Source: Candidatus Peregrinibacteria bacterium
GTDB taxonomy: Bacteria; Patescibacteriota; Gracilibacteria; Peribacterales; Peribacteraceae
Length of the DNA stretch: 47,982 nt
Direction: 5' to 3'
Assembly (NCBI GenBank): GCA_016196225.1
Contig: JACPXZ010000024.1
Span: forward strand, 1-47,982
Under the pieces are notes generated by a model. It was not told the DNA's origin and did not search any database. It saw only the letters and a program-made list of their open reading frames with translations. The translations under genes and the position numbers were made by a program. Positions 1-47,982 of this stretch are shown piece by piece (the first letter of the stretch is position 1; each line of letters starts with the position of its first letter).

Positions 1-578
1 GCGCTGTCGCCGCAACTGGGCGCTACGCATCCGCACCCTTCGCCGAGTAACTTGCACACGTCTCCCGCGTTGGGACAGCTGCCGCCGCAGGCCGGACCGC
101 TGCTGCCGCAATCTTCTCCGCCACTACCACCCGAACCCCCGGCACCGCCGGTGTCTCCGCCCTCCGAACCTCCGGTTGCGCCGGTGGATCCTCCTCCTCC
201 GCTTCCGCAGGCGGTCTCGCATCCCGACTGCGTCGTGTATTCCGCCCCTTCGTAGCCGCACGTTCCTTCCTGCGAATAGACGCAGGAACCGTCCGTGCGG
301 CACAGCCAGCAATCCACGTAGCACGCCCCGAATCCATCGCAGTTCTGGCCTGATTCACACTGCGATTGCCATTGATAAACACCGCCCGGAATCATCGTGC
401 AAACGCTGCAAATAACCGGATCTTCCGTGCCGACAGAATTTTCGTTGCACTCTCCCGAAACTTGCGGAAGGAAATGCCTCCCCTCTCGCATGGCAAGCAT
501 GCCGCCTATGCCGAGTGTGAGCACGACAAGGAGTCCGAGTGTGACGCCACGGAGGTTCGACGAAGACAGAAAACCCAT
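1..578 (-). CDS. Cys-rich exported or anchored protein, C-terminus cut by window edge
   Basis: Open from ATG at 578 to the left edge, so at least 192 residues with no stop seen. An N-terminal hydrophobic segment (about residues 9-29, core LGLLVVLTLGIGGML) looks like a signal peptide or anchor. It is followed by a region with many cysteines (CSVC, CESGQNC, CYVDCWLC), a Gly/Ser/Thr linker, and a second Cys cluster (CGSSGPACGGSC). The disulfide-rich, linker-separated layout suggests an extracellular surface protein; the function is not recognised. A TAAAGT box lies 8 bases before the start, which supports it. It is the last visible gene of the leftward group and directly follows the pilin-like gene. 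Confidence 0.75.
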   Translation of the reverse strand, partial: MGFLSSSNLRGVTLGLLVVLTLGIGGMLAMREGRHFLPQVSGECNENSVGTEDPVICSVCTMIPGGVYQWQSQCESGQNCDGFGACYVDCWLCRTDGSCVYSQEGTCGYEGAEYTTQSGCETACGSGGGGSTGATGGSEGGDTGGAGGSGGSGGEDCGSSGPACGGSCPNAGDVCKLLGEGCGCVAPSCGDS

Positions 579-613
579 CACCCAAAACTTTAGCAGAAAA
601 GTTCATTCTTTGC

Positions 614-934
614 TTATCCCCCCATCGCATCCAAGAGTTCGTTCATAAGATCGACGATATCGGAGAAGGTGAGCGCAAAAGGGATATCAAGGAGTGCGCT
701 CAAAAATCGCACAACGAAGAAGCCCACAAAACTTACGATCAATCCGACAATCGCAAAGCGGATGGTGTGGATCGCTTTTTTGATCTTATCCTCATCTCCG
801 GCCGAAAGGATGAAGGCGATCCCCCCGACAATGATGTAAATAAGACAGAGGATGGAGGCCGCGATGAGGGCGAGGGCGATGAAGACGGCAAATATGTCGA
901 TGAGACTGCCGCCTTCGAGGAGATCACGGATCAT
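614..934 (-). CDS. Type IV secretion pilin-like two-helix membrane protein
   Basis: 106 residues with two long hydrophobic helices (about 12-41 and 57-83) separated by a short charged loop (GDEDKIKKA). This matches the layout of the type IV secretion pilin family (TrbC/VirB2-like) that is frequent in CPR bacteria. By family, it would be a small inner-membrane or pilus subunit. No processing peptidase or VirB4/VirD4 gene is in the window, so a working secretion system cannot be inferred. TACATT sits 6 bases upstream of the ATG, inside an AT-rich repeat-like stretch (939-973), so the repeat may supply the promoter. The family call rests on topology and loop pattern. Confidence 0.65.
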   Translation of the reverse strand: MIRDLLEGGSLIDIFAVFIALALIAASILCLIYIIVGGIAFILSAGDEDKIKKAIHTIRFAIVGLIVSFVGFFVVRFLSALLDIPFALTFSDIVDLMNELLDAMGG

Positions 935-938
935 AGAC

Positions 939-973
939 TAAATGTAGAATTTAAAATGAAAAATGTAAAAAGT
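939..973. repeat. AT-rich family B repeat-like stretch, intergenic
   Basis: A run of short iterated words (AATGTAGAAT, AAAATGAAAAATG) resembling the stretch at 9834-9867. It contains the TACATT box that precedes the pilin-like gene on the minus strand. Confidence 0.5.
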
Positions 974-1013
974 GAAGCGATTGTGTCATGGATTCGACGA
1001 GCTCACCATGACA

Positions 1014-1283
1014 CTAGGCCCCAGGCTCGAGGATTTTCAAGTTGATCCTCTGTTTGGCATCCCCTCCGATGATACGCAGAAGTGTGCGGAGAGCCTGGAC
1101 TGTTTGGCCGCCTTTACCGATGAGTTTACCCATATCTTTATCGCTGACTTTTACCGTAAGGAGGACACCGAGCTCATCAATCGTTCCTTCGATACTGAGA
1201 GCGTCTTTATCTTCGACAAGTTGCTCGAGGACGAGACGAAGAAAGGAAAGGCCGGGGACTTCAGTGGTCGCTTGGTCGGACAT
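1014..1283 (-). CDS. khpA: KH-domain RNA-binding protein KhpA (YlqC)
   Basis: 89 residues containing a single KH domain with the RNA-binding loop GKLIGKGGQTVQALRTLL at about residues 52-69. The family is a small KH protein that binds RNA, acts with KhpB in several Gram-positives, and is usually encoded just after rpsP. That same order is found here: the start lies only a few bases beyond the end of the rpsP extension. Length is typical (75-90 residues). No separate promoter is obvious, so it is probably co-transcribed with rpsP. The usual next partners (rimM, trmD) are absent; the next gene is a pilin-like membrane protein. Confidence 0.9.
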   Translation of the reverse strand: MSDQATTEVPGLSFLRLVLEQLVEDKDALSIEGTIDELGVLLTVKVSDKDMGKLIGKGGQTVQALRTLLRIIGGDAKQRINLKILEPGA

Positions 1284-1286
1284 ACT

Positions 1287-1464
1287 CTAAGCGGATTTCT
1301 CGGGAGGGGTACTCTCGCCCCTAAAGGGGGGAGATGCAGAGGGGGGGGCTGAAGACTCAGGAGTTTTGGGGGTCTCCGCTTGCTCACCCTTCTTTTTCTT
1401 TTTGGTATAGGGTTCGATGAATTTTTCGAGATCGATGCCCTGTTCCTTAAATCCGTTTTTTTTT
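1287..1464 (-). other. Out-of-frame C-terminal extension of S16
   Basis: Removing one A from the nine-A run fuses S16 to about 58 further residues. These begin with a basic tail typical of S16 proteins (FIEPYTKKKKK), then a Pro/Ser/Thr-rich segment, ending with TAG at 1287-1289. The Pro/Ser part is encoded by a GC-rich hairpin repeat (family A, about 1311-1350). Conservation of the first 20 or so residues argues that they were translated at least until recently. Confidence 0.65.
1311..1350. repeat. Family A GC-rich hairpin repeat, copy 1
   Basis: An imperfect inverted repeat, CTCTCGCCCC-TAAA-GGGGGGAGA, followed by a G-rich run. It lies inside the S16 extension frame. Confidence 0.65.
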
Positions 1465-1683
1465 GAGGAGGCGCGCGACGGTATTGCTTGGGAGGGCTCC
1501 ATGTTTTATCCAATGGACGACCCGCTCGACTTTATACTCAAGAACCTTAGGGGTACGATGGGGGAGAAAGTATCCGAGGATTTCGTTGATCTTCCCTTTG
1601 ACGGGACGGCTGTGCTCTGCCACAACAAGGCGGAAGGTGGGAATGTTTTCGCGGCCGGTGCGTTGGAGACGGATGCGGAGCAT
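1447..1683 (-). CDS. rpsP: 30S ribosomal protein S16
   Basis: 78 residues, close to the family's usual core of about 80. It starts MLRIRLQRTGRENIPTFRLV and carries the S16 signature VHWIKHGALPSNTVARLL near the C-terminus. S16 is an assembly protein of the small ribosomal subunit. The frame stops just after a run of nine A residues on the coding strand (1456-1464). In the next frame the conserved S16 tail continues (KKNGFKEQG, then FIEPYTKKKKK), so either the gene has lost or gained one A, or slippage occurs at this run. A promoter lies at 1696-1724 (TTGTCT, 17 bases, TAAAAT). It heads the rpsP-khpA pair. Confidence 0.93.
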   Translation of the reverse strand: MLRIRLQRTGRENIPTFRLVVAEHSRPVKGKINEILGYFLPHRTPKVLEYKVERVVHWIKHGALPSNTVARLLKKKRI

Positions 1684-1695
1684 AGGAGCGGGAGG

Positions 1696-1724
1696 ATTTT
1701 AGGGGAGGGTAAAGGCTTAGACAA
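1696..1724 (-). promoter_or_regulatory. rpsP promoter
   Basis: On the minus strand: TTGTCT (1724-1719), a 17-base spacer, and TAAAAT (1701-1696), 12 bases before the rpsP ATG. This predicts a leader of only a few bases. Confidence 0.6.
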
Positions 1725-1744
1725 GTCGAATCCATAGAACTACT

Positions 1745-1786
1745 TGACCCCCTCTCCCTCACCCTCCCCCTTAAAAGGGGGAGGGA
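1745..1786. repeat. Family A GC-rich hairpin repeat, copy 2
   Basis: A near-perfect stem, CCCTCCCCCTT / AAGGGGGAGGG, preceded by a CCCCCTCTCCCTCA run. It contains the stop codon and last few codons of the glycosyltransferase on the minus strand and could also act as a hairpin between that gene and rpsP. Confidence 0.75.
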
Positions 1787-2778
1787 AAACGGCGCGCCGC
1801 GCCTCCGACTGATCGATGGGCAACGAGTATAGCGGCAGTTTTTTGTGCCGCATTCTGCCAGTCGTATAATCGGATTGGCGAGGGGCGCGGTGGCGGGTTT
1901 TTCATAGCTTGGGTAAAGGCATTCACTGTTGGTTCGATAAGTGTGGCGTGTCCCTTTGTTACTTCCGGGATTGCGCCGCAGTTGCTCGCAATGACAGGGC
2001 AGCCGCAGGCAAGTGCTTCGACCGCCGGGAGGCAGAATCCTTCGGCAAGGGAGGCGGTAACGAAGGCGGTGGAGGCAGAGTAGAGGGCGGGGAGATCGTG
2101 ATCGGGGACAGTACCGATTGACTCCGGAATGCAGAGTAAAGAAACACCGGAAAGGTGAGCTGCTTTTTTGAGGAGGGGAACATTTTTATGATCTTTGTTA
2201 CTCCCGACATAGAGGAAGAAGGATTTTTTGATGTTGTATTTTTGGAGAACGCGCTGCTGCTCTTCCGATGATTTTGGAGAAAAAGAAGACTGTACGCCTT
2301 CGTGTATGACAGAAATATGGCGATCCCCGTAGTGTTTTCGGATATCATTTGCGGTATATTCGCTCACAGCGATGATGTGATCGCTATTCCGAATTGCATG
2401 ATTCATCTGCCATCGATAGGCGAGGCGTTTCCATAATAGTGCTTCGTGCGGGAATTCGTGGAGAATAAGATCATGGATCGTGACGATAAAAGGAATAGAG
2501 CAACGAAGGGGAACATTAAAATGAGGAGAGAGGAAGAAGTCGATGCTGGATTGTTTGATGATGCCCGGAAAATATATTTGTTCACGGATAGAGTAGTGAG
2601 GAAAGTCTGCAATTTTCAAAATACAGTTTTTAGGGAGCCATACTTCGTTTTGAGAATGAACGAACAATACATATTCGATTCCATCACTGCGTTTAAGGAG
2701 ATGCGTCACGAGTTCGCGCGTATAGCGGCCAAGACCGGAAGGGGTAGCCGCAAATCGACAGTCGATCCCAATGCGCAT
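1771..2778 (-). CDS. GT4-family glycosyltransferase
   Basis: 335 residues from the ATG at 2778. It starts MRIGIDCRFAATPSGLGRYT, the usual N-terminus of GT4 glycosyltransferases. The nucleotide-sugar domain follows, with FLYVGSNKDHKNV at about residue 190 and the donor-binding motif AEGFCLPAVEALACGCPVIA at about residues 250-270. It probably transfers a sugar to a polysaccharide or lipid carrier at the inner face of the membrane; donor and acceptor are unknown. The C-terminus (RRFPSPF) and stop are encoded by a family A repeat, so the original end was probably replaced. A TATAGT box lies 6 bases before the start. It is divergent from prmC, with starts 20 bases apart. Confidence 0.88.
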   Translation of the reverse strand: MRIGIDCRFAATPSGLGRYTRELVTHLLKRSDGIEYVLFVHSQNEVWLPKNCILKIADFPHYSIREQIYFPGIIKQSSIDFFLSPHFNVPLRCSIPFIVTIHDLILHEFPHEALLWKRLAYRWQMNHAIRNSDHIIAVSEYTANDIRKHYGDRHISVIHEGVQSSFSPKSSEEQQRVLQKYNIKKSFFLYVGSNKDHKNVPLLKKAAHLSGVSLLCIPESIGTVPDHDLPALYSASTAFVTASLAEGFCLPAVEALACGCPVIASNCGAIPEVTKGHATLIEPTVNAFTQAMKNPPPRPSPIRLYDWQNAAQKTAAILVAHRSVGGAARRFPSPF

Positions 2779-2798
2779 AAAGGTACTATACGGGTATA
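2778..2798. promoter_or_regulatory. Shared back-to-back -10 box, glycosyltransferase / prmC
   Basis: TACTATA at 2784-2790 reads TATAGTA on the other strand. It places TACTAT 8 bases before the prmC ATG (2798) and TATAGT 6 bases before the glycosyltransferase ATG (2778). Both transcripts would be leaderless. Confidence 0.55.
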
Positions 2799-3583
2799 TG
2801 GATCCATTGGATATTGAGGTGTTAAAGGCGCATGTGCTTAAAAAGGATCGATCATGGGTGGTTGCACATCCGGAATATGTCCTTACCAAAAGGGAGCAAT
2901 TGAAACTTGAAGATTGTTTGAAGAGGCGACGAGCAGGGGAGCCGGTGGCGTACATTACGGGTGAAAAAGAATTCTACGGGAGAATGTTTTTTGTGGATTC
3001 GCGGGTGTTGATCCCGAGGCCGAGTACGGAGGGGTTGATAGAAATGGTTTTAGAAAAACCCAAAGTGCAAATAATTAAAACAATTGATGAGGGAATTATT
3101 GGGACATTTATTCAACTACAGCGTACCAATGAACAAGTAACCACTCTTGTCGATATCGGTACCGGTAGCGGTTGCATTGCCATTACTCTCACATGTGAAC
3201 GTTCCGATGCGCGTATTATTGCAACGGATATTAATGCAGATGCATTAGAAGTGGCGAAAGAGAATGCCAAGCGTCACAATGTTTTGGATCGGGTTGAATT
3301 CCGAAAAGGGAATTTACTTGAACCGGTTATGGATTTGAATGAGCCATTTATCATTGTTTCGAATCCGCCGTATGTTTCCAAGGATTCAAACAACCCTCAC
3401 CTTAATCCTCTCTCTTCAAAGGGAGAGGAGAAATTTTACGAACCTCCTCTTGCTCTCTTCGCCGGCCCCAAGGGGACGGATGTATTGATCCCATTGGTAG
3501 AGCAAGCAAAAAAACATCCCTATTGTATGGGGGTATTTCTGGAATGTCAGGAGGATCAGATTCCGCTATTATCAAATATGTGA
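2798..3583 (+). CDS. prmC: Peptide chain release factor N5-glutamine methyltransferase
   Basis: 261 residues. By family it methylates the Gln of the GGQ motif in release factors RF1/RF2, using S-adenosylmethionine. Visible motifs: GEPVAYITGEKEFYG and the IPRPSTE block (substrate side), the SAM motif VDIGTGSGCIAITL, and the catalytic NPPY within VSNPPYV. Directly after NPPYV there is an insert (NNPHLNPLSSKGEEK) encoded by a hairpin repeat (family A). The C-terminus ends about 20-25 residues earlier than usual, lacking the final conserved strand. ATG 2798 is preferred because a TACTAT box lies 8 bases upstream; an in-frame ATG at 2771 overlaps the divergent start. It overlaps the purA reading frame. 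Confidence 0.88.
   Translation: MDPLDIEVLKAHVLKKDRSWVVAHPEYVLTKREQLKLEDCLKRRRAGEPVAYITGEKEFYGRMFFVDSRVLIPRPSTEGLIEMVLEKPKVQIIKTIDEGIIGTFIQLQRTNEQVTTLVDIGTGSGCIAITLTCERSDARIIATDINADALEVAKENAKRHNVLDRVEFRKGNLLEPVMDLNEPFIIVSNPPYVSKDSNNPHLNPLSSKGEEKFYEPPLALFAGPKGTDVLIPLVEQAKKHPYCMGVFLECQEDQIPLLSNM
3391..3435. repeat. Family A hairpin repeat, copy 3, inside prmC
   Basis: The inverted repeat TCCTCTCTCTT / AAGGGAGAGGA (3406-3429, one G-T pair) is preceded by AACCCTCACCTTAA. It is in frame within prmC and encodes a peptide absent from homologues such as E. coli PrmC. Confidence 0.75.
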
Positions 3584-4698
3584 AGGACGTTGCGGATTCT
3601 CTTGGGCAAGTGTGTGCTGTGATCGGTGCTCAGTGGGGGGATGAGGGGAAGGGGAAACTCATTGATCTCCTTGCGGGAGAATTCGACGTCGTCGCACGGG
3701 CATGCGGAGGGGCCAATGCGGGACATACGGTGATTGTGAATGGCAAAAAGCATGTATTTCATCTTCTTCCATCAGGCGCACTGCACCCCAATGTGCAAGT
3801 GGTACTCGGAGCAGGAATGGTGATCGACGTTTCGACCTTGCTTGAAGAAATTGAAGTTCTTAAAAAAGCCGGTGTTGATATTCTTCCCCGTCTCCACATT
3901 TCTGCCGCCGCCCACATCGTGACGCAGGAGCATAAGGAACGAGATGCCAAGATTGAAGAGGAGCGTTCCAATAAAATCGGAACAACAAAGAGAGGGATCG
4001 GGCCGGCATATGGGGATAAGGCATTGAGAGTGGGGATGAGGATGGAATCCAATCTCCAATCTCCAATCTCTAATTGCCTTGTGTCGAACATCGCGGAATT
4101 TATGAATGATCTGATAAAAAACAAAAAACGTATTCTCATTGAGGGGGCGCAGGGAGTACTGCTTGATATCGATCATGGGACATATCCTTATGTGACATCG
4201 AGTTCGACGACGGTGATGGGGGCATTGCAGGGATTGGGGCTACCGCCAAAAGTGTTACATTCTTGTATTGGCGTTGCGAAGGCCTACTGCACACGGGTGG
4301 GGGAGGGGCCGTTTGCAGCAGAAATCCAGGGTGATACGGCCAATCGCATTCGGGAAAGAGGAGGAGAATATGGGGCCACGACCGGACGACCACGGCGGGT
4401 AGGGTGGCTCTCGATCCCGGATCTTCAATATGCCGCACTATTGAATGGGTTCACCTGCTGGAATATCACGAAGTTGGATGTGCTGGATGAGGAGAAAATG
4501 ATTTCGGTAGAAGTGGAGAGAGGAAGGTTGGGGGAATTCCCCGGTTGGCAAACCTCGACTTCCGGCATCACTTCATTCGAAAAGTTGCCTCAACAAGCGC
4601 AGTCATATATTCAGTTTATCGAAGAAAAAACCGGGATCCCTGCTCTCTGGATTGGTACCGGACCGGATCGGAGAGATATGATTGTCAAATCGATCTAA
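3544..4698 (+). CDS. purA: Adenylosuccinate synthetase
   Basis: 384 residues from ATG 3544; GTG 3580 (GTGA overlap with prmC) or GTG 3610 would give an N-terminus closer to the family. It ligates IMP and aspartate using GTP, the first step from IMP to AMP. Visible: VIGAQWGDEGKGK (GTP loop), NAGHTV, GTTKRGIGPAYGDKALRVG, EGAQGVLLDIDHGTYPYVTS, GATTGRPRR and the C-terminal GTGPDRRDM. The enzyme is shorter than the usual 430 residues: the segment between LRVG and the EGAQG motif, and the part after KLDVLD, are both reduced. The first gap is filled by an iterated repeat (4045-4078) giving MESNLQSPISN. It follows prmC with overlap. Confidence 0.95.
   Translation: MSGGSDSAIIKYVKDVADSLGQVCAVIGAQWGDEGKGKLIDLLAGEFDVVARACGGANAGHTVIVNGKKHVFHLLPSGALHPNVQVVLGAGMVIDVSTLLEEIEVLKKAGVDILPRLHISAAAHIVTQEHKERDAKIEEERSNKIGTTKRGIGPAYGDKALRVGMRMESNLQSPISNCLVSNIAEFMNDLIKNKKRILIEGAQGVLLDIDHGTYPYVTSSSTTVMGALQGLGLPPKVLHSCIGVAKAYCTRVGEGPFAAEIQGDTANRIRERGGEYGATTGRPRRVGWLSIPDLQYAALLNGFTCWNITKLDVLDEEKMISVEVERGRLGEFPGWQTSTSGITSFEKLPQQAQSYIQFIEEKTGIPALWIGTGPDRRDMIVKSI
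4045..4078. repeat. Family B iterated repeat inside purA
   Basis: The word TCCAATC is repeated (CCAATCTCCAATCTCCAATC), in frame, encoding NLQSPISN within purA where homologues have unrelated sequence. Confidence 0.65.
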
Positions 4699-4718
4699 CT
4701 CTGGTATCTTTCCCCGTT

Positions 4719-5267
4719 ATGGAAGTCGATACGATCAATGTGGTCAAACTTCCGAGTCCTAACGTGCAACGAAGACGATCGAATCCGTTACCCTATGCTC
4801 TGATGGAGCAAGATCTTCAGCGTGCGCTGGAGCAATGGATGCAACTGCTCCACTACGCTACAGAGCGTAAGGAAGTGATACCCCGATCCCGAACATACGA
4901 ATGGTCGACAATAAATATTGCTGAGGAACTTCCGACGGATCTCTTGACCTATTTTGTGTATCAGTTGGAACCCGATATTGCGCCGGAGATCGGGGAACTG
5001 ATTCTCGATGGACGCGTGCATTTAGTGCTCATCCTCTCGCATTGCCGCTTTCCCATTGAGGAAGATTGGTGTCAGCGTTTTAAGGTTTGCTCTCTGCGAG
5101 GAAGGAGGAGCCCCGGCGGTATCGTTATACCGGATATGTCAGAGGAATCGAGTATGGCGCCGCTGATCCAGCTCCACGAAATGAATGCGTTCACAGGCAA
5201 GATCCTCAGAAACCTTTTGGAAACCATCGAAGAACGGAAGAAGAAATATGATTTTAATGGTAACTAA
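4719..5267 (+). CDS. Uncharacterised 182-residue protein
   Basis: Not recognised. It is a soluble-looking protein without a signal peptide or membrane helix. It has an Arg/Pro-rich N-terminus (VQRRRSNPLPYALMEQDL), a middle with paired aromatic and acidic residues (LTYFVYQLEPDIAPEIGELILDG is helical in character), and a charged helical C-terminus (LLETIEERKKKYDF). The start is supported by TATCTT 8 bases upstream. It follows purA by 20 bases but has its own box, and it ends 4 bases inside the convergent nadK gene. Confidence 0.7.
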   Translation: MEVDTINVVKLPSPNVQRRRSNPLPYALMEQDLQRALEQWMQLLHYATERKEVIPRSRTYEWSTINIAEELPTDLLTYFVYQLEPDIAPEIGELILDGRVHLVLILSHCRFPIEEDWCQRFKVCSLRGRRSPGGIVIPDMSEESSMAPLIQLHEMNAFTGKILRNLLETIEERKKKYDFNGN

Positions 5268-6154
5268 TCTTCCAATCTCTCCCCCCACTTCAACTTTGTT
5301 CGCAGCGTCCCGTAGAAGGTATCCTCGGCGCGGCGGAGGAATTTCACTTTTCGATCACTCACGTGTGCTTCGACGACGTCATCGCGCAGGAGCGTGAAGT
5401 ATGCCTGACCATCGAGCGTGAGAGAGACTTCGGTATCGAGAAACTTGTTTACTTTTTTATTCACTTCAACTCTGACGGATTGATTGCCCGGGATGACGAT
5501 CGGTTTTTGCGCGAAGCTATGGGCATTAAGCGGCGTCAGAATCATGGCGGAGATCTTGGGGTGGACAATAGGTCCTCCGGCGGCAAGGGAGTATGCCGTA
5601 GAGCCCGTGGGGGTCGCGATGATCAGACCATCGGCATGAAAGGTCGTCAGCGGTTCGTGATTAATCTCGGTCTTGAGATCCAGGAGTCGGGCGATGGCAC
5701 CTTGAGCAATGACGGCTTCATTAAGCACATGACCATCGAACAGTTTTTTGTTCTTGCGATGTGCCGAAATATGGAGGAGTTGTCGTTCCTCGATGGCCCC
5801 CTTCCCCTGGAGGAAGTGGGGGATCAAGGCATGCGCTTCTTCGAACGATATTTCGGCAAGGAAGCCGATGGCGCCCTTGTTGATACTCAAGATGGGGGGG
5901 AGATGTTCGGGCATTTCGCGCACAACACGCAAGATGGTCCCGTCTCCGCCGATGACCACGAGGAGATCGAGAGGGGTTTTGGGCGAAAATTGCGGATGCT
6001 TTTTAACGCATGGTACATCTTCCATACGCTCCGGGTCTGCGTACACCGCTACTCCTTCTTTGCATAGAATGGAAAAGACATGTTCCACCGCCTCGTTTTT
6101 GTCGGGGAGATCGGATTTGACCGTGACACCGACGTTTTTGTAAGCGAGGGGCAT
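5264..6154 (-). CDS. nadK: NAD kinase
   Basis: 296 residues. It phosphorylates NAD to NADP using ATP or polyphosphate, in the cytosol. Visible: the kinase signature VVIGGDGTIL at about residue 66, NKGAIGFLAE, the NE motif (LNEAVI), and the Gly-rich TPTGSTAYSLAAGGP block that binds NAD. Length is typical. The ATG at 6154 is chosen because TATCCT lies 8 bases upstream and the protein then begins at the family's usual position. It lies downstream of a glycosyltransferase on the same strand, with its own box inside the gap, and overlaps the convergent gene ending at 5267. Confidence 0.95.
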   Translation of the reverse strand: MPLAYKNVGVTVKSDLPDKNEAVEHVFSILCKEGVAVYADPERMEDVPCVKKHPQFSPKTPLDLLVVIGGDGTILRVVREMPEHLPPILSINKGAIGFLAEISFEEAHALIPHFLQGKGAIEERQLLHISAHRKNKKLFDGHVLNEAVIAQGAIARLLDLKTEINHEPLTTFHADGLIIATPTGSTAYSLAAGGPIVHPKISAMILTPLNAHSFAQKPIVIPGNQSVRVEVNKKVNKFLDTEVSLTLDGQAYFTLLRDDVVEAHVSDRKVKFLRRAEDTFYGTLRTKLKWGERLED

Positions 6155-6171
6155 GTACGAGAAGGATACAC

Positions 6172-7173
6172 TTATTGAATGAACTGTAGAAAGAGATCGA
6201 CCGTCCGTTCCCAACTGAATTTTTGTGCCTGCCGAAGGCCTTTTTCCGCAAGATCGCTTCGAAGGTTTTCATCTTTTAACAACCGCTTCAATCCCTCTGT
6301 AATAGAATCAATATTCTCAGGATCAATGTAGAGAGCGGCATCACCGGCGATTTCTTTTAAACTTCCTCGAGCTGACGTCAGGACAGGGATCCCCATTATC
6401 ATCGCATCAAGAACAGCGAGGCCAAAGCCTTCATAGAGGGAGGGGAGAGCGAAGATGGTGGCGGATTCGAGTAGTTCTCGGTATTGATCATCCGAAACAT
6501 GCCCAAGCCAGGTGACATTGGGAGTTTTTTTTGCCTTCTGAACGATCTCGTCATCGTGCCAACCGCGGGCGCCGGCTAATGCTAATTCTAACCCCCCCTC
6601 CTTAATCCTCCCCCTACGGGGGAGGTGCTCAAACGCCTCAATGAGCCGCAGTTGGTTTTTTCGGGGACACAATGTTCCGATACAGAGGATAGTGGTTCTT
6701 TGTTTCGGATTTCGAACTTCGGATTTCGTATTTCCCGTTAGGGATGGTCCGGCATAAATAACTCTTACTTTTGCCGGTTCTACCCACGGAAACCGTTCCA
6801 AAAGATCCCTTTTTGTCGCTTTGCTCACGGTAAACACCCATTTGGAATATTTGAGTGCCCATCGTAGTGTCAGGCGTTCGATCCACATTGCCTTGAAATC
6901 ATGTGGTTCATTTTGAAATGCAATCAAATCGTGTACGACGATTGCGCATGAGATCCATTTTCCTATCAGTGCGGGGACAATATAGCTCGTGGGTGAAACA
7001 TAGAGATCCGGCTTGAGTCGCAAGAGAGTTTTTATAGTGTACAAGTGTGAATATACAAGAGAGGTGAGGCGAACGTCGCGTTTTTGAAGTTCTTGCATAA
7101 ATCCATGTGCCCATTGTCCCTTCCCGGTTCGTTTTTCATTAAGCGCTTCCCGTCCGTCCATTGCGATATGCAT
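6172..7173 (-). CDS. GT4-family glycosyltransferase
   Basis: 333 residues. It starts MHIAMDGREALNEKRTGKGQW and contains the GT4 elements YVSPTSYIVPAL, VHDLIAFQ, FTVSKATKRDLLERFP, ILCIGTLCPRKNQLRLIEAF, TWLGHVSDDQY and the donor motif SLYEGFGLAVLDAMIMGIPVLT. It probably builds a surface glycan; the donor is unknown. Two in-frame repeat insertions interrupt loops that are short in relatives: a family B stretch (NTKSEVRNPKQR) before the CIGTLCPRKN motif and a family A hairpin (PRRGRIKEGG) before LALAGARGW. A TACACT box lies 6 bases before the ATG. It is divergent from the membrane gene starting at 7198. Confidence 0.9.
   Translation of the reverse strand: MHIAMDGREALNEKRTGKGQWAHGFMQELQKRDVRLTSLVYSHLYTIKTLLRLKPDLYVSPTSYIVPALIGKWISCAIVVHDLIAFQNEPHDFKAMWIERLTLRWALKYSKWVFTVSKATKRDLLERFPWVEPAKVRVIYAGPSLTGNTKSEVRNPKQRTTILCIGTLCPRKNQLRLIEAFEHLPRRGRIKEGGLELALAGARGWHDDEIVQKAKKTPNVTWLGHVSDDQYRELLESATIFALPSLYEGFGLAVLDAMIMGIPVLTSARGSLKEIAGDAALYIDPENIDSITEGLKRLLKDENLRSDLAEKGLRQAQKFSWERTVDLFLQFIQ
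6585..6630. repeat. Family A hairpin repeat, copy 4, inside glycosyltransferase
   Basis: A perfect 8-bp stem, CCTCCCCC-TAC-GGGGGAGG (6607-6625), preceded by ACCCCCCCTCCTTAAT. It is in frame on the minus strand. Confidence 0.85.
6702..6735. repeat. Family B iterated repeat inside glycosyltransferase
   Basis: The word TTTCGGATTTCG is repeated with small changes. On the minus strand it encodes TKSEVRNPK, a peptide type typical of such repeats. Confidence 0.65.
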
Positions 7174-7198
7174 GATGATAGTGTACCGTACCAACCGA
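7173..7198. promoter_or_regulatory. Divergent promoter, glycosyltransferase / membrane protein
   Basis: The two starts are 25 bases apart. On the minus strand TACACT (7185-7180) ends 6 bases before ATG 7173. On the plus strand TACCGT (7184-7189) ends 8 bases before ATG 7198. The two boxes overlap. Confidence 0.4.
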
Positions 7199-7917
7199 TG
7201 TTCTCGACTCTTCGCCGCATCATTACAGAGCTCGATCTTGAAGAGAAGATCCTCAATGCGGGGGCTTTCCTCGGGATGATCGGCGTTCTCTTCCCGTGGA
7301 TGGGGGGACAGTGGCTGGGGGGGGCATCCGTCATGCATACGGGCTTTGGGTTTTATACGTCATTTTTGGGATTGGCTGTTTTTTTGCTCAATGGTTTTAT
7401 TTTGTTTGTCACGTTAAGTCCGCTGATGGGAGGACCGGCAATCCTTCGGCGGGAGCAATGCAATATTGCGCGGTTGCTTGCCGGAGGTCAGTCGCTGGTA
7501 CTGACTATTGCCGCGCTATCGGTGCTGACGCGCGTTGCGTTTGAGTTTTCTCGCGTGGAGATCCGATTCGGGATCTATATGTCGATGATCGGGAGTTTAA
7601 CGGCAAGTTTGTACGCCTTCCTTAAATTCCAGGAGGAACAACGACGGACGGTGCAATCGTTTTTTCATCATGACGAACCGGTGACAGAAAAACGGAATAT
7701 TGTTCCTGTAACAGAGGTAACGTATCGAGAGCGTCGGGCGGTTATCGAAAGGATAAAAACGGATGCGGTTCGATCCGATCCTGCCGAACCCCTACCTATT
7801 AAAGAAGAAGTACACGTTTCTCCCTCCATTTCAACAGTTCCGGTCATTCCTCATGAGACACCCACTATTCCAAATGCCCCTAAAGTAGAAGAGCATCCGA
7901 TTTTTCGTGGATTATGA
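7198..7917 (+). CDS. Uncharacterised membrane protein with acidic/Pro tail
   Basis: 239 residues. The first 145 carry about four hydrophobic segments (AGAFLGMIGVLFPWMGG, FLGLAVFLLNGFILFVTL, LLAGGQSLVLTIAALSVL, GIYMSMIGSLTASLYAFL). A hydrophilic cytoplasmic-type tail rich in Glu, Arg, Val and Pro follows (RERRAVIERIKTD, then SPSISTVPVIPHETPTIP). The family is not recognised. The stop overlaps the next start (ATGA), so it probably forms a two-gene unit with the 94-residue gene at 7914. The start at 7198 follows a weak TACCGT box by 8 bases and puts the first hydrophobic segment near residue 20. Confidence 0.75.
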   Translation: MFSTLRRIITELDLEEKILNAGAFLGMIGVLFPWMGGQWLGGASVMHTGFGFYTSFLGLAVFLLNGFILFVTLSPLMGGPAILRREQCNIARLLAGGQSLVLTIAALSVLTRVAFEFSRVEIRFGIYMSMIGSLTASLYAFLKFQEEQRRTVQSFFHHDEPVTEKRNIVPVTEVTYRERRAVIERIKTDAVRSDPAEPLPIKEEVHVSPSISTVPVIPHETPTIPNAPKVEEHPIFRGL

Positions 7918-8198
7918 GTCAGCAATACTCCGATGATGATCTGGTGTACATCGATCCCGATGCTCGGGAGGTTATCAAAAAGGTCGAATGGAATGCGAAA
8001 GAGAATCCCCAGTCACTTCCATATACTAAAGAAGAGGGGAGTAAGGGGTCCCATCGACGTCGAAAATTTTTCCCGTGGGGGACCTATCGTTCGATGAAGC
8101 GGATCTTTCATCTCGAAAAGAAAAAGGAGGAAGAGGCTCCCAAAAAAACACTGAAGGATGTTTTTGAAAAGCCACTAGAGGAAACATTCCTTGGATAG
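7914..8198 (+). CDS. Small charged uncharacterised protein
   Basis: 94 residues with no membrane segment: an acidic start (YSDDDLVYIDPDAREVI), then a basic, Lys-rich centre and end (RRRKFFPWGTYRSMKRIF, EKKKEEEAPKKTLKDVFEK). Not recognised. It begins at the ATGA overlapping the stop of the membrane gene, so the two are likely translated together. The alternating charge suggests a partner or RNA-binding role, but nothing in the sequence shows which. Confidence 0.65.
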   Translation: MSQQYSDDDLVYIDPDAREVIKKVEWNAKENPQSLPYTKEEGSKGSHRRRKFFPWGTYRSMKRIFHLEKKKEEEAPKKTLKDVFEKPLEETFLG

Positions 8199-8222
8199 CA
8201 AAAAAAGGGAAGAAAATGGTAT

Positions 8223-8243
8223 AAAGGAATTTATGTTTCCTTT
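8223..8243. terminator. Possible hairpin between convergent genes
   Basis: AAAGGAA (8223-8229) and TTCCTTT (8237-8243) form a 7-bp stem. It lies at the junction of the rightward gene ending at 8198 and the leftward gene ending at 8231. Confidence 0.35.
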
Positions 8244-9829
8244 ACGACGCATGTCCCCCACATCGCCCCAAGGATACTTTCGGTAAAATTGCAGGGGCCA
8301 AAACTTTCACATTCTTTTTTATCACAAACATTGAAGAATCCATCACCGCAGCGCTGACAGGACTTTCGGAAAAAGTCGATTAGGTTTGAAGGGATAGGGA
8401 GAGAAGAGGCGGATGATGAGACGGTTCTTCGTTTGGTGCAGTAGAGCGTACACGTAGCATCGCCCAAAAAATCACAGGCCCCTCCGCCTTTTTCGCAGGC
8501 TTCGGGCGAGATGCAGTTTGGATCACCCCGCACGCACCCAAAACCGGCACATTGGGGACCGTCGAGGAGGCCCCCGATGCACATGGCCCCGGCGTCGCAG
8601 TCCTCGCTCAGGTCATCGGTGATACCATCCCCGCACCAGGCTGTGCGGCAGTACGGCCGGCAGGCGTTGGGGGCATAACTGTTTGCGAGACCATCGTCGC
8701 ATTCTTCATCCGGAGAGTAAAGGATACCGTCTCCGCAGAGATGCGGGAGAACAAATGAGGAAGCCGGTGACGAAATGCTCTGGGGGATGGATGATGATGT
8801 CTTTGATTGGGGTTGAAGAGGAGCGATCGGTCGGGAAGAAGAAGGAGCAGACGTACTCTTCTGTTCTTCCAGACAGAGGAACCACTCTTCCTGCACCGTC
8901 CCGGGCTCAAAACAGGCGCAGAGTGTTTTGGATTGATGGATGTAGGTAAATTTTTGGCTGGTGATACAGATATCTTTTACATCAGAACACTTGGCACAAT
9001 CCGTGGTGGTTGGGATTTTTTTTGTCCCAAGAGCAGAAGAGGTTTGGACGAAGGAGGATGGGGTGGGAGATGGATCGGGAGGAGGAGGGAGGGGAGAAGG
9101 GGTCGGCGAGGGGGAAGCAGCCGGTGCCGGTGCGGGACTTGGAGGAGGAGGGGGGAGGGGAGAAGGAGTTGGCGAGGGGGAAGCAGCCGGTGCCGGTGCG
9201 GGACTTGGAGGAGGAGGGGGGGGAGGGGGAGGGGGAGGGGGAGCTCCTCCTCCGCCACAGTTCGGCGTATCTTCGTTGTGGCAACCACATTGACCGGGTT
9301 CGATTTTGAGAGGGTCAAATGGACACTGATCGATGCAATCCCTAAGACCATCCGCGTCGCTATCGGTAAAATCAGATTCGAAGGAGCAGGTTCCGTTTAT
9401 ACACCAGTCGAATGTGCAGGAATCAAAATCATCACAATCGATATCCCAAAAACATTCTGTATTGCCACTGTCTCCACTGCCGGTATTCCCTCCGGTGTCT
9501 CCAAAAATCGGAGGAGGGGACGGAGAGGTTCCTGAAGATTCGGAGGTGCAGATGTACTGGTCCGAACAAAAGAACGAAAAATTGCAACAGTCGAGCTTAT
9601 TGCTGATATTCCCTTGGGCATCGCAACATGTTCGTGGAGATTGGCAGTTTGCCCCATCCAATCGACAACCAAGATCGCTGCACTGTGGCATCCCCGGGGG
9701 GCAGGGCATCACTTGTCCGACGAGTGTATCTCCGGAGGGTTCTCTGAATATTGGTCCAAGGATGACAGCAAGACTCATCACGATAAATCCACCAATAAAA
9801 CGGTGAATATGAAAAGAAGGGGAGGGCAC
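8231..9829 (-). CDS. Large Cys-rich, Pro-rich surface protein with Myxococcus-type repeats
   Basis: 532 residues from a GTG start with TATCAT 7 bases upstream. It has a signal-like segment at residues 10-27 (FIGGFIVMSLAVILG). Cys clusters follow (CPPGMPQCSDLGC, CCDAQGNISNKLDCC), then an acidic Asp-rich segment resembling thrombospondin type 3 calcium sites (DSDADGLRDCIDQCP). Next comes a long proline linker containing two 22-residue tandem repeats, then CGDG...EECDDG...CGDG...EDCD units of the Myxococcus cysteine-rich/DUF4215 type. Another CGDG stretch lies near the end. Probably secreted and disulfide-stabilised, or cell-surface; no C-terminal anchor is seen. Adhesion or predation-type contact is only a guess. 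It resembles the partial proteins at both window ends. Confidence 0.85.
   Translation of the reverse strand: MPSPSFHIHRFIGGFIVMSLAVILGPIFREPSGDTLVGQVMPCPPGMPQCSDLGCRLDGANCQSPRTCCDAQGNISNKLDCCNFSFFCSDQYICTSESSGTSPSPPPIFGDTGGNTGSGDSGNTECFWDIDCDDFDSCTFDWCINGTCSFESDFTDSDADGLRDCIDQCPFDPLKIEPGQCGCHNEDTPNCGGGGAPPPPPPPPPPPPSPAPAPAASPSPTPSPLPPPPPSPAPAPAASPSPTPSPLPPPPDPSPTPSSFVQTSSALGTKKIPTTTDCAKCSDVKDICITSQKFTYIHQSKTLCACFEPGTVQEEWFLCLEEQKSTSAPSSSRPIAPLQPQSKTSSSIPQSISSPASSFVLPHLCGDGILYSPDEECDDGLANSYAPNACRPYCRTAWCGDGITDDLSEDCDAGAMCIGGLLDGPQCAGFGCVRGDPNCISPEACEKGGGACDFLGDATCTLYCTKRRTVSSSASSLPIPSNLIDFFRKSCQRCGDGFFNVCDKKECESFGPCNFTESILGAMWGTCVVKET
9090..9240. repeat. 66-bp tandem repeat coding for the proline linker
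   Basis: Two nearly identical 66-bp copies (period measured from AAGG at 9097 to AAGG at 9163) followed by a G-rich run on the plus strand. They encode two 22-residue Pro/Ala/Ser units in the surface protein. The plus strand also has runs of G able to form a quadruplex. Confidence 0.8.
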
Positions 9830-9833
9830 GGAG

Positions 9834-9867
9834 AAAATGATAAATGAAAAATGGGAAATGTAAAATA
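9834..9867. repeat. AT-rich family B repeat-like stretch, intergenic
   Basis: Iterated ATGATAAATGAAAAATG-type words like those at 939-973. It contains the TATCAT box (minus strand) that precedes the surface-protein gene. Confidence 0.5.
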
Positions 9868-9893
9868 AAGACGGCTTGTGATAGTCTTACCGT

Positions 9894-10838
9894 ATGACGA
9901 AGTCCGCTTGTCCAATCCCCGAGCATATTTCTCTCAATTATCACTTGTTTCATCGGGCAAAGTGCCCTGATGACCTTCGGCATCTCCTGATCGATATCAG
10001 TCGGGCTGCAAAGTATATTAGCCATGCGATCCAAACAACGGATACGGGACTTACCAAAACCACCAATACCTTTGGAGAGGAGCAACTTAAGTTGGATGTG
10101 TTGAGTGATCGGATCATTCATCAGCACTTGTGCGAAAGTGAGATTGTTGCAAGCTTTGCATCAGAAGAACATGGAGAGCTCATCGAGCTTACGGCAAAAG
10201 CACCCTATACAGTGGTCTTTGACCCGCTCGATGGTTCCTCCCTTGTCGATACCAACTTTGCCATTGGATCAATTTTTGGGGTTTATGAAGGAAAGGATGT
10301 CATAGGGAAGTGTCCGCGAGAACAAGTTGCCGTTCTTTATGTTCTTTATGGTCCGCGGACTGTTCTCGTCTACTGCACCGGAAACGGAGTGCATGAGTTT
10401 ATGTTGAACAGCGTCGGTGAATTTGTGCTGCTTCGGGAATACCTTGGAGTAGGGGATGATGCCAAGAATTTTAGTCCGGGCAATCTCCGCGCGGTCACGG
10501 ATACCGCATCATATCATGATCTCATGAATCAATGGATGGATGAGGCGCTGACACTGCGGTATTCCGGATGCATGGCTGCGGATGTTCATCATATCCTCTC
10601 CAAAGGACAAGGGGTGTTCACCAATATCGGCGGGAATAAGTATCCGCAGGGGAAGCTCCGCCTCGTTTTCGAGTGCGGACCATTTGCATATTTGATCGAG
10701 CAAGCGGGAGGAGCATCATCAGATGGAAGAAACTCACTTCTTGATAAAAAGATTACATCACTCGATCAGCGGACGCCGATCATTGTGGGATCGAAGAATG
10801 AGGTGGAGAGATGTTGTAAGGTGCTTGCAGGAAAGTAG
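9894..10838 (+). CDS. fbp: Fructose-1,6-bisphosphatase class I
   Basis: 314 residues. It hydrolyses fructose-1,6-bisphosphate to fructose-6-phosphate, a gluconeogenic step. Visible: SEEHGE (metal ligands), the signature FDPLDGSSLVDTNFAIGSIFG, the substrate loop near LRYSGCMAADVHHIL, GGNKYPQGKLRLVFEC, and the C-terminal EQAGGASSDG. The usual GSSNID is GSSLVD here, so sedoheptulose-bisphosphatase activity cannot be excluded. Start ATG 9894 has TAGTCT 6 bases upstream. With gap and pgk in the same window, this suggests that hexose phosphates are made from triose phosphates, for example for the glmS wall precursor route. Confidence 0.92.
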   Translation: MTKSACPIPEHISLNYHLFHRAKCPDDLRHLLIDISRAAKYISHAIQTTDTGLTKTTNTFGEEQLKLDVLSDRIIHQHLCESEIVASFASEEHGELIELTAKAPYTVVFDPLDGSSLVDTNFAIGSIFGVYEGKDVIGKCPREQVAVLYVLYGPRTVLVYCTGNGVHEFMLNSVGEFVLLREYLGVGDDAKNFSPGNLRAVTDTASYHDLMNQWMDEALTLRYSGCMAADVHHILSKGQGVFTNIGGNKYPQGKLRLVFECGPFAYLIEQAGGASSDGRNSLLDKKITSLDQRTPIIVGSKNEVERCCKVLAGK

Positions 10839-10889
10839 GTGAACGAAGATACACCACCATACATTTCTGACGCATGCAATCCGGAATAG

Positions 10890-10930
10890 TTGACGGGTGT
10901 ACGTTCATACACTTATTGTTTACTTACTAT
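10890..10930 (+). promoter_or_regulatory. recA upstream region with inverted repeat
   Basis: GTGTA-CGTTCA-TACAC (10897-10912) is a perfect 5-bp inverted repeat directly after TTGACG (10890-10895) and before TACTAT (10925-10930). It is a candidate operator for a repressor at recA. It does not match the classic LexA boxes well, and no lexA is in the window. Confidence 0.35.
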
Positions 10931-10947
10931 TTTTTTCCGATACATTT

Positions 10948-11991
10948 ATGTTGAAGACCCCTTCCTCCACTGTGACCTTACTTTCCGCAAAAGACGAAGC
11001 AATCAAAACTGCGCTCGAACAAATCGAGAAACAATATGGCGAGGGTGCCATCATGACCATGGATGCAGTGTTAACGAAGAATATTGAACGCTTCTCTTCG
11101 GGCTCTCTCTCATTAGATATCGCTCTTGGCGGCGGGATCCCGGAGGGGCGGATCATCGAGATCTTCGGTCCGGAGAGTTCAGGAAAAACCACGCTTGCTC
11201 TCCATGCGATTGCGGAGGTTCAAAAAAAAGGAGGCAAGACGGCATTTATCGACGCCGAACACGCGCTTGATACCCAATACGCGCGGAAAATCGGCGTTAA
11301 GATCGAGGATCTGCTGGTATCCCAGCCGGATAGCGGGGAACAGGCATTGGAGATCACAGAGACTTTAGTACGGTCGGGCGCGCTCAATATCATCGTGATT
11401 GATTCGGTTGCGGCTCTCACCCCTCAGGCGGAAATCGACGGCATGATGGGGGACAGTCATATGGGATTGCAGGCGAGACTGATGAGTCAAGCACTTCGTA
11501 AACTGACGGCGATCGTGAGTAAGACACAGTGCAGTATTATTTTTATCAACCAAATCCGGATGAAGATCGGAGTGATGTTCGGGAATCCCGAAACGACTAC
11601 GGGAGGCAACGCTCTAAAGTTTTATGCTTCTATTCGACTGGATGTTCGTCGTATCGACAAAATTCTTGAGAAAATTGGAGGAGGGGAGGGGGCAAATAGC
11701 CAGGAGATCGTTGGCAACCGAACTCGGGTCAAAGTCGTAAAGAATAAAGTCGCACCACCGTTCCGACAGGCGGAGTTTGATATTCTCTATGATCGCGGAA
11801 TAAGCTTGGAAGGAGATATTCTTGATCTTGGGATCAAATATGGAATTTTGCAAAAATCCGGTGCATATATAAAGTATAACGACGAATCCTTGGGGCAGGG
11901 GAGAGAGCAGGTACGATCGTATCTGATGGAACATCGGGATATTGCTCATAAAATTAACAAGGAGATCCGAAAAAAAGTACTCGAATCTTAA
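10948..11991 (+). CDS. recA: Recombinase RecA
   Basis: 347 residues. It is the ATP-dependent DNA strand-exchange protein for homologous recombination and repair. Visible: Walker [13 protein letters not shown] at about residues 66-77, [18 protein letters not shown], Walker [13 protein letters not shown], loop L1 [20 protein letters not shown], loop L2 [20 protein letters not shown], and the C-terminal domain. Between RRIDKI and the [11 protein letters not shown] motif there is an extra segment of about ten residues ([12 protein letters not shown]) encoded by a G-rich stretch, possibly an old repeat insertion. The ATG at 10948 fits the family N-terminus; upstream in-frame starts would add unlikely residues. 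Confidence 0.98.
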
Positions 11992-12027
11992 TATTTTCCA
12001 CACTGTTTCCACATCTCTTCACCACAG

Positions 12028-12057
12028 TAGAATAGAACCTCTATGAGGACGCAATGA
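12028..12057 (+). other. Possible leaderless mini-ORF upstream of dnaB
   Basis: TAGAAT (12028-12033) is followed after 9 bases by an ATG and a four-codon frame (ATG AGG ACG CAA TGA, 12043-12057). The spacing is the same as for real leaderless genes here. It may be chance. Confidence 0.25.
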
Positions 12058-12100
12058 GATTTTATTGCCCTCCTCTATTCTCCTTCTACAATCGCTGGGC

Positions 12101-13465
12101 ATGCCTCCTCCAACTCCAACACCGCTTCTCCAGGTTCCCCCACATTCTCCCGAGGCGGAACGTACGGTACTCGGGGCACTTCTTCTTGATCCGGAAGCGA
12201 TCATCAAAATATCGGACTTTTTAGAGCCGCAGGATTTTTATGATCCGGTTCATCGTGCGGTATTCCAGGCAATCCATGATCTTTACCAGTCTCACTCGCC
12301 GATTGACTTTGTAACCGTATCGGAAAAACTTGCGGATCATAAAAAAATTCAGGAAATCGGAGGGAGTGCATACCTTGCGGAACTTGCGGCCCTTGTTCCT
12401 ACGTCATCACATGTATATCAGTATGGGCAGATCGTAAAAGTTAAGGCGGTACTGCGCAGTATCATTAACGCGGGGCGAATCATTATGAATCTGGGTCAGG
12501 ATACGGAGCGGTCCGTCCCCGAACTTCTTGATGAGGTGGAAAAAAACGTGTTCCAGATCACCAATAAGTTTCTTAAGGAAAAATTCATCCATATTCGCGA
12601 TATTCTCGACGAACGGTACGAACGCTTTGCGGAAGCACATGATTCGCGGGATCCCAATCCGATCAAGGGGATTGCAACGGGATTTCATGATATAGATATG
12701 AAGCTCTCGGGACTTCAGCCAAGCGATCTCATTGTTATCGCCGGTCGTCCCAGTATGGGGAAGACCGCTTTAGCGCTCAATATTGCACAAAATGCCGCCA
12801 TTCGCTTTGGAAAAACAGTGGGAATCTTTTCATTGGAAATGAGCAAAGAACAACTCGTTGATCGTCTTTTTTCGTCGATGTTGGGCGTGGACTCATGGAA
12901 GCTTCAAAAAGGGAAACTCGACGACAGTGATTTTCAGAATATGGGACCGATTATGGATGAACTCAACAAGGCAAATATGTTTATTGATGATTCCGTTGCG
13001 TCCACCATTCCCGAACTTCGTGCCAAGGCCAGACGACTCCAGATGGAACATGGTCTGGATCTCCTGATTATTGATTACCTGCAACTTATGAGTACGGGGA
13101 ACAGGAACTACGCAGGCAATCGTGTGCAGGAGATATCGGAGATTTCACGTTCCTTAAAACAACTTGGTCGGGAGCTCCATGTGCCCGTCTTGGCCCTTTC
13201 TCAACTATCACGGGCAGTAGAAAGCCGACCGGGAAACGTGCCGCAACTTGCGGATCTTCGGGATTCCGGTTCCATCGAGCAAGATGCGGATATCGTCATG
13301 ATGATATATCGGGAGGATGTTTATGAGGAAGACAGTGATCGACCCGGTATTACCGATTTGTACATTCGCAAACATCGCAATGGTCCGACCGGGCGCATTG
13401 AACTCATGTTCAAAAAAGAGCAGATGCGTTTTTATGACATTGATAAAGTTCATAAAAAGCCATGA
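12101..13465 (+). CDS. dnaB: Replicative DNA helicase DnaB
   Basis: 454 residues. It is the hexameric helicase that unwinds DNA at the replication fork. The N-terminal DnaB domain (PEAERTVLGALLLDPEAI) is followed by a linker and the RecA-like motor. That carries Walker A AGRPSMGKTALAL, FSLEMSKEQL, Walker B LLIIDYLQLM, SQLSRAVESRP and DLRDSGSIEQDAD near the C-terminus. A Pro/Thr-rich start precedes the conserved block. ATG 12101 is preferred because TACAAT lies 8 bases upstream. Its stop overlaps the mraY start (ATGA), linking replication and wall genes in one transcript. Confidence 0.97.
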   Translation: MPPPTPTPLLQVPPHSPEAERTVLGALLLDPEAIIKISDFLEPQDFYDPVHRAVFQAIHDLYQSHSPIDFVTVSEKLADHKKIQEIGGSAYLAELAALVPTSSHVYQYGQIVKVKAVLRSIINAGRIIMNLGQDTERSVPELLDEVEKNVFQITNKFLKEKFIHIRDILDERYERFAEAHDSRDPNPIKGIATGFHDIDMKLSGLQPSDLIVIAGRPSMGKTALALNIAQNAAIRFGKTVGIFSLEMSKEQLVDRLFSSMLGVDSWKLQKGKLDDSDFQNMGPIMDELNKANMFIDDSVASTIPELRAKARRLQMEHGLDLLIIDYLQLMSTGNRNYAGNRVQEISEISRSLKQLGRELHVPVLALSQLSRAVESRPGNVPQLADLRDSGSIEQDADIVMMIYREDVYEEDSDRPGITDLYIRKHRNGPTGRIELMFKKEQMRFYDIDKVHKKP

Positions 13466-14523
13466 ATGAACTTCTCCTCCCCCTGCGTCCGGATATTCCG
13501 CTCATCGCCATACTCGGATATGCCTTTTTTGCTTTTGCGGCAGGCCTTCTTTTCACGCCGTGGTATGTATCGTTTTTACGTCGCAACAGTATCGGGAAAC
13601 AATTGCGGATCGAGACGATCGATGGTCGGGATCCGCATATTTTTCGTACGTACCATAAAGATAAAATGGGAACTCCAACCATGGGGGGAATCCTTATCTG
13701 GGGATCGATGCTGCTCACCGTTCTTTTTTCACGCGTACTATCATTGATGGGATGGGTGGATCATTCGATCTTGCAACGAGGACAGGTCTATCTGCCGCTT
13801 TTTGTATTAGTCACGTTGGGGATGCTGGGGGCGGTGGATGATTACCTTAATGTCCGCGGAATTGGCGCAAAACGGGGATTGGATTTTATGCCGAAGTTTC
13901 TCTTTTTATTGCTCATTGCGGGATTTGGAGCCGTATGGTTTTGGTGGAAGTTAGGATATGACCAAATTCATATTCCATTCCTCGGGCAGTGGATGGTGGG
14001 ATGGTGGTATGTGCCTATTTTTATATTCATCATCATTGCGACGGCGAACGCAGTGAATTTTACCGATGGATTGGATGGACTTGCGGGAGGACTCCTCGTC
14101 ATTGCGTTCGGGTCTTTCGGGATTCTGGCGTATATTCAAGGGTTAGCGATTCTCGCAACATTTTGTGCGGTTGCCGTCGGAGCCATTGCGGCGTTCCTGT
14201 GGCATAACGTTCCTCCTGCGCTCTTCTATATGGGGGATACGGGGTCGCTTGCGCTGGGTGGGACATTGGGGGTCATCGCGCTTATGATCGATGATGCGCT
14301 GGTCCTCCCGTTTGTGGGAGCGGTGTTTGTGATTGAGGCGCTCTCCGTCATTATTCAGCTTTTGAGTAAAAAGTTTCGCGGAGGCAAGAAGGTCTTCTAT
14401 GCTGCACCGATTCATCACCATTTCGAATCGCTCAATTGGGGTGAGAGCAAAGTAACCATGCGTTTGTGGATTGTGGGAGGGTTTGCGGCAGTATTGGGGG
14501 TGGTTATTGGAATTTTTGGATAA
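13462..14523 (+). CDS. mraY: Phospho-N-acetylmuramoyl-pentapeptide transferase MraY
   Basis: 353 residues with about ten membrane helices. It transfers phospho-MurNAc-pentapeptide from UDP to undecaprenyl phosphate, forming lipid I at the inner face of the membrane. Visible: the N-terminal DKMGTPTMGG block, AVDDYLN (catalytic Asp pair), NAVNFTDGLDGLAGG, MGDTGSLALGG, and the HHHFE motif within APIHHHFE. It shows that the organism makes lipid-linked peptidoglycan. Translation is probably coupled to dnaB through the ATGA overlap. It ends 20 bases before the large orphan, which has its own TATAAT box. Confidence 0.97.
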   Translation: MNELLLPLRPDIPLIAILGYAFFAFAAGLLFTPWYVSFLRRNSIGKQLRIETIDGRDPHIFRTYHKDKMGTPTMGGILIWGSMLLTVLFSRVLSLMGWVDHSILQRGQVYLPLFVLVTLGMLGAVDDYLNVRGIGAKRGLDFMPKFLFLLLIAGFGAVWFWWKLGYDQIHIPFLGQWMVGWWYVPIFIFIIIATANAVNFTDGLDGLAGGLLVIAFGSFGILAYIQGLAILATFCAVAVGAIAAFLWHNVPPALFYMGDTGSLALGGTLGVIALMIDDALVLPFVGAVFVIEALSVIIQLLSKKFRGGKKVFYAAPIHHHFESLNWGESKVTMRLWIVGGFAAVLGVVIGIFG

Positions 14524-14543
14524 GGAATATATAATGTCTCGCT

Positions 14544-16370
14544 ATGGCAATATCTGCATTCGAAGATCCGGAAGAGGAGCATCGTAAAAATGAAAAGAAT
14601 CCACTTTCTTCTTTGGATTGCGGTAGATTAAAAGAGATTGTTCTGATAGAACCTTTGCGAGGAGCGGAAGGACATCCCGTGGTGATGGTGGATGTCCCCT
14701 CTGCATTTTTTCCCATTCTTGATGAACCGAGAGGTCTCTCGCCTAATCCTCGGGAGGACCTCGAAAAACTTCTTCGGACGTGGTGGAATGACCCGCAGAA
14801 TTCCGCATCGGAAAAGTCAATTTCGGATTGTTTTGCCGCGACACCGGCTCTCTACTACTACGCACTGGAACATTTTTCAGATCCGGAATTTTCCTTTTCA
14901 TCGGAAGAACGGGATGATCTTAAACGGCAACTTTGTCTTCATGCCGGTTGTTTGAGCAATTTTGCCAATGAAGTCGATGACAAAGCCCTTGATTTTTACT
15001 GGTATTTTCTTGTTCGTCTATTGACGATACACGATCGCGTGCAATCCTCTCCGGATAGTATTCTCAAAGAGGAGCATCTCTCTCTACTGGAAGAACAGTA
15101 TGCACGGTTTTTAGATCGTTTGCATGATGCAAAACGGAGCGGCTACATCGCTATTCCATCGATATCCGGATGGCTCGAAGAACGTCTTTTGGATCTCGGG
15201 AAGGATTACGATCATCTCAAGCCATTGATTGTGCCATTGCTAAAAGCAGATGCAGTGGAAGAGGCAGTCAAGACCGTTCATGCGATTCAAGAGAAGATAT
15301 GGGGTCGATACGCGGTATTGTTTTTTCAAGAACAGGAGAAAAGCGGAGGATGGGAAGCAGATACCGTCCTTCAGCAAAAGATTCAAGAAACACTTGTCCG
15401 CATTCGTCTTGCGATGAGTCCCAATATTGGGAATACGGCATGGAAACATCCGATGGAATATATCGTAGATGCCGCCGAAGGAAAGAGGATTGTTTACATC
15501 GATCAGGCGTATCCGTTGGATCCCAAAGAAGATGAAAAGATGGAGGATGAGAATACGGAGGGTGAGGATTCGCTGCAGCGGGTTGACCAAGTGGAATTGG
15601 AATTGCTTTCGCGTATGACATCAAAGGATACGGTATGGATCTTTGCGGATGCACAAGTGCGCATCTGTCCATTGTATGATGCTCTTGAAGAACAGGGACG
15701 CTCAATACGCATTACAGAAATGATCGATTTGGTAGAGAGCTATGTGAATGGAATGGATGACCGGTCCTCGTTGCAAGAAACTCTTCAGATAGCAGAGGAC
15801 AATGACCCTGTCGTTCAGGATTGTCTTTCGTACTGGGAAGCAATACGCAGACGACGAAAAAAGAATACCATTTTTCTACTGAATGGTCTTTTGGCAGCAG
15901 AAAAGAAAGAGATTCTTCGAATGATTCCCGCATTCGATCGGACCATCATCTTGGCACAGGGGGATAGTGCCGAAGTGCTCCTTAAGAATCAGATATTACC
16001 CGATGATATGTTGATCATTCATCATCAGATGGCACAGGGAACGTATCCGGAAGATCATGTCTGCATCCCCGGTTGTCTTGGATATACCGCGTACGAATTT
16101 GGGAGCAGGGACGGTTGGGGGGATTTTGAATCGTCGGCAGTATCTCTTAAGGGGAACGCGCAACTTATGGAGGCGGTTTTACATAAAGATCTTGGGGATC
16201 AGAGAGGCGAATTTGTGCAAACGTATGCCGTTCCATTGGAAAAAAAGGGGGAAGGTAAAGAATGGATATGCCAAGACGTCATTCTCTTTACTAAATGTGA
16301 TGACGATGGTGATCATGAATCTCGATTTTCCCCCGTTCATAGCGGTTCGTATGTGCCGGTCGGATCTTGA
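14544..16370 (+). CDS. Uncharacterised 608-residue acidic protein
   Basis: No family recognised. It has no signal peptide or membrane helix. The protein is acidic and helical in character, with a conspicuous Glu/Asp linker at about residues 332-348 (KEDEKMEDENTEGEDS). It appears to have two parts. An N-terminal half (1-330) contains helices such as YYYALEHFSDPEF and DFYWYFLVRLLTIHDR. A C-terminal half alternates beta strands and loops (DTVWIFADAQVRICPLYDAL, TIFLLNGLLAAEKKEIL, RTIILAQGDSAEVLL, DDMLIIHHQMAQG), which could be a Rossmann-like fold. A perfect TATAAT lies 8 bases before the ATG. It is positioned between mraY and gap and is independently transcribed. Confidence 0.75.
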   Translation: MAISAFEDPEEEHRKNEKNPLSSLDCGRLKEIVLIEPLRGAEGHPVVMVDVPSAFFPILDEPRGLSPNPREDLEKLLRTWWNDPQNSASEKSISDCFAATPALYYYALEHFSDPEFSFSSEERDDLKRQLCLHAGCLSNFANEVDDKALDFYWYFLVRLLTIHDRVQSSPDSILKEEHLSLLEEQYARFLDRLHDAKRSGYIAIPSISGWLEERLLDLGKDYDHLKPLIVPLLKADAVEEAVKTVHAIQEKIWGRYAVLFFQEQEKSGGWEADTVLQQKIQETLVRIRLAMSPNIGNTAWKHPMEYIVDAAEGKRIVYIDQAYPLDPKEDEKMEDENTEGEDSLQRVDQVELELLSRMTSKDTVWIFADAQVRICPLYDALEEQGRSIRITEMIDLVESYVNGMDDRSSLQETLQIAEDNDPVVQDCLSYWEAIRRRRKKNTIFLLNGLLAAEKKEILRMIPAFDRTIILAQGDSAEVLLKNQILPDDMLIIHHQMAQGTYPEDHVCIPGCLGYTAYEFGSRDGWGDFESSAVSLKGNAQLMEAVLHKDLGDQRGEFVQTYAVPLEKKGEGKEWICQDVILFTKCDDDGDHESRFSPVHSGSYVPVGS

Positions 16371-16400
16371 TTTTTTTCCCGACCCTCGTATCATCCACCT

Positions 16401-17414
16401 ATGGTACGCATTGCGATCAACGGATACGGACGCATTGGTCGCAACGTGCACCGGCAGTTTTTGGAGCGGTTTCCCGATGCACAAGTTGTGGCAGTCAATG
16501 CTTCATCGAGTGCAGAGATGCGTGCGTATCTCCTGAAGTACGATTCGTTGCATGGAAAGATGAATGCATCCATTGATACCCTTGATGACCGTCATTTTTC
16601 GATCAACGAGCAGTCGGTATTGGTAGTCAAAGAACGCGATCCTGCCAAGTGTCCATGGAAGGAAGAGCATGTTGATATTGTGATCGAATCAACAGGGAAT
16701 TTTTGTACGGCAGAAAGTGCCGGACATCATCTCACGGCCGGGGCGAAAAAAGTTCTTGTGACGGCACCCATGAAGGATGAGACTCCCACCTTTGTCCGAG
16801 GTGTCAATGATCACAAACTCACAAAAGATATGCCGATTATTTCGAATGCCTCTTGCACAACCAACTGTATTGCACCGCTCATTCAGGTCATTGATCGCGA
16901 ATATGGAATCGAATATCTCTTAGTGAGCTCTGTTCATGCATTTACCGCTTCGCAAAATCTTTTGGATAATAAAGGGAGCGAAAAGGACTTTCGCCGTGCG
17001 CGTGCAGCAACGCTCTCTGTTATCCCCACCCGCACCGGAGCAGTAAAGGCGTGTGCAAAGATTTTCCCTCATCTTGAGGGGAAGATCGATGGGATGGCTT
17101 TTCGCGTTCCTGTACCGACAGTCAGTTGTGCCTATATGGCATTTACTATCAAAAAGAAAGCTCAAGCTGAAGATATCAATCAAAAGCTAAAAAACGCAGC
17201 GGCATCCGGACCGCTTCATGCGGTATTATCGGTATGCGATGAACATTGTGTTTCGATTGATTTTCAGACGGATCCGCATTCGTCTATTGTCGATGCTCCT
17301 TATACCAAGGTGGTAGGGAATCATGCCGTGCAGATTCTTTCCTGGTATGACAATGAATGGGGCTATGCAATGCGGGTAACAGAGATGGCGATGAAACTTG
17401 CAGCATTGTTATAA
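16401..17414 (+). CDS. gap: Glyceraldehyde-3-phosphate dehydrogenase, possibly NADP-type
   Basis: 337 residues. It interconverts glyceraldehyde-3-phosphate and 1,3-bisphosphoglycerate. Visible: the N-terminal INGYGRIGRN, the catalytic NASCTTNC (Cys nucleophile), AFTASQNLLD, RRARAATLSVIPTRTGAVKA, and the C-terminal SWYDNEWGYAMR. After beta strand 2 it reads VNASSSAEM where NAD-specific enzymes read VNDLTD. The loss of that Asp is seen in NADP-using, gluconeogenic GapB-type enzymes, so NADP preference is inferred. A TATCAT box lies exactly 6 bases before the ATG. It overlaps the convergent lipoprotein gene by 6 bases. Confidence 0.96.
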   Translation: MVRIAINGYGRIGRNVHRQFLERFPDAQVVAVNASSSAEMRAYLLKYDSLHGKMNASIDTLDDRHFSINEQSVLVVKERDPAKCPWKEEHVDIVIESTGNFCTAESAGHHLTAGAKKVLVTAPMKDETPTFVRGVNDHKLTKDMPIISNASCTTNCIAPLIQVIDREYGIEYLLVSSVHAFTASQNLLDNKGSEKDFRRARAATLSVIPTRTGAVKACAKIFPHLEGKIDGMAFRVPVPTVSCAYMAFTIKKKAQAEDINQKLKNAAASGPLHAVLSVCDEHCVSIDFQTDPHSSIVDAPYTKVVGNHAVQILSWYDNEWGYAMRVTEMAMKLAALL

Positions 17415-17927
17415 TTTGACACACCTCCCGATCCCTTCTTTAAAATCCGTGATTTCACAGTAAAATCCCAGCGGACACAGTATTCCCGCTGTCCCTCCGC
17501 AAGGCGCGCCATAGTTCTTTGATGAGGAAGACTGACTCATGATTGGTGGAATATCAAGGGTTAACCCCAATGGTTCAATGGAAACTTTTTTCCATGGGTC
17601 CGACTTTTCTTCAATTTCTTGTACCACGAGAACGGGAAGGAAGGTTGGATCCACGTTGGATTCGAGGAGCCCTCGTACCATTACTTCCTTTCCTTCAAAG
17701 GGTCGCAGTGCAATGTGTTTGCTTTCGACCAAATACCGTTCTCTGCCTTCTTTCAAAAGCAGGTGAGTTCCGCGACGAACAAGAGAGAGTTCCGCTGGAG
17801 CAAGGTAACCGGAGACTTCTTGGATCCCTTGAGGAAGAGGGATGTGTTCGATTGGCGCAGAGCACCCAAACAACAGGATCCCCGTGAGAATGCAGAACCA
17901 CGATGTGCTACTTCTTTTTATTGGCAT
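17409..17927 (-). CDS. Predicted lipoprotein with C-terminal Cys motif
   Basis: 172 residues from ATG 17927 (17936 is also possible). A basic start and hydrophobic stretch end in a lipobox (ILLFGC), so the mature protein would be lipid-anchored. The middle (GIQEVSGYLAPAELS, VESKHIALRPFEGKEVMVRG) looks like a small beta-barrel of the OB type, with the motif EGKEVMVRGLLES. After a Ser linker the C-terminus has CGGTAGILCPLGFYC and a final GRC, a pattern seen in small Cys-stabilised extracellular domains. It overlaps the end of the sigma-like gene by 20 bases, so the two are probably co-transcribed. Function unknown. Confidence 0.75.
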   Translation of the reverse strand: MPIKRSSTSWFCILTGILLFGCSAPIEHIPLPQGIQEVSGYLAPAELSLVRRGTHLLLKEGRERYLVESKHIALRPFEGKEVMVRGLLESNVDPTFLPVLVVQEIEEKSDPWKKVSIEPLGLTLDIPPIMSQSSSSKNYGAPCGGTAGILCPLGFYCEITDFKEGIGRCVKL

Positions 17928-19080
17928 CGAAGGCATAGATCGCACGCCCAACGCGGACAAAGTAGGGCATCTTCTGGAGATTCAACGAAATAGTTCCAAC
18001 TTTAACCGTGCGTTGCTTGGCGACTTCGCCGATAATTTCTCTTTTACTGAGCGGCCCTTTAGCCTTCAAAATCCTTTCGATAACATCTGCAACGGTTCCT
18101 GATTCGTAGCCCCACTCCTGAAGCGCATAGAGTCCTCGCCCCACAAGAACAAATTGGGGATAACGAATAAGTTCATTATGTACGGCCTGGACCGTGACAT
18201 TTTTATGATCAAAACGGGCCTCGCGAATCCGATTGGCGATTTCCATAAAATGAAGAGGCGCATTGGTTTTTTTCAGAACAATTTCGACTTTATCCCGGAT
18301 ACTACGAGGACGGACAAAACGCCATTCCGTCAGGCCCCATCCTTCATCGATACAACGAAGACGCTCATCAACGGTGAGACCGCTTGCCAAAAGCTCATGA
18401 CTGGGGAGTCGGTTTTTAAACAAATTCAATCCCTGGAGAGCGGAGACCAACTCGTCATGAGAAAAGCATGTCCGGCGCTTGCGCAAAATCTTTACTGCGG
18501 TATCGGTGATTAAAACCACATCGTCGAGGGGGAGAGAGGCGAGGCGCCAACTCGAAGCCAGAGATCCGCTATGACAAACAAGATCCAGTTCGCTATCAAT
18601 GGAAAAGGAGAGGCGGAGCACCGCGCCATCCCATTCGACATTACCGTTTGTTCGCTTGAGGATTTCGGAAATAAGGGTCTCCTCTCGCATAATCCCACCA
18701 TGGCGGCGAAGAGTTTCCTTCGCCATTTCGTTAATTTCGTTGAGCTTTGTCGTACGGACAGTTCGTTTAAGCTTGCTGATGGCAATACTTTCGATTTGCC
18801 GTATACGTTCTCGTGTGACCTTGAAATGTTTTCCTATTTTTTCGAGTGTCTGCTTGGGCTGGCCTTGCAAAGCAAAACGTTTCTTAATAACAGATGATTC
18901 CTTCTCTGTAAGAACAAGAAACAGATCATCCAATAACACATGAAGATTCATAGAGGATAAGGAGTTTCCAGTTTTCTGATGCGGCGCAGTGGACGTTACG
19001 ATTGGATCAGGCATGAAAGACAGGGGAAGAACAACCTTCGTTGTACCAGAATATTGACAGGAATGAAAGATTCGACTCAT
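17908..19080 (-). CDS. Sigma region 4-like HTH protein with HARE-HTH domains
   Basis: 390 residues from ATG 19080 (ATG 19014 or 18951 are alternatives). Near residues 58-100 it has a sigma-70 region 4 type helix-turn-helix: LTEKESSVIKKRF, then TLEKIGKHFKVTRERIRQIE. Regions 2 and 3 are absent, so it is not a normal sigma factor. The C-terminal half carries at least two winged-helix modules resembling HARE-HTH (DKVEIVLKKTNAPLHFMEIA...GRGLYALQEWG and DVIERILKAKGPLSKREI...GRAIYAF), the domain found in the RNA polymerase delta subunit. I infer an RNA-polymerase-associated regulator. It lies downstream of a long structured leader (19141-19221), unlike most genes here. Confidence 0.82.
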   Translation of the reverse strand: MSRIFHSCQYSGTTKVVLPLSFMPDPIVTSTAPHQKTGNSLSSMNLHVLLDDLFLVLTEKESSVIKKRFALQGQPKQTLEKIGKHFKVTRERIRQIESIAISKLKRTVRTTKLNEINEMAKETLRRHGGIMREETLISEILKRTNGNVEWDGAVLRLSFSIDSELDLVCHSGSLASSWRLASLPLDDVVLITDTAVKILRKRRTCFSHDELVSALQGLNLFKNRLPSHELLASGLTVDERLRCIDEGWGLTEWRFVRPRSIRDKVEIVLKKTNAPLHFMEIANRIREARFDHKNVTVQAVHNELIRYPQFVLVGRGLYALQEWGYESGTVADVIERILKAKGPLSKREIIGEVAKQRTVKVGTISLNLQKMPYFVRVGRAIYAFDANKKK

Positions 19081-19101
19081 ATTTGTGTGGACGGATTTCC
19101 A

Positions 19102-19129
19102 CATATATTTTCCTGTTTCTTCTAGTCAA
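19102..19129 (-). promoter_or_regulatory. Possible second promoter of the sigma-like gene
   Basis: TTGACT (19129-19124), 16 bases, TATATG (19107-19102) on the minus strand. It would start RNA about 15 bases before ATG 19080 and bypass the structured leader. Confidence 0.4.
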
Positions 19130-19140
19130 CCAATGTTGTC

Positions 19141-19221
19141 GTTTCTCACGGTGACCTCTGTCTTTCGGCAGGTCTGTTTACCGAGAGGGGAGTCCAAAGG
19201 GACTCCAGAAACATGAGAAAC
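19141..19221 (-). ncRNA. Structured leader candidate (three-way junction)
   Basis: The outer arms GTTTCTCA and TGAGAAAC (19141-19148 / 19214-19221) pair perfectly. They enclose a perfect 7-bp hairpin, GGAGTCC-AAAG-GGACTCC (19189-19206), and a second hairpin, GACCT/AGGTC (19153-19157 / 19170-19174). On the minus strand a rival stem is possible: CTC-T-CGGT against ACCG-T-GAG. It lies in the 5' leader of the sigma-like gene, downstream of the promoter at 19239-19266. The class is not recognised; the transcribed strand is inferred from that promoter. Confidence 0.45.
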
Positions 19222-19238
19222 TAAAAGACCGGATATAA

Positions 19239-19266
19239 ATTTTAATACTCTTTTAAAATTTGTCAA
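19239..19266 (-). promoter_or_regulatory. Promoter for the structured leader
   Basis: TTGACA (19266-19261, overlapping the ruvX stop), 16 bases, TAAAAT (19244-19239). The predicted RNA start is near 19232, leaving about 150 bases before the sigma-like start. Confidence 0.55.
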
Positions 19267-19637
19267 ATATCCTTTTCTTTCATGAATTTGGTCTCCAAAA
19301 TGCCACAAGCGGCATAGGCATCCGAACCTCCTTTATTGTTTTTTGGGGTCGTATACCGCTCATCAATGAGAGAGTAGGAAACCCCGTATTCTTCGAGTTT
19401 TTTGATACATTGTTTTACAAATGATACTTGGGATCCAGGTCTACCGGATGGAAGCAACGGTAAACCAATAATAAGATGATCAATCTTCCGCTCTTGGATA
19501 ATGACGAGGGTCTGCCTTATCAAAGAGTTGATATTCTCATGATGAATGGTAAGGAGAGGGCAAGGAATTCCGACAGAGGTATCACCAAATGCCGCCCCGG
19601 TACGTCGTTTTCCAATATCGAGAGCCAGATATTTCAT
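19263..19637 (-). CDS. ruvX: Putative pre-16S rRNA nuclease / Holliday resolvase-like YqgF
   Basis: 124 residues with an RNase H-like fold. Visible: the N-terminal LALDIGKRRTGAAFGD with catalytic Asp, IDHLIIGLPLLPSG (normally GLP..ldG), and LIDERYTTPKN with the second acidic pair. The C-terminal SDAYAACGILETKF corresponds to the usual dd.aA..iL..yl block with a conserved Asp. The family YqgF/RuvX is implicated in the final 5' processing of 16S rRNA. Its start overlaps the rpsT stop by four bases, giving an rpsT-ruvX pair. The stop contains part of the next promoter. Confidence 0.92.
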   Translation of the reverse strand: MKYLALDIGKRRTGAAFGDTSVGIPCPLLTIHHENINSLIRQTLVIIQERKIDHLIIGLPLLPSGRPGSQVSFVKQCIKKLEEYGVSYSLIDERYTTPKNNKGGSDAYAACGILETKFMKEKDI

Positions 19638-19909
19638 TTCGATGGAGCCGATGCTGCTTGAACTGCACGAGCAAGGCGGGATTTTCTTCGGGATGCCGTT
19701 CTAAAAGAGATAATTTTTTTCTTGGCAGCAGTATCAATGGCTTTATATGCACGGGGAAGAATCGCGCGGGCCTCTTCGATATTTTGTAAGGTAACCAGAT
19801 CCAGAGCGGACCGTATCATCGTTTTCATCTGTGTACGATAGGGTAGGAGCCGCAATCGGTGACGCTCATTCTGGCGCGCCCGCTTGATGGAAGATTGGAT
19901 GATCGGCAT
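19634..19909 (-). CDS. rpsT: 30S ribosomal protein S20
   Basis: 91 residues, basic and helical, matching bS20: MPIIQSSIKRARQNERHRLR at the N-terminus, the central YRTQMKTMIRSALDLV, then AYKAIDTAAKKKIISFRTASRRKSRLAR. It binds 16S rRNA near helices 9 and 44. TATGCT sits 6 bases before ATG 19909, so the mRNA should be leaderless. The ATG at 19909 is preferred over one further upstream because of this box and the family N-terminus. It is co-transcribed with ruvX through an ATGA overlap. Confidence 0.93.
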   Translation of the reverse strand: MPIIQSSIKRARQNERHRLRLLPYRTQMKTMIRSALDLVTLQNIEEARAILPRAYKAIDTAAKKKIISFRTASRRKSRLARAVQAASAPSK

Positions 19910-19964
19910 AACACCAGCATAAGCCGGAAATTCCAAATTTCAAAACCGAAATGGTCGTATTGAC

Positions 19965-19987
19965 CTTTATGTATTTTTCCCTAGAAT
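19965..19987 (+). promoter_or_regulatory. glmS promoter
   Basis: TTGACC, a 16-base spacer and TAGAAT (19982-19987), with the box ending 8 bases before ATG 19996. It is one of the clearest two-element promoters in the window. Confidence 0.6.
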
Positions 19988-19995
19988 ACGCCAAT

Positions 19996-21789
19996 ATGTG
20001 CGGTATTTTTGGGTACGTCGGGAAGCGCGCCGATGCAGGGTGTATTGTGGTTAGGGGGCTAAAAAACCTCGAATATAGAGGATACGATTCATGGGGAGTG
20101 GCTTATCAGGTGAACGGCTCCATTCTTGTCAAAAAAGACGTCGGGAGAATCAGCGCGGTATCCGCGGATTTGTTCTCCAACGCGTCTAATCTGGCTCTGG
20201 CACATACGAGGTGGGCTACGCATGGTGGAGTAACGCAACTCAATGCCCACCCGCATACGAATGAAGATGGCACCGTTGCCGTGGTGCACAACGGCATCAT
20301 TGAAAATTTTCAGGAACTAAAAGAGGATCTTCTTAAACGGGGACACCTATTTCTGTCCGAAACCGATACCGAAGTCATCCCTCATTTGATCGAAGAAGAG
20401 TTACGGTCCAGTGATGATTTTGCATTGGCAGTGCGGAAGGCCTGTATGCGCTTCCAGGGACGGTTCGCAATATTGGCGATGCATACGGGAAGCCAAACTC
20501 TTGTTGCCGCCCGTACCGGTTCTCCACTGATCGTGGGTGTCTCGAAGGAAACTGCGGATCATCCTCAAGGGTATTTCATTGCATCGGATATTCCGGCGTT
20601 TATTGAACATACACGTCTCGTACAGTATATCGATGATGGTGAGATGGTGGTGACCGATGGAAACAGTATTTTATTTATGGATCTCAAAACAGGCGAAGAG
20701 CGACCCAAACGCGAAGTTGAAATTCAATGGACGATAGAACAGGCACAGAAGGGAAAATATGCACATTACATGCTCAAAGAGATTATGGAACAGAAGGAAA
20801 GTATTGCGCGGGCAATCAATCAGGAGGAAGAGGAGATCGAAACTATTGCGAAGGCCATTCGAAGTGCTCGCGGAACATTTTTGGCAGCGAGCGGGACGGC
20901 ACATAAGGCCTGCATGGCCGCGGAATACTTTTTTTCCGTTATTGCCGAGCATCACGTGAACGTCGTTTCGGCCTGTGAGTTTAAGTTATACCACCATTTT
21001 CTTAAACCCGAGAGTCTGCTCATTGTGGTGAGTCAAAGTGGAGAAACTGCCGATGTATTAGAAGCAATAAAAATCGCACGATCAAAAGGCTCGAAAGTAT
21101 TGGCAATCGTGAACGTCCAGGGTTCGACCATTGATCGTGAAGCGGATTATACTCTCTATATCAATGCCGGTCCGGAGCGCGGTGTCGCCTCCACAAAAGC
21201 ATTGACCGGTCAAATGGCCGTTCTTATGCTTATTGCGTATGCCCTCAAAGGAGCTCTCCGGGAAGGGAAACAGTTGCTCCTGGATACCGTTGCGCAAATC
21301 AATGACATGTTGAACCCGCGATATGTTGAGCGCATTGAACATCTTGCGGAAAAAATCCGGCAAAAAAATGATCTCTATATCATCGGACGCGGTTGGAATT
21401 ATCCCATGGCTCTTGAGAGCGCCATCAAAATAAAAGAAGTAAGTTATATCCATGCGGAAGGATTTGCAGGAGGAGAACTTAAGCATGGTCCTATTGCCCT
21501 TATTGAGGAGGGCGTTCCTTGTGTTGTTCTTGCCGGCAATGACGAAGTGGCGGTGGATATTGTCAGTAATGCTCTCGAACTCAAAGCGCGGGGGGCATAT
21601 GTGATTGGAGTCGGGCCGGCGCGCCGTCGACCGGCATTTGATGAATGGATCAAAGTACCGGATGCAGGAGCCGCGCAACCGTTGGTTAATATCATCCCTA
21701 TGCAAATCCTCGCATACTTCTTGGCCGTTCAGCGGGGAAAAGACCCCGACATGCCAAGGAATTTAGCGAAGAGTGTTACTGTTAAGTAG
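19996..21789 (+). CDS. glmS: Glutamine-fructose-6-phosphate aminotransferase
   Basis: 597 residues. It makes glucosamine-6-phosphate from fructose-6-phosphate and glutamine, the entry step to UDP-GlcNAc. The N-terminal glutaminase domain begins MCGIFGYVG, whose Cys2 is the nucleophile, and includes LEYRGYDSWG, HTRWATHGG and HNGIIENF. Two SIS isomerase domains follow, with ASGTAHKACMAAEYF, SQSGETADVLEAI, RGVASTKALTGQ, GRGWNYPMALESA and AEGFAGGELKHGPIALI. The C-terminus ends LAKSVTVK as in the family. No glmS ribozyme is possible because the leader is essentially absent. It links fbp to the peptidoglycan genes mraY and PBP. Confidence 0.98.
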   Translation: MCGIFGYVGKRADAGCIVVRGLKNLEYRGYDSWGVAYQVNGSILVKKDVGRISAVSADLFSNASNLALAHTRWATHGGVTQLNAHPHTNEDGTVAVVHNGIIENFQELKEDLLKRGHLFLSETDTEVIPHLIEEELRSSDDFALAVRKACMRFQGRFAILAMHTGSQTLVAARTGSPLIVGVSKETADHPQGYFIASDIPAFIEHTRLVQYIDDGEMVVTDGNSILFMDLKTGEERPKREVEIQWTIEQAQKGKYAHYMLKEIMEQKESIARAINQEEEEIETIAKAIRSARGTFLAASGTAHKACMAAEYFFSVIAEHHVNVVSACEFKLYHHFLKPESLLIVVSQSGETADVLEAIKIARSKGSKVLAIVNVQGSTIDREADYTLYINAGPERGVASTKALTGQMAVLMLIAYALKGALREGKQLLLDTVAQINDMLNPRYVERIEHLAEKIRQKNDLYIIGRGWNYPMALESAIKIKEVSYIHAEGFAGGELKHGPIALIEEGVPCVVLAGNDEVAVDIVSNALELKARGAYVIGVGPARRRPAFDEWIKVPDAGAAQPLVNIIPMQILAYFLAVQRGKDPDMPRNLAKSVTVK

Positions 21790-21813
21790 GCATGTGTCTA
21801 TCCTTCAATCATA

Positions 21814-21959
21814 CGTCATCCTGAGTAGCCCGAAGGGCGTATCGAAGGACATTAAGAAATCATCTTCCGCTTCTGTTTTGGCAATTTCGGGGAAGTTGAA
21901 AATTCATTTATTATCCTTCGATACGCGCTCCGTTTCACTACGCGCTACTCAGGATGACG
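21814..21959. repeat. Family C paired inverted repeat between glmS and PBP
   Basis: TCATCCTGAGTAGCCCGAAG...CGTATCGAAGGA at 21814-21849 and its inverted partner TCCTTCGATACGCG...CTACTCAGGATGA at 21914-21959. Together they can form a long stem-loop between the ends of two convergent genes and may end transcription from both sides. Confidence 0.8.
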
Positions 21960-21977
21960 CATATATGTTTTTAGTTG

Positions 21978-24500
21978 TTACAAATCGTCGGGTGGTAGAC
22001 CGTAGTATTTAAAAAGGAACGTCGCGACGTCTTTAAATATCGGAGCGGCAACCTCTGCACCCCACTGGACATTGCGCGGGCGATCGATTTTTATCAGTGC
22101 AGCAAATTTGGGATGATCAATGGGGGCAAAACCTGCGAAAGAGGTGATGAAAGCTCCGGTGCCTGTTTCGTACTTTCCACCCGGTCCCGCGATCTGACTT
22201 GTTCCGGTTTTACCGGCAATACGATAACCCGTTACCTTTGCCCTTTTGGCATACCCATTGTCAACTGAACTGACCAGAATGGCGGCAATGGTTTCCGCTG
22301 TTTGATGTTTGATGACTTGGTCGACAATCTCCGGTTGTATTTTTTCGACTGTTCCGTCTCCATGAATAATGCGGTCAATAATCGTCGGACGCATTAGACG
22401 CCCGCCATTGGCAAGAGCCGATATTCCTGTGACCATTTGGAGCGGAGTCACGGACACCCCTTGTCCGAATGCCGCTGTTGCGAGCATGGCCTGACTCCAT
22501 TTTTTCCAAGGTGGAATTTCTCCCGGCAATTCGTCGTCCAGTTCGATCCCGGTAATACGGCCAAAACCAAAATTTTGGAGTGCGCGATATAGAAGTTTCT
22601 TTCCGATCTTTCCGGATATGCTGGTCATGCATGTATTGATTGATTTTTCGATGCAATTCACCATGGTTACCTGTCCGTAATATCGGTCGAGAGCATTCTT
22701 GATCTTGTATTCATCCACCTCTAAAGGCCCCTCGTCGTTAAAGGTATCATATGGAGTGATTTCGCCATGATCGATTGCGATGGCCATGATAATCGGTTTC
22801 ATGACAGAACCGGGTTCGTAGATTTCCTGAACGGTACGATTGATGTAAGCCCCGACGCCGATGTTATTGTCATATTTCATCCATATACCTTTCATGGATG
22901 TCGGGAAGATTTCGTGACGATTATGTTCACCGAGATACATAAAATATCGTGTTATGTCGGATACCTCGTAGAGGGATTCTATTTCGGTCAGTGCTTCTTG
23001 TGTTTTTTTACTCAAATGAAGTCGTCCTTCTTCTGTAAAAACATCATCTTTGTATGCCTTGACGACCCGCGTGTTGGTCTTTGGATGATAGATCTCAACA
23101 ACAATGGCATGTTCTTCTTTTTCCGAGAGCACAATCGGCACTCGTTGGTATACGGACCCATACGCATTGCTGTCAAATAGCGGTGCATTGGCCATAGCCA
23201 GGAGACGACCGGTATAGGGATCCATGATAATGATTTGTCCACTGTCGGCTTCGTATCGTCGAACAGCTTCAGCCAGAATGCGTTCCGTTTCTTTTTGGAT
23301 ATTGCGGTCAAAAGTAAGAACAACCGTTTCTCCGTCTTTGGGGTCGATGACCTGCTGCTCAGCGGTGAGAATCTGTCCCCCCTGCGTATCGCTTAAACTC
23401 TGGATCAATCCTTTTTGACCACGAAGGATGGGATCCAATATTCGTTCGATTCCGTACTGAGGTTCCTGATTGTTGTTCAAAAAACCAATCACATGCGATG
23501 CAATGGTTCCATCAGGATAAAATCGCCAATGCTCCGGCAAAAGAGCGATGGAACGCAGTGATGAAACGATACGCTCTGCCTCTTCTCGACTCGATGCCTT
23601 GGATTTTTGTTCCTGTGCCTCGCGCAACGCCTCGAGTTTCTTTTCTTTGATTTGTAATGATATTTTTGGAGGGAGGCGGCGCATGACGGGAACATAGCGA
23701 AGATTTCGTGTCTGGAGAGAGAGTCGGATAGTGGTAGGTTCCTGTTCAATGAGTGGTCCGATTTTGCGAGCGATGGATGCCAATTGGCTTTGGTTCACTT
23801 CTTCCGGATTGGCAAAAATAAGTTTTTGTTTCCAGGATATGCTGATACCGGGAATATTAAGATCTTCCATGGCGCGCATCTGAACTTTTGTCGCCCCGTA
23901 CAGTAAGGGAACAAATGTAAGACGTCGCTCCGAAATCCGTTTTTCGATATCTCGTGCGAACAATCGTCGTACTTCGAACACATCCGCAGTGTTCTCCTTT
24001 GGAGCAGGGAGAGCGCGTATGTTAACTGACGAAAGTCTTTCGAGGAGAACTCCGGACTGAATGCGGGCAAGCGGTAGCAGTGGATCAAATGCGGACTCAT
24101 AGAAGGAAATGAGTTCTTGCGGGCAATCGGATAATCCTCCCGAACATTGGTTGTGGATATCGTCGGTCAAAAGAATATCTGCCAATGTTTCTGCAACATA
24201 TGCGGGACGATCGGTAATCATGGGATCGACGTAGAGCAAATCCAACGTGGTATTGGTGGCCAAAATGCTCGTTTCGTTCGTTTTACTGTTGATTGCAAGG
24301 ATTTCACCGCGTCGAGCCGGGAGGATGACACCGTTAAAGTGCTGCGACTCCGCAAGTTTGCGGAACTCCGCACCTTGTAAAATCTGCAGTTCAATCAAAC
24401 GTGAAACAATAATCAAAAAGGCCAAAAAAAGTACTCCGTGAACGATGAGCATTCGCTCTGAAATGCGATGCCGTGGAGGAACTGGCGGAGGAAGGGGCAC
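21978..24500 (-). CDS. Penicillin-binding protein, transpeptidase (FtsI/PBP2-like)
   Basis: 840 residues from GTG 24500, supported by TAGAAT 9 bases upstream. There is one N-terminal membrane helix (VHGVLFLAFLIIVSRLIEL), then a PBP dimerisation domain (NGVILPARRGEILA). The transpeptidase domain has its active Ser at about residue 565 (EPGSVMKP), SIN at about 627 and KTGTSQ at about 764. It cross-links peptidoglycan outside the membrane. About 100 extra residues lie between the NAPLFDSNAYG motif and the active Ser, where relatives have about 20. This insert is charged, ordinary coding sequence and contains no visible repeat. Whether it serves elongation or division is unclear. Confidence 0.95.
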   Translation of the reverse strand: MPLPPPVPPRHRISERMLIVHGVLFLAFLIIVSRLIELQILQGAEFRKLAESQHFNGVILPARRGEILAINSKTNETSILATNTTLDLLYVDPMITDRPAYVAETLADILLTDDIHNQCSGGLSDCPQELISFYESAFDPLLPLARIQSGVLLERLSSVNIRALPAPKENTADVFEVRRLFARDIEKRISERRLTFVPLLYGATKVQMRAMEDLNIPGISISWKQKLIFANPEEVNQSQLASIARKIGPLIEQEPTTIRLSLQTRNLRYVPVMRRLPPKISLQIKEKKLEALREAQEQKSKASSREEAERIVSSLRSIALLPEHWRFYPDGTIASHVIGFLNNNQEPQYGIERILDPILRGQKGLIQSLSDTQGGQILTAEQQVIDPKDGETVVLTFDRNIQKETERILAEAVRRYEADSGQIIIMDPYTGRLLAMANAPLFDSNAYGSVYQRVPIVLSEKEEHAIVVEIYHPKTNTRVVKAYKDDVFTEEGRLHLSKKTQEALTEIESLYEVSDITRYFMYLGEHNRHEIFPTSMKGIWMKYDNNIGVGAYINRTVQEIYEPGSVMKPIIMAIAIDHGEITPYDTFNDEGPLEVDEYKIKNALDRYYGQVTMVNCIEKSINTCMTSISGKIGKKLLYRALQNFGFGRITGIELDDELPGEIPPWKKWSQAMLATAAFGQGVSVTPLQMVTGISALANGGRLMRPTIIDRIIHGDGTVEKIQPEIVDQVIKHQTAETIAAILVSSVDNGYAKRAKVTGYRIAGKTGTSQIAGPGGKYETGTGAFITSFAGFAPIDHPKFAALIKIDRPRNVQWGAEVAAPIFKDVATFLFKYYGLPPDDL

Positions 24501-24548
24501 AGGGCTTCGATTCTAGCACCAAAAGCTTATTTGTGATATAATGCTCTG
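24501..24548. promoter_or_regulatory. Divergent promoters, PBP / GspE-like ATPase
   Basis: Minus strand: TAGAAT (24515-24510), 9 bases before GTG 24500. Plus strand: TATAAT (24537-24542), 6 bases before ATG 24549. Both predict leaderless RNA. Confidence 0.6.
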
Positions 24549-25676
24549 ATGCCTATTGATTACGCCAAGCTCGATGGAGAGACACTGCTAAAGACACTCG
24601 AGGGTGAAGCAGTTGCGAAAAAAGTATCCGATCTGCACTTTGCACCTGAAAAAGAATCCGTGAGATTAGAGTGGCGATTGCATGGGATATTGCAAAAACT
24701 TGCAGATATCCCTCATGGCGCATACGAAGCGGTGATTCGACGGATAAAATTTCTATCTAAATTAAAACTCAATATCACCAATGTGCCACAAGACGGACAG
24801 TACACGTTTAATGTTACGGAGAAAGGATCCGACTCTGTTGAACAAATCCGGAGCATCAATGTGCGCGTCGCGACATTGCCAACGCGGTTGGGTGAAAAAT
24901 TTACTCTCCGGTTACTTGATCCCAAGCGAGGTATTATTTCTCTTCAGGAGTTGGGGTTTCCACCGGAAATCGCCCAAAAACTCCATGAACTGATCAATCT
25001 CCCGCACGGTATTATTCTTGTCACGGGACCGACGGGATCAGGGAAAACGACTACGTTATATTCCTTGCTGTCCACCATTGTAGGCAAAGAGCGCAATATT
25101 ATTACATTAGAAAACCCTGTAGAATACGAAATCAAAGGGATTGTTCAGAGTGAGATCGACGAACCGCATGGGTATACCTTTGCATCGGGGCTCCGATCTA
25201 TTCTGCGTCATGATCCCGATGTGATTTTGGTGGGAGAAATTCGTGACCTCGAAACAGCTCAAACGGCGATCGATGCATCACTCACGGGACATCTTGTTCT
25301 TTCGACATTGCATACGAACTCATCCATCGAGGCGGTTCCGCGATTGCTGTCGATGGGCGTGCCGCCGTACACATTTGCACCTGCCCTTCGGGCGATTCTT
25401 GCGCAACGTATGGTACGTACGTTAAAGGAGGAGAATCGAAAGGAAGGAGTGACTTACGATCCTGGTGCGCAGGAAACGTACGGCGGTGTCACCGCTTTAC
25501 CGGAACTTTTCCTCCTTAATAACGAACTGCGCACGATGATCCTGATGCAGGAACAGCAAAGCGTCATCGAACAAAAAGCACGGGAACAAGGTTTCATCTC
25601 CATGCGTGATTGGGGGGAAAAATTCGTTGCAGAGCATATTACGTCAAAAGAAGAGATCGCTAGAGTAACGATGTGA
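24549..25676 (+). CDS. GspE/PilB-type secretion ATPase
   Basis: 375 residues. Visible: the SDLHFAPEK motif of the N-terminal subdomain, Walker A GPTGSGKTTTLYSLL at about residues 158-172, the Asp box TLENPVEYE, Walker B SILRHDPDVILVGEIRD, and the His box TGHLVLSTLHTNSS. It powers assembly of type IV pili or type II-like systems at the cytoplasmic face of the membrane. It lacks the long N-terminal N1 domain and the four-Cys zinc site usual in PilB/GspE, so it is a shortened version; PilT is less likely given the SDLHF and DPDVILVGEIRD context. No pilin or platform gene is adjacent. Confidence 0.93.
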   Translation: MPIDYAKLDGETLLKTLEGEAVAKKVSDLHFAPEKESVRLEWRLHGILQKLADIPHGAYEAVIRRIKFLSKLKLNITNVPQDGQYTFNVTEKGSDSVEQIRSINVRVATLPTRLGEKFTLRLLDPKRGIISLQELGFPPEIAQKLHELINLPHGIILVTGPTGSGKTTTLYSLLSTIVGKERNIITLENPVEYEIKGIVQSEIDEPHGYTFASGLRSILRHDPDVILVGEIRDLETAQTAIDASLTGHLVLSTLHTNSSIEAVPRLLSMGVPPYTFAPALRAILAQRMVRTLKEENRKEGVTYDPGAQETYGGVTALPELFLLNNELRTMILMQEQQSVIEQKAREQGFISMRDWGEKFVAEHITSKEEIARVTM

Positions 25677-25726
25677 TCATTCGCGCTTGCTCTTGTTCAT
25701 GGAGTTGCGTACGCTGAGGGCTTCTT

Positions 25727-27499
25727 ATGTTTAGGCGTTACCGTCGACGGCATGGATACAGCGAGAAGTCACATACGCTTTTGCGGTACATCGTTTTGGG
25801 AGTCCTTTGCGGCACGCTCGTTTTTACCGGTGGGAAAAAAATCGCTTCTCTCCTCGGTCAGATCGGCGACACTCAAGTCGTCGCTGCCCTCCTCCATGTT
25901 CCAGAGCGAAGCTCCGTTCAGGTATCCCTGGACGGAGGAGAGGCTCAACGCGCTGAAAATGGATTACGACTCTATCCCGGCGATCGATTGACTGTCGGAA
26001 GCAATGCACAGGGCTTTGTAACGTTTTTTGACGGTACTATTGTGGCGTTGGATCAAAATACAGAATTTATCATTGATGAAAGCCTGCGAGGCGAGAGCTC
26101 ATCCACAATCGATATGTCTCTTACCAAGGGAAATCTCTGGATAAAAACACCTTCTGCAGATGTGTACACGGGAAGCATTGTCCGCTCCGTCCACACACCG
26201 GCTTTTTTGGTTGCCATTTCATCCAGAACGGATGGGCTTATCGGCGAACGTATGCTGCAATTTTTTACTACAGACGGCCTAGGAGGTCGTATCGAAATAC
26301 CGGGAATCTCCGCCGTGGGATATGTCGGAGAGGGGCAGCAATTTTTCCTTCCTGAAGGAAAAGATATCCGAGAAGATCTTTACCTCTATCGATCCCCACT
26401 GGAAGATTCGGCCTTCACTCATACACTGGTACTTGCGGGAAAGGATTTTGCACAGTCCAACGATGACACTGAAGTCCCGAAGCAAAAAGATGAACAAACG
26501 GAAGGATCCGTATCGTCTGACGAAATTCTTACGGTGACTTCTCCACTAAACAATGCCACCGTTGCAGGAGATATACTCGAGGTTCAGGGGGTCGTAGGAA
26601 AAGCAGTTCGGCGTATTCGGATCAACGGATATATGGTGGATGTCAATCCAGAGGACTCTGCATTTACGTACGAACTCACCCTTCCACGCGATGCCGAAGT
26701 ATCTGTTGTTATTGAAGCATTGGATGAAAAAGGCATTCCTCTCATCGGTATCCAACGCATCATTCAACGGGATATTGATGCGCCTATTCCTCCAATAATC
26801 CTTTTGCCATCGGGATCAGGAACAACATACCGGACGCAGAAAACCGAATTCGAAATTCGTGGCTCCGCACCCCCCGATGCCGTCGGGATTGTGGTGAATG
26901 ATTACCGACTCCAACTCTTTGTACAAGGAGATTCGCAGTGGAGCTATCTTGCAAGTCGGGAATTGGGAAACCTCGAATATGGCCAGAATGTCTACGATGT
27001 TCGTGCGATTGATACCTCCGGCAATATCAGTTCACCGGCACGTATCACCATCCTTCTCGAAGAAGGGGAGGAAGGAGTAGTCATAGAGAAAAGCGATGCT
27101 GTTTTGGTCGAAACGGAGACTGTATCGCCTTCGACGGAAGATGGAGAGGGGGATTCCAAAACAAAAGAACAAAAACCGGTGTCAGCGACTTTGCCGGAGA
27201 ATCTGCCCATTATGCCGGGAAGTCTGAAGATCGTTGGGCCGACCGTTGGGGAACCGTTTACCGCGACCGGAAGCGAATTTTCCATTTACGGCGTCACTCC
27301 GGAAGAAACCTATAGCGTCTGGGTTAACGGATACCGGTTACGTCTCTATACTCCCGGAGACCCGGTATGGAAGTACATCGCAAGTTATCCTCTTGGTACC
27401 ATGAAGCGGGGAAAGAACGTCTACGCGGTTGCTATTCGGAACCGTGTGGGGGAAGTACTGGACCGACTGGAGTACACCGTGTATTACCGGGTGGAGTAG
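25727..27499 (+). CDS. FecR-domain surface protein with Ig-like repeats
   Basis: 590 residues. A basic N-terminus and one membrane helix (about 20-38) are followed by a FecR-like domain (about residues 60-190: LYPGDRLTVGSNAQGFVTFFDGTIVALDQNTEF). Then come three Ig-like beta domains with matching units (INGYMVDV..., VNDYRLQLFVQGDSQWSYLA and VNGYRLRLYTPGDPVWKYIA), with Glu/Ser-rich linkers between. By family logic it is membrane-anchored with the repeats outside. No TonB or ECF sigma gene is nearby, so FecR-type signalling is not implied. It lies 50 bases after the ATPase gene and may share its transcript. Confidence 0.83.
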   Translation: MFRRYRRRHGYSEKSHTLLRYIVLGVLCGTLVFTGGKKIASLLGQIGDTQVVAALLHVPERSSVQVSLDGGEAQRAENGLRLYPGDRLTVGSNAQGFVTFFDGTIVALDQNTEFIIDESLRGESSSTIDMSLTKGNLWIKTPSADVYTGSIVRSVHTPAFLVAISSRTDGLIGERMLQFFTTDGLGGRIEIPGISAVGYVGEGQQFFLPEGKDIREDLYLYRSPLEDSAFTHTLVLAGKDFAQSNDDTEVPKQKDEQTEGSVSSDEILTVTSPLNNATVAGDILEVQGVVGKAVRRIRINGYMVDVNPEDSAFTYELTLPRDAEVSVVIEALDEKGIPLIGIQRIIQRDIDAPIPPIILLPSGSGTTYRTQKTEFEIRGSAPPDAVGIVVNDYRLQLFVQGDSQWSYLASRELGNLEYGQNVYDVRAIDTSGNISSPARITILLEEGEEGVVIEKSDAVLVETETVSPSTEDGEGDSKTKEQKPVSATLPENLPIMPGSLKIVGPTVGEPFTATGSEFSIYGVTPEETYSVWVNGYRLRLYTPGDPVWKYIASYPLGTMKRGKNVYAVAIRNRVGEVLDRLEYTVYYRVE

Positions 27500-27518
27500 A
27501 TATTCACTGTAACACATA

Positions 27519-27554
27519 CGTCATCCTGAGTAGCCCGAAGGGCGTATCGAAGGA
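27519..27554. repeat. Family C repeat, single copy, forming the end of the pseudouridine synthase gene
   Basis: TCATCCTGAGTAGCCCGAAG and following bases match 21814-21849. On the minus strand it encodes the last residues (DPSIRPSGYSG) and the stop of the neighbouring gene. Confidence 0.85.
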
Positions 27555-28153
27555 TCATAAATGAATATTCCTTTTGTTTCCAAAATTCCCTGAAATTCCT
27601 TCGGTATCGGCGCCTCGGCATGAACACGAACTCCAATAGGGGAGCCAAAGGACAGTTTCCATGCATGGAGACACATGCACTCCGCATGATCTTTTGAACC
27701 GTATTTTGTGTCTCCCACGATCGGATGACCGATCGACTTAAGATGCACCCGGATCTGGTGGGTGCGGCCGGTCTTGGGGATGCATTCGAGCAGAGCGGCA
27801 TTATTCCCCGTTTGGAGAACGCGATATTCCGTTTGCGCTTCTCGACGTTTGGCAATGCGCGAAACGCCCATTTTTGTCCGCTGTGCAATATTGCGGCCGA
27901 TCGGCGCGTCAATAATGGCATGCTTGTGCTGAGGTATTCCGCTCACCAACGCGAGGTAGACTTTTTGGACAGTACGTTCTTTGAACTGCCGCTGGAGAAG
28001 ATCGAGGCTATCCGCGGTTTTCGCAATGAGCAGACATCCGGTCGTTTCCTTATCAAGACGATGAACGAGAAACTCGTATGGCAATTCACTAACATTCACC
28101 CCCGCCGCTTTGTTCAGGACGGCACAAAAATGATCTTCGTAGAGAGTTTTCAT
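27521..28153 (-). CDS. RluA-family pseudouridine synthase
   Basis: 210 residues from ATG 28153. It isomerises uridine to pseudouridine in rRNA or tRNA. Visible: the catalytic motif FLVHRLDKETTGCLLIAKT with the active Asp, VQKVYLALVSG, ECIPKTGRTHQIRVHLKSIGHPIVGD, and LHAWKLSF. There is no S4 domain in front, and it is shorter than RluC/RluD, so RluA or a TruC-like target is likely but unassigned. Its last dozen residues and the stop come from a family C repeat, so the natural end is altered. TATCCT, shared with the divergent tyrS box, lies 10 bases upstream. Confidence 0.92.
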   Translation of the reverse strand: MKTLYEDHFCAVLNKAAGVNVSELPYEFLVHRLDKETTGCLLIAKTADSLDLLQRQFKERTVQKVYLALVSGIPQHKHAIIDAPIGRNIAQRTKMGVSRIAKRREAQTEYRVLQTGNNAALLECIPKTGRTHQIRVHLKSIGHPIVGDTKYGSKDHAECMCLHAWKLSFGSPIGVRVHAEAPIPKEFQGILETKGIFIYDPSIRPSGYSG

Positions 28154-28178
28154 AGCCTGGTGTAGGATACCGGATATA
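28153..28178. promoter_or_regulatory. Shared back-to-back -10 box, pseudouridine synthase / tyrS
   Basis: TAGGATA at 28163-28169 reads TATCCTA on the other strand. It gives TAGGAT 9 bases before tyrS ATG 28178 and TATCCT 10 bases before ATG 28153. Confidence 0.5.
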
Positions 28179-29317
28179 TGGATGCGTTGCTCACGCGCGG
28201 TGTTGGCAAATTGATCCCCAGGGAACTTGCGGAGGCAAAAATTGCATCGGGGAAGAAAATGCGCGTCTATCTTGGGATTGACCCCACAGGGGCGAAACTC
28301 CATCTTGGTCATGCCGTGCCGTTGCGAAAGCTCAAGGCATTCGCAGATGCGGGACATCATGTGATATTTCTGGTGGGCAGTTTTACGGCGATGATCGGAG
28401 ATCCTTCGGGTAGGGATGACCAGAGACAATCCTTAACACGAAAACAAGTTGAAGAAAATTTCCAAACATACAAAGATCAGGCATCCAAGATTCTTGATTT
28501 CTCCAAAATTGAAATTCGTTACAACCACGAATGGCTGCAGAAGTTGACTCAGGAGGAATTACTGAAAATCGCAAGCTATTTTACCAAACAACAAATGGAT
28601 CAGCGGGATATGTTCGAGCGACGCGAAAGAGAAGGAAATCCCATTCATCTGCAGGAGATGCTTTACCCACTGTATGTTGGATATGATTCGGTGATACTGG
28701 ATGTTGATTGCGAGCTTGGTGGAACAGATCAAGAGTTCAATATGCTCGCGGGTCGGACACTTCAAAAAGCATTTAAAAAACGGGAGAAGTTCATTCTCAC
28801 CACCCCTCTTATTGAAGGTACCGATGGACGAAAAATGAGTAAGACGTATAACAATTGTATTTATCTCACTGATGAGCCGAATGATATGTACGGCAAACTA
28901 ATGTCACTCAAAGATACATTGATGAAAACGTACTTTGAGTGTTGTACTGATGTACCGGTACATCAGTACCAAGAAGTTCTGAAAGGAAATCTACGCGATG
29001 CCAAAGCGCATTTAGCTCATGAAATCGTCACTCTTTACCATGGGAAAGCAGCTGCAGATAATGCTAAAAAAGAATTTGAGAATGTCTTTCAAAAAAGGGA
29101 TTTGCCGGCGGATGTTCCGGAGGTGAAGGTAAAAAAAGGAAGTTTACTCATTGATGTGGTTGTAGAACAAGGTCTTGTTTCCTCAAAATCCGAAGCCCGG
29201 CGGCTTGTTTCACAAAAGGGGATTCATATGAACGATAGAGTTGTAGACTCTACTGAAACAAAAGCAGAAAAAGGCATTGTAAAGATAGGGAAGCGAAAGT
29301 TTCTTAAAATTCTATGA
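28178..29317 (+). CDS. tyrS: Tyrosyl-tRNA synthetase
   Basis: 379 residues. It charges tRNA-Tyr. Visible: the class I HIGH motif as HLGH within LGIDPTGAKLHLGHAVPLRK, GGTDQEFNMLAGR, and KMSKT within DGRKMSKTYNN. A C-terminal S4 RNA-binding domain (EARRLVSQKGIHMNDRVV, ending VKIGKRKFLKIL) is present. The layout matches the TyrRS subgroup with a short linker. Its stop overlaps the pterin dehydratase start (ATGA). The TAGGAT box 9 bases upstream supports ATG 28178. Confidence 0.96.
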   Translation: MDALLTRGVGKLIPRELAEAKIASGKKMRVYLGIDPTGAKLHLGHAVPLRKLKAFADAGHHVIFLVGSFTAMIGDPSGRDDQRQSLTRKQVEENFQTYKDQASKILDFSKIEIRYNHEWLQKLTQEELLKIASYFTKQQMDQRDMFERREREGNPIHLQEMLYPLYVGYDSVILDVDCELGGTDQEFNMLAGRTLQKAFKKREKFILTTPLIEGTDGRKMSKTYNNCIYLTDEPNDMYGKLMSLKDTLMKTYFECCTDVPVHQYQEVLKGNLRDAKAHLAHEIVTLYHGKAAADNAKKEFENVFQKRDLPADVPEVKVKKGSLLIDVVVEQGLVSSKSEARRLVSQKGIHMNDRVVDSTETKAEKGIVKIGKRKFLKIL

Positions 29318-29655
29318 CCGATTCTCTCCGTACAAAAAAATGTCGGCCATGCGAGGGGGGAGTGGAGGCTTTGAATCCGGAACAGGTGGGTCATATGATT
29401 CTGCAGGTCCCGGAGTGGCAGGCGGATGAAGAGGCGAGTGTTATCGCACGGACGTTTGTATTCAAAAATTTTAAAGATGCGATCGTTTTTGTGAACAAAG
29501 TCGCAAAAGTTGCCAATGACGAAAATCATCATCCGGATATCTTTCTCCATGGATACAAAAATGTCACGATCTCCCTCACAACCCATGCTATCGGCGGACT
29601 CTCCGAAAATGATTTTATCGTCGCCGCAAAAATAGATGCGTTCAGCCTTGCTTGA
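29314..29655 (+). CDS. Pterin-4a-carbinolamine dehydratase family protein
   Basis: 113 residues. Visible: FKNFKDAIVFVNKVAKVANDENHHPDIFLHGY, with the catalytic HHPD, and LTTHAIGGLSENDFIVAAKID. By family it dehydrates 4a-hydroxytetrahydropterin, a cofactor recycling step, or acts as a DCoH-type partner. An N-terminal extension has Cys residues (KKCRPCEGG). It is translated with tyrS through a 4-base overlap. No aromatic hydroxylase is seen in the window, so the physiological role here is unclear; folate or molybdopterin links are known for relatives. It overlaps the convergent gene by 14 bases. Confidence 0.88.
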   Translation: MTDSLRTKKCRPCEGGVEALNPEQVGHMILQVPEWQADEEASVIARTFVFKNFKDAIVFVNKVAKVANDENHHPDIFLHGYKNVTISLTTHAIGGLSENDFIVAAKIDAFSLA

Positions 29656-30526
29656 TTCCACTTGAGGGAGTTGCGCTTCCTGTGCGCCCGTACCGTTTGC
29701 TGGGTTCACGTGGCTTGGGCGCGACTAATTCTTGGTAGGCGCGTTTGATGAGGGCGTCCATATCGATTTCGTCAAAGGGGTGAAACCGGAGTTCATCACG
29801 GAGCATGAGACGTATGCGTGCATGGAGAAGTTTTTGTAATCTATTGGTGAGACGATCGCTATACAACATGCAATTTTGTCCGTTTATCCATACTGTTCCT
29901 GTAGTACACATTTCTCCAGTATGAGCATATTGATACAGTAGATGTGCGATATACGCGTCCGAAGGAAGTTCAGGGAGCGGGTTCCTGTTCTCGGTCTTTT
30001 TTCCCATCGGAGACCCTGTCGCAGGTGTCGAATGAGAATGTCTGCGACCAGCCAAAATATGATTTACGGTTTTGCGTGGGTAAATTCTCAGGAGTTCGTC
30101 AGTGGTGAAATACGTGTTCCATTTTCTCCTCTCCGGATGATGAGGTTGACTCTGAAGAAGAGCCATCGCAAGAGATTTGATCGCCGATTGGATCGCTGCA
30201 GGATCCCTATCGGGAGAAGTGGAGTTGATGAGAGTTTGTAGATAATAAAGTAACTTGCTATATCGAGGAACAAATCCACGTTTGGGGATATTTTCGAAAA
30301 AATCCCTCTCTTCCATGTCTTTTATTTCATCTTCACGGACGGAGAGGAGTAATGCTAATTCTGCACGTGAACACTGGAGAATGGTCTCCCGAATATGACG
30401 TACGATATACGGGGGAGTGTCAATACGATCCCCCGATGTATTCTGCTTCCGATGTTCTGCCGGAGGGAGATCTTCGATATCAAATCCATCCTGTAGCCGA
30501 AGGTACGCTTGGATGTCGTCTGGCAT
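29642..30526 (-). CDS. Uncharacterised protein with HTH-like N-terminal region
   Basis: 294 residues from ATG 30526, supported by TAGAAT 7 bases upstream. Residues about 40-75 (IRETILQCSRAELALLLSVR, then EDEIKDMEERDF) resemble an Xre-type helix-turn-helix, suggesting DNA binding. A second region (TTDELLRIYPRKTVNHIL) also looks like a helix-turn-helix. The C-terminus is basic and disordered (KPREPSKRYGRTGSATPSSG). No enzymatic motif is seen. It is divergent from the SLH protein gene, so regulation of that neighbour is possible but only inferred. Confidence 0.7.
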   Translation of the reverse strand: MPDDIQAYLRLQDGFDIEDLPPAEHRKQNTSGDRIDTPPYIVRHIRETILQCSRAELALLLSVREDEIKDMEERDFFENIPKRGFVPRYSKLLYYLQTLINSTSPDRDPAAIQSAIKSLAMALLQSQPHHPERRKWNTYFTTDELLRIYPRKTVNHILAGRRHSHSTPATGSPMGKKTENRNPLPELPSDAYIAHLLYQYAHTGEMCTTGTVWINGQNCMLYSDRLTNRLQKLLHARIRLMLRDELRFHPFDEIDMDALIKRAYQELVAPKPREPSKRYGRTGSATPSSGIKQG

Positions 30527-30608
30527 GAATATTATTCTAACATAAAAATTTAACTTGTCACACTGAATATTTCTGCATAGAATCCGCTTTCTGATACATT
30601 TGATAGCT
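30527..30608. promoter_or_regulatory. Divergent promoter region, HTH-like protein / SLH protein
   Basis: Plus strand: TTGTCA, 17 bases, TAGAAT (30578-30583); a further TACATT (30595-30600) is 8 bases before GTG 30609. Minus strand: TAGAAT (30539-30534), 7 bases before ATG 30526. Confidence 0.5.
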
Positions 30609-31496
30609 GTGAAGGGATCATGGATTGCAGTCTTTGTGGCAGGAATAGCAACTGCCGTTGCCGGAAGTGCTATTGCAGAATTATTACCCCAGCAATTCGC
30701 AGATGTTCCGCAGGGAACGTACTTTGCTGATGCGGTAGGGGAGTGGTGGAGGAGGGGAGTGATCAAGGGCTACGACAACGGACGTTTCGGTCCCGATGAT
30801 CCGGTGACGCGGGGACAGATGGCGGTTATTCTCGATCGATTTGAATCGAGCGCGATCGACCCTCTCCGCCAAGAAATCATGCAAATTAATCGAGAACTTG
30901 AGCGGAGTACTTCCGTACCATTCGATCCCCAAGATGGTGTTCCAATTATGGATGTCCCGGCTTCGTTGATACCGGTATCACCGGTGTCGCCACCAGATCT
31001 CCCGCCCATTCGACAGGATCAGGATCTTCGACCGGTCGATGGAAATGCACTTTGTATGCAGAAAAAAAATGATCTTCATCAGTTGTTTGAAAAATATCGT
31101 TCCTGTCAGGTCGATGCGGATTGCACACTCTTTGTCCGATCGTGCGGACCATATCTGACCTGTGGAAAGGCAGTGACCAAAAATGTACTCCCGACTCTCG
31201 AGAGATCCGTTGCTCTTTTTGAGGATGTCTGTACCGGCGCGTTTCCCGTTGCCTGCGCGGCCTGCGCCCCGATGCAGCAACGCTGCGAGGAGGGACAGTG
31301 CGTCACTGTATCCGAGGAGAATCCCTCTGAAGAGAAGTGTACGACGTATCTCCGCGAAGGGGAGGAGGAAACGTACTGTGCAACGTGCGGTAATGGGATG
31401 TGTGAATCGTTTGAGCGCTGCACTTCGAGTAACTGCCAAAATGGTACGTGCATGCAGGATTGCGGAGGACTTTACTGTCCGAGCGATTGTAATTGA
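30609..31496 (+). CDS. SLH-domain Cys-rich surface protein
   Basis: 295 residues from GTG 30609 (TTG 30600 is also possible). A signal peptide (WIAVFVAGIATAVAGSAIA) is followed by one S-layer homology domain (FADVPQGTYFADAVGEWWRR, then GVIKGYDNGRFGPDDPVTRGQ) and a short helical stretch. After a Pro-rich linker come two Cys-rich clusters (CRSCQVDADC-like, CAACAPMQQRCEEGQC) and a C-terminal CGNGMCESFERC...C...C block. The SLH domain probably binds cell-wall glycan and displays the Cys module outside. A single SLH domain is fewer than the usual three. It overlaps the small convergent gene by 25 bases. Confidence 0.85.
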   Translation: MKGSWIAVFVAGIATAVAGSAIAELLPQQFADVPQGTYFADAVGEWWRRGVIKGYDNGRFGPDDPVTRGQMAVILDRFESSAIDPLRQEIMQINRELERSTSVPFDPQDGVPIMDVPASLIPVSPVSPPDLPPIRQDQDLRPVDGNALCMQKKNDLHQLFEKYRSCQVDADCTLFVRSCGPYLTCGKAVTKNVLPTLERSVALFEDVCTGAFPVACAACAPMQQRCEEGQCVTVSEENPSEEKCTTYLREGEEETYCATCGNGMCESFERCTSSNCQNGTCMQDCGGLYCPSDCN

Positions 31497-31720
31497 ACCA
31501 CCCGGCATCCCATCGATTGCAATTGTCTCTGCAACATCAATCCAGCAAGGTTTCGGCGCGTAGCGGGGGAGATGTGAATAGAGAGAGTCTGAGGAGTGGG
31601 GTATGTCCGAATCCAGTTTAACGTATTCTCTACAGCGGCATTTTCCGGTTCTTTCCCCCAATCGATCACGAGCGTCTGGCTGAAGATTGCGGGGGAGGAG
31701 AACATGAATGCAGTGTACAT
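31472..31720 (-). CDS. Small uncharacterised protein with strong ribosome binding site
   Basis: 82 residues from ATG 31720, chosen because GGAGGTGA lies 5 bases upstream, one of only two clear Shine-Dalgarno sequences found here. The protein starts MYTAFMFSSPAIFSQTLVID; residues 20-82 include LNWIRTYPTPQTLSIHISPA and end RQLQSMGCRVVQLQSLGQ. Not recognised. Its unusual initiation signal and its 25-base antisense overlap with the SLH gene set it apart. It could be a real small gene of different origin or a chance frame; the ribosome binding site favours a gene. Confidence 0.5.
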   Translation of the reverse strand: MYTAFMFSSPAIFSQTLVIDWGKEPENAAVENTLNWIRTYPTPQTLSIHISPATRRNLAGLMLQRQLQSMGCRVVQLQSLGQ

Positions 31721-31807
31721 TCGTTCACCTCCCTTTTTCAAGAGCATCTGAGTTATTTTGAATTTCAAACATGCTGTATATGTGTGGTGAGATATAAAAA
31801 TTGATTC

Positions 31808-32776
31808 TTACTTCCCATGATACTTTTCATGGACTTCTTTAAGTCGGGGATTGGTCACGTGAGTATAAATCTGGGTGGTTGAAAGATCTTTGTGACCGAG
31901 GAGTTCCTGGACAGACCGTAGATCCGCCCCATTGCGGAGAAGGTCGGTTGCAAAGGAATGACGGAGGGTGTGGGGAGAAGGATTCGAAACGATACCGGCA
32001 ACGAGCGCATACTTCTTCACCAAGCGGTAGATCATATTGCAAGAGAGGCGATACTCTTCGCCCGGTGGCAACACGTTCTGCAAATGATCGGGGTTGCGAA
32101 CAAACAGGGGATTTAAGGCATCGACTCGCGAGCCTAAATAGTTCTTGAGTGCATCCGCCGCATGGGGCGAAATAAACACCAATCGAATCTTTCCGCGCTT
32201 TCCTCTGACTGACATTTCCCGCAGAGAAAAGTTCACGTCTTTGGTATTGAGACTGCGCAGTTCCTGGAGACGAAGCCCGGTCGAGAAGAAGAGCTCCAGG
32301 ATCGCTTTGTCACGCTTGCCGGATCGGTTGGAGGGATCTGGCGCACTGAGAAGCCTCTCCAAATCCTCTTTAAAGAGAACTTTCACCTTTCGCTGTTCTT
32401 CCTTAAAGCGCGTTACCCGATCGGGGGGATAGATGTCTTGCTCTTCCTCCTGGACCAAATATCGTAGGAATGCCCGCAGAACCGTCAGATGATGATTTTT
32501 TGTTCGGATAGAGAGCTCTTTATGTGTTTTTTTTGTTCGATAGGTATGCAATGCTTGCTTAAAGAGGCGAATCATAAGCTTATCGATCTTCTTTGGTGAA
32601 GAAACGGAGGAGAGTTCGAGAAAGAGCATAAGAGATTCCCGATAGTTCTTGATCGTCAGGGGGGATTTGTTCTGTTCGGATTGTAGGTACAAGAGGTAGC
32701 GATCAATCGCTTCATTCAATTTGTCTCGTTTAGAAGCCATCGAACGGGAAAGAGTAGTGGAGGAGGGGGAAGACAT
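31808..32776 (-). CDS. Tyrosine recombinase of the XerC/XerD type
   Basis: 322 residues. An N-terminal SAM-like core-binding domain (YLLYLQSEQNKSPLTIKNYR) is followed by a catalytic domain with all the active residues: Arg in STGLRLQELRSL, Lys in RGKRGKIRLVF, His-x-x-Arg in HTLRHSFATDLL, and His plus nucleophile Tyr in LLGHKDLSTTQIYTHV. By family it resolves chromosome dimers at dif with FtsK, or integrates elements. No phage genes are nearby, so chromosome resolution is favoured. A 28-bp dif-like palindrome lies 11 bases upstream of the start (32788-32815). Confidence 0.94.
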   Translation of the reverse strand: MSSPSSTTLSRSMASKRDKLNEAIDRYLLYLQSEQNKSPLTIKNYRESLMLFLELSSVSSPKKIDKLMIRLFKQALHTYRTKKTHKELSIRTKNHHLTVLRAFLRYLVQEEEQDIYPPDRVTRFKEEQRKVKVLFKEDLERLLSAPDPSNRSGKRDKAILELFFSTGLRLQELRSLNTKDVNFSLREMSVRGKRGKIRLVFISPHAADALKNYLGSRVDALNPLFVRNPDHLQNVLPPGEEYRLSCNMIYRLVKKYALVAGIVSNPSPHTLRHSFATDLLRNGADLRSVQELLGHKDLSTTQIYTHVTNPRLKEVHEKYHGK

Positions 32777-32787
32777 ATCGCTCTACT

Positions 32788-32815
32788 ATTCAAGATAATG
32801 CATTTTATCTTGATA
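32788..32815. other. Candidate dif / Xer recombination site
   Basis: Layout 11+6+11: ATTCAAGATAA, TGCATT, TTATCTTGATA. The inner arms CAAGATAA/TTATCTTG are perfect inverted repeats. Against E. coli dif, the ATAA and TTAT inner ends, the TG-AT- centre and several right-arm bases agree. It lies immediately before the xer gene. It could instead be an operator for xer. Confidence 0.45.
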
Positions 32816-32855
32816 AATCAATTGACACGATTCGTTGATCCAGCGTGACATACTT

Positions 32856-34436
32856 CTATTCTTCTTGTATCGATATATGAACCGGTATCGTCGGCATGGT
32901 GTTCTTCCACGGTGGCCAGAGTGAAATAGACACATCTTCCACCTCCTCCATATTTTTGATCGTGCGCACCGCTTCTTCCACCGATACGCCCGCTACCCTC
33001 CCCCGAACCTGCTTCCCGAATTTGATTCCTGTTAACGATAAAGGGTCCAAAACAAATTTTTCACTCCCTGTGAGGTCCACCGTAAGCTTTATCCAGGATA
33101 GGTCATCTGCGTAATCAATGACATGCACGACAAGACGATCCAGTGTAAGCGTACTCGCCAGGAGCGTTTTTCCTTCCCGTACATGAAGACGCAGTTCATC
33201 GCTCAAGAGATCAAGAATAGCCTGAGCATCATACGAAAGAACCGTATAAAAGGCTTCTCCACTCACCGGAACCGACGTTATTGGTTCTCCTAAAAAATCG
33301 TATGGAAGAACAAATCCCGTAAAGGTGGCTTGCGTCAGTTCTTCATGTTCCAGTATTGCAAAAAACTTGTTGGAGTGCTGAGAATTGCGAAGAAGCAATT
33401 CTTCCTGCACCAGCTGACGGGTGGTTTGGAGAAGTTCTTGTTTGAGTCCGGAGACCGCCATATCAAGATCATCCTGTTCAAGCACCGTACGATAGGCAGT
33501 TGTTCCCCCCGCCGCGCGCTGATCGTTGGTTCCGTATATTTTAATGCGTTCTCCGGCAGATAATCCCGGGAGATCCCATTTAAGATTTGCAGGGACATTC
33601 CCCCGCTCTCCAATTGGTTCTCCGTAGTAATCAATATCATCTGCCATACAACGGACATTCATCCGTTCTCCAGGTTGAATATTGATGGGATCTTGTATGC
33701 GGAAGACGATTCCTGCCTGGTTCATCAACCTCGTTCCTTTAAGGAAGGAATACGGTTCATCCGATTCGTTCACAAGCGTCATCTCCATCTTGGCATTTTT
33801 TCCAACAAACCGACGAGTGATCTGATTAAACGTAATGGAACGTTTGGCATGAACAACAAGAGGAATAAGAGGCATCACTTGTACGTGGGTATCGGTATCC
33901 AGCAGAGCCCCCGACCGTACCAAAAAAATATTTGCGGTTTGGCTGATCGTGTCTTCTTGCGGACGAAGATGAATTTCCGCCGATGGTAATAATTTGAAAA
34001 CGATAAAGAAGAAGGCGGCAGTACTGGTCGTGGCCAAGAGAAGAATGCGAATTTTTGGTAACGACAGTAATCCTATTCGCTGCAATTGCGATTTAATTTG
34101 TTGTTGCCACAAATGCGGAGAAAATCGTCGCAATGCCTCGGATGCATCCGCATGATCCGCAAGCAATTCGCGCACATAGTGCATTCGATCGAGCACGCGA
34201 ACTCCCTTTTCATGCAAATCTTTTACAATCCCCCGGCGTTTTGTTGCGATGCGAATCCGATCACTCAACAACTGACACGTATCAAGAAACCGGCTATACC
34301 ATTTGGACTGCAAAAGATCTGTTTCGAATCCTGAAAGAACAACAAGGATATCGCCTTCGCTCTGTTCCAATCGTTGCAAAAAAACACTCCACTCTTCGCC
34401 ATATTCCGGAAAAATGATGGTGATCTTCGAGTTCAT
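32856..34436 (-). CDS. Uncharacterised single-pass membrane protein, large external domain
   Basis: 526 residues from ATG 34436. The cytosolic N-terminal part has alpha/beta character (ITIIFPEYGEEWSVFLQRL, GDILVVLSGFETDLL). One membrane helix follows at about residues 130-150 (ILLLATTSTAAFFFIVFKLL). A long beta-rich external region ends in GKQVRGRVAGVSVEEAVRTI and a Trp/Pro motif (LWPPWKNTMP). The external part resembles proteins annotated in CPR genomes as baseplate J-like, but I cannot confirm the domain. It starts just after the pgk stop on the same strand, so it is probably in the pgk transcript. Confidence 0.75.
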   Translation of the reverse strand: MNSKITIIFPEYGEEWSVFLQRLEQSEGDILVVLSGFETDLLQSKWYSRFLDTCQLLSDRIRIATKRRGIVKDLHEKGVRVLDRMHYVRELLADHADASEALRRFSPHLWQQQIKSQLQRIGLLSLPKIRILLLATTSTAAFFFIVFKLLPSAEIHLRPQEDTISQTANIFLVRSGALLDTDTHVQVMPLIPLVVHAKRSITFNQITRRFVGKNAKMEMTLVNESDEPYSFLKGTRLMNQAGIVFRIQDPINIQPGERMNVRCMADDIDYYGEPIGERGNVPANLKWDLPGLSAGERIKIYGTNDQRAAGGTTAYRTVLEQDDLDMAVSGLKQELLQTTRQLVQEELLLRNSQHSNKFFAILEHEELTQATFTGFVLPYDFLGEPITSVPVSGEAFYTVLSYDAQAILDLLSDELRLHVREGKTLLASTLTLDRLVVHVIDYADDLSWIKLTVDLTGSEKFVLDPLSLTGIKFGKQVRGRVAGVSVEEAVRTIKNMEEVEDVSISLWPPWKNTMPTIPVHISIQEE

Positions 34437-34438
34437 TT

Positions 34439-35653
34439 CTACCGGATCAAAAGCGGCTCTAATGCGGGGAGACATTTTCCTGATACAAACTCCAACATGG
34501 CTCCCCCACCGGTGCTCACAAAGGTGTATGCATCAAGAGGCAGTTTATAGCGTGTGTGAAGATCAATAGTGTCGCCTCCGCCGATGATGGAGATCATGCC
34601 GCGTTTTTTTGTTTCCTGTGCGATAGTCTTTGCTATTGCCCTGCTTCCCTCTGCAAATTGTTCTTCCTCATACATACCAAGCGGGCCATTCCAAATGACC
34701 ATTCCCGCTTTCGTAATACTCTCTATGTACCGCTTTACCGTGATCTTCCCGATATCAAAAATTGCCATATCTCCCTCGATGTCTTCTAGCGGAAGATCTA
34801 CACATGTTTTTTCATGGGGGTCGCTGGCCACGACAGCATCACGGGGAATGTGAATATCGGCTTTTTCTTCTTTATCACCTTCGAGCATGATTTCTTGTGC
34901 CTTTTCCATAAACTCTGACTCATACTTTGATTTGCCAATATCAAATCCTCGAGCCGCAATAAAGGTATTAGCTACCGCCCCCCCCAATAAAATCTCATCT
35001 CCTTTTGCCAAAAAGTGTTCAATCACCGGGATTTTTGTCTTCATCTTTGCTCCACTGATAATCAGAATAATGGGACGACGTGGATCTTCGAACACCTTGC
35101 CCAGATATTCCACTTCTTTTATAAGTTGAAATCCTGCATATGCAGGAAGACGACGAGCCACTCCACATGTACTGGCCTCTTCATAGGTGTGGAGTGATGG
35201 AAAGGCATCGTTAACATATAGTTCGCCGAGACGTGCCAGAGCATCAATATGCGCTTCTGTATTTTCCTTTTCACCAGGGAAAAAACGTACATTTTCCAAA
35301 TAGAGAATATCCCCTTCTTTTAATTTCTGTATCGCAGAATCGACTTCGGGTCCATAGAGTTGCTGAACGGTCTTTATTGAACGTATTTTTTTGCTCATCT
35401 TTTTTAAATGTTCGGCAATAGGTCTGGTGCGAATGGACTCGTCCACTTCTCCTTTTGGTCTTCCCACATGCGTCATAAGAATAATTTTGGCACCTCTGTC
35501 GATAAGATACTCAATACTCGGAAGGCTTGCTCGTAACTTACGATCATCTTTTAGTATTCCCTGCTTATCGTACGTCACATTATGATCGATACGAACAAGA
35601 ACCCGCTTTCCCCGGATATCGGGCATCGACTCAATTGTGCGATATTTCGCCAT
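34439..35653 (-). CDS. pgk: Phosphoglycerate kinase
   Basis: 404 residues. It transfers phosphate between 1,3-bisphosphoglycerate and ADP, next to gap in glycolysis. Visible: RVLVRIDHNVTYD near the N-terminus, MTHVGRPKGE, YVNDAFPSLHTYEEAST, AGFQLIKEVEYLGK, GAKMKTKIPVIEHFL, the nucleotide motif IWNGPLGMYE, and IIGGGDTIDL followed by STGGGAMLEF. Some family residues vary (IDHNV for the usual VDFNVP, GGGDT for GGGDS). TACACT lies exactly 6 bases before ATG 35653. It is followed closely by the membrane-protein gene. Confidence 0.97.
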   Translation of the reverse strand: MAKYRTIESMPDIRGKRVLVRIDHNVTYDKQGILKDDRKLRASLPSIEYLIDRGAKIILMTHVGRPKGEVDESIRTRPIAEHLKKMSKKIRSIKTVQQLYGPEVDSAIQKLKEGDILYLENVRFFPGEKENTEAHIDALARLGELYVNDAFPSLHTYEEASTCGVARRLPAYAGFQLIKEVEYLGKVFEDPRRPIILIISGAKMKTKIPVIEHFLAKGDEILLGGAVANTFIAARGFDIGKSKYESEFMEKAQEIMLEGDKEEKADIHIPRDAVVASDPHEKTCVDLPLEDIEGDMAIFDIGKITVKRYIESITKAGMVIWNGPLGMYEEEQFAEGSRAIAKTIAQETKKRGMISIIGGGDTIDLHTRYKLPLDAYTFVSTGGGAMLEFVSGKCLPALEPLLIR

Positions 35654-35696
35654 ATGCAAAGTGTAACGGAACGCCAAAAACTGTAAACTCCTTCCA
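35653..35696. promoter_or_regulatory. Divergent leaderless promoters, pgk / WecA-like
   Basis: Minus strand: TACACT, 6 bases before pgk ATG 35653. Plus strand: TAAACT, 6 bases before ATG 35696. Confidence 0.5.
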
Positions 35697-36730
35697 TGTC
35701 TCCCCTCTTGAGTCCTCCCCTGTTCGCATTTGGTACCTGTGTGCTTCTGCACTTCCTTGCGCTCGAACTTTTTCCCAAAATAAAACTCCTCGATTTTCCC
35801 GAGCGTTACGGATTAAAGCGTCGCCGACTCCCCTACCCGACCGGCGTTATCCCCATTCTGATTTTTCTTCCTCTCTATGCATGGCTGCAGTGGGATGTGC
35901 AATCCTTTGGACTCATGACCGGCATCGTCCTTTTGGGGATCACTTCTTTTATCGACGACCGATCCCCTCTCCCCTGGTGGATACGCGTGCTCGTTCAGAT
36001 CGGGGTCGCATTCATTATTTTTGCTACAGGAAGCCGAATTTATACCATTACCAATCCTCTCGATGCGCTGACCTCGGTCCCCTATTTTAAACTCGATTCC
36101 TATGTGTTTCTCACACCGCTCGGTTCTCTCCCCTTATGGAGCGGCATTTTTACCATCTTCTGGCTCGGCCTTACGATGAATGCCCTCAATTGGTTCGATG
36201 GTATCCCCGGTCAGGTCAGTATTCTCTCCACCATTGGGTTTTTGGTGATCGGATTCCTTTCGTTGAGTGATCGTGTAGGACAACCATACCTTGCCCTTCT
36301 CGCATTCATCTTGGCAGGACTGGCATTGGGATCCTTTCTTTTCGAAATTCCCCCACCCAAGGTTCTCTCCGGTGACAGCGGGGCGATGTTTTTTGGATTG
36401 ATGCTCGGCGTTCTCACGATTTATGCCGGCGGGAAGGTGGCAACCGTATTCCTTGTCCTTGGTGTGCCTCTGATTGATTCGTTGTTGGTAACCCTGCGAC
36501 GGATACTCCAGGGGAAGAGTCCTTTTAAGGGCAGTCAAACCGGAGAGCATCTTCATCATCGGTTACTCGAAAAGGATTGGACGGAGTTGCAAGTGATTTT
36601 TCTTACTGTCGCTCTTGGATCCATTTTTGGAATAACGGCACTCTTTCTTTCCACATTCCAAAAACTTGCGGCCGCGCTCATCCTTCTTTTCCTGATGATC
36701 GGACTGTTGCGATATACAAAAAAGACGTAG
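35696..36730 (+). CDS. WecA/TagO-like undecaprenyl-phosphate sugar-1-phosphate transferase
   Basis: 344 residues with about ten membrane helices. Motifs of the polyprenyl-phosphate N-acetylhexosamine-1-phosphate transferase family: TSFIDDRSPLPWW (Asp pair), NALNWFDGIPGQVS, LSGDSGAMFFG, and the HLHHRLL loop. It starts a lipid-linked glycan by moving a sugar phosphate from a UDP sugar to undecaprenyl phosphate at the inner membrane face. It lacks the MraY signature (HHHFE), so a polysaccharide or teichoic-like polymer is more likely than lipid I. The two glycosyltransferases of this window are far away. It precedes pepF by 14 bases. Confidence 0.93.
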   Translation: MSPLLSPPLFAFGTCVLLHFLALELFPKIKLLDFPERYGLKRRRLPYPTGVIPILIFLPLYAWLQWDVQSFGLMTGIVLLGITSFIDDRSPLPWWIRVLVQIGVAFIIFATGSRIYTITNPLDALTSVPYFKLDSYVFLTPLGSLPLWSGIFTIFWLGLTMNALNWFDGIPGQVSILSTIGFLVIGFLSLSDRVGQPYLALLAFILAGLALGSFLFEIPPPKVLSGDSGAMFFGLMLGVLTIYAGGKVATVFLVLGVPLIDSLLVTLRRILQGKSPFKGSQTGEHLHHRLLEKDWTELQVIFLTVALGSIFGITALFLSTFQKLAAALILLFLMIGLLRYTKKT

Positions 36731-36743
36731 AATCTCTTTTCCT

Positions 36744-38477
36744 ATGGCTCTCACATCATTCATTGAGCCGGATCTCAATATCAAAACATGGGGAGATGTC
36801 GCACCCTATGTTGATGAACTGGAAAAAAGTCAGCCCCGAACAGTCCTTGGTCTTCAGCGCCTTATTCGCCGCTACAGCGACCTTTACTGTGTTGTCCTGG
36901 AGAATTGTGGACGCGCTTTTATTACTTATAGTAAGGATGTACGCAATCTTTCGGCAGTACAACGGCTGGAACAATTAATCAATGAACTTACTCCCATGAC
37001 AGAACATGTACATCGGATCACGCAAAACATCCTCTCCAATCCGGCTGCGGTGGATCTTGATGATCGTTATGGGCCGGTGAAAAAAGCCTTCAGATGGGAA
37101 ATAAGTTCATACGCACCTTCTACTGTTCCTTTGGAGAATGAAGATGCAAAACTTTCTCTCCGTACCGAAGTAATCAATGCCTTAGTTACGGTTGATATCG
37201 GAGATCAGAAAGAAATCCCCATTATTGCCGCCGAAGGCATGCTGGATAATCCTGATCGGGATTATCGAGAAAAAATTTGGCGGACGATCCATGAAAAACG
37301 GTTGGACATTAAACCCCAACTCGATGCCCTGTTTAATTCTATGGTGCACTTGAGACACGAAACGGGACGACGAGCGGGGCATCCCAATTATCAACGATAC
37401 ATGCACTGGTCCCCATACCCCCAGCATACGATACGACAGGCACGTCGCTTCCACGATGTCATCGAACAGGTGGTAGTGCCCGTCGCACGAGAGATCACCG
37501 ATCGTCAGCGCGAACGTCTCGGACTCACCACTCTTCGCCCCTGGGATTCCAATGCCATACGTTGGGGATCGTGTGCAACACCAAAGGGGCTGCATGAGCT
37601 TGTCCCATTTCAAAATACCGATGAACTCCTCGATAAAAGTATTGAGGTTTTTTCTGAATTAAAACCGGTATTTGGTCACAACCTCGAAACCATGCGTGCA
37701 AATGATATGTTTGACCTTGATGCAAAAAAAGGGAAGGGCGGATTTACCGCGTACTGTCTGAATCTTGAAGCAAGCGGACTTCCTTTTGTGGCAATGAATG
37801 CCAGCGGAACATCATCGGATGTCGGTACCAAAATGCACGAAGGCGGCCATGCGGTTCACATGTTTGCGACCCGTCATGATCCCCTGATTTTTCGACGAGA
37901 TGTCTCTCTGACGATGGCGGAGACCGCGAGTATCGCCATGGAATTTCTGACGATGGATAAATGGAACAAATTTTATCCGGATCCCGCGGATCATCGGCGC
38001 GCTATGCTATCCGACCTTGAAGAAAAAGTCCGATTTCTTCCGTGGTGCGCGGCGGTCGACAAGTTTCAACAATGGATTTATAAAAACCCGAAGCACACCC
38101 CTAAGGAACGGGATGAGTACTTTGCCCATCTTATGGATCGCTTTTCTCCCAATAACATCAGTTGGAAGGGGCTGGAACGCTACCGAAAAAACCTCTGGCA
38201 AGAGCAGGATCACATCTTTTCCAGTCCGTTCTATTATATTGACTATGGCTTCGCCCTGCTCACCGCCATTCAGATCTATCGCAATTATCTCCAAAATCCA
38301 AAGCAGGCGGTGGAACAGTACTATCAGGGGCTCCGCATGGGAGGGAGCAAACCCTACCCCAGAGTGTGGGAAGTGATGACCGGCAAAAAGTATGTCCCTC
38401 CGGGGAGTCCGCGCTTTAAACCGATGGTCGAGGATCACATGCGATTTATGATGGAGCGTATTGAGGAATTATCATAG
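36744..38477 (+). CDS. pepF: M3-family oligoendopeptidase (PepF-like)
   Basis: 577 residues. It is a zinc metallopeptidase cutting oligopeptides in the cytosol. The zinc site is MHEGGHAVHMFATRH (HExxH), with the third ligand in TMAETASIAMEF about 25 residues later. The family C-terminal block SSPFYYIDYGFALLTAIQIY is present, as is the substrate-loop region GGSKPYPRVWEVMTG. Length is usual for PepF. A TAGAAT box lies 10 bases upstream. The stop is immediately next to the convergent M23 stop, with no base between them. Confidence 0.95.
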   Translation: MALTSFIEPDLNIKTWGDVAPYVDELEKSQPRTVLGLQRLIRRYSDLYCVVLENCGRAFITYSKDVRNLSAVQRLEQLINELTPMTEHVHRITQNILSNPAAVDLDDRYGPVKKAFRWEISSYAPSTVPLENEDAKLSLRTEVINALVTVDIGDQKEIPIIAAEGMLDNPDRDYREKIWRTIHEKRLDIKPQLDALFNSMVHLRHETGRRAGHPNYQRYMHWSPYPQHTIRQARRFHDVIEQVVVPVAREITDRQRERLGLTTLRPWDSNAIRWGSCATPKGLHELVPFQNTDELLDKSIEVFSELKPVFGHNLETMRANDMFDLDAKKGKGGFTAYCLNLEASGLPFVAMNASGTSSDVGTKMHEGGHAVHMFATRHDPLIFRRDVSLTMAETASIAMEFLTMDKWNKFYPDPADHRRAMLSDLEEKVRFLPWCAAVDKFQQWIYKNPKHTPKERDEYFAHLMDRFSPNNISWKGLERYRKNLWQEQDHIFSSPFYYIDYGFALLTAIQIYRNYLQNPKQAVEQYYQGLRMGGSKPYPRVWEVMTGKKYVPPGSPRFKPMVEDHMRFMMERIEELS

Positions 38478-39887
38478 TTATTCATTTTGATACTTCATCG
38501 GTTCGCTTAAGCTTCCAAACGGTTCCGATCGGATGACAACCGTACGATGACCGCGAGGGAGCATATACACATAGGCGATGCCACTCTGAAAATCAAGCGG
38601 GGAGAGCGACTGTGGACGAAACTCCGCTTCGCCGTAAGCAGTCCGTAGTGCAATATCCCGCGTAAAGCGTACCGAACGGACGATTGCTCCATCATCTCCG
38701 ACCAATTGGACTTCAAGACGTTCCCATCCGCGTCCGCTAAATTTTCCGTCATGAACCACATTGATATTGGTGATAGTGTTATGAGATTCTTCCGATCCCC
38801 CTTCCTCAAGCGAGGCGACAAGTTCGGTACGAACAATCTGCGGTGATGTCTTGGTTGTTGCGACTACACCAACGCGCTTCGCGTAGTACGCACGTGCAAG
38901 TCGCACACTGCGTCGTCCATCCCGACGGGTAAGCGTTTGCGCGTACTCTCGGGATGACTGGCTCTCTGTCTCATGGACAAGTGCAATAATCTTCTGTTCG
39001 ACAGGTTTATCATTCGCCTGCACATAGAGCATAGGATGGATGGTATACAGTGCACCCCGCTCGCGGTGAAAACCACGATCCACGGCGCGAACAAAATCAA
39101 GACCGACGAGTCTCGCTTCCTGCATCGTGAACGGCCAATACGGATGCCATGGAGCATCATCCCGATCAATCTGGAAGTGCAGATGCGGCCCGGTGACAAA
39201 ACCGGTTTTCCCCGAGAGGCCGATCTTCTCCCCTTTTTGCACAACTTGCCCTTCCGATACGAGCTGCGCGTTTAAGTGCGCGTACACCGAATGGAGAACG
39301 GTTGTTTTTGTAGCATCCAAAGGATCGGGAACATGCGGATGACGAATGACAACGAGCTTCCCGAATCCTCCGCCATCCTCGCGGACCTGCTCGACAATAC
39401 CGTTGGCAATCGCCACAACCGGGGTTCCTTCCGGGACGCGGATATCCACCCCGGGATGGCTACCGGTCCCATCCTGAATATGTTCATATGACCCCAAGTG
39501 CCCCATCGAGTATGCATCGTTTTCTTCTCCGACACGGTATGGTGGGAGTGGTGTGAGTACAGAAACCGGTACCTGTCGGTAGGTATTCTCCTGCCAGTCA
39601 CCACCGTATCTCGCCCATGCCTCATAATCGGGTACCGCTTCGATCGGAGCTACTGTTCCCGTATACACAATAAGATGATCCTCATACCCTCCCCATACGG
39701 ACCGCCAAAACGCATACCAACCATGTTGGCCGACCATATTTCCTGCCACGAATGCAATGAGCGAGAGTGCGGCGATCCAAAACGATGATCGCTGCCGAAG
39801 ATACTCGAAGGGATATCGTACGAAGTCTTTCCCCCGATGGAGGGGGGTGGATGAAAATCCAATTCTTTTTTTGTGTTTGAGAGCCAT
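38478..39887 (-). CDS. M23 (LytM-type) peptidase, membrane-anchored
   Basis: 469 residues. One N-terminal membrane helix (about 35-53, FWIAALSLIAFVAGNMVG) is followed by an M23 domain with HPGVDIRVPEGTPVVAIANG (first His/Asp ligands), HSVYAHL, and GPHLHFQIDRDD. The zinc endopeptidase cleaves peptide bridges in peptidoglycan outside the membrane, either for growth or as an activator. The C-terminal 190 residues are beta-rich with RRDGRRSVRLARAYY and have no obvious catalytic motif, perhaps a wall-binding domain. All metal ligands appear present. It is convergent with pepF. Confidence 0.93.
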   Translation of the reverse strand: MALKHKKRIGFSSTPLHRGKDFVRYPFEYLRQRSSFWIAALSLIAFVAGNMVGQHGWYAFWRSVWGGYEDHLIVYTGTVAPIEAVPDYEAWARYGGDWQENTYRQVPVSVLTPLPPYRVGEENDAYSMGHLGSYEHIQDGTGSHPGVDIRVPEGTPVVAIANGIVEQVREDGGGFGKLVVIRHPHVPDPLDATKTTVLHSVYAHLNAQLVSEGQVVQKGEKIGLSGKTGFVTGPHLHFQIDRDDAPWHPYWPFTMQEARLVGLDFVRAVDRGFHRERGALYTIHPMLYVQANDKPVEQKIIALVHETESQSSREYAQTLTRRDGRRSVRLARAYYAKRVGVVATTKTSPQIVRTELVASLEEGGSEESHNTITNINVVHDGKFSGRGWERLEVQLVGDDGAIVRSVRFTRDIALRTAYGEAEFRPQSLSPLDFQSGIAYVYMLPRGHRTVVIRSEPFGSLSEPMKYQNE

Positions 39888-39973
39888 GGCGGCTGCGTAT
39901 ATTCTTAAAGAAAGGGTATGAAAGGTGTGTATTTACCTATCTATCATAATATCATTTTTATCAAATTTAGTCA

Positions 39974-41041
39974 ATGACTGGAACAGCACATATTAGGCTT
40001 CCGAAAGCCAAAAGTACCACTTTTGCGGGGGTGTCTCTTGCATCCTCTCTCTATACCGTCCCGTTGACCCTTTTTTTACGAGGGAACCTTGGTGCCGGTA
40101 AAACCACTTTTTTACAGGGATTTGCAGAGGGGCTTGGTATCCGGGAGCGACTTACGAGTCCGACATATGCGTTGGAACAACGATATACAGTGGAACTATT
40201 TGACCCCCTCTCCATACACTCCCCCCTCCCTGCCCTCCCCCAATGGGGGAGGTGCCCCCCGTGGGGGAGGGAAAATATTGAACTCCTTCATATCGATCTC
40301 TATCGCATCGACCCCAAAGAAGCGAAAGACTTGGTCGAATCCAGTGACGATTTTCAAGGAATCCGTTGTATTGAATGGAGTGAAAAAATATCCGAGAAAG
40401 AAAAAACAGGACTGCATATAGACTTGAAATTTGAAGATCATAAAAATACTGAACGCAGTCTTGATATTCAATTCCATGACATTGCGCTCCCCTCCCGCGC
40501 ACAGATTGAAACATGGCGGAAAGAAACCGCACTCCTCAAACCAATTTGTAAACATTGCGATACCGTCGGACGGTTTGCAGAAAAAATTGCCCATACGCTC
40601 CTTGAGCGAGGAGTTATTGTACGTCCGGAAACCGTTCGCCGTGCCGGTGAACTCCACGACCTTCTGCGCTTTCTCGATTTTCAAAACCCTTCGCTGGATC
40701 CTCCTCCTGTGTGGAAAAAATGGATGGCACAGTATCCCAACCTCAAACACGAAGCTGCCTGTGCACTGTTTTTACGTGAACAGGGATTTGATGCTCTGGC
40801 CACCATCATTGAACCACATGGTCTCATGTTTCCCTCTCCAAAGCGCCCAACCATCGAACAAAAAGTTCTTTTTTACGCCGATAAACGTACGATTGTTGAT
40901 CGGGTGGTCAGCATCGACGAACGATTTGAGGATTTTAAAGAGCGGTATGGTAAGGGGAAGGTTTCATCAAAACACACCCAGTGGTATGAGGAGGTCTGTG
41001 CAATCGAACGGGAACTTTTTCCAGAGGGTGTGCCATTTTAG
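39974..41041 (+). CDS. tsaE: TsaE ATPase fused to an HD-type domain
   Basis: 355 residues. Residues 1-175 are TsaE, the ATPase partner needed for tRNA t6A37 synthesis: Walker A GNLGAGKTTFLQGF, the switch LTSPTYAL, and IDLYRID. A family A repeat (about 40201-40280) adds PLSIHSPLPALPQWGR and neighbours in a loop where normal TsaE has only a few residues. From about residue 185 a second region resembles an HD phosphohydrolase: CDTVGRFAEKIAHTLLERG, AGELHDLLRF (HD), LKHEAACALFLREQG, and EQKVLFYADKRT. The second HD-like ligands look partly conserved. Normal TsaE is about 150 residues. It overlaps the convergent membrane gene by 4 bases. Confidence 0.9.
   Translation: MTGTAHIRLPKAKSTTFAGVSLASSLYTVPLTLFLRGNLGAGKTTFLQGFAEGLGIRERLTSPTYALEQRYTVELFDPLSIHSPLPALPQWGRCPPWGRENIELLHIDLYRIDPKEAKDLVESSDDFQGIRCIEWSEKISEKEKTGLHIDLKFEDHKNTERSLDIQFHDIALPSRAQIETWRKETALLKPICKHCDTVGRFAEKIAHTLLERGVIVRPETVRRAGELHDLLRFLDFQNPSLDPPPVWKKWMAQYPNLKHEAACALFLREQGFDALATIIEPHGLMFPSPKRPTIEQKVLFYADKRTIVDRVVSIDERFEDFKERYGKGKVSSKHTQWYEEVCAIERELFPEGVPF
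40201..40280. repeat. Family A hairpin repeat, copy 5, inside tsaE
   Basis: CCTCCCCC-AAT-GGGGGAGG (40234-40252), then CCCCCCGTGGGGGAGGG and the end AATATTG. It has the same plus-strand orientation and layout as copy 6 at 44091-44158 but sits in a plus-strand gene. It is in frame. Confidence 0.88.
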
Positions 41042-41628
41042 GTCAAAGACGGGATTATCTCTTCCCGAATAATCTGCTCAATTATCACTGCATCCAGTCC
41101 CAAAATTGATGGGGCGATGACGAGCAGTAAAACTGATGCTGCAAACGAAGCAAGACAAATTTTCTCTAAACGCGTCCACTCCTTATGCATACACGGATGA
41201 ATGGAATCGAGGTAGTGATGAATATGAGCAACAATCTTGAGGACATCCTGAAGGATATACACTTTTGGAATAATTGTTCCAAGAGCCCGGATGACGGTGA
41301 ATTCTGCTCGCATCAGCCCTGACACAGCAGCAACGCCGGCGACGGAATGATGGAAATAGACAGCAAATACCAATCCCGTAAAAAGCAGTGCAACCTCTAC
41401 AATACTTTCTCGCACTGTTCCCTCGATAACCCTTTTCCACGAATATCCATGTACTTCGCGGTATTTTACGATATCCAAGCTCATGTGAGCAATCACAAGG
41501 AGGGCGAATGTCCCCATATTGAACATCGCCGCAACCAAAAACGTGAGCACGAGGTATCCCGCATGAAATGCGGGCAGATCATCGTGAGTGTGCGCAAAAA
41601 TGCGCAGGATATTGAATGTGTGTTTCAT
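41038..41628 (-). CDS. Uncharacterised four-helix membrane protein
   Basis: 196 residues with about four hydrophobic segments (YLVLTFLVAAMFNMGTFALL, VALLFTGLVFAVYF, ALGTIIPKVYIL, SFAASVLLLVIAPSILGL). His residues are frequent (FAHTHDDLPAFHAG, HHSVAG, HIHHYLDSIHP). Not recognised; the His pattern could bind metal, but that is a guess. A TATAAT on the minus strand, with about 20 bases between box and ATG, suggests a short leader. Its end overlaps the tsaE end by 4 bases. Confidence 0.75.
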   Translation of the reverse strand: MKHTFNILRIFAHTHDDLPAFHAGYLVLTFLVAAMFNMGTFALLVIAHMSLDIVKYREVHGYSWKRVIEGTVRESIVEVALLFTGLVFAVYFHHSVAGVAAVSGLMRAEFTVIRALGTIIPKVYILQDVLKIVAHIHHYLDSIHPCMHKEWTRLEKICLASFAASVLLLVIAPSILGLDAVIIEQIIREEIIPSLT

Positions 41629-41770
41629 GAGAAAAGAATCTCTTGGATATTATAACATAATACTGCGAATTAACCTATCGCTGCGCAGTCGCGCCGCAAG
41701 AGGTATTGACGGAGATCCCATGTACGCCTGATCATAGCATGCATCTTTATCACTTCCCCTTCTCTCTCCC

Positions 41771-41896
41771 ATGGATACCTGCGGTGCCTGTAATGAAGAA
41801 ATTGTGGATTGCCCCATTTGCGGCGGTCACAGCTGCTCTCCCGGTTGCCCCGACCGCGAAGAGGACGGGTGCACGTGTGGAGAGGAGGATGTCTAA
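41771..41896 (+). CDS. 41-residue Cys-rich, zinc-ribbon-like protein
   Basis: ATG 41771 to TAA 41896. Ten of 41 residues are not far from metal-binding pairs: CGAC (4-7), CPIC (14-17) with GGHSC (His20, Cys22), CSPGC (22-26), then CTC (34-36). The pattern of CxxC pairs and a His suggests one or two small zinc sites. Codon positions are clean and Cys codons are dense, which argues for a gene. No clear TANNNT box or Shine-Dalgarno sequence is seen upstream, so the start is less certain. It is too short for routine gene callers. Confidence 0.55.
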   Translation: MDTCGACNEEIVDCPICGGHSCSPGCPDREEDGCTCGEEDV

Positions 41897-41920
41897 GGTT
41901 CGTGAAAAATTATCACTACC

Positions 41921-41952
41921 AAAAAACCCCCAGGACATTGCTGTCCTGGGGG
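41921..41952 (-). terminator. Rho-independent terminator for the M50 gene
   Basis: A perfect 11-bp stem, CCCCCAGGACA / TGTCCTGGGGG, with a 4-base loop, followed on the minus strand by six T residues. It is well placed after the leftward gene ending at 41978. Confidence 0.88.
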
Positions 41953-41977
41953 AGGTTGATCACCGAGTGGTCCCTCA

Positions 41978-42391
41978 CTACGACCCACCAGTAAGGCCGG
42001 TGAAAGCTTCCCTTACGCCCGGGATACTCGCAATGTACGCAAGAAGTCCCAGATAGCTCGTGACAAGCAAACCCCAGTAGAAGAGCGCGCCGCCGATCCC
42101 TGCTCTGGATAACGGAGGGGGCTCTGGCGATGCAGCGAGTACTTTTTTCAAGTGTGCATACACTTGCCCGCTCGATGGGATCCAGGAGATATCAAGAGTA
42201 TCCGGATCGATCAGGCGCGATTGTACCGCGATAAGAGCACGCTGCCCGGCTGAGATCTTTCCTTCATCCATGAGGGAGAGATATCTTCCACAACGCACAC
42301 GCAGACGTTGCCGCTGCGGTCGTTGCTGGTACTCAAAGAAGCCCTGCCACGCAAAAAAGATCACCAGCAGGACAACAAGGCTCTCCGTAAA
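41978..42391 (-). pseudogene. C-terminal part of the M50 protease after an in-frame TAG
   Basis: The same reading frame as the M50 gene continues through the TAG at 42392-42394 for another 137 residues. It starts FTESLVVLLVIFFAWQGFFE, which completes the final membrane helix. A cytosolic segment follows (RYLSLMDEGKISAGQRALIA), then a last membrane helix (YWGLLVTSYLGLLAYIA). Such tails are normal in M50 proteins of this type, so the pair was one gene of about 300 residues. A GTG at 42364 could restart translation. Confidence 0.65.
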
Positions 42392-42880
42392 CTAGAACAA
42401 CACGAACGCCACGAAGAGGGACAATCCAAAAATCACGACGCCCACTCGTCTCGGGACCGAGTACGCGACGCTCTTAAGGACGCGCCCGCCATCCAGCGGG
42501 TAAACGGGAACCAAATTGAAGAGGTTTACCATAACCATGAACAGCGTGGCCGCGGCCAGAAGCATCCAGCCGGTCAGCGCGTAGGCGATCACCGTCACGA
42601 TCGCGAGTGCCAAACCGAAGACGGGTCCCATAAGGGAAATAAAGACATCCGCCTTTCGTGACGGCATCTCATCGGATCCAACCGCGGCTCCTCCGACGAA
42701 GGGGATGAGGTAGATCCCTTTGACTTTAACGCCGCAGCGCTGCATCGCCCAAACATGCCCATATTCGTGGAACAGCAGCGATCCGATCAAAATGATCGCA
42801 AACTGCCACGAGAAGAAGAGCGCGTACACGACGAAGGAAAAGACCGCCAGTCCAACCATCCACCGCATTGAACGACTCAT
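42392..42880 (-). CDS. M50 site-2 protease-like metallopeptidase, N-terminal part
   Basis: 162 residues to the TAG. A membrane zinc protease for intramembrane cleavage: the zinc motif HEYGH in LLFHEYGHVWAMQRCG, and the second motif NLVPVYPLDGGRVLKS with the Asp ligand. Membrane helices surround both. Both catalytic motifs lie before the stop, so a shortened protein might work. AAGGAG lies about 8 bases before ATG 42880, an unusual Shine-Dalgarno start here. Expected substrates are membrane-anchored regulators or signal remnants; none can be named. Confidence 0.85.
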   Translation of the reverse strand: MSRSMRWMVGLAVFSFVVYALFFSWQFAIILIGSLLFHEYGHVWAMQRCGVKVKGIYLIPFVGGAAVGSDEMPSRKADVFISLMGPVFGLALAIVTVIAYALTGWMLLAAATLFMVMVNLFNLVPVYPLDGGRVLKSVAYSVPRRVGVVIFGLSLFVAFVLF

Positions 42881-42983
42881 GATTCTCGCTCCTTATGTGA
42901 GGGGTTATGTGAAAGATCAGTGATCAGCCCTGCAATAAAGCAGGGGAAAGCTATGGTATGCGAAATTTGACAATAAGCAATGT

Positions 42984-43060
42984 TGGTCGGGGTGAAAGGA
43001 CTCGAACCTTCGGCCTCCTGCTCCCAAAGCAGGCGCTCTAGCCAACTGAGCTACACCCCG
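42984..43060 (-). tRNA. tRNA-Pro(UGG)
   Basis: Clover-leaf on the minus strand: acceptor CGGGGTG/CACCCCG, D arm GCTC...GAGC, anticodon stem CCTGC/GCAGG with loop TTTGGGA (anticodon TGG), T arm with TTCGAGT, discriminator A, and encoded CCA. 77 bases. Confidence 0.95.
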
Positions 43061-43379
43061 AACGAGACTCAGTATACCGTTTATTCATTTCTAATTTTTT
43101 TATTTGTTCTTCCTTCTCCCACTTTACTTTATTGGCACACCAATTGCCAAACCGCTGCGCGGTAAATACCAACTTGCCCTTACTCATACACCAATCGATA
43201 CATCGATCGATCTCTCCTGTCATCCCCTGCACTTTGCCATAGTACCGATACACCGTGAGATAGAAATGGTGCGGTTCGGATTTTTGGCATTTAAGTCCCA
43301 CGAGCTCGCATGCATCTTTGGCATGCTCTGAAAGTTTTTTCGTAAGATCCCTCTGTACAGTTGTGAGTTCGATCGGCAT
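43038..43379 (-). CDS. Uncharacterised protein whose end overlaps tRNA-Pro
   Basis: 113 residues, start ATG 43379. It contains KKLSEHAKDACELVGLKCQK, HHFYLTVYRYYGKVQGM and CIDWCMSKGKLVFTAQRFG, with Trp, Cys and His typical of a real protein. Not recognised. The final residues and the stop (TAG in the D arm) lie inside the tRNA, so the last dozen residues are probably incidental. It is divergent from the gene at 43423. Confidence 0.6.
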   Translation of the reverse strand: MPIELTTVQRDLTKKLSEHAKDACELVGLKCQKSEPHHFYLTVYRYYGKVQGMTGEIDRCIDWCMSKGKLVFTAQRFGNWCANKVKWEKEEQIKKLEMNKRYTESRSGCSSVG

Positions 43380-43385
43380 CGCAAA

Positions 43386-43414
43386 TTGACAATTTTACTT
43401 AACAATACTATCAT
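43386..43414 (+). promoter_or_regulatory. Consensus promoter of the gene at 43423
   Basis: TTGACA (43386-43391), a 17-base spacer, TATCAT (43409-43414), and 8 bases to the ATG. This is the best -35/-10 pair in the window and predicts a leaderless or 1-2 base leader RNA. Confidence 0.75.
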
Positions 43415-43422
43415 ACCCTCTT

Positions 43423-43866
43423 ATGAAAACGGAAGTGTGGCCGGCATACTTGTTCAAAAAACAAAACATCCACCATCCACCGGTACAGGATTGTATCAAT
43501 AAATTACGGATATTGCAGAGTGATCTGCGCGGCGCGCCCGATCAAGCAGAAAACGAATACAGAAAGGTACTCTGTCTTATTCAACGCAATCTCCCCGAAT
43601 ATAATGCGCTGTGCAATATTCCTGGAATAACAAATCTTCTTCACCAATACAGCGATCAATTGTTACAGGAAAAAATGCAAGTGGTTTCTTCCCTCATCGA
43701 ACGATTAATGATGATCGAAGTACAGCATCCCATTTACCGACCACTTCCGTACGACGATCTTCGTCTTCTCGCCCCCGCCCAAGCGTTTCATCTTCTTATT
43801 CTCGGATCCATTCGGAACAATATGCTTTTTATTCTCCATCACCGAAAATCCTCTTCCAAAAAATAA
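43423..43866 (+). CDS. Uncharacterised 147-residue protein
   Basis: Mostly helical. It begins MKTEVWPAYLFKKQNIHHPP and continues YRKVLCLIQRNLPEYNALCN, LLQEKMQVVSSLIERLMMIE and LLAPAQAFHLLILGSIRNN. A C-terminal basic tail (HHRKSSSKK) is present. No membrane helix is certain and no motif is recognised. It has a consensus TTGACA/TATCAT promoter ending 8 bases before the start, so it is probably well expressed. Confidence 0.72.
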   Translation: MKTEVWPAYLFKKQNIHHPPVQDCINKLRILQSDLRGAPDQAENEYRKVLCLIQRNLPEYNALCNIPGITNLLHQYSDQLLQEKMQVVSSLIERLMMIEVQHPIYRPLPYDDLRLLAPAQAFHLLILGSIRNNMLFILHHRKSSSKK

Positions 43867-43880
43867 AATTCGTAACATGT

Positions 43881-43902
43881 ATCAATTAATCAATTAATTG
43901 AT
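43881..43902. terminator. AT-rich inverted repeat between convergent genes
   Basis: ATCAATTAATTGAT (43889-43902) is a perfect palindrome preceded by another ATCAATTA. It lies between genes ending at 43866 and 43929. A terminator role is possible but weak. Confidence 0.3.
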
Positions 43903-43928
43903 GTATGAACATAATAGAAAATAAAAAA

Positions 43929-44426
43929 TTATTTCCGCAAATGCCATAATGCGATCCCTGCGGCAACCGCGACATTGAGTGATTCCTTTTTACCAAGCAT
44001 GGGAATCTCCACAATCGCATCGCAGAGCGAAAGAATATTGCCGGGGACACCCTGGAGTTCGTGACCGACGAGGAGAAGGATTTTTACGCTCTTTACCCCC
44101 CCTCCTGTGTCCTCCCCCTCAGGGGGAGGTACCCCACGGGGGAGAGGGAACATATTGAGTGGAATAGCATCGGTTGTTTGTTCGAGCGCGACGATCTGCC
44201 ATCCATCCTGTTTTAATTTTTTGAGGATGGGAACAGGATCTTCATGATGTTCCCACAGAACAAACTCCTCTGCCCCGAGGGCGGTTTTTGTAATTTCCTT
44301 CCGCGGAGGATGGCCGGTGTAGCCCGTAAGGTAGATTTGTTCAACATTCAGTGCGTCACAAGTCCGGAAGAATGACCCGACATTCCAGAGAGACCGAATG
44401 TTATGCGCGAGTAATCGTAGATGCAT
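43929..44426 (-). CDS. SpoU/TrmH-family RNA 2'-O-methyltransferase
   Basis: 165 residues from ATG 44426 (44438 is possible). It methylates 2'-O-ribose in tRNA or rRNA. SPOUT motifs: an N-terminal motif-1-like block NIRSLWNVGSFFRTCDALNV, motif 2 ILLLVGHELQGVP, and motif 3 IPMLGKKESLNVAVAAGIAL. A family A repeat (44091-44158) inserts about 20 residues (FPLPRGVPPPEGEDTGGG) in the loop before motif 2, on the opposite strand to the copy in tsaE. The knot-forming motifs are intact, so the enzyme may still work. It overlaps the upstream gene's end by 26 bases. Confidence 0.92.
   Translation of the reverse strand: MHLRLLAHNIRSLWNVGSFFRTCDALNVEQIYLTGYTGHPPRKEITKTALGAEEFVLWEHHEDPVPILKKLKQDGWQIVALEQTTDAIPLNMFPLPRGVPPPEGEDTGGGVKSVKILLLVGHELQGVPGNILSLCDAIVEIPMLGKKESLNVAVAAGIALWHLRK
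44091..44158. repeat. Family A hairpin repeat, copy 6, inside the SpoU methylase
   Basis: CCTCCCCC-TCA-GGGGGAGG (44111-44129), then TACCCCACGGGGGAGAGGG and the end CATATTG. It is very similar to copy 5 over about 60 bases. Confidence 0.88.
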
Positions 44427-44763
44427 GGGGATTGGCAAAAATATTCTTAATTTCTTCTTTTTCCAGTTCTTCTGCCTTCACGTTCTTACAAACATAAAAA
44501 ATTCCCTCATTAGGATTTTCATCAAATCGAATAAAACAAATTCCACTAAGATCGAGAGCGGTGCGTCCAACATAAGCAATTTCTTTATTGGGATTGTAGT
44601 TGGAAATGTGGGAAAGAAATTCTTTTGAATCCTCACATCGACAGTAGCGATATTGTTTGAGTTGAATGGCGGGCAAATATTTTTTTAGGAGCTGTTCAAG
44701 CGAACGCTCTTCGTTATTCGTAATGACCGTATCAATGAAAATTTCTACTTCCTGGTGAGCCAT
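44401..44763 (-). CDS. Uncharacterised 120-residue protein
   Basis: It begins MAHQEVEIFIDTVITNNEER, with a middle KKYLPAIQLKQYRYCRCEDS, then YVGRTALDLSGICFIRFDEN. It is acidic and soluble, with Cys in CRCE, and is not recognised. It starts 19 bases before the purQ stop and its end overlaps the methylase start, so the three genes are tightly packed and probably one transcript. The overlap with purQ is in a different frame. Coding appearance is reasonable, with no internal low-complexity sequence. Confidence 0.65.
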   Translation of the reverse strand: MAHQEVEIFIDTVITNNEERSLEQLLKKYLPAIQLKQYRYCRCEDSKEFLSHISNYNPNKEIAYVGRTALDLSGICFIRFDENPNEGIFYVCKNVKAEELEKEEIKNIFANPHASTITRA

Positions 44764-45476
44764 GTGTTAAGAGAACAAAAATAAGGATCTCCGTTGATTG
44801 TCCGTTCCGGATGCGGCATCAACGCGATCACGTTTCCCATCGGATTACAGATCCCTGCAATGGATTCAATCGATCCATTGGGATTTGATTCTTCGGATAT
44901 TGCTCCATTCTCATCACAATATCGGAATGCGATCTGATCGTTTTCCTCCAATTCTTTAATGAGATCTTTATCTCTTGTGGTAAACCGCCCCTCTCCATGG
45001 GCAATCGGTACATGCATGGTTCCACGCCACTCGGATACCGCACATCTGTTCTTGGAACAGGTTGGGATTATCCAAACCCACTTATTGAGAAAATTCGATA
45101 TTCTACATTCAGCATTCGATATTTTATTTTTTGCCAGTGCCATCCGTAGTCCCTTATCCAAAGGAATCAATCCCGATTCGACCAATATCTGCGCACCGTT
45201 ACAGTGCCCGATGATCACCTTGCCGCGCTGTGATTCTTCCCTCAAAAAATCGAGCAATGGATCATGCGCCGCAATCATCCCCGATCGTCCGCGATCCTCA
45301 TAACTAAAACCGCCTGGTAAAAAGTACCCCCCGATAGTAGATGCTAACGCATCACTACGGGGCGCCGCATTCCACCGAAGGTTTACAGCCTCCATCCCTG
45401 CTCTTCGAATAGCACGAAGGGATTCGATCTCGCAATTTGTTCCCGGGAAGGATATGACTGCAATCGTCGAGGGCAT
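44745..45476 (-). CDS. purQ: Phosphoribosylformylglycinamidine synthase glutaminase subunit
   Basis: 243 residues. It supplies ammonia from glutamine to PurL in purine synthesis. Visible: GTNCEIESLRAIRRAG, LPGGFSYEDRGRSG, the nucleophile GHCNGAQIL, PIAHGEGRF, and the His/Glu pair in LMPHPER. An in-frame family B repeat (45091-45134) adds a peptide (KNKISNAECRISNF) after the ALAKN motif. With purA in the window this indicates purine synthesis, but purL is not present here. Most catalytic residues remain in place. Confidence 0.94.
   Translation of the reverse strand: MPSTIAVISFPGTNCEIESLRAIRRAGMEAVNLRWNAAPRSDALASTIGGYFLPGGFSYEDRGRSGMIAAHDPLLDFLREESQRGKVIIGHCNGAQILVESGLIPLDKGLRMALAKNKISNAECRISNFLNKWVWIIPTCSKNRCAVSEWRGTMHVPIAHGEGRFTTRDKDLIKELEENDQIAFRYCDENGAISEESNPNGSIESIAGICNPMGNVIALMPHPERTINGDPYFCSLNTWLTRK
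45091..45134. repeat. Family B iterated repeat inside purQ
   Basis: ATTCGATATTCTACATTC followed by a second ATTCGATATTTTATTTT. The repeat is in frame on the minus strand and encodes ISNAECRISN. Confidence 0.7.
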
Positions 45477-45487
45477 AGATGCTTTTT

Positions 45488-46036
45488 CTAAATCTTCATG
45501 ATTTCTTCCTCCTTTTTCTTTTTACTCTCATCAATTTTTCCATTAGCGGACTTTACCGCATCATCGAGTTCTTCCAAAAGCGTATATCGCGCATCTTCGT
45601 CCTTCTCATTCTTCTTAATATCCTCAAGACTATCCTGACGCTTTTGACGAACACTTATCCGCGCTTCCTCCGCCAATTCGTGAACCACTTTTACCAGATG
45701 CTTTCGTCGCTCTTCGGTCATTGGAGGCAAATTGATCCGAATCACGCTGCCATCATTCACCGGACTTGCCCCAAGATCGAGATCCCGGAGTGCAGTCTCG
45801 ACTTCGTATAGGATCCCCCGATCCCACGGCTGTACCACAATCGTCCGTGCATCCGCAATGGAGATACCCGCCAGAGTCCGGAGTTCCTGTTTTTGACCAT
45901 AGGCTGCTACCTTCGCATGCTCAATCAGTGCGGCGTGGGCACGCCCGGTCTGGAGTTTGGCATATTCTCCATGCAAATGCTGGAGTACTTCTTCTATTTC
46001 TTTTTTAAATAATTGCATTCGCGGGTCGACTGGCAT
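45488..46036 (-). CDS. frr: Ribosome recycling factor
   Basis: 182 residues. It releases the 70S ribosome from mRNA after termination, with EF-G. Visible: QTGRAHAALIEHAKV, the DARTIVVQPWD motif, VNDGSVIRINLPPMTEERRK, and a Lys-rich end. Length is normal. The start at 46036 is supported by TAGCAT 8 bases upstream; a Met six codons later fits the family start better. It is followed closely by purQ on the same strand. Confidence 0.96.
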   Translation of the reverse strand: MPVDPRMQLFKKEIEEVLQHLHGEYAKLQTGRAHAALIEHAKVAAYGQKQELRTLAGISIADARTIVVQPWDRGILYEVETALRDLDLGASPVNDGSVIRINLPPMTEERRKHLVKVVHELAEEARISVRQKRQDSLEDIKKNEKDEDARYTLLEELDDAVKSANGKIDESKKKKEEEIMKI

Positions 46037-46126
46037 ACGAATCCATGCTACACATCAAAAATGAATGGCACAATCACCAAATCCCAATTCTTCTCTACGA
46101 ACACATACACAATATACACATACATT

Positions 46127-46251
46127 GTCACCCTGAGGTGCGACGAACGTAGTGAGGAGCCTCGAAGGGGCATAAAAGGAATATTCTTTGATGATGCTTC
46201 GAGGCTCGCTACGCCTGCCTTCCGGCAGGCAGGCTCGCACCTCAGCATGAC
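46127..46251. repeat. Family C-like long inverted repeat
   Basis: GTCACCCTGAGGTGCGACGA at the left and CTCGCACCTCAGCATGAC at the right form a long imperfect hairpin, with an inner GCCTGCC/GGCAGGC. It occupies most of the gap between frr and pyrH and may separate their transcripts. Confidence 0.8.
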
Positions 46252-46269
46252 ATGTTAAAGTGGCAAAAA

Positions 46270-46983
46270 TTACCCATGAACCAGCGTCCCGATTTCCTTC
46301 CCCAGCGCTGCCTTGCGTAAACTCCCCTTCGTTTCGTATTTGAACACACGGATAGGAACATTCTGATCCCGACACATACTGAATGCCGTTTGATCCATGA
46401 CTTTGAGATTTTTCTCCATTGCTTCATTAAATGTCAGTGTCGCGTACTTTTTGGCTCCTTTATATTTGAGCGGGTCCTTATCGTACACGCCATCTACCAT
46501 CGTCGCTTTGAGGAGCACATCACACCCCAACTCCGATGCTCTTAGCGCCGCCGCACTGTCCGTTGTAAAGTAGGGGTTCCCGGTCCCACCGGCACAGATC
46601 ACCACACGCTTTTTGGTGAGATGCGAGAGGGCCTTCCCCCGGATATAGGGTTCGGCCAATTGCGGCACATCAATCGCGGACAGAACATGGGTTTCTACTC
46701 CAAATGATCGCAGTGCTGCTTGGAGCGCAACCGCATTCAAAATGGTCGCGAGCATCCCCATATAATCGCTTACTGTCCGCTCGATCCCGCTCCCCTGCAT
46801 ATCGCGGTACCGCCAAAAGTTCCCCCCGCCGATGACGATCACTAATTGCAATCCTTCATCGACGATCTCCGCCTTAAGACGTTTGGCCAGATGATGCAAC
46901 ACCTCCTGATTGATCCCATGCCCCTTCCCTTTACTGGAAAGGGCTTCACCCGAGAGTTTGAGCATGACCCGTTTGTACTTCAT
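46270..46983 (-). CDS. pyrH: UMP kinase
   Basis: 237 residues. It phosphorylates UMP to UDP, the bacterial hexameric type. Visible: KYKRVMLKLSGEALSSKG, IVIGGGNFWRYRDMQ, MGMLATILNAVALQAAL, GGTGNPYFTTDSAAALRASE, LLKATMVDGVYDKDP, and a C-terminal MDQTAFSMCRDQNVPIRVF. The start is ATG 46983, whose bases overlap the stop of the upstream membrane gene (ATGA). It probably shares that gene's TATAAT promoter. Confidence 0.97.
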   Translation of the reverse strand: MKYKRVMLKLSGEALSSKGKGHGINQEVLHHLAKRLKAEIVDEGLQLVIVIGGGNFWRYRDMQGSGIERTVSDYMGMLATILNAVALQAALRSFGVETHVLSAIDVPQLAEPYIRGKALSHLTKKRVVICAGGTGNPYFTTDSAAALRASELGCDVLLKATMVDGVYDKDPLKYKGAKKYATLTFNEAMEKNLKVMDQTAFSMCRDQNVPIRVFKYETKGSLRKAALGKEIGTLVHG

Positions 46984-47309
46984 AAGGAAGGTTCCAAAGG
47001 TTTGACTGAAAATCGTCCGACGAGAGGGAGTTTCTTCCACTCTCCTTGCGCAGCAGCCATAAAACCAAGAACCGCTGCGGCAAGAATCAACAGTTCCAGA
47101 TAGCGACCGATATAAGGAATAAACCAAATCGGGATGCTTAACACAAAAAGAATCATTGCCTGCGTCGCATGGAATCGAACAAACGCGGAATCCCGCCGCA
47201 CAAGGTAGACGATCACCGACATCACCCACACATAACTAAATGCCGCGACATCCTTGTTTTTCTCCACGTCGTCATTTTTTACAGGGACCGATGAGGGATT
47301 GGTATCCAT
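46980..47309 (-). CDS. Small membrane protein, DUF4870/Tic20-like
   Basis: 109 residues with about three hydrophobic segments (AAFSYVWVMSVIVYLV, ATQAMILFVLSIPIWFI, LLILAAAVLGFMAAA). The pattern FVRFHATQAMILF between helices is typical of DUF4870-type membrane proteins. The function of the family is poorly known. The TATAAT box lies 8 bases before ATG 47309, which supports that start over an in-frame TTG one codon earlier. Its stop overlaps the pyrH start. Confidence 0.82.
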   Translation of the reverse strand: MDTNPSSVPVKNDDVEKNKDVAAFSYVWVMSVIVYLVRRDSAFVRFHATQAMILFVLSIPIWFIPYIGRYLELLILAAAVLGFMAAAQGEWKKLPLVGRFSVKPLEPSL

Positions 47310-47391
47310 CAAGAAGTATTATAGCAAAAAGAATAGAAATGGTCGATGGCGTCGCCATGAATCCGAGCGAGCGTTGCGCGTGAGTGGTTCA

Positions 47392-47466
47392 TGGTGCCCC
47401 CGGCAGGAGTCGAACCTACGGCCAATGGGTTAGAAACCCACTGCTCTTCCGCTGAGCTACGGGGGC
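47392..47466 (-). tRNA. tRNA-Arg(UCU)
   Basis: Clover-leaf on the minus strand: acceptor GCCCCCG/CGGGGGC, D arm GCTC...GAGC, anticodon stem GTGGG/CCCAT with loop TTTCTAA (anticodon TCT), T arm with TTCGACT, discriminator A, and encoded CCA. 75 bases. Confidence 0.94.
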
Positions 47467-47542
47467 ATGTATAACATTGTACCGTGATCCCCCTTCATAT
47501 TCACTTGCAACACTGCTAACTCAGCATATATCCTTATCAGCC

Positions 47543-47776
47543 ATGTTTGCCAATGTGCCATCCACGGGAAACACCGAAATCGTCATGCGTATCGCTATGT
47601 CCATCGACGCATTCCGCGCATTACAAGAGCAATTTATTCGTGATCTTGCGGCTATTTTGAGTTGTGACGAACATGAAATTAAAATCCTTGGCCTCTATCC
47701 CGCCCGCCCCGAAACATCGGCGGACTTTGTCGATTCGGCTCAACTATCTGCACTGGGTACAACGCGGACGTACTGA
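47543..47776 (+). CDS. Uncharacterised 77-residue protein
   Basis: Start ATG 47543, with TATCCT 8 bases upstream. It begins MFANVPSTGNTEIVMRIAMS; then AFRALQEQFIRDLAAILSCD, EHEIKILGLYPARPETSA. The length and mixed alpha/beta look suggest a small soluble domain; it is not recognised. Its stop lies 4 bases before the end of the convergent Cys-rich gene. Confidence 0.6.
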   Translation: MFANVPSTGNTEIVMRIAMSIDAFRALQEQFIRDLAAILSCDEHEIKILGLYPARPETSADFVDSAQLSALGTTRTY

Positions 47777-47779
47777 AGC

Positions 47780-47982
47780 TTAAGGAATGATCATCCGCAT
47801 ATGGATCCATCGCGCGATCAACCCTGTGACAAAAAACAGAATTATTCCTCCAATCGCGACAAAAGGATAAACGGTTGATTCTTGCTCGCAAGAGTCACTG
47901 CAGCCATCCCCCGATTTGGTGTTCCCGTCATCACAAGCCTCCCCTTCCTGGAACATTCCGTCCCCGCAAACAGGGGTGCGAC
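47780..47982 (-). CDS. Cys-rich repeat protein with C-terminal anchor, N-terminus outside the window
   Basis: The last 66 residues of a gene entering from the right edge. It begins in VCGDGMFQEGEACDDGNTKS and continues DGCSDSCEQE. This is one complete unit of the Myxococcus cysteine-rich/DUF4215 type (CGDG, ExCDDGN, GDGCSxxC). One membrane helix follows (YPFVAIGGIILFFVTGLIA), then a short basic end (ARWIHMRMIIP) and TAA. The topology suggests an outside Cys domain with a C-terminal membrane anchor, as in other surface proteins of this window. Confidence 0.85.
   Translation of the reverse strand, partial: RTPVCGDGMFQEGEACDDGNTKSGDGCSDSCEQESTVYPFVAIGGIILFFVTGLIARWIHMRMIIP

Follow-up and report, generated by a model that had tools for sequence, protein, structure and literature searches.

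A symmetric -10 element as a likely two-way promoter between divergent glycosyltransferase and prmC genes in the Peribacteraceae

Some bacterial promoters are read in both directions from one -10 element. In such bidirectional promoters, the two directions share a symmetric -10 with reciprocal -7 and -11 positions, each strand carries T at -18, and starts 18 bp apart are the commonest geometry (PMC10268837). Most descriptions of bidirectional -10 elements derive from start-site mapping in cultured bacteria, and the second RNA is often non-coding. Five bidirectional promoters tested in E. coli were too weak for competition between directions at basal activity, and competition emerged once one direction was strengthened (PMC12825309). 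Leaderless genes form a separate class, in which a TANNNT signal precedes the start codon by ~12 bp (PMC3160421). Neither start-site mapping nor leaderless promoters in Peribacteria were found in the open-access literature searched.

The locus described here comes from a 1.085-Mb genome whose family is taken as Candidatus Peribacteraceae. The window, the whole stretch of 47,982 nucleotides that was analysed, holds a glycosyltransferase gene and prmC in divergent orientation. As judged from sequence, it is likely that a minimal bidirectional sigma-70-type promoter fills the 19 bp between their start codons and that both transcripts are leaderless or nearly so.

The site and its flanking genes

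The + strand of the window reads ATGCGCATAAAGGTACTATACGGGTATATG at 2771-2800. The glycosyltransferase ATG (2778, - strand) and the prmC ATG (2798, + strand) lie 20 bases apart and enclose the heptamer TACTATA, which is TATAGTA on the opposite strand. TACTAT ends 8 nt from the prmC ATG, and TATAGT ends 6 nt from the glycosyltransferase ATG. An earlier, sequence-only reading of this DNA had described this arrangement and the ATGCGCAT palindrome beside it; both are read directly in the sequence, and Pfam matches support its naming of the two genes. The features are as follows.

1771..2778, - strand: glycosyltransferase gene (Pfam Glyco_transf_4 and Glycos_transf_1), with its ATG at 2778
2771-2778, both strands: ATGCGCAT palindrome, which contains the glycosyltransferase ATG; the + strand ATG within it, at 2771, is probably not used
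2778, - strand: predicted transcription start at the A of the glycosyltransferase ATG (leaderless), 6 nt from TATAGT, in keeping with a genome-wide peak at 6 nt
2784-2790, both strands: symmetric -10 heptamer TACTATA, with a counterpart in 36/36 close family loci
2784-2789, + strand: hexamer TACTAT, part of the heptamer
2790-2785, - strand: hexamer TATAGT, part of the heptamer
2796, + strand: predicted transcription start, giving an RNA that begins AUAUGG with a 2-nt leader, placed by the 6-nt rule in 36/36 relatives and the 18-bp geometry
2798..3583, + strand: prmC, release factor methyltransferase (Pfam PrmC_N and MTS), with its ATG at 2798
3523..4698, + strand: purA, adenylosuccinate synthetase (Pfam), given as the longest open frame downstream of prmC

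Within the one -10 element, A-11 and T-7 are reciprocal on both strands, as they are in 36/36 close relatives. The first T of TANNNT lies 12 nt upstream of the - strand start codon and 14 nt upstream of the + strand start codon. A -35 hexamer was found for neither direction in the window, the best match having 3/6 bases. Taken alone, the window sequence is only suggestive of a shared box; TANNNTA with 6-8 nt on both sides occurs in ~1.3% of random 19-mers of the window's composition. Comparison with the family lifts the shared box far beyond chance.

The glycosyltransferase, of the family-4/group-1 type according to Pfam, has homologues whose N-termini align at MRIGIDCRF, which supports a start at ATG 2778. 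On the other side of the box, many relatives also have purA next to prmC in the same orientation. In the window, the longest purA open frame overlaps the end of prmC by ~60 nt (3523-3583), and purA itself probably begins downstream of 3523.

The window PrmC is ~11 N-terminal codons shorter than its family relatives, in which the aligned start lies 33 nt further upstream; the closest relative has a PrmC only 56% identical to that of the window, and a scan of genome contigs gave none closer. Deletion of the original first prmC codons with the box left in place would account for the 8-nt spacing in the window. Deletion between two ATGCGCAT copies with removal of an ancestral box was also considered, and was dropped because the box sits in the family position and codon loss at the prmC start fits better.

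Conservation in the family

The start of prmC was readable in 70 family loci, in which it was set by protein alignment and independently of the box (for nearly all of them, 33 nt ahead of the aligned position). The glycosyltransferase gene and prmC are divergent in 59 of the 70. In 37 loci from 23 genera, the window included, the start codons are 17-23 nt apart; the relatives mostly have 17-19 nt, with a mode of exactly 18 (16 loci). The sequence-only reading had named conservation of the palindromic box as a check, and the box is indeed kept across the 23 genera. This recurrence indicates that the divergent layout with a shared box is real and under selection.

Base frequencies at the box were counted in the 36 close loci other than the window. 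All of these have the -10 hexamer at exactly 6 nt upstream of the prmC ATG. A-11 and T-7 occur without exception (36/36 each), T-10 and A-8 are present in 32/36 and 31/36, and -9 varies freely. The heptamer is mostly YATNATA. In the direction of the glycosyltransferase, the hexamer is TATNAT in most close loci and lies 6-12 nt from the start, most often 7. Because this spacing varies, the glycosyltransferase side would be near-leaderless, and not strictly leaderless, in many close loci. In the direction of prmC, only 15/36 loci have T as the first base and 19/36 have C, and C at this position is without enrichment in the ordinary leaderless boxes of two genomes. Given how often C occurs here, roughly half of the relatives may have only a weak promoter towards prmC.

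Position -6 points to two-way reading. An A at -6 pairs with the first T of the glycosyltransferase-directed hexamer and is required by the hexamer of the opposite strand only. If the box served prmC alone, -6 should therefore resemble other leaderless boxes, but A is found in 34/36 close loci (21/22 genera) versus 30/117 ordinary leaderless boxes in the two genomes (Fisher 5e-14; genus-collapsed 6e-12; the loci are related, so these values are guides). The two exceptions, both in genus g5, have a second hexamer, TACACT, which lies 6 nt from the glycosyltransferase start and overlaps the first. Loci L077 and L080 of this genus have two overlapping hexamers in place of the symmetric box; their prmC N-terminus is also shortened, yet the box lies exactly 6 nt from the new start codon.

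The box is absent in 7/7 loci (genera g7, g16 and g28) in which a same-strand open frame of 382-387 codons lies upstream and runs into prmC with an ATGA overlap. This loss of the box when prmC lies in an operon is established by the sequences, as are the layout and its conservation. When the pair is distant or not divergent and a prmC box is present at 6 nt, the next base is A, A, C, G and G (L010, L021, L012, L020 and L076, respectively), and it is A in L018, where the partner gene is absent from the contig. The separated glycosyltransferases of L032, L073 and L078 have their own TANNNT or a near-match at 6 nt. Five loci of genus g32 (L011, L037, L061, L068 and L069) have a glycosyltransferase-prmC gap of 34-36 nt, which mostly carries CCATTGTTCCATTGT-like repeats in place of a TATNATA box. 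Judged across the family alignments, a single symmetric -10 element is most likely shared by the two genes.

Leaderless setting and alternative readings

Stretches of 548 kb from the window genome (G000), about half of it, and 400 kb from a relative (G029) were read. TANNNT has a sharp peak exactly 6 nt before ATG candidates (52 versus ~9 in G000 and 45 versus ~6 in G029), with an excess that tails off to ~11 nt, and Shine-Dalgarno-like words rise little before ATG in either genome. Genes with a divergent upstream neighbour have a box at 6-8 nt in 43/134 and 36/94 cases, compared with 9 and 4 such genes at a control distance; these fractions are rough, given simple gene calls and ambiguous start codons. 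Boxes of the leaderless type are common in both genomes, which suggests that leaderless transcription is widespread in the Peribacteraceae.

In the window, 2796 is the probable start of the + strand RNA, which leaves two bases ahead of the ATG. A strictly leaderless start at 2798 is the alternative; 2796 is preferred because the family rule is 6 nt and because it yields the usual 18-bp separation. A distance of 18 bp separates the predicted starts at 2778 and 2796; each strand carries T at -18, and the complement T of 2778 is itself the -18T for a + start at 2796. The proposal of leaderless output on both sides fits prmC in the other close loci, where the box has leaderless spacing throughout, but would be too strict for prmC in the window, with its probable 2-nt leader, and for the glycosyltransferase side of the relatives, with its variable spacing.

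Among 74 divergent pairs in the two genomes, there was no clear second shared box with 6-8 nt on both sides. In a scan for shared-box patterns, two strict patterns were matched more often than a backwards control. A systematic class of such pairs was rejected, as among the loci inspected outside glycosyltransferase/prmC only L141 and L156 are flanked on either side by open frames that reach 190 codons. Each is a divergent pair with a shared symmetric box, L141 (G075:C13:1298) with open frames of 320 and 194 codons and L156 (G071:C23:4990) with open frames of 375 and 307 codons. A similar box, CATGATAGGCCG, precedes an ATG in three genomes of genus g28 (L169, L170 and L171); one flank holds an open frame of 313-320 codons, and the other only a short frame.

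Several other explanations of the box were weighed. Since -10 consensus sequences are inherently near-symmetric (PMC10268837), the box could be a one-way promoter whose symmetry is incidental, and the C that replaces T as the prmC-directed first base in about half of the relatives is in line with this. Against it stand the fixed 6-nt distance to prmC in all 36 close loci and the extra A at -6, which is no part of ordinary leaderless boxes in the two genomes; in addition, no conventional -35/-10 promoter was found within 2650-2950. A one-way promoter is accordingly considered unlikely. The box might instead be a dyad operator bound by a regulator, and longer palindromes do occur in a few loci, such as TGCTGTATCATACAGCA in L002. 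Outside the 7-bp core, however, four of the five flanking pairs have no excess complementarity over shuffles, and an extended dyad was rejected for want of general complementarity; the outermost pair (-17/-1) does show an excess (14 versus 8.2 in shuffles). With its constant position relative to the prmC start codon and its match to the genome-wide leaderless -10 signal, the box is most improbable as an operator in place of a promoter element.

A further alternative removes the box from the intergenic space altogether. The sequence-only reading had pointed out that ATGCGCAT offers an ATG on each strand, and the - strand ATG is the glycosyltransferase start. If prmC in turn began at ATG 2771, the two starts would overlap head to head, and TACTATA would be coding sequence with a chance resemblance to a -10. 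The resulting MRIK start does resemble the N-termini of some relatives, for example MRIKDAVASEYV in L007. In the family N-terminal model, however, the extension from 2771 scores 118.4 versus a random mean of 118.9, and 70% of random extensions score as well as its 9 residues. Moreover, the window sequence has no -10 box 6-8 nt upstream of 2771, and the window box is located where the relatives have theirs. A prmC start at 2771 is thus very unlikely, and a two-way promoter ahead of ATG 2798 is the preferred reading.

The proposed two-way promoter and its known counterparts

In the proposed mechanism, the housekeeping RNA polymerase would bind the pseudo-symmetric TACTATA in either orientation. 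In one orientation, transcription would begin at the prmC start codon or no more than a few bases from it, with purA to follow; in the opposite orientation, it would begin at the glycosyltransferase start codon or just upstream of it. Both RNAs would be leaderless or near-leaderless and would not need a ribosome-binding site. We infer that the site is transcribed, that the RNAs start exactly at 2778 and 2796, and that the leaderless mRNAs are translated. Polymerase could occupy only one orientation at once, although weak promoters need not couple expression levels.

The sequence-only reading had gone further and predicted mutually exclusive expression of the two genes. Polymerase binding should be sterically exclusive at a shared box, but exclusive expression is overstated, as the five weak E. 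coli bidirectional promoters showed no competition at basal activity (PMC12825309). The effect depends on promoter strength, which makes mutually exclusive expression an unsafe prediction.

It is possible, though we hold this only tentatively, that the site is a conserved twin leaderless promoter in which selection keeps the essential-type gene prmC (with purA) and the glycosyltransferase gene on one polymerase site. The 7-bp two-way -10 would then be the core of the entire intergenic region, an equally tentative suggestion. Selected sharing of one polymerase site, if true, would couple or buffer expression of both genes. A site kept across 23 genera, with an mRNA expected both ways and a promoter that makes up the whole gap, would show that selection can maintain such symmetry. 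The wider prediction is that leaderless transcription is widespread across this uncultured lineage of the candidate phyla.

Several described systems share parts of this arrangement. The divergent promoters of the EcoRV restriction-modification system also have mutually exclusive polymerase sites, but there two promoters of a regulated pair overlap in part (PMC5333194), whereas here a single -10 would be common to two housekeeping-type genes. The leaderless class has the same signal at the same distance as that enriched in G000 and G029, but was described for single genes (PMC3160421), whereas here one box would be read both ways. The bidirectional promoters of Warman, Grainger and colleagues likewise share a -10 and do not require strong -35 hexamers (PMC10268837, PMC12825309). 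The present site differs from them in that both predicted RNAs are mRNAs that start at or near a start codon, that the promoter would take up all of the space between the two genes, and that 23 genera of a single family have kept it. The shared box appears to be a compact, conserved variant of a kind of promoter known from other bacteria.
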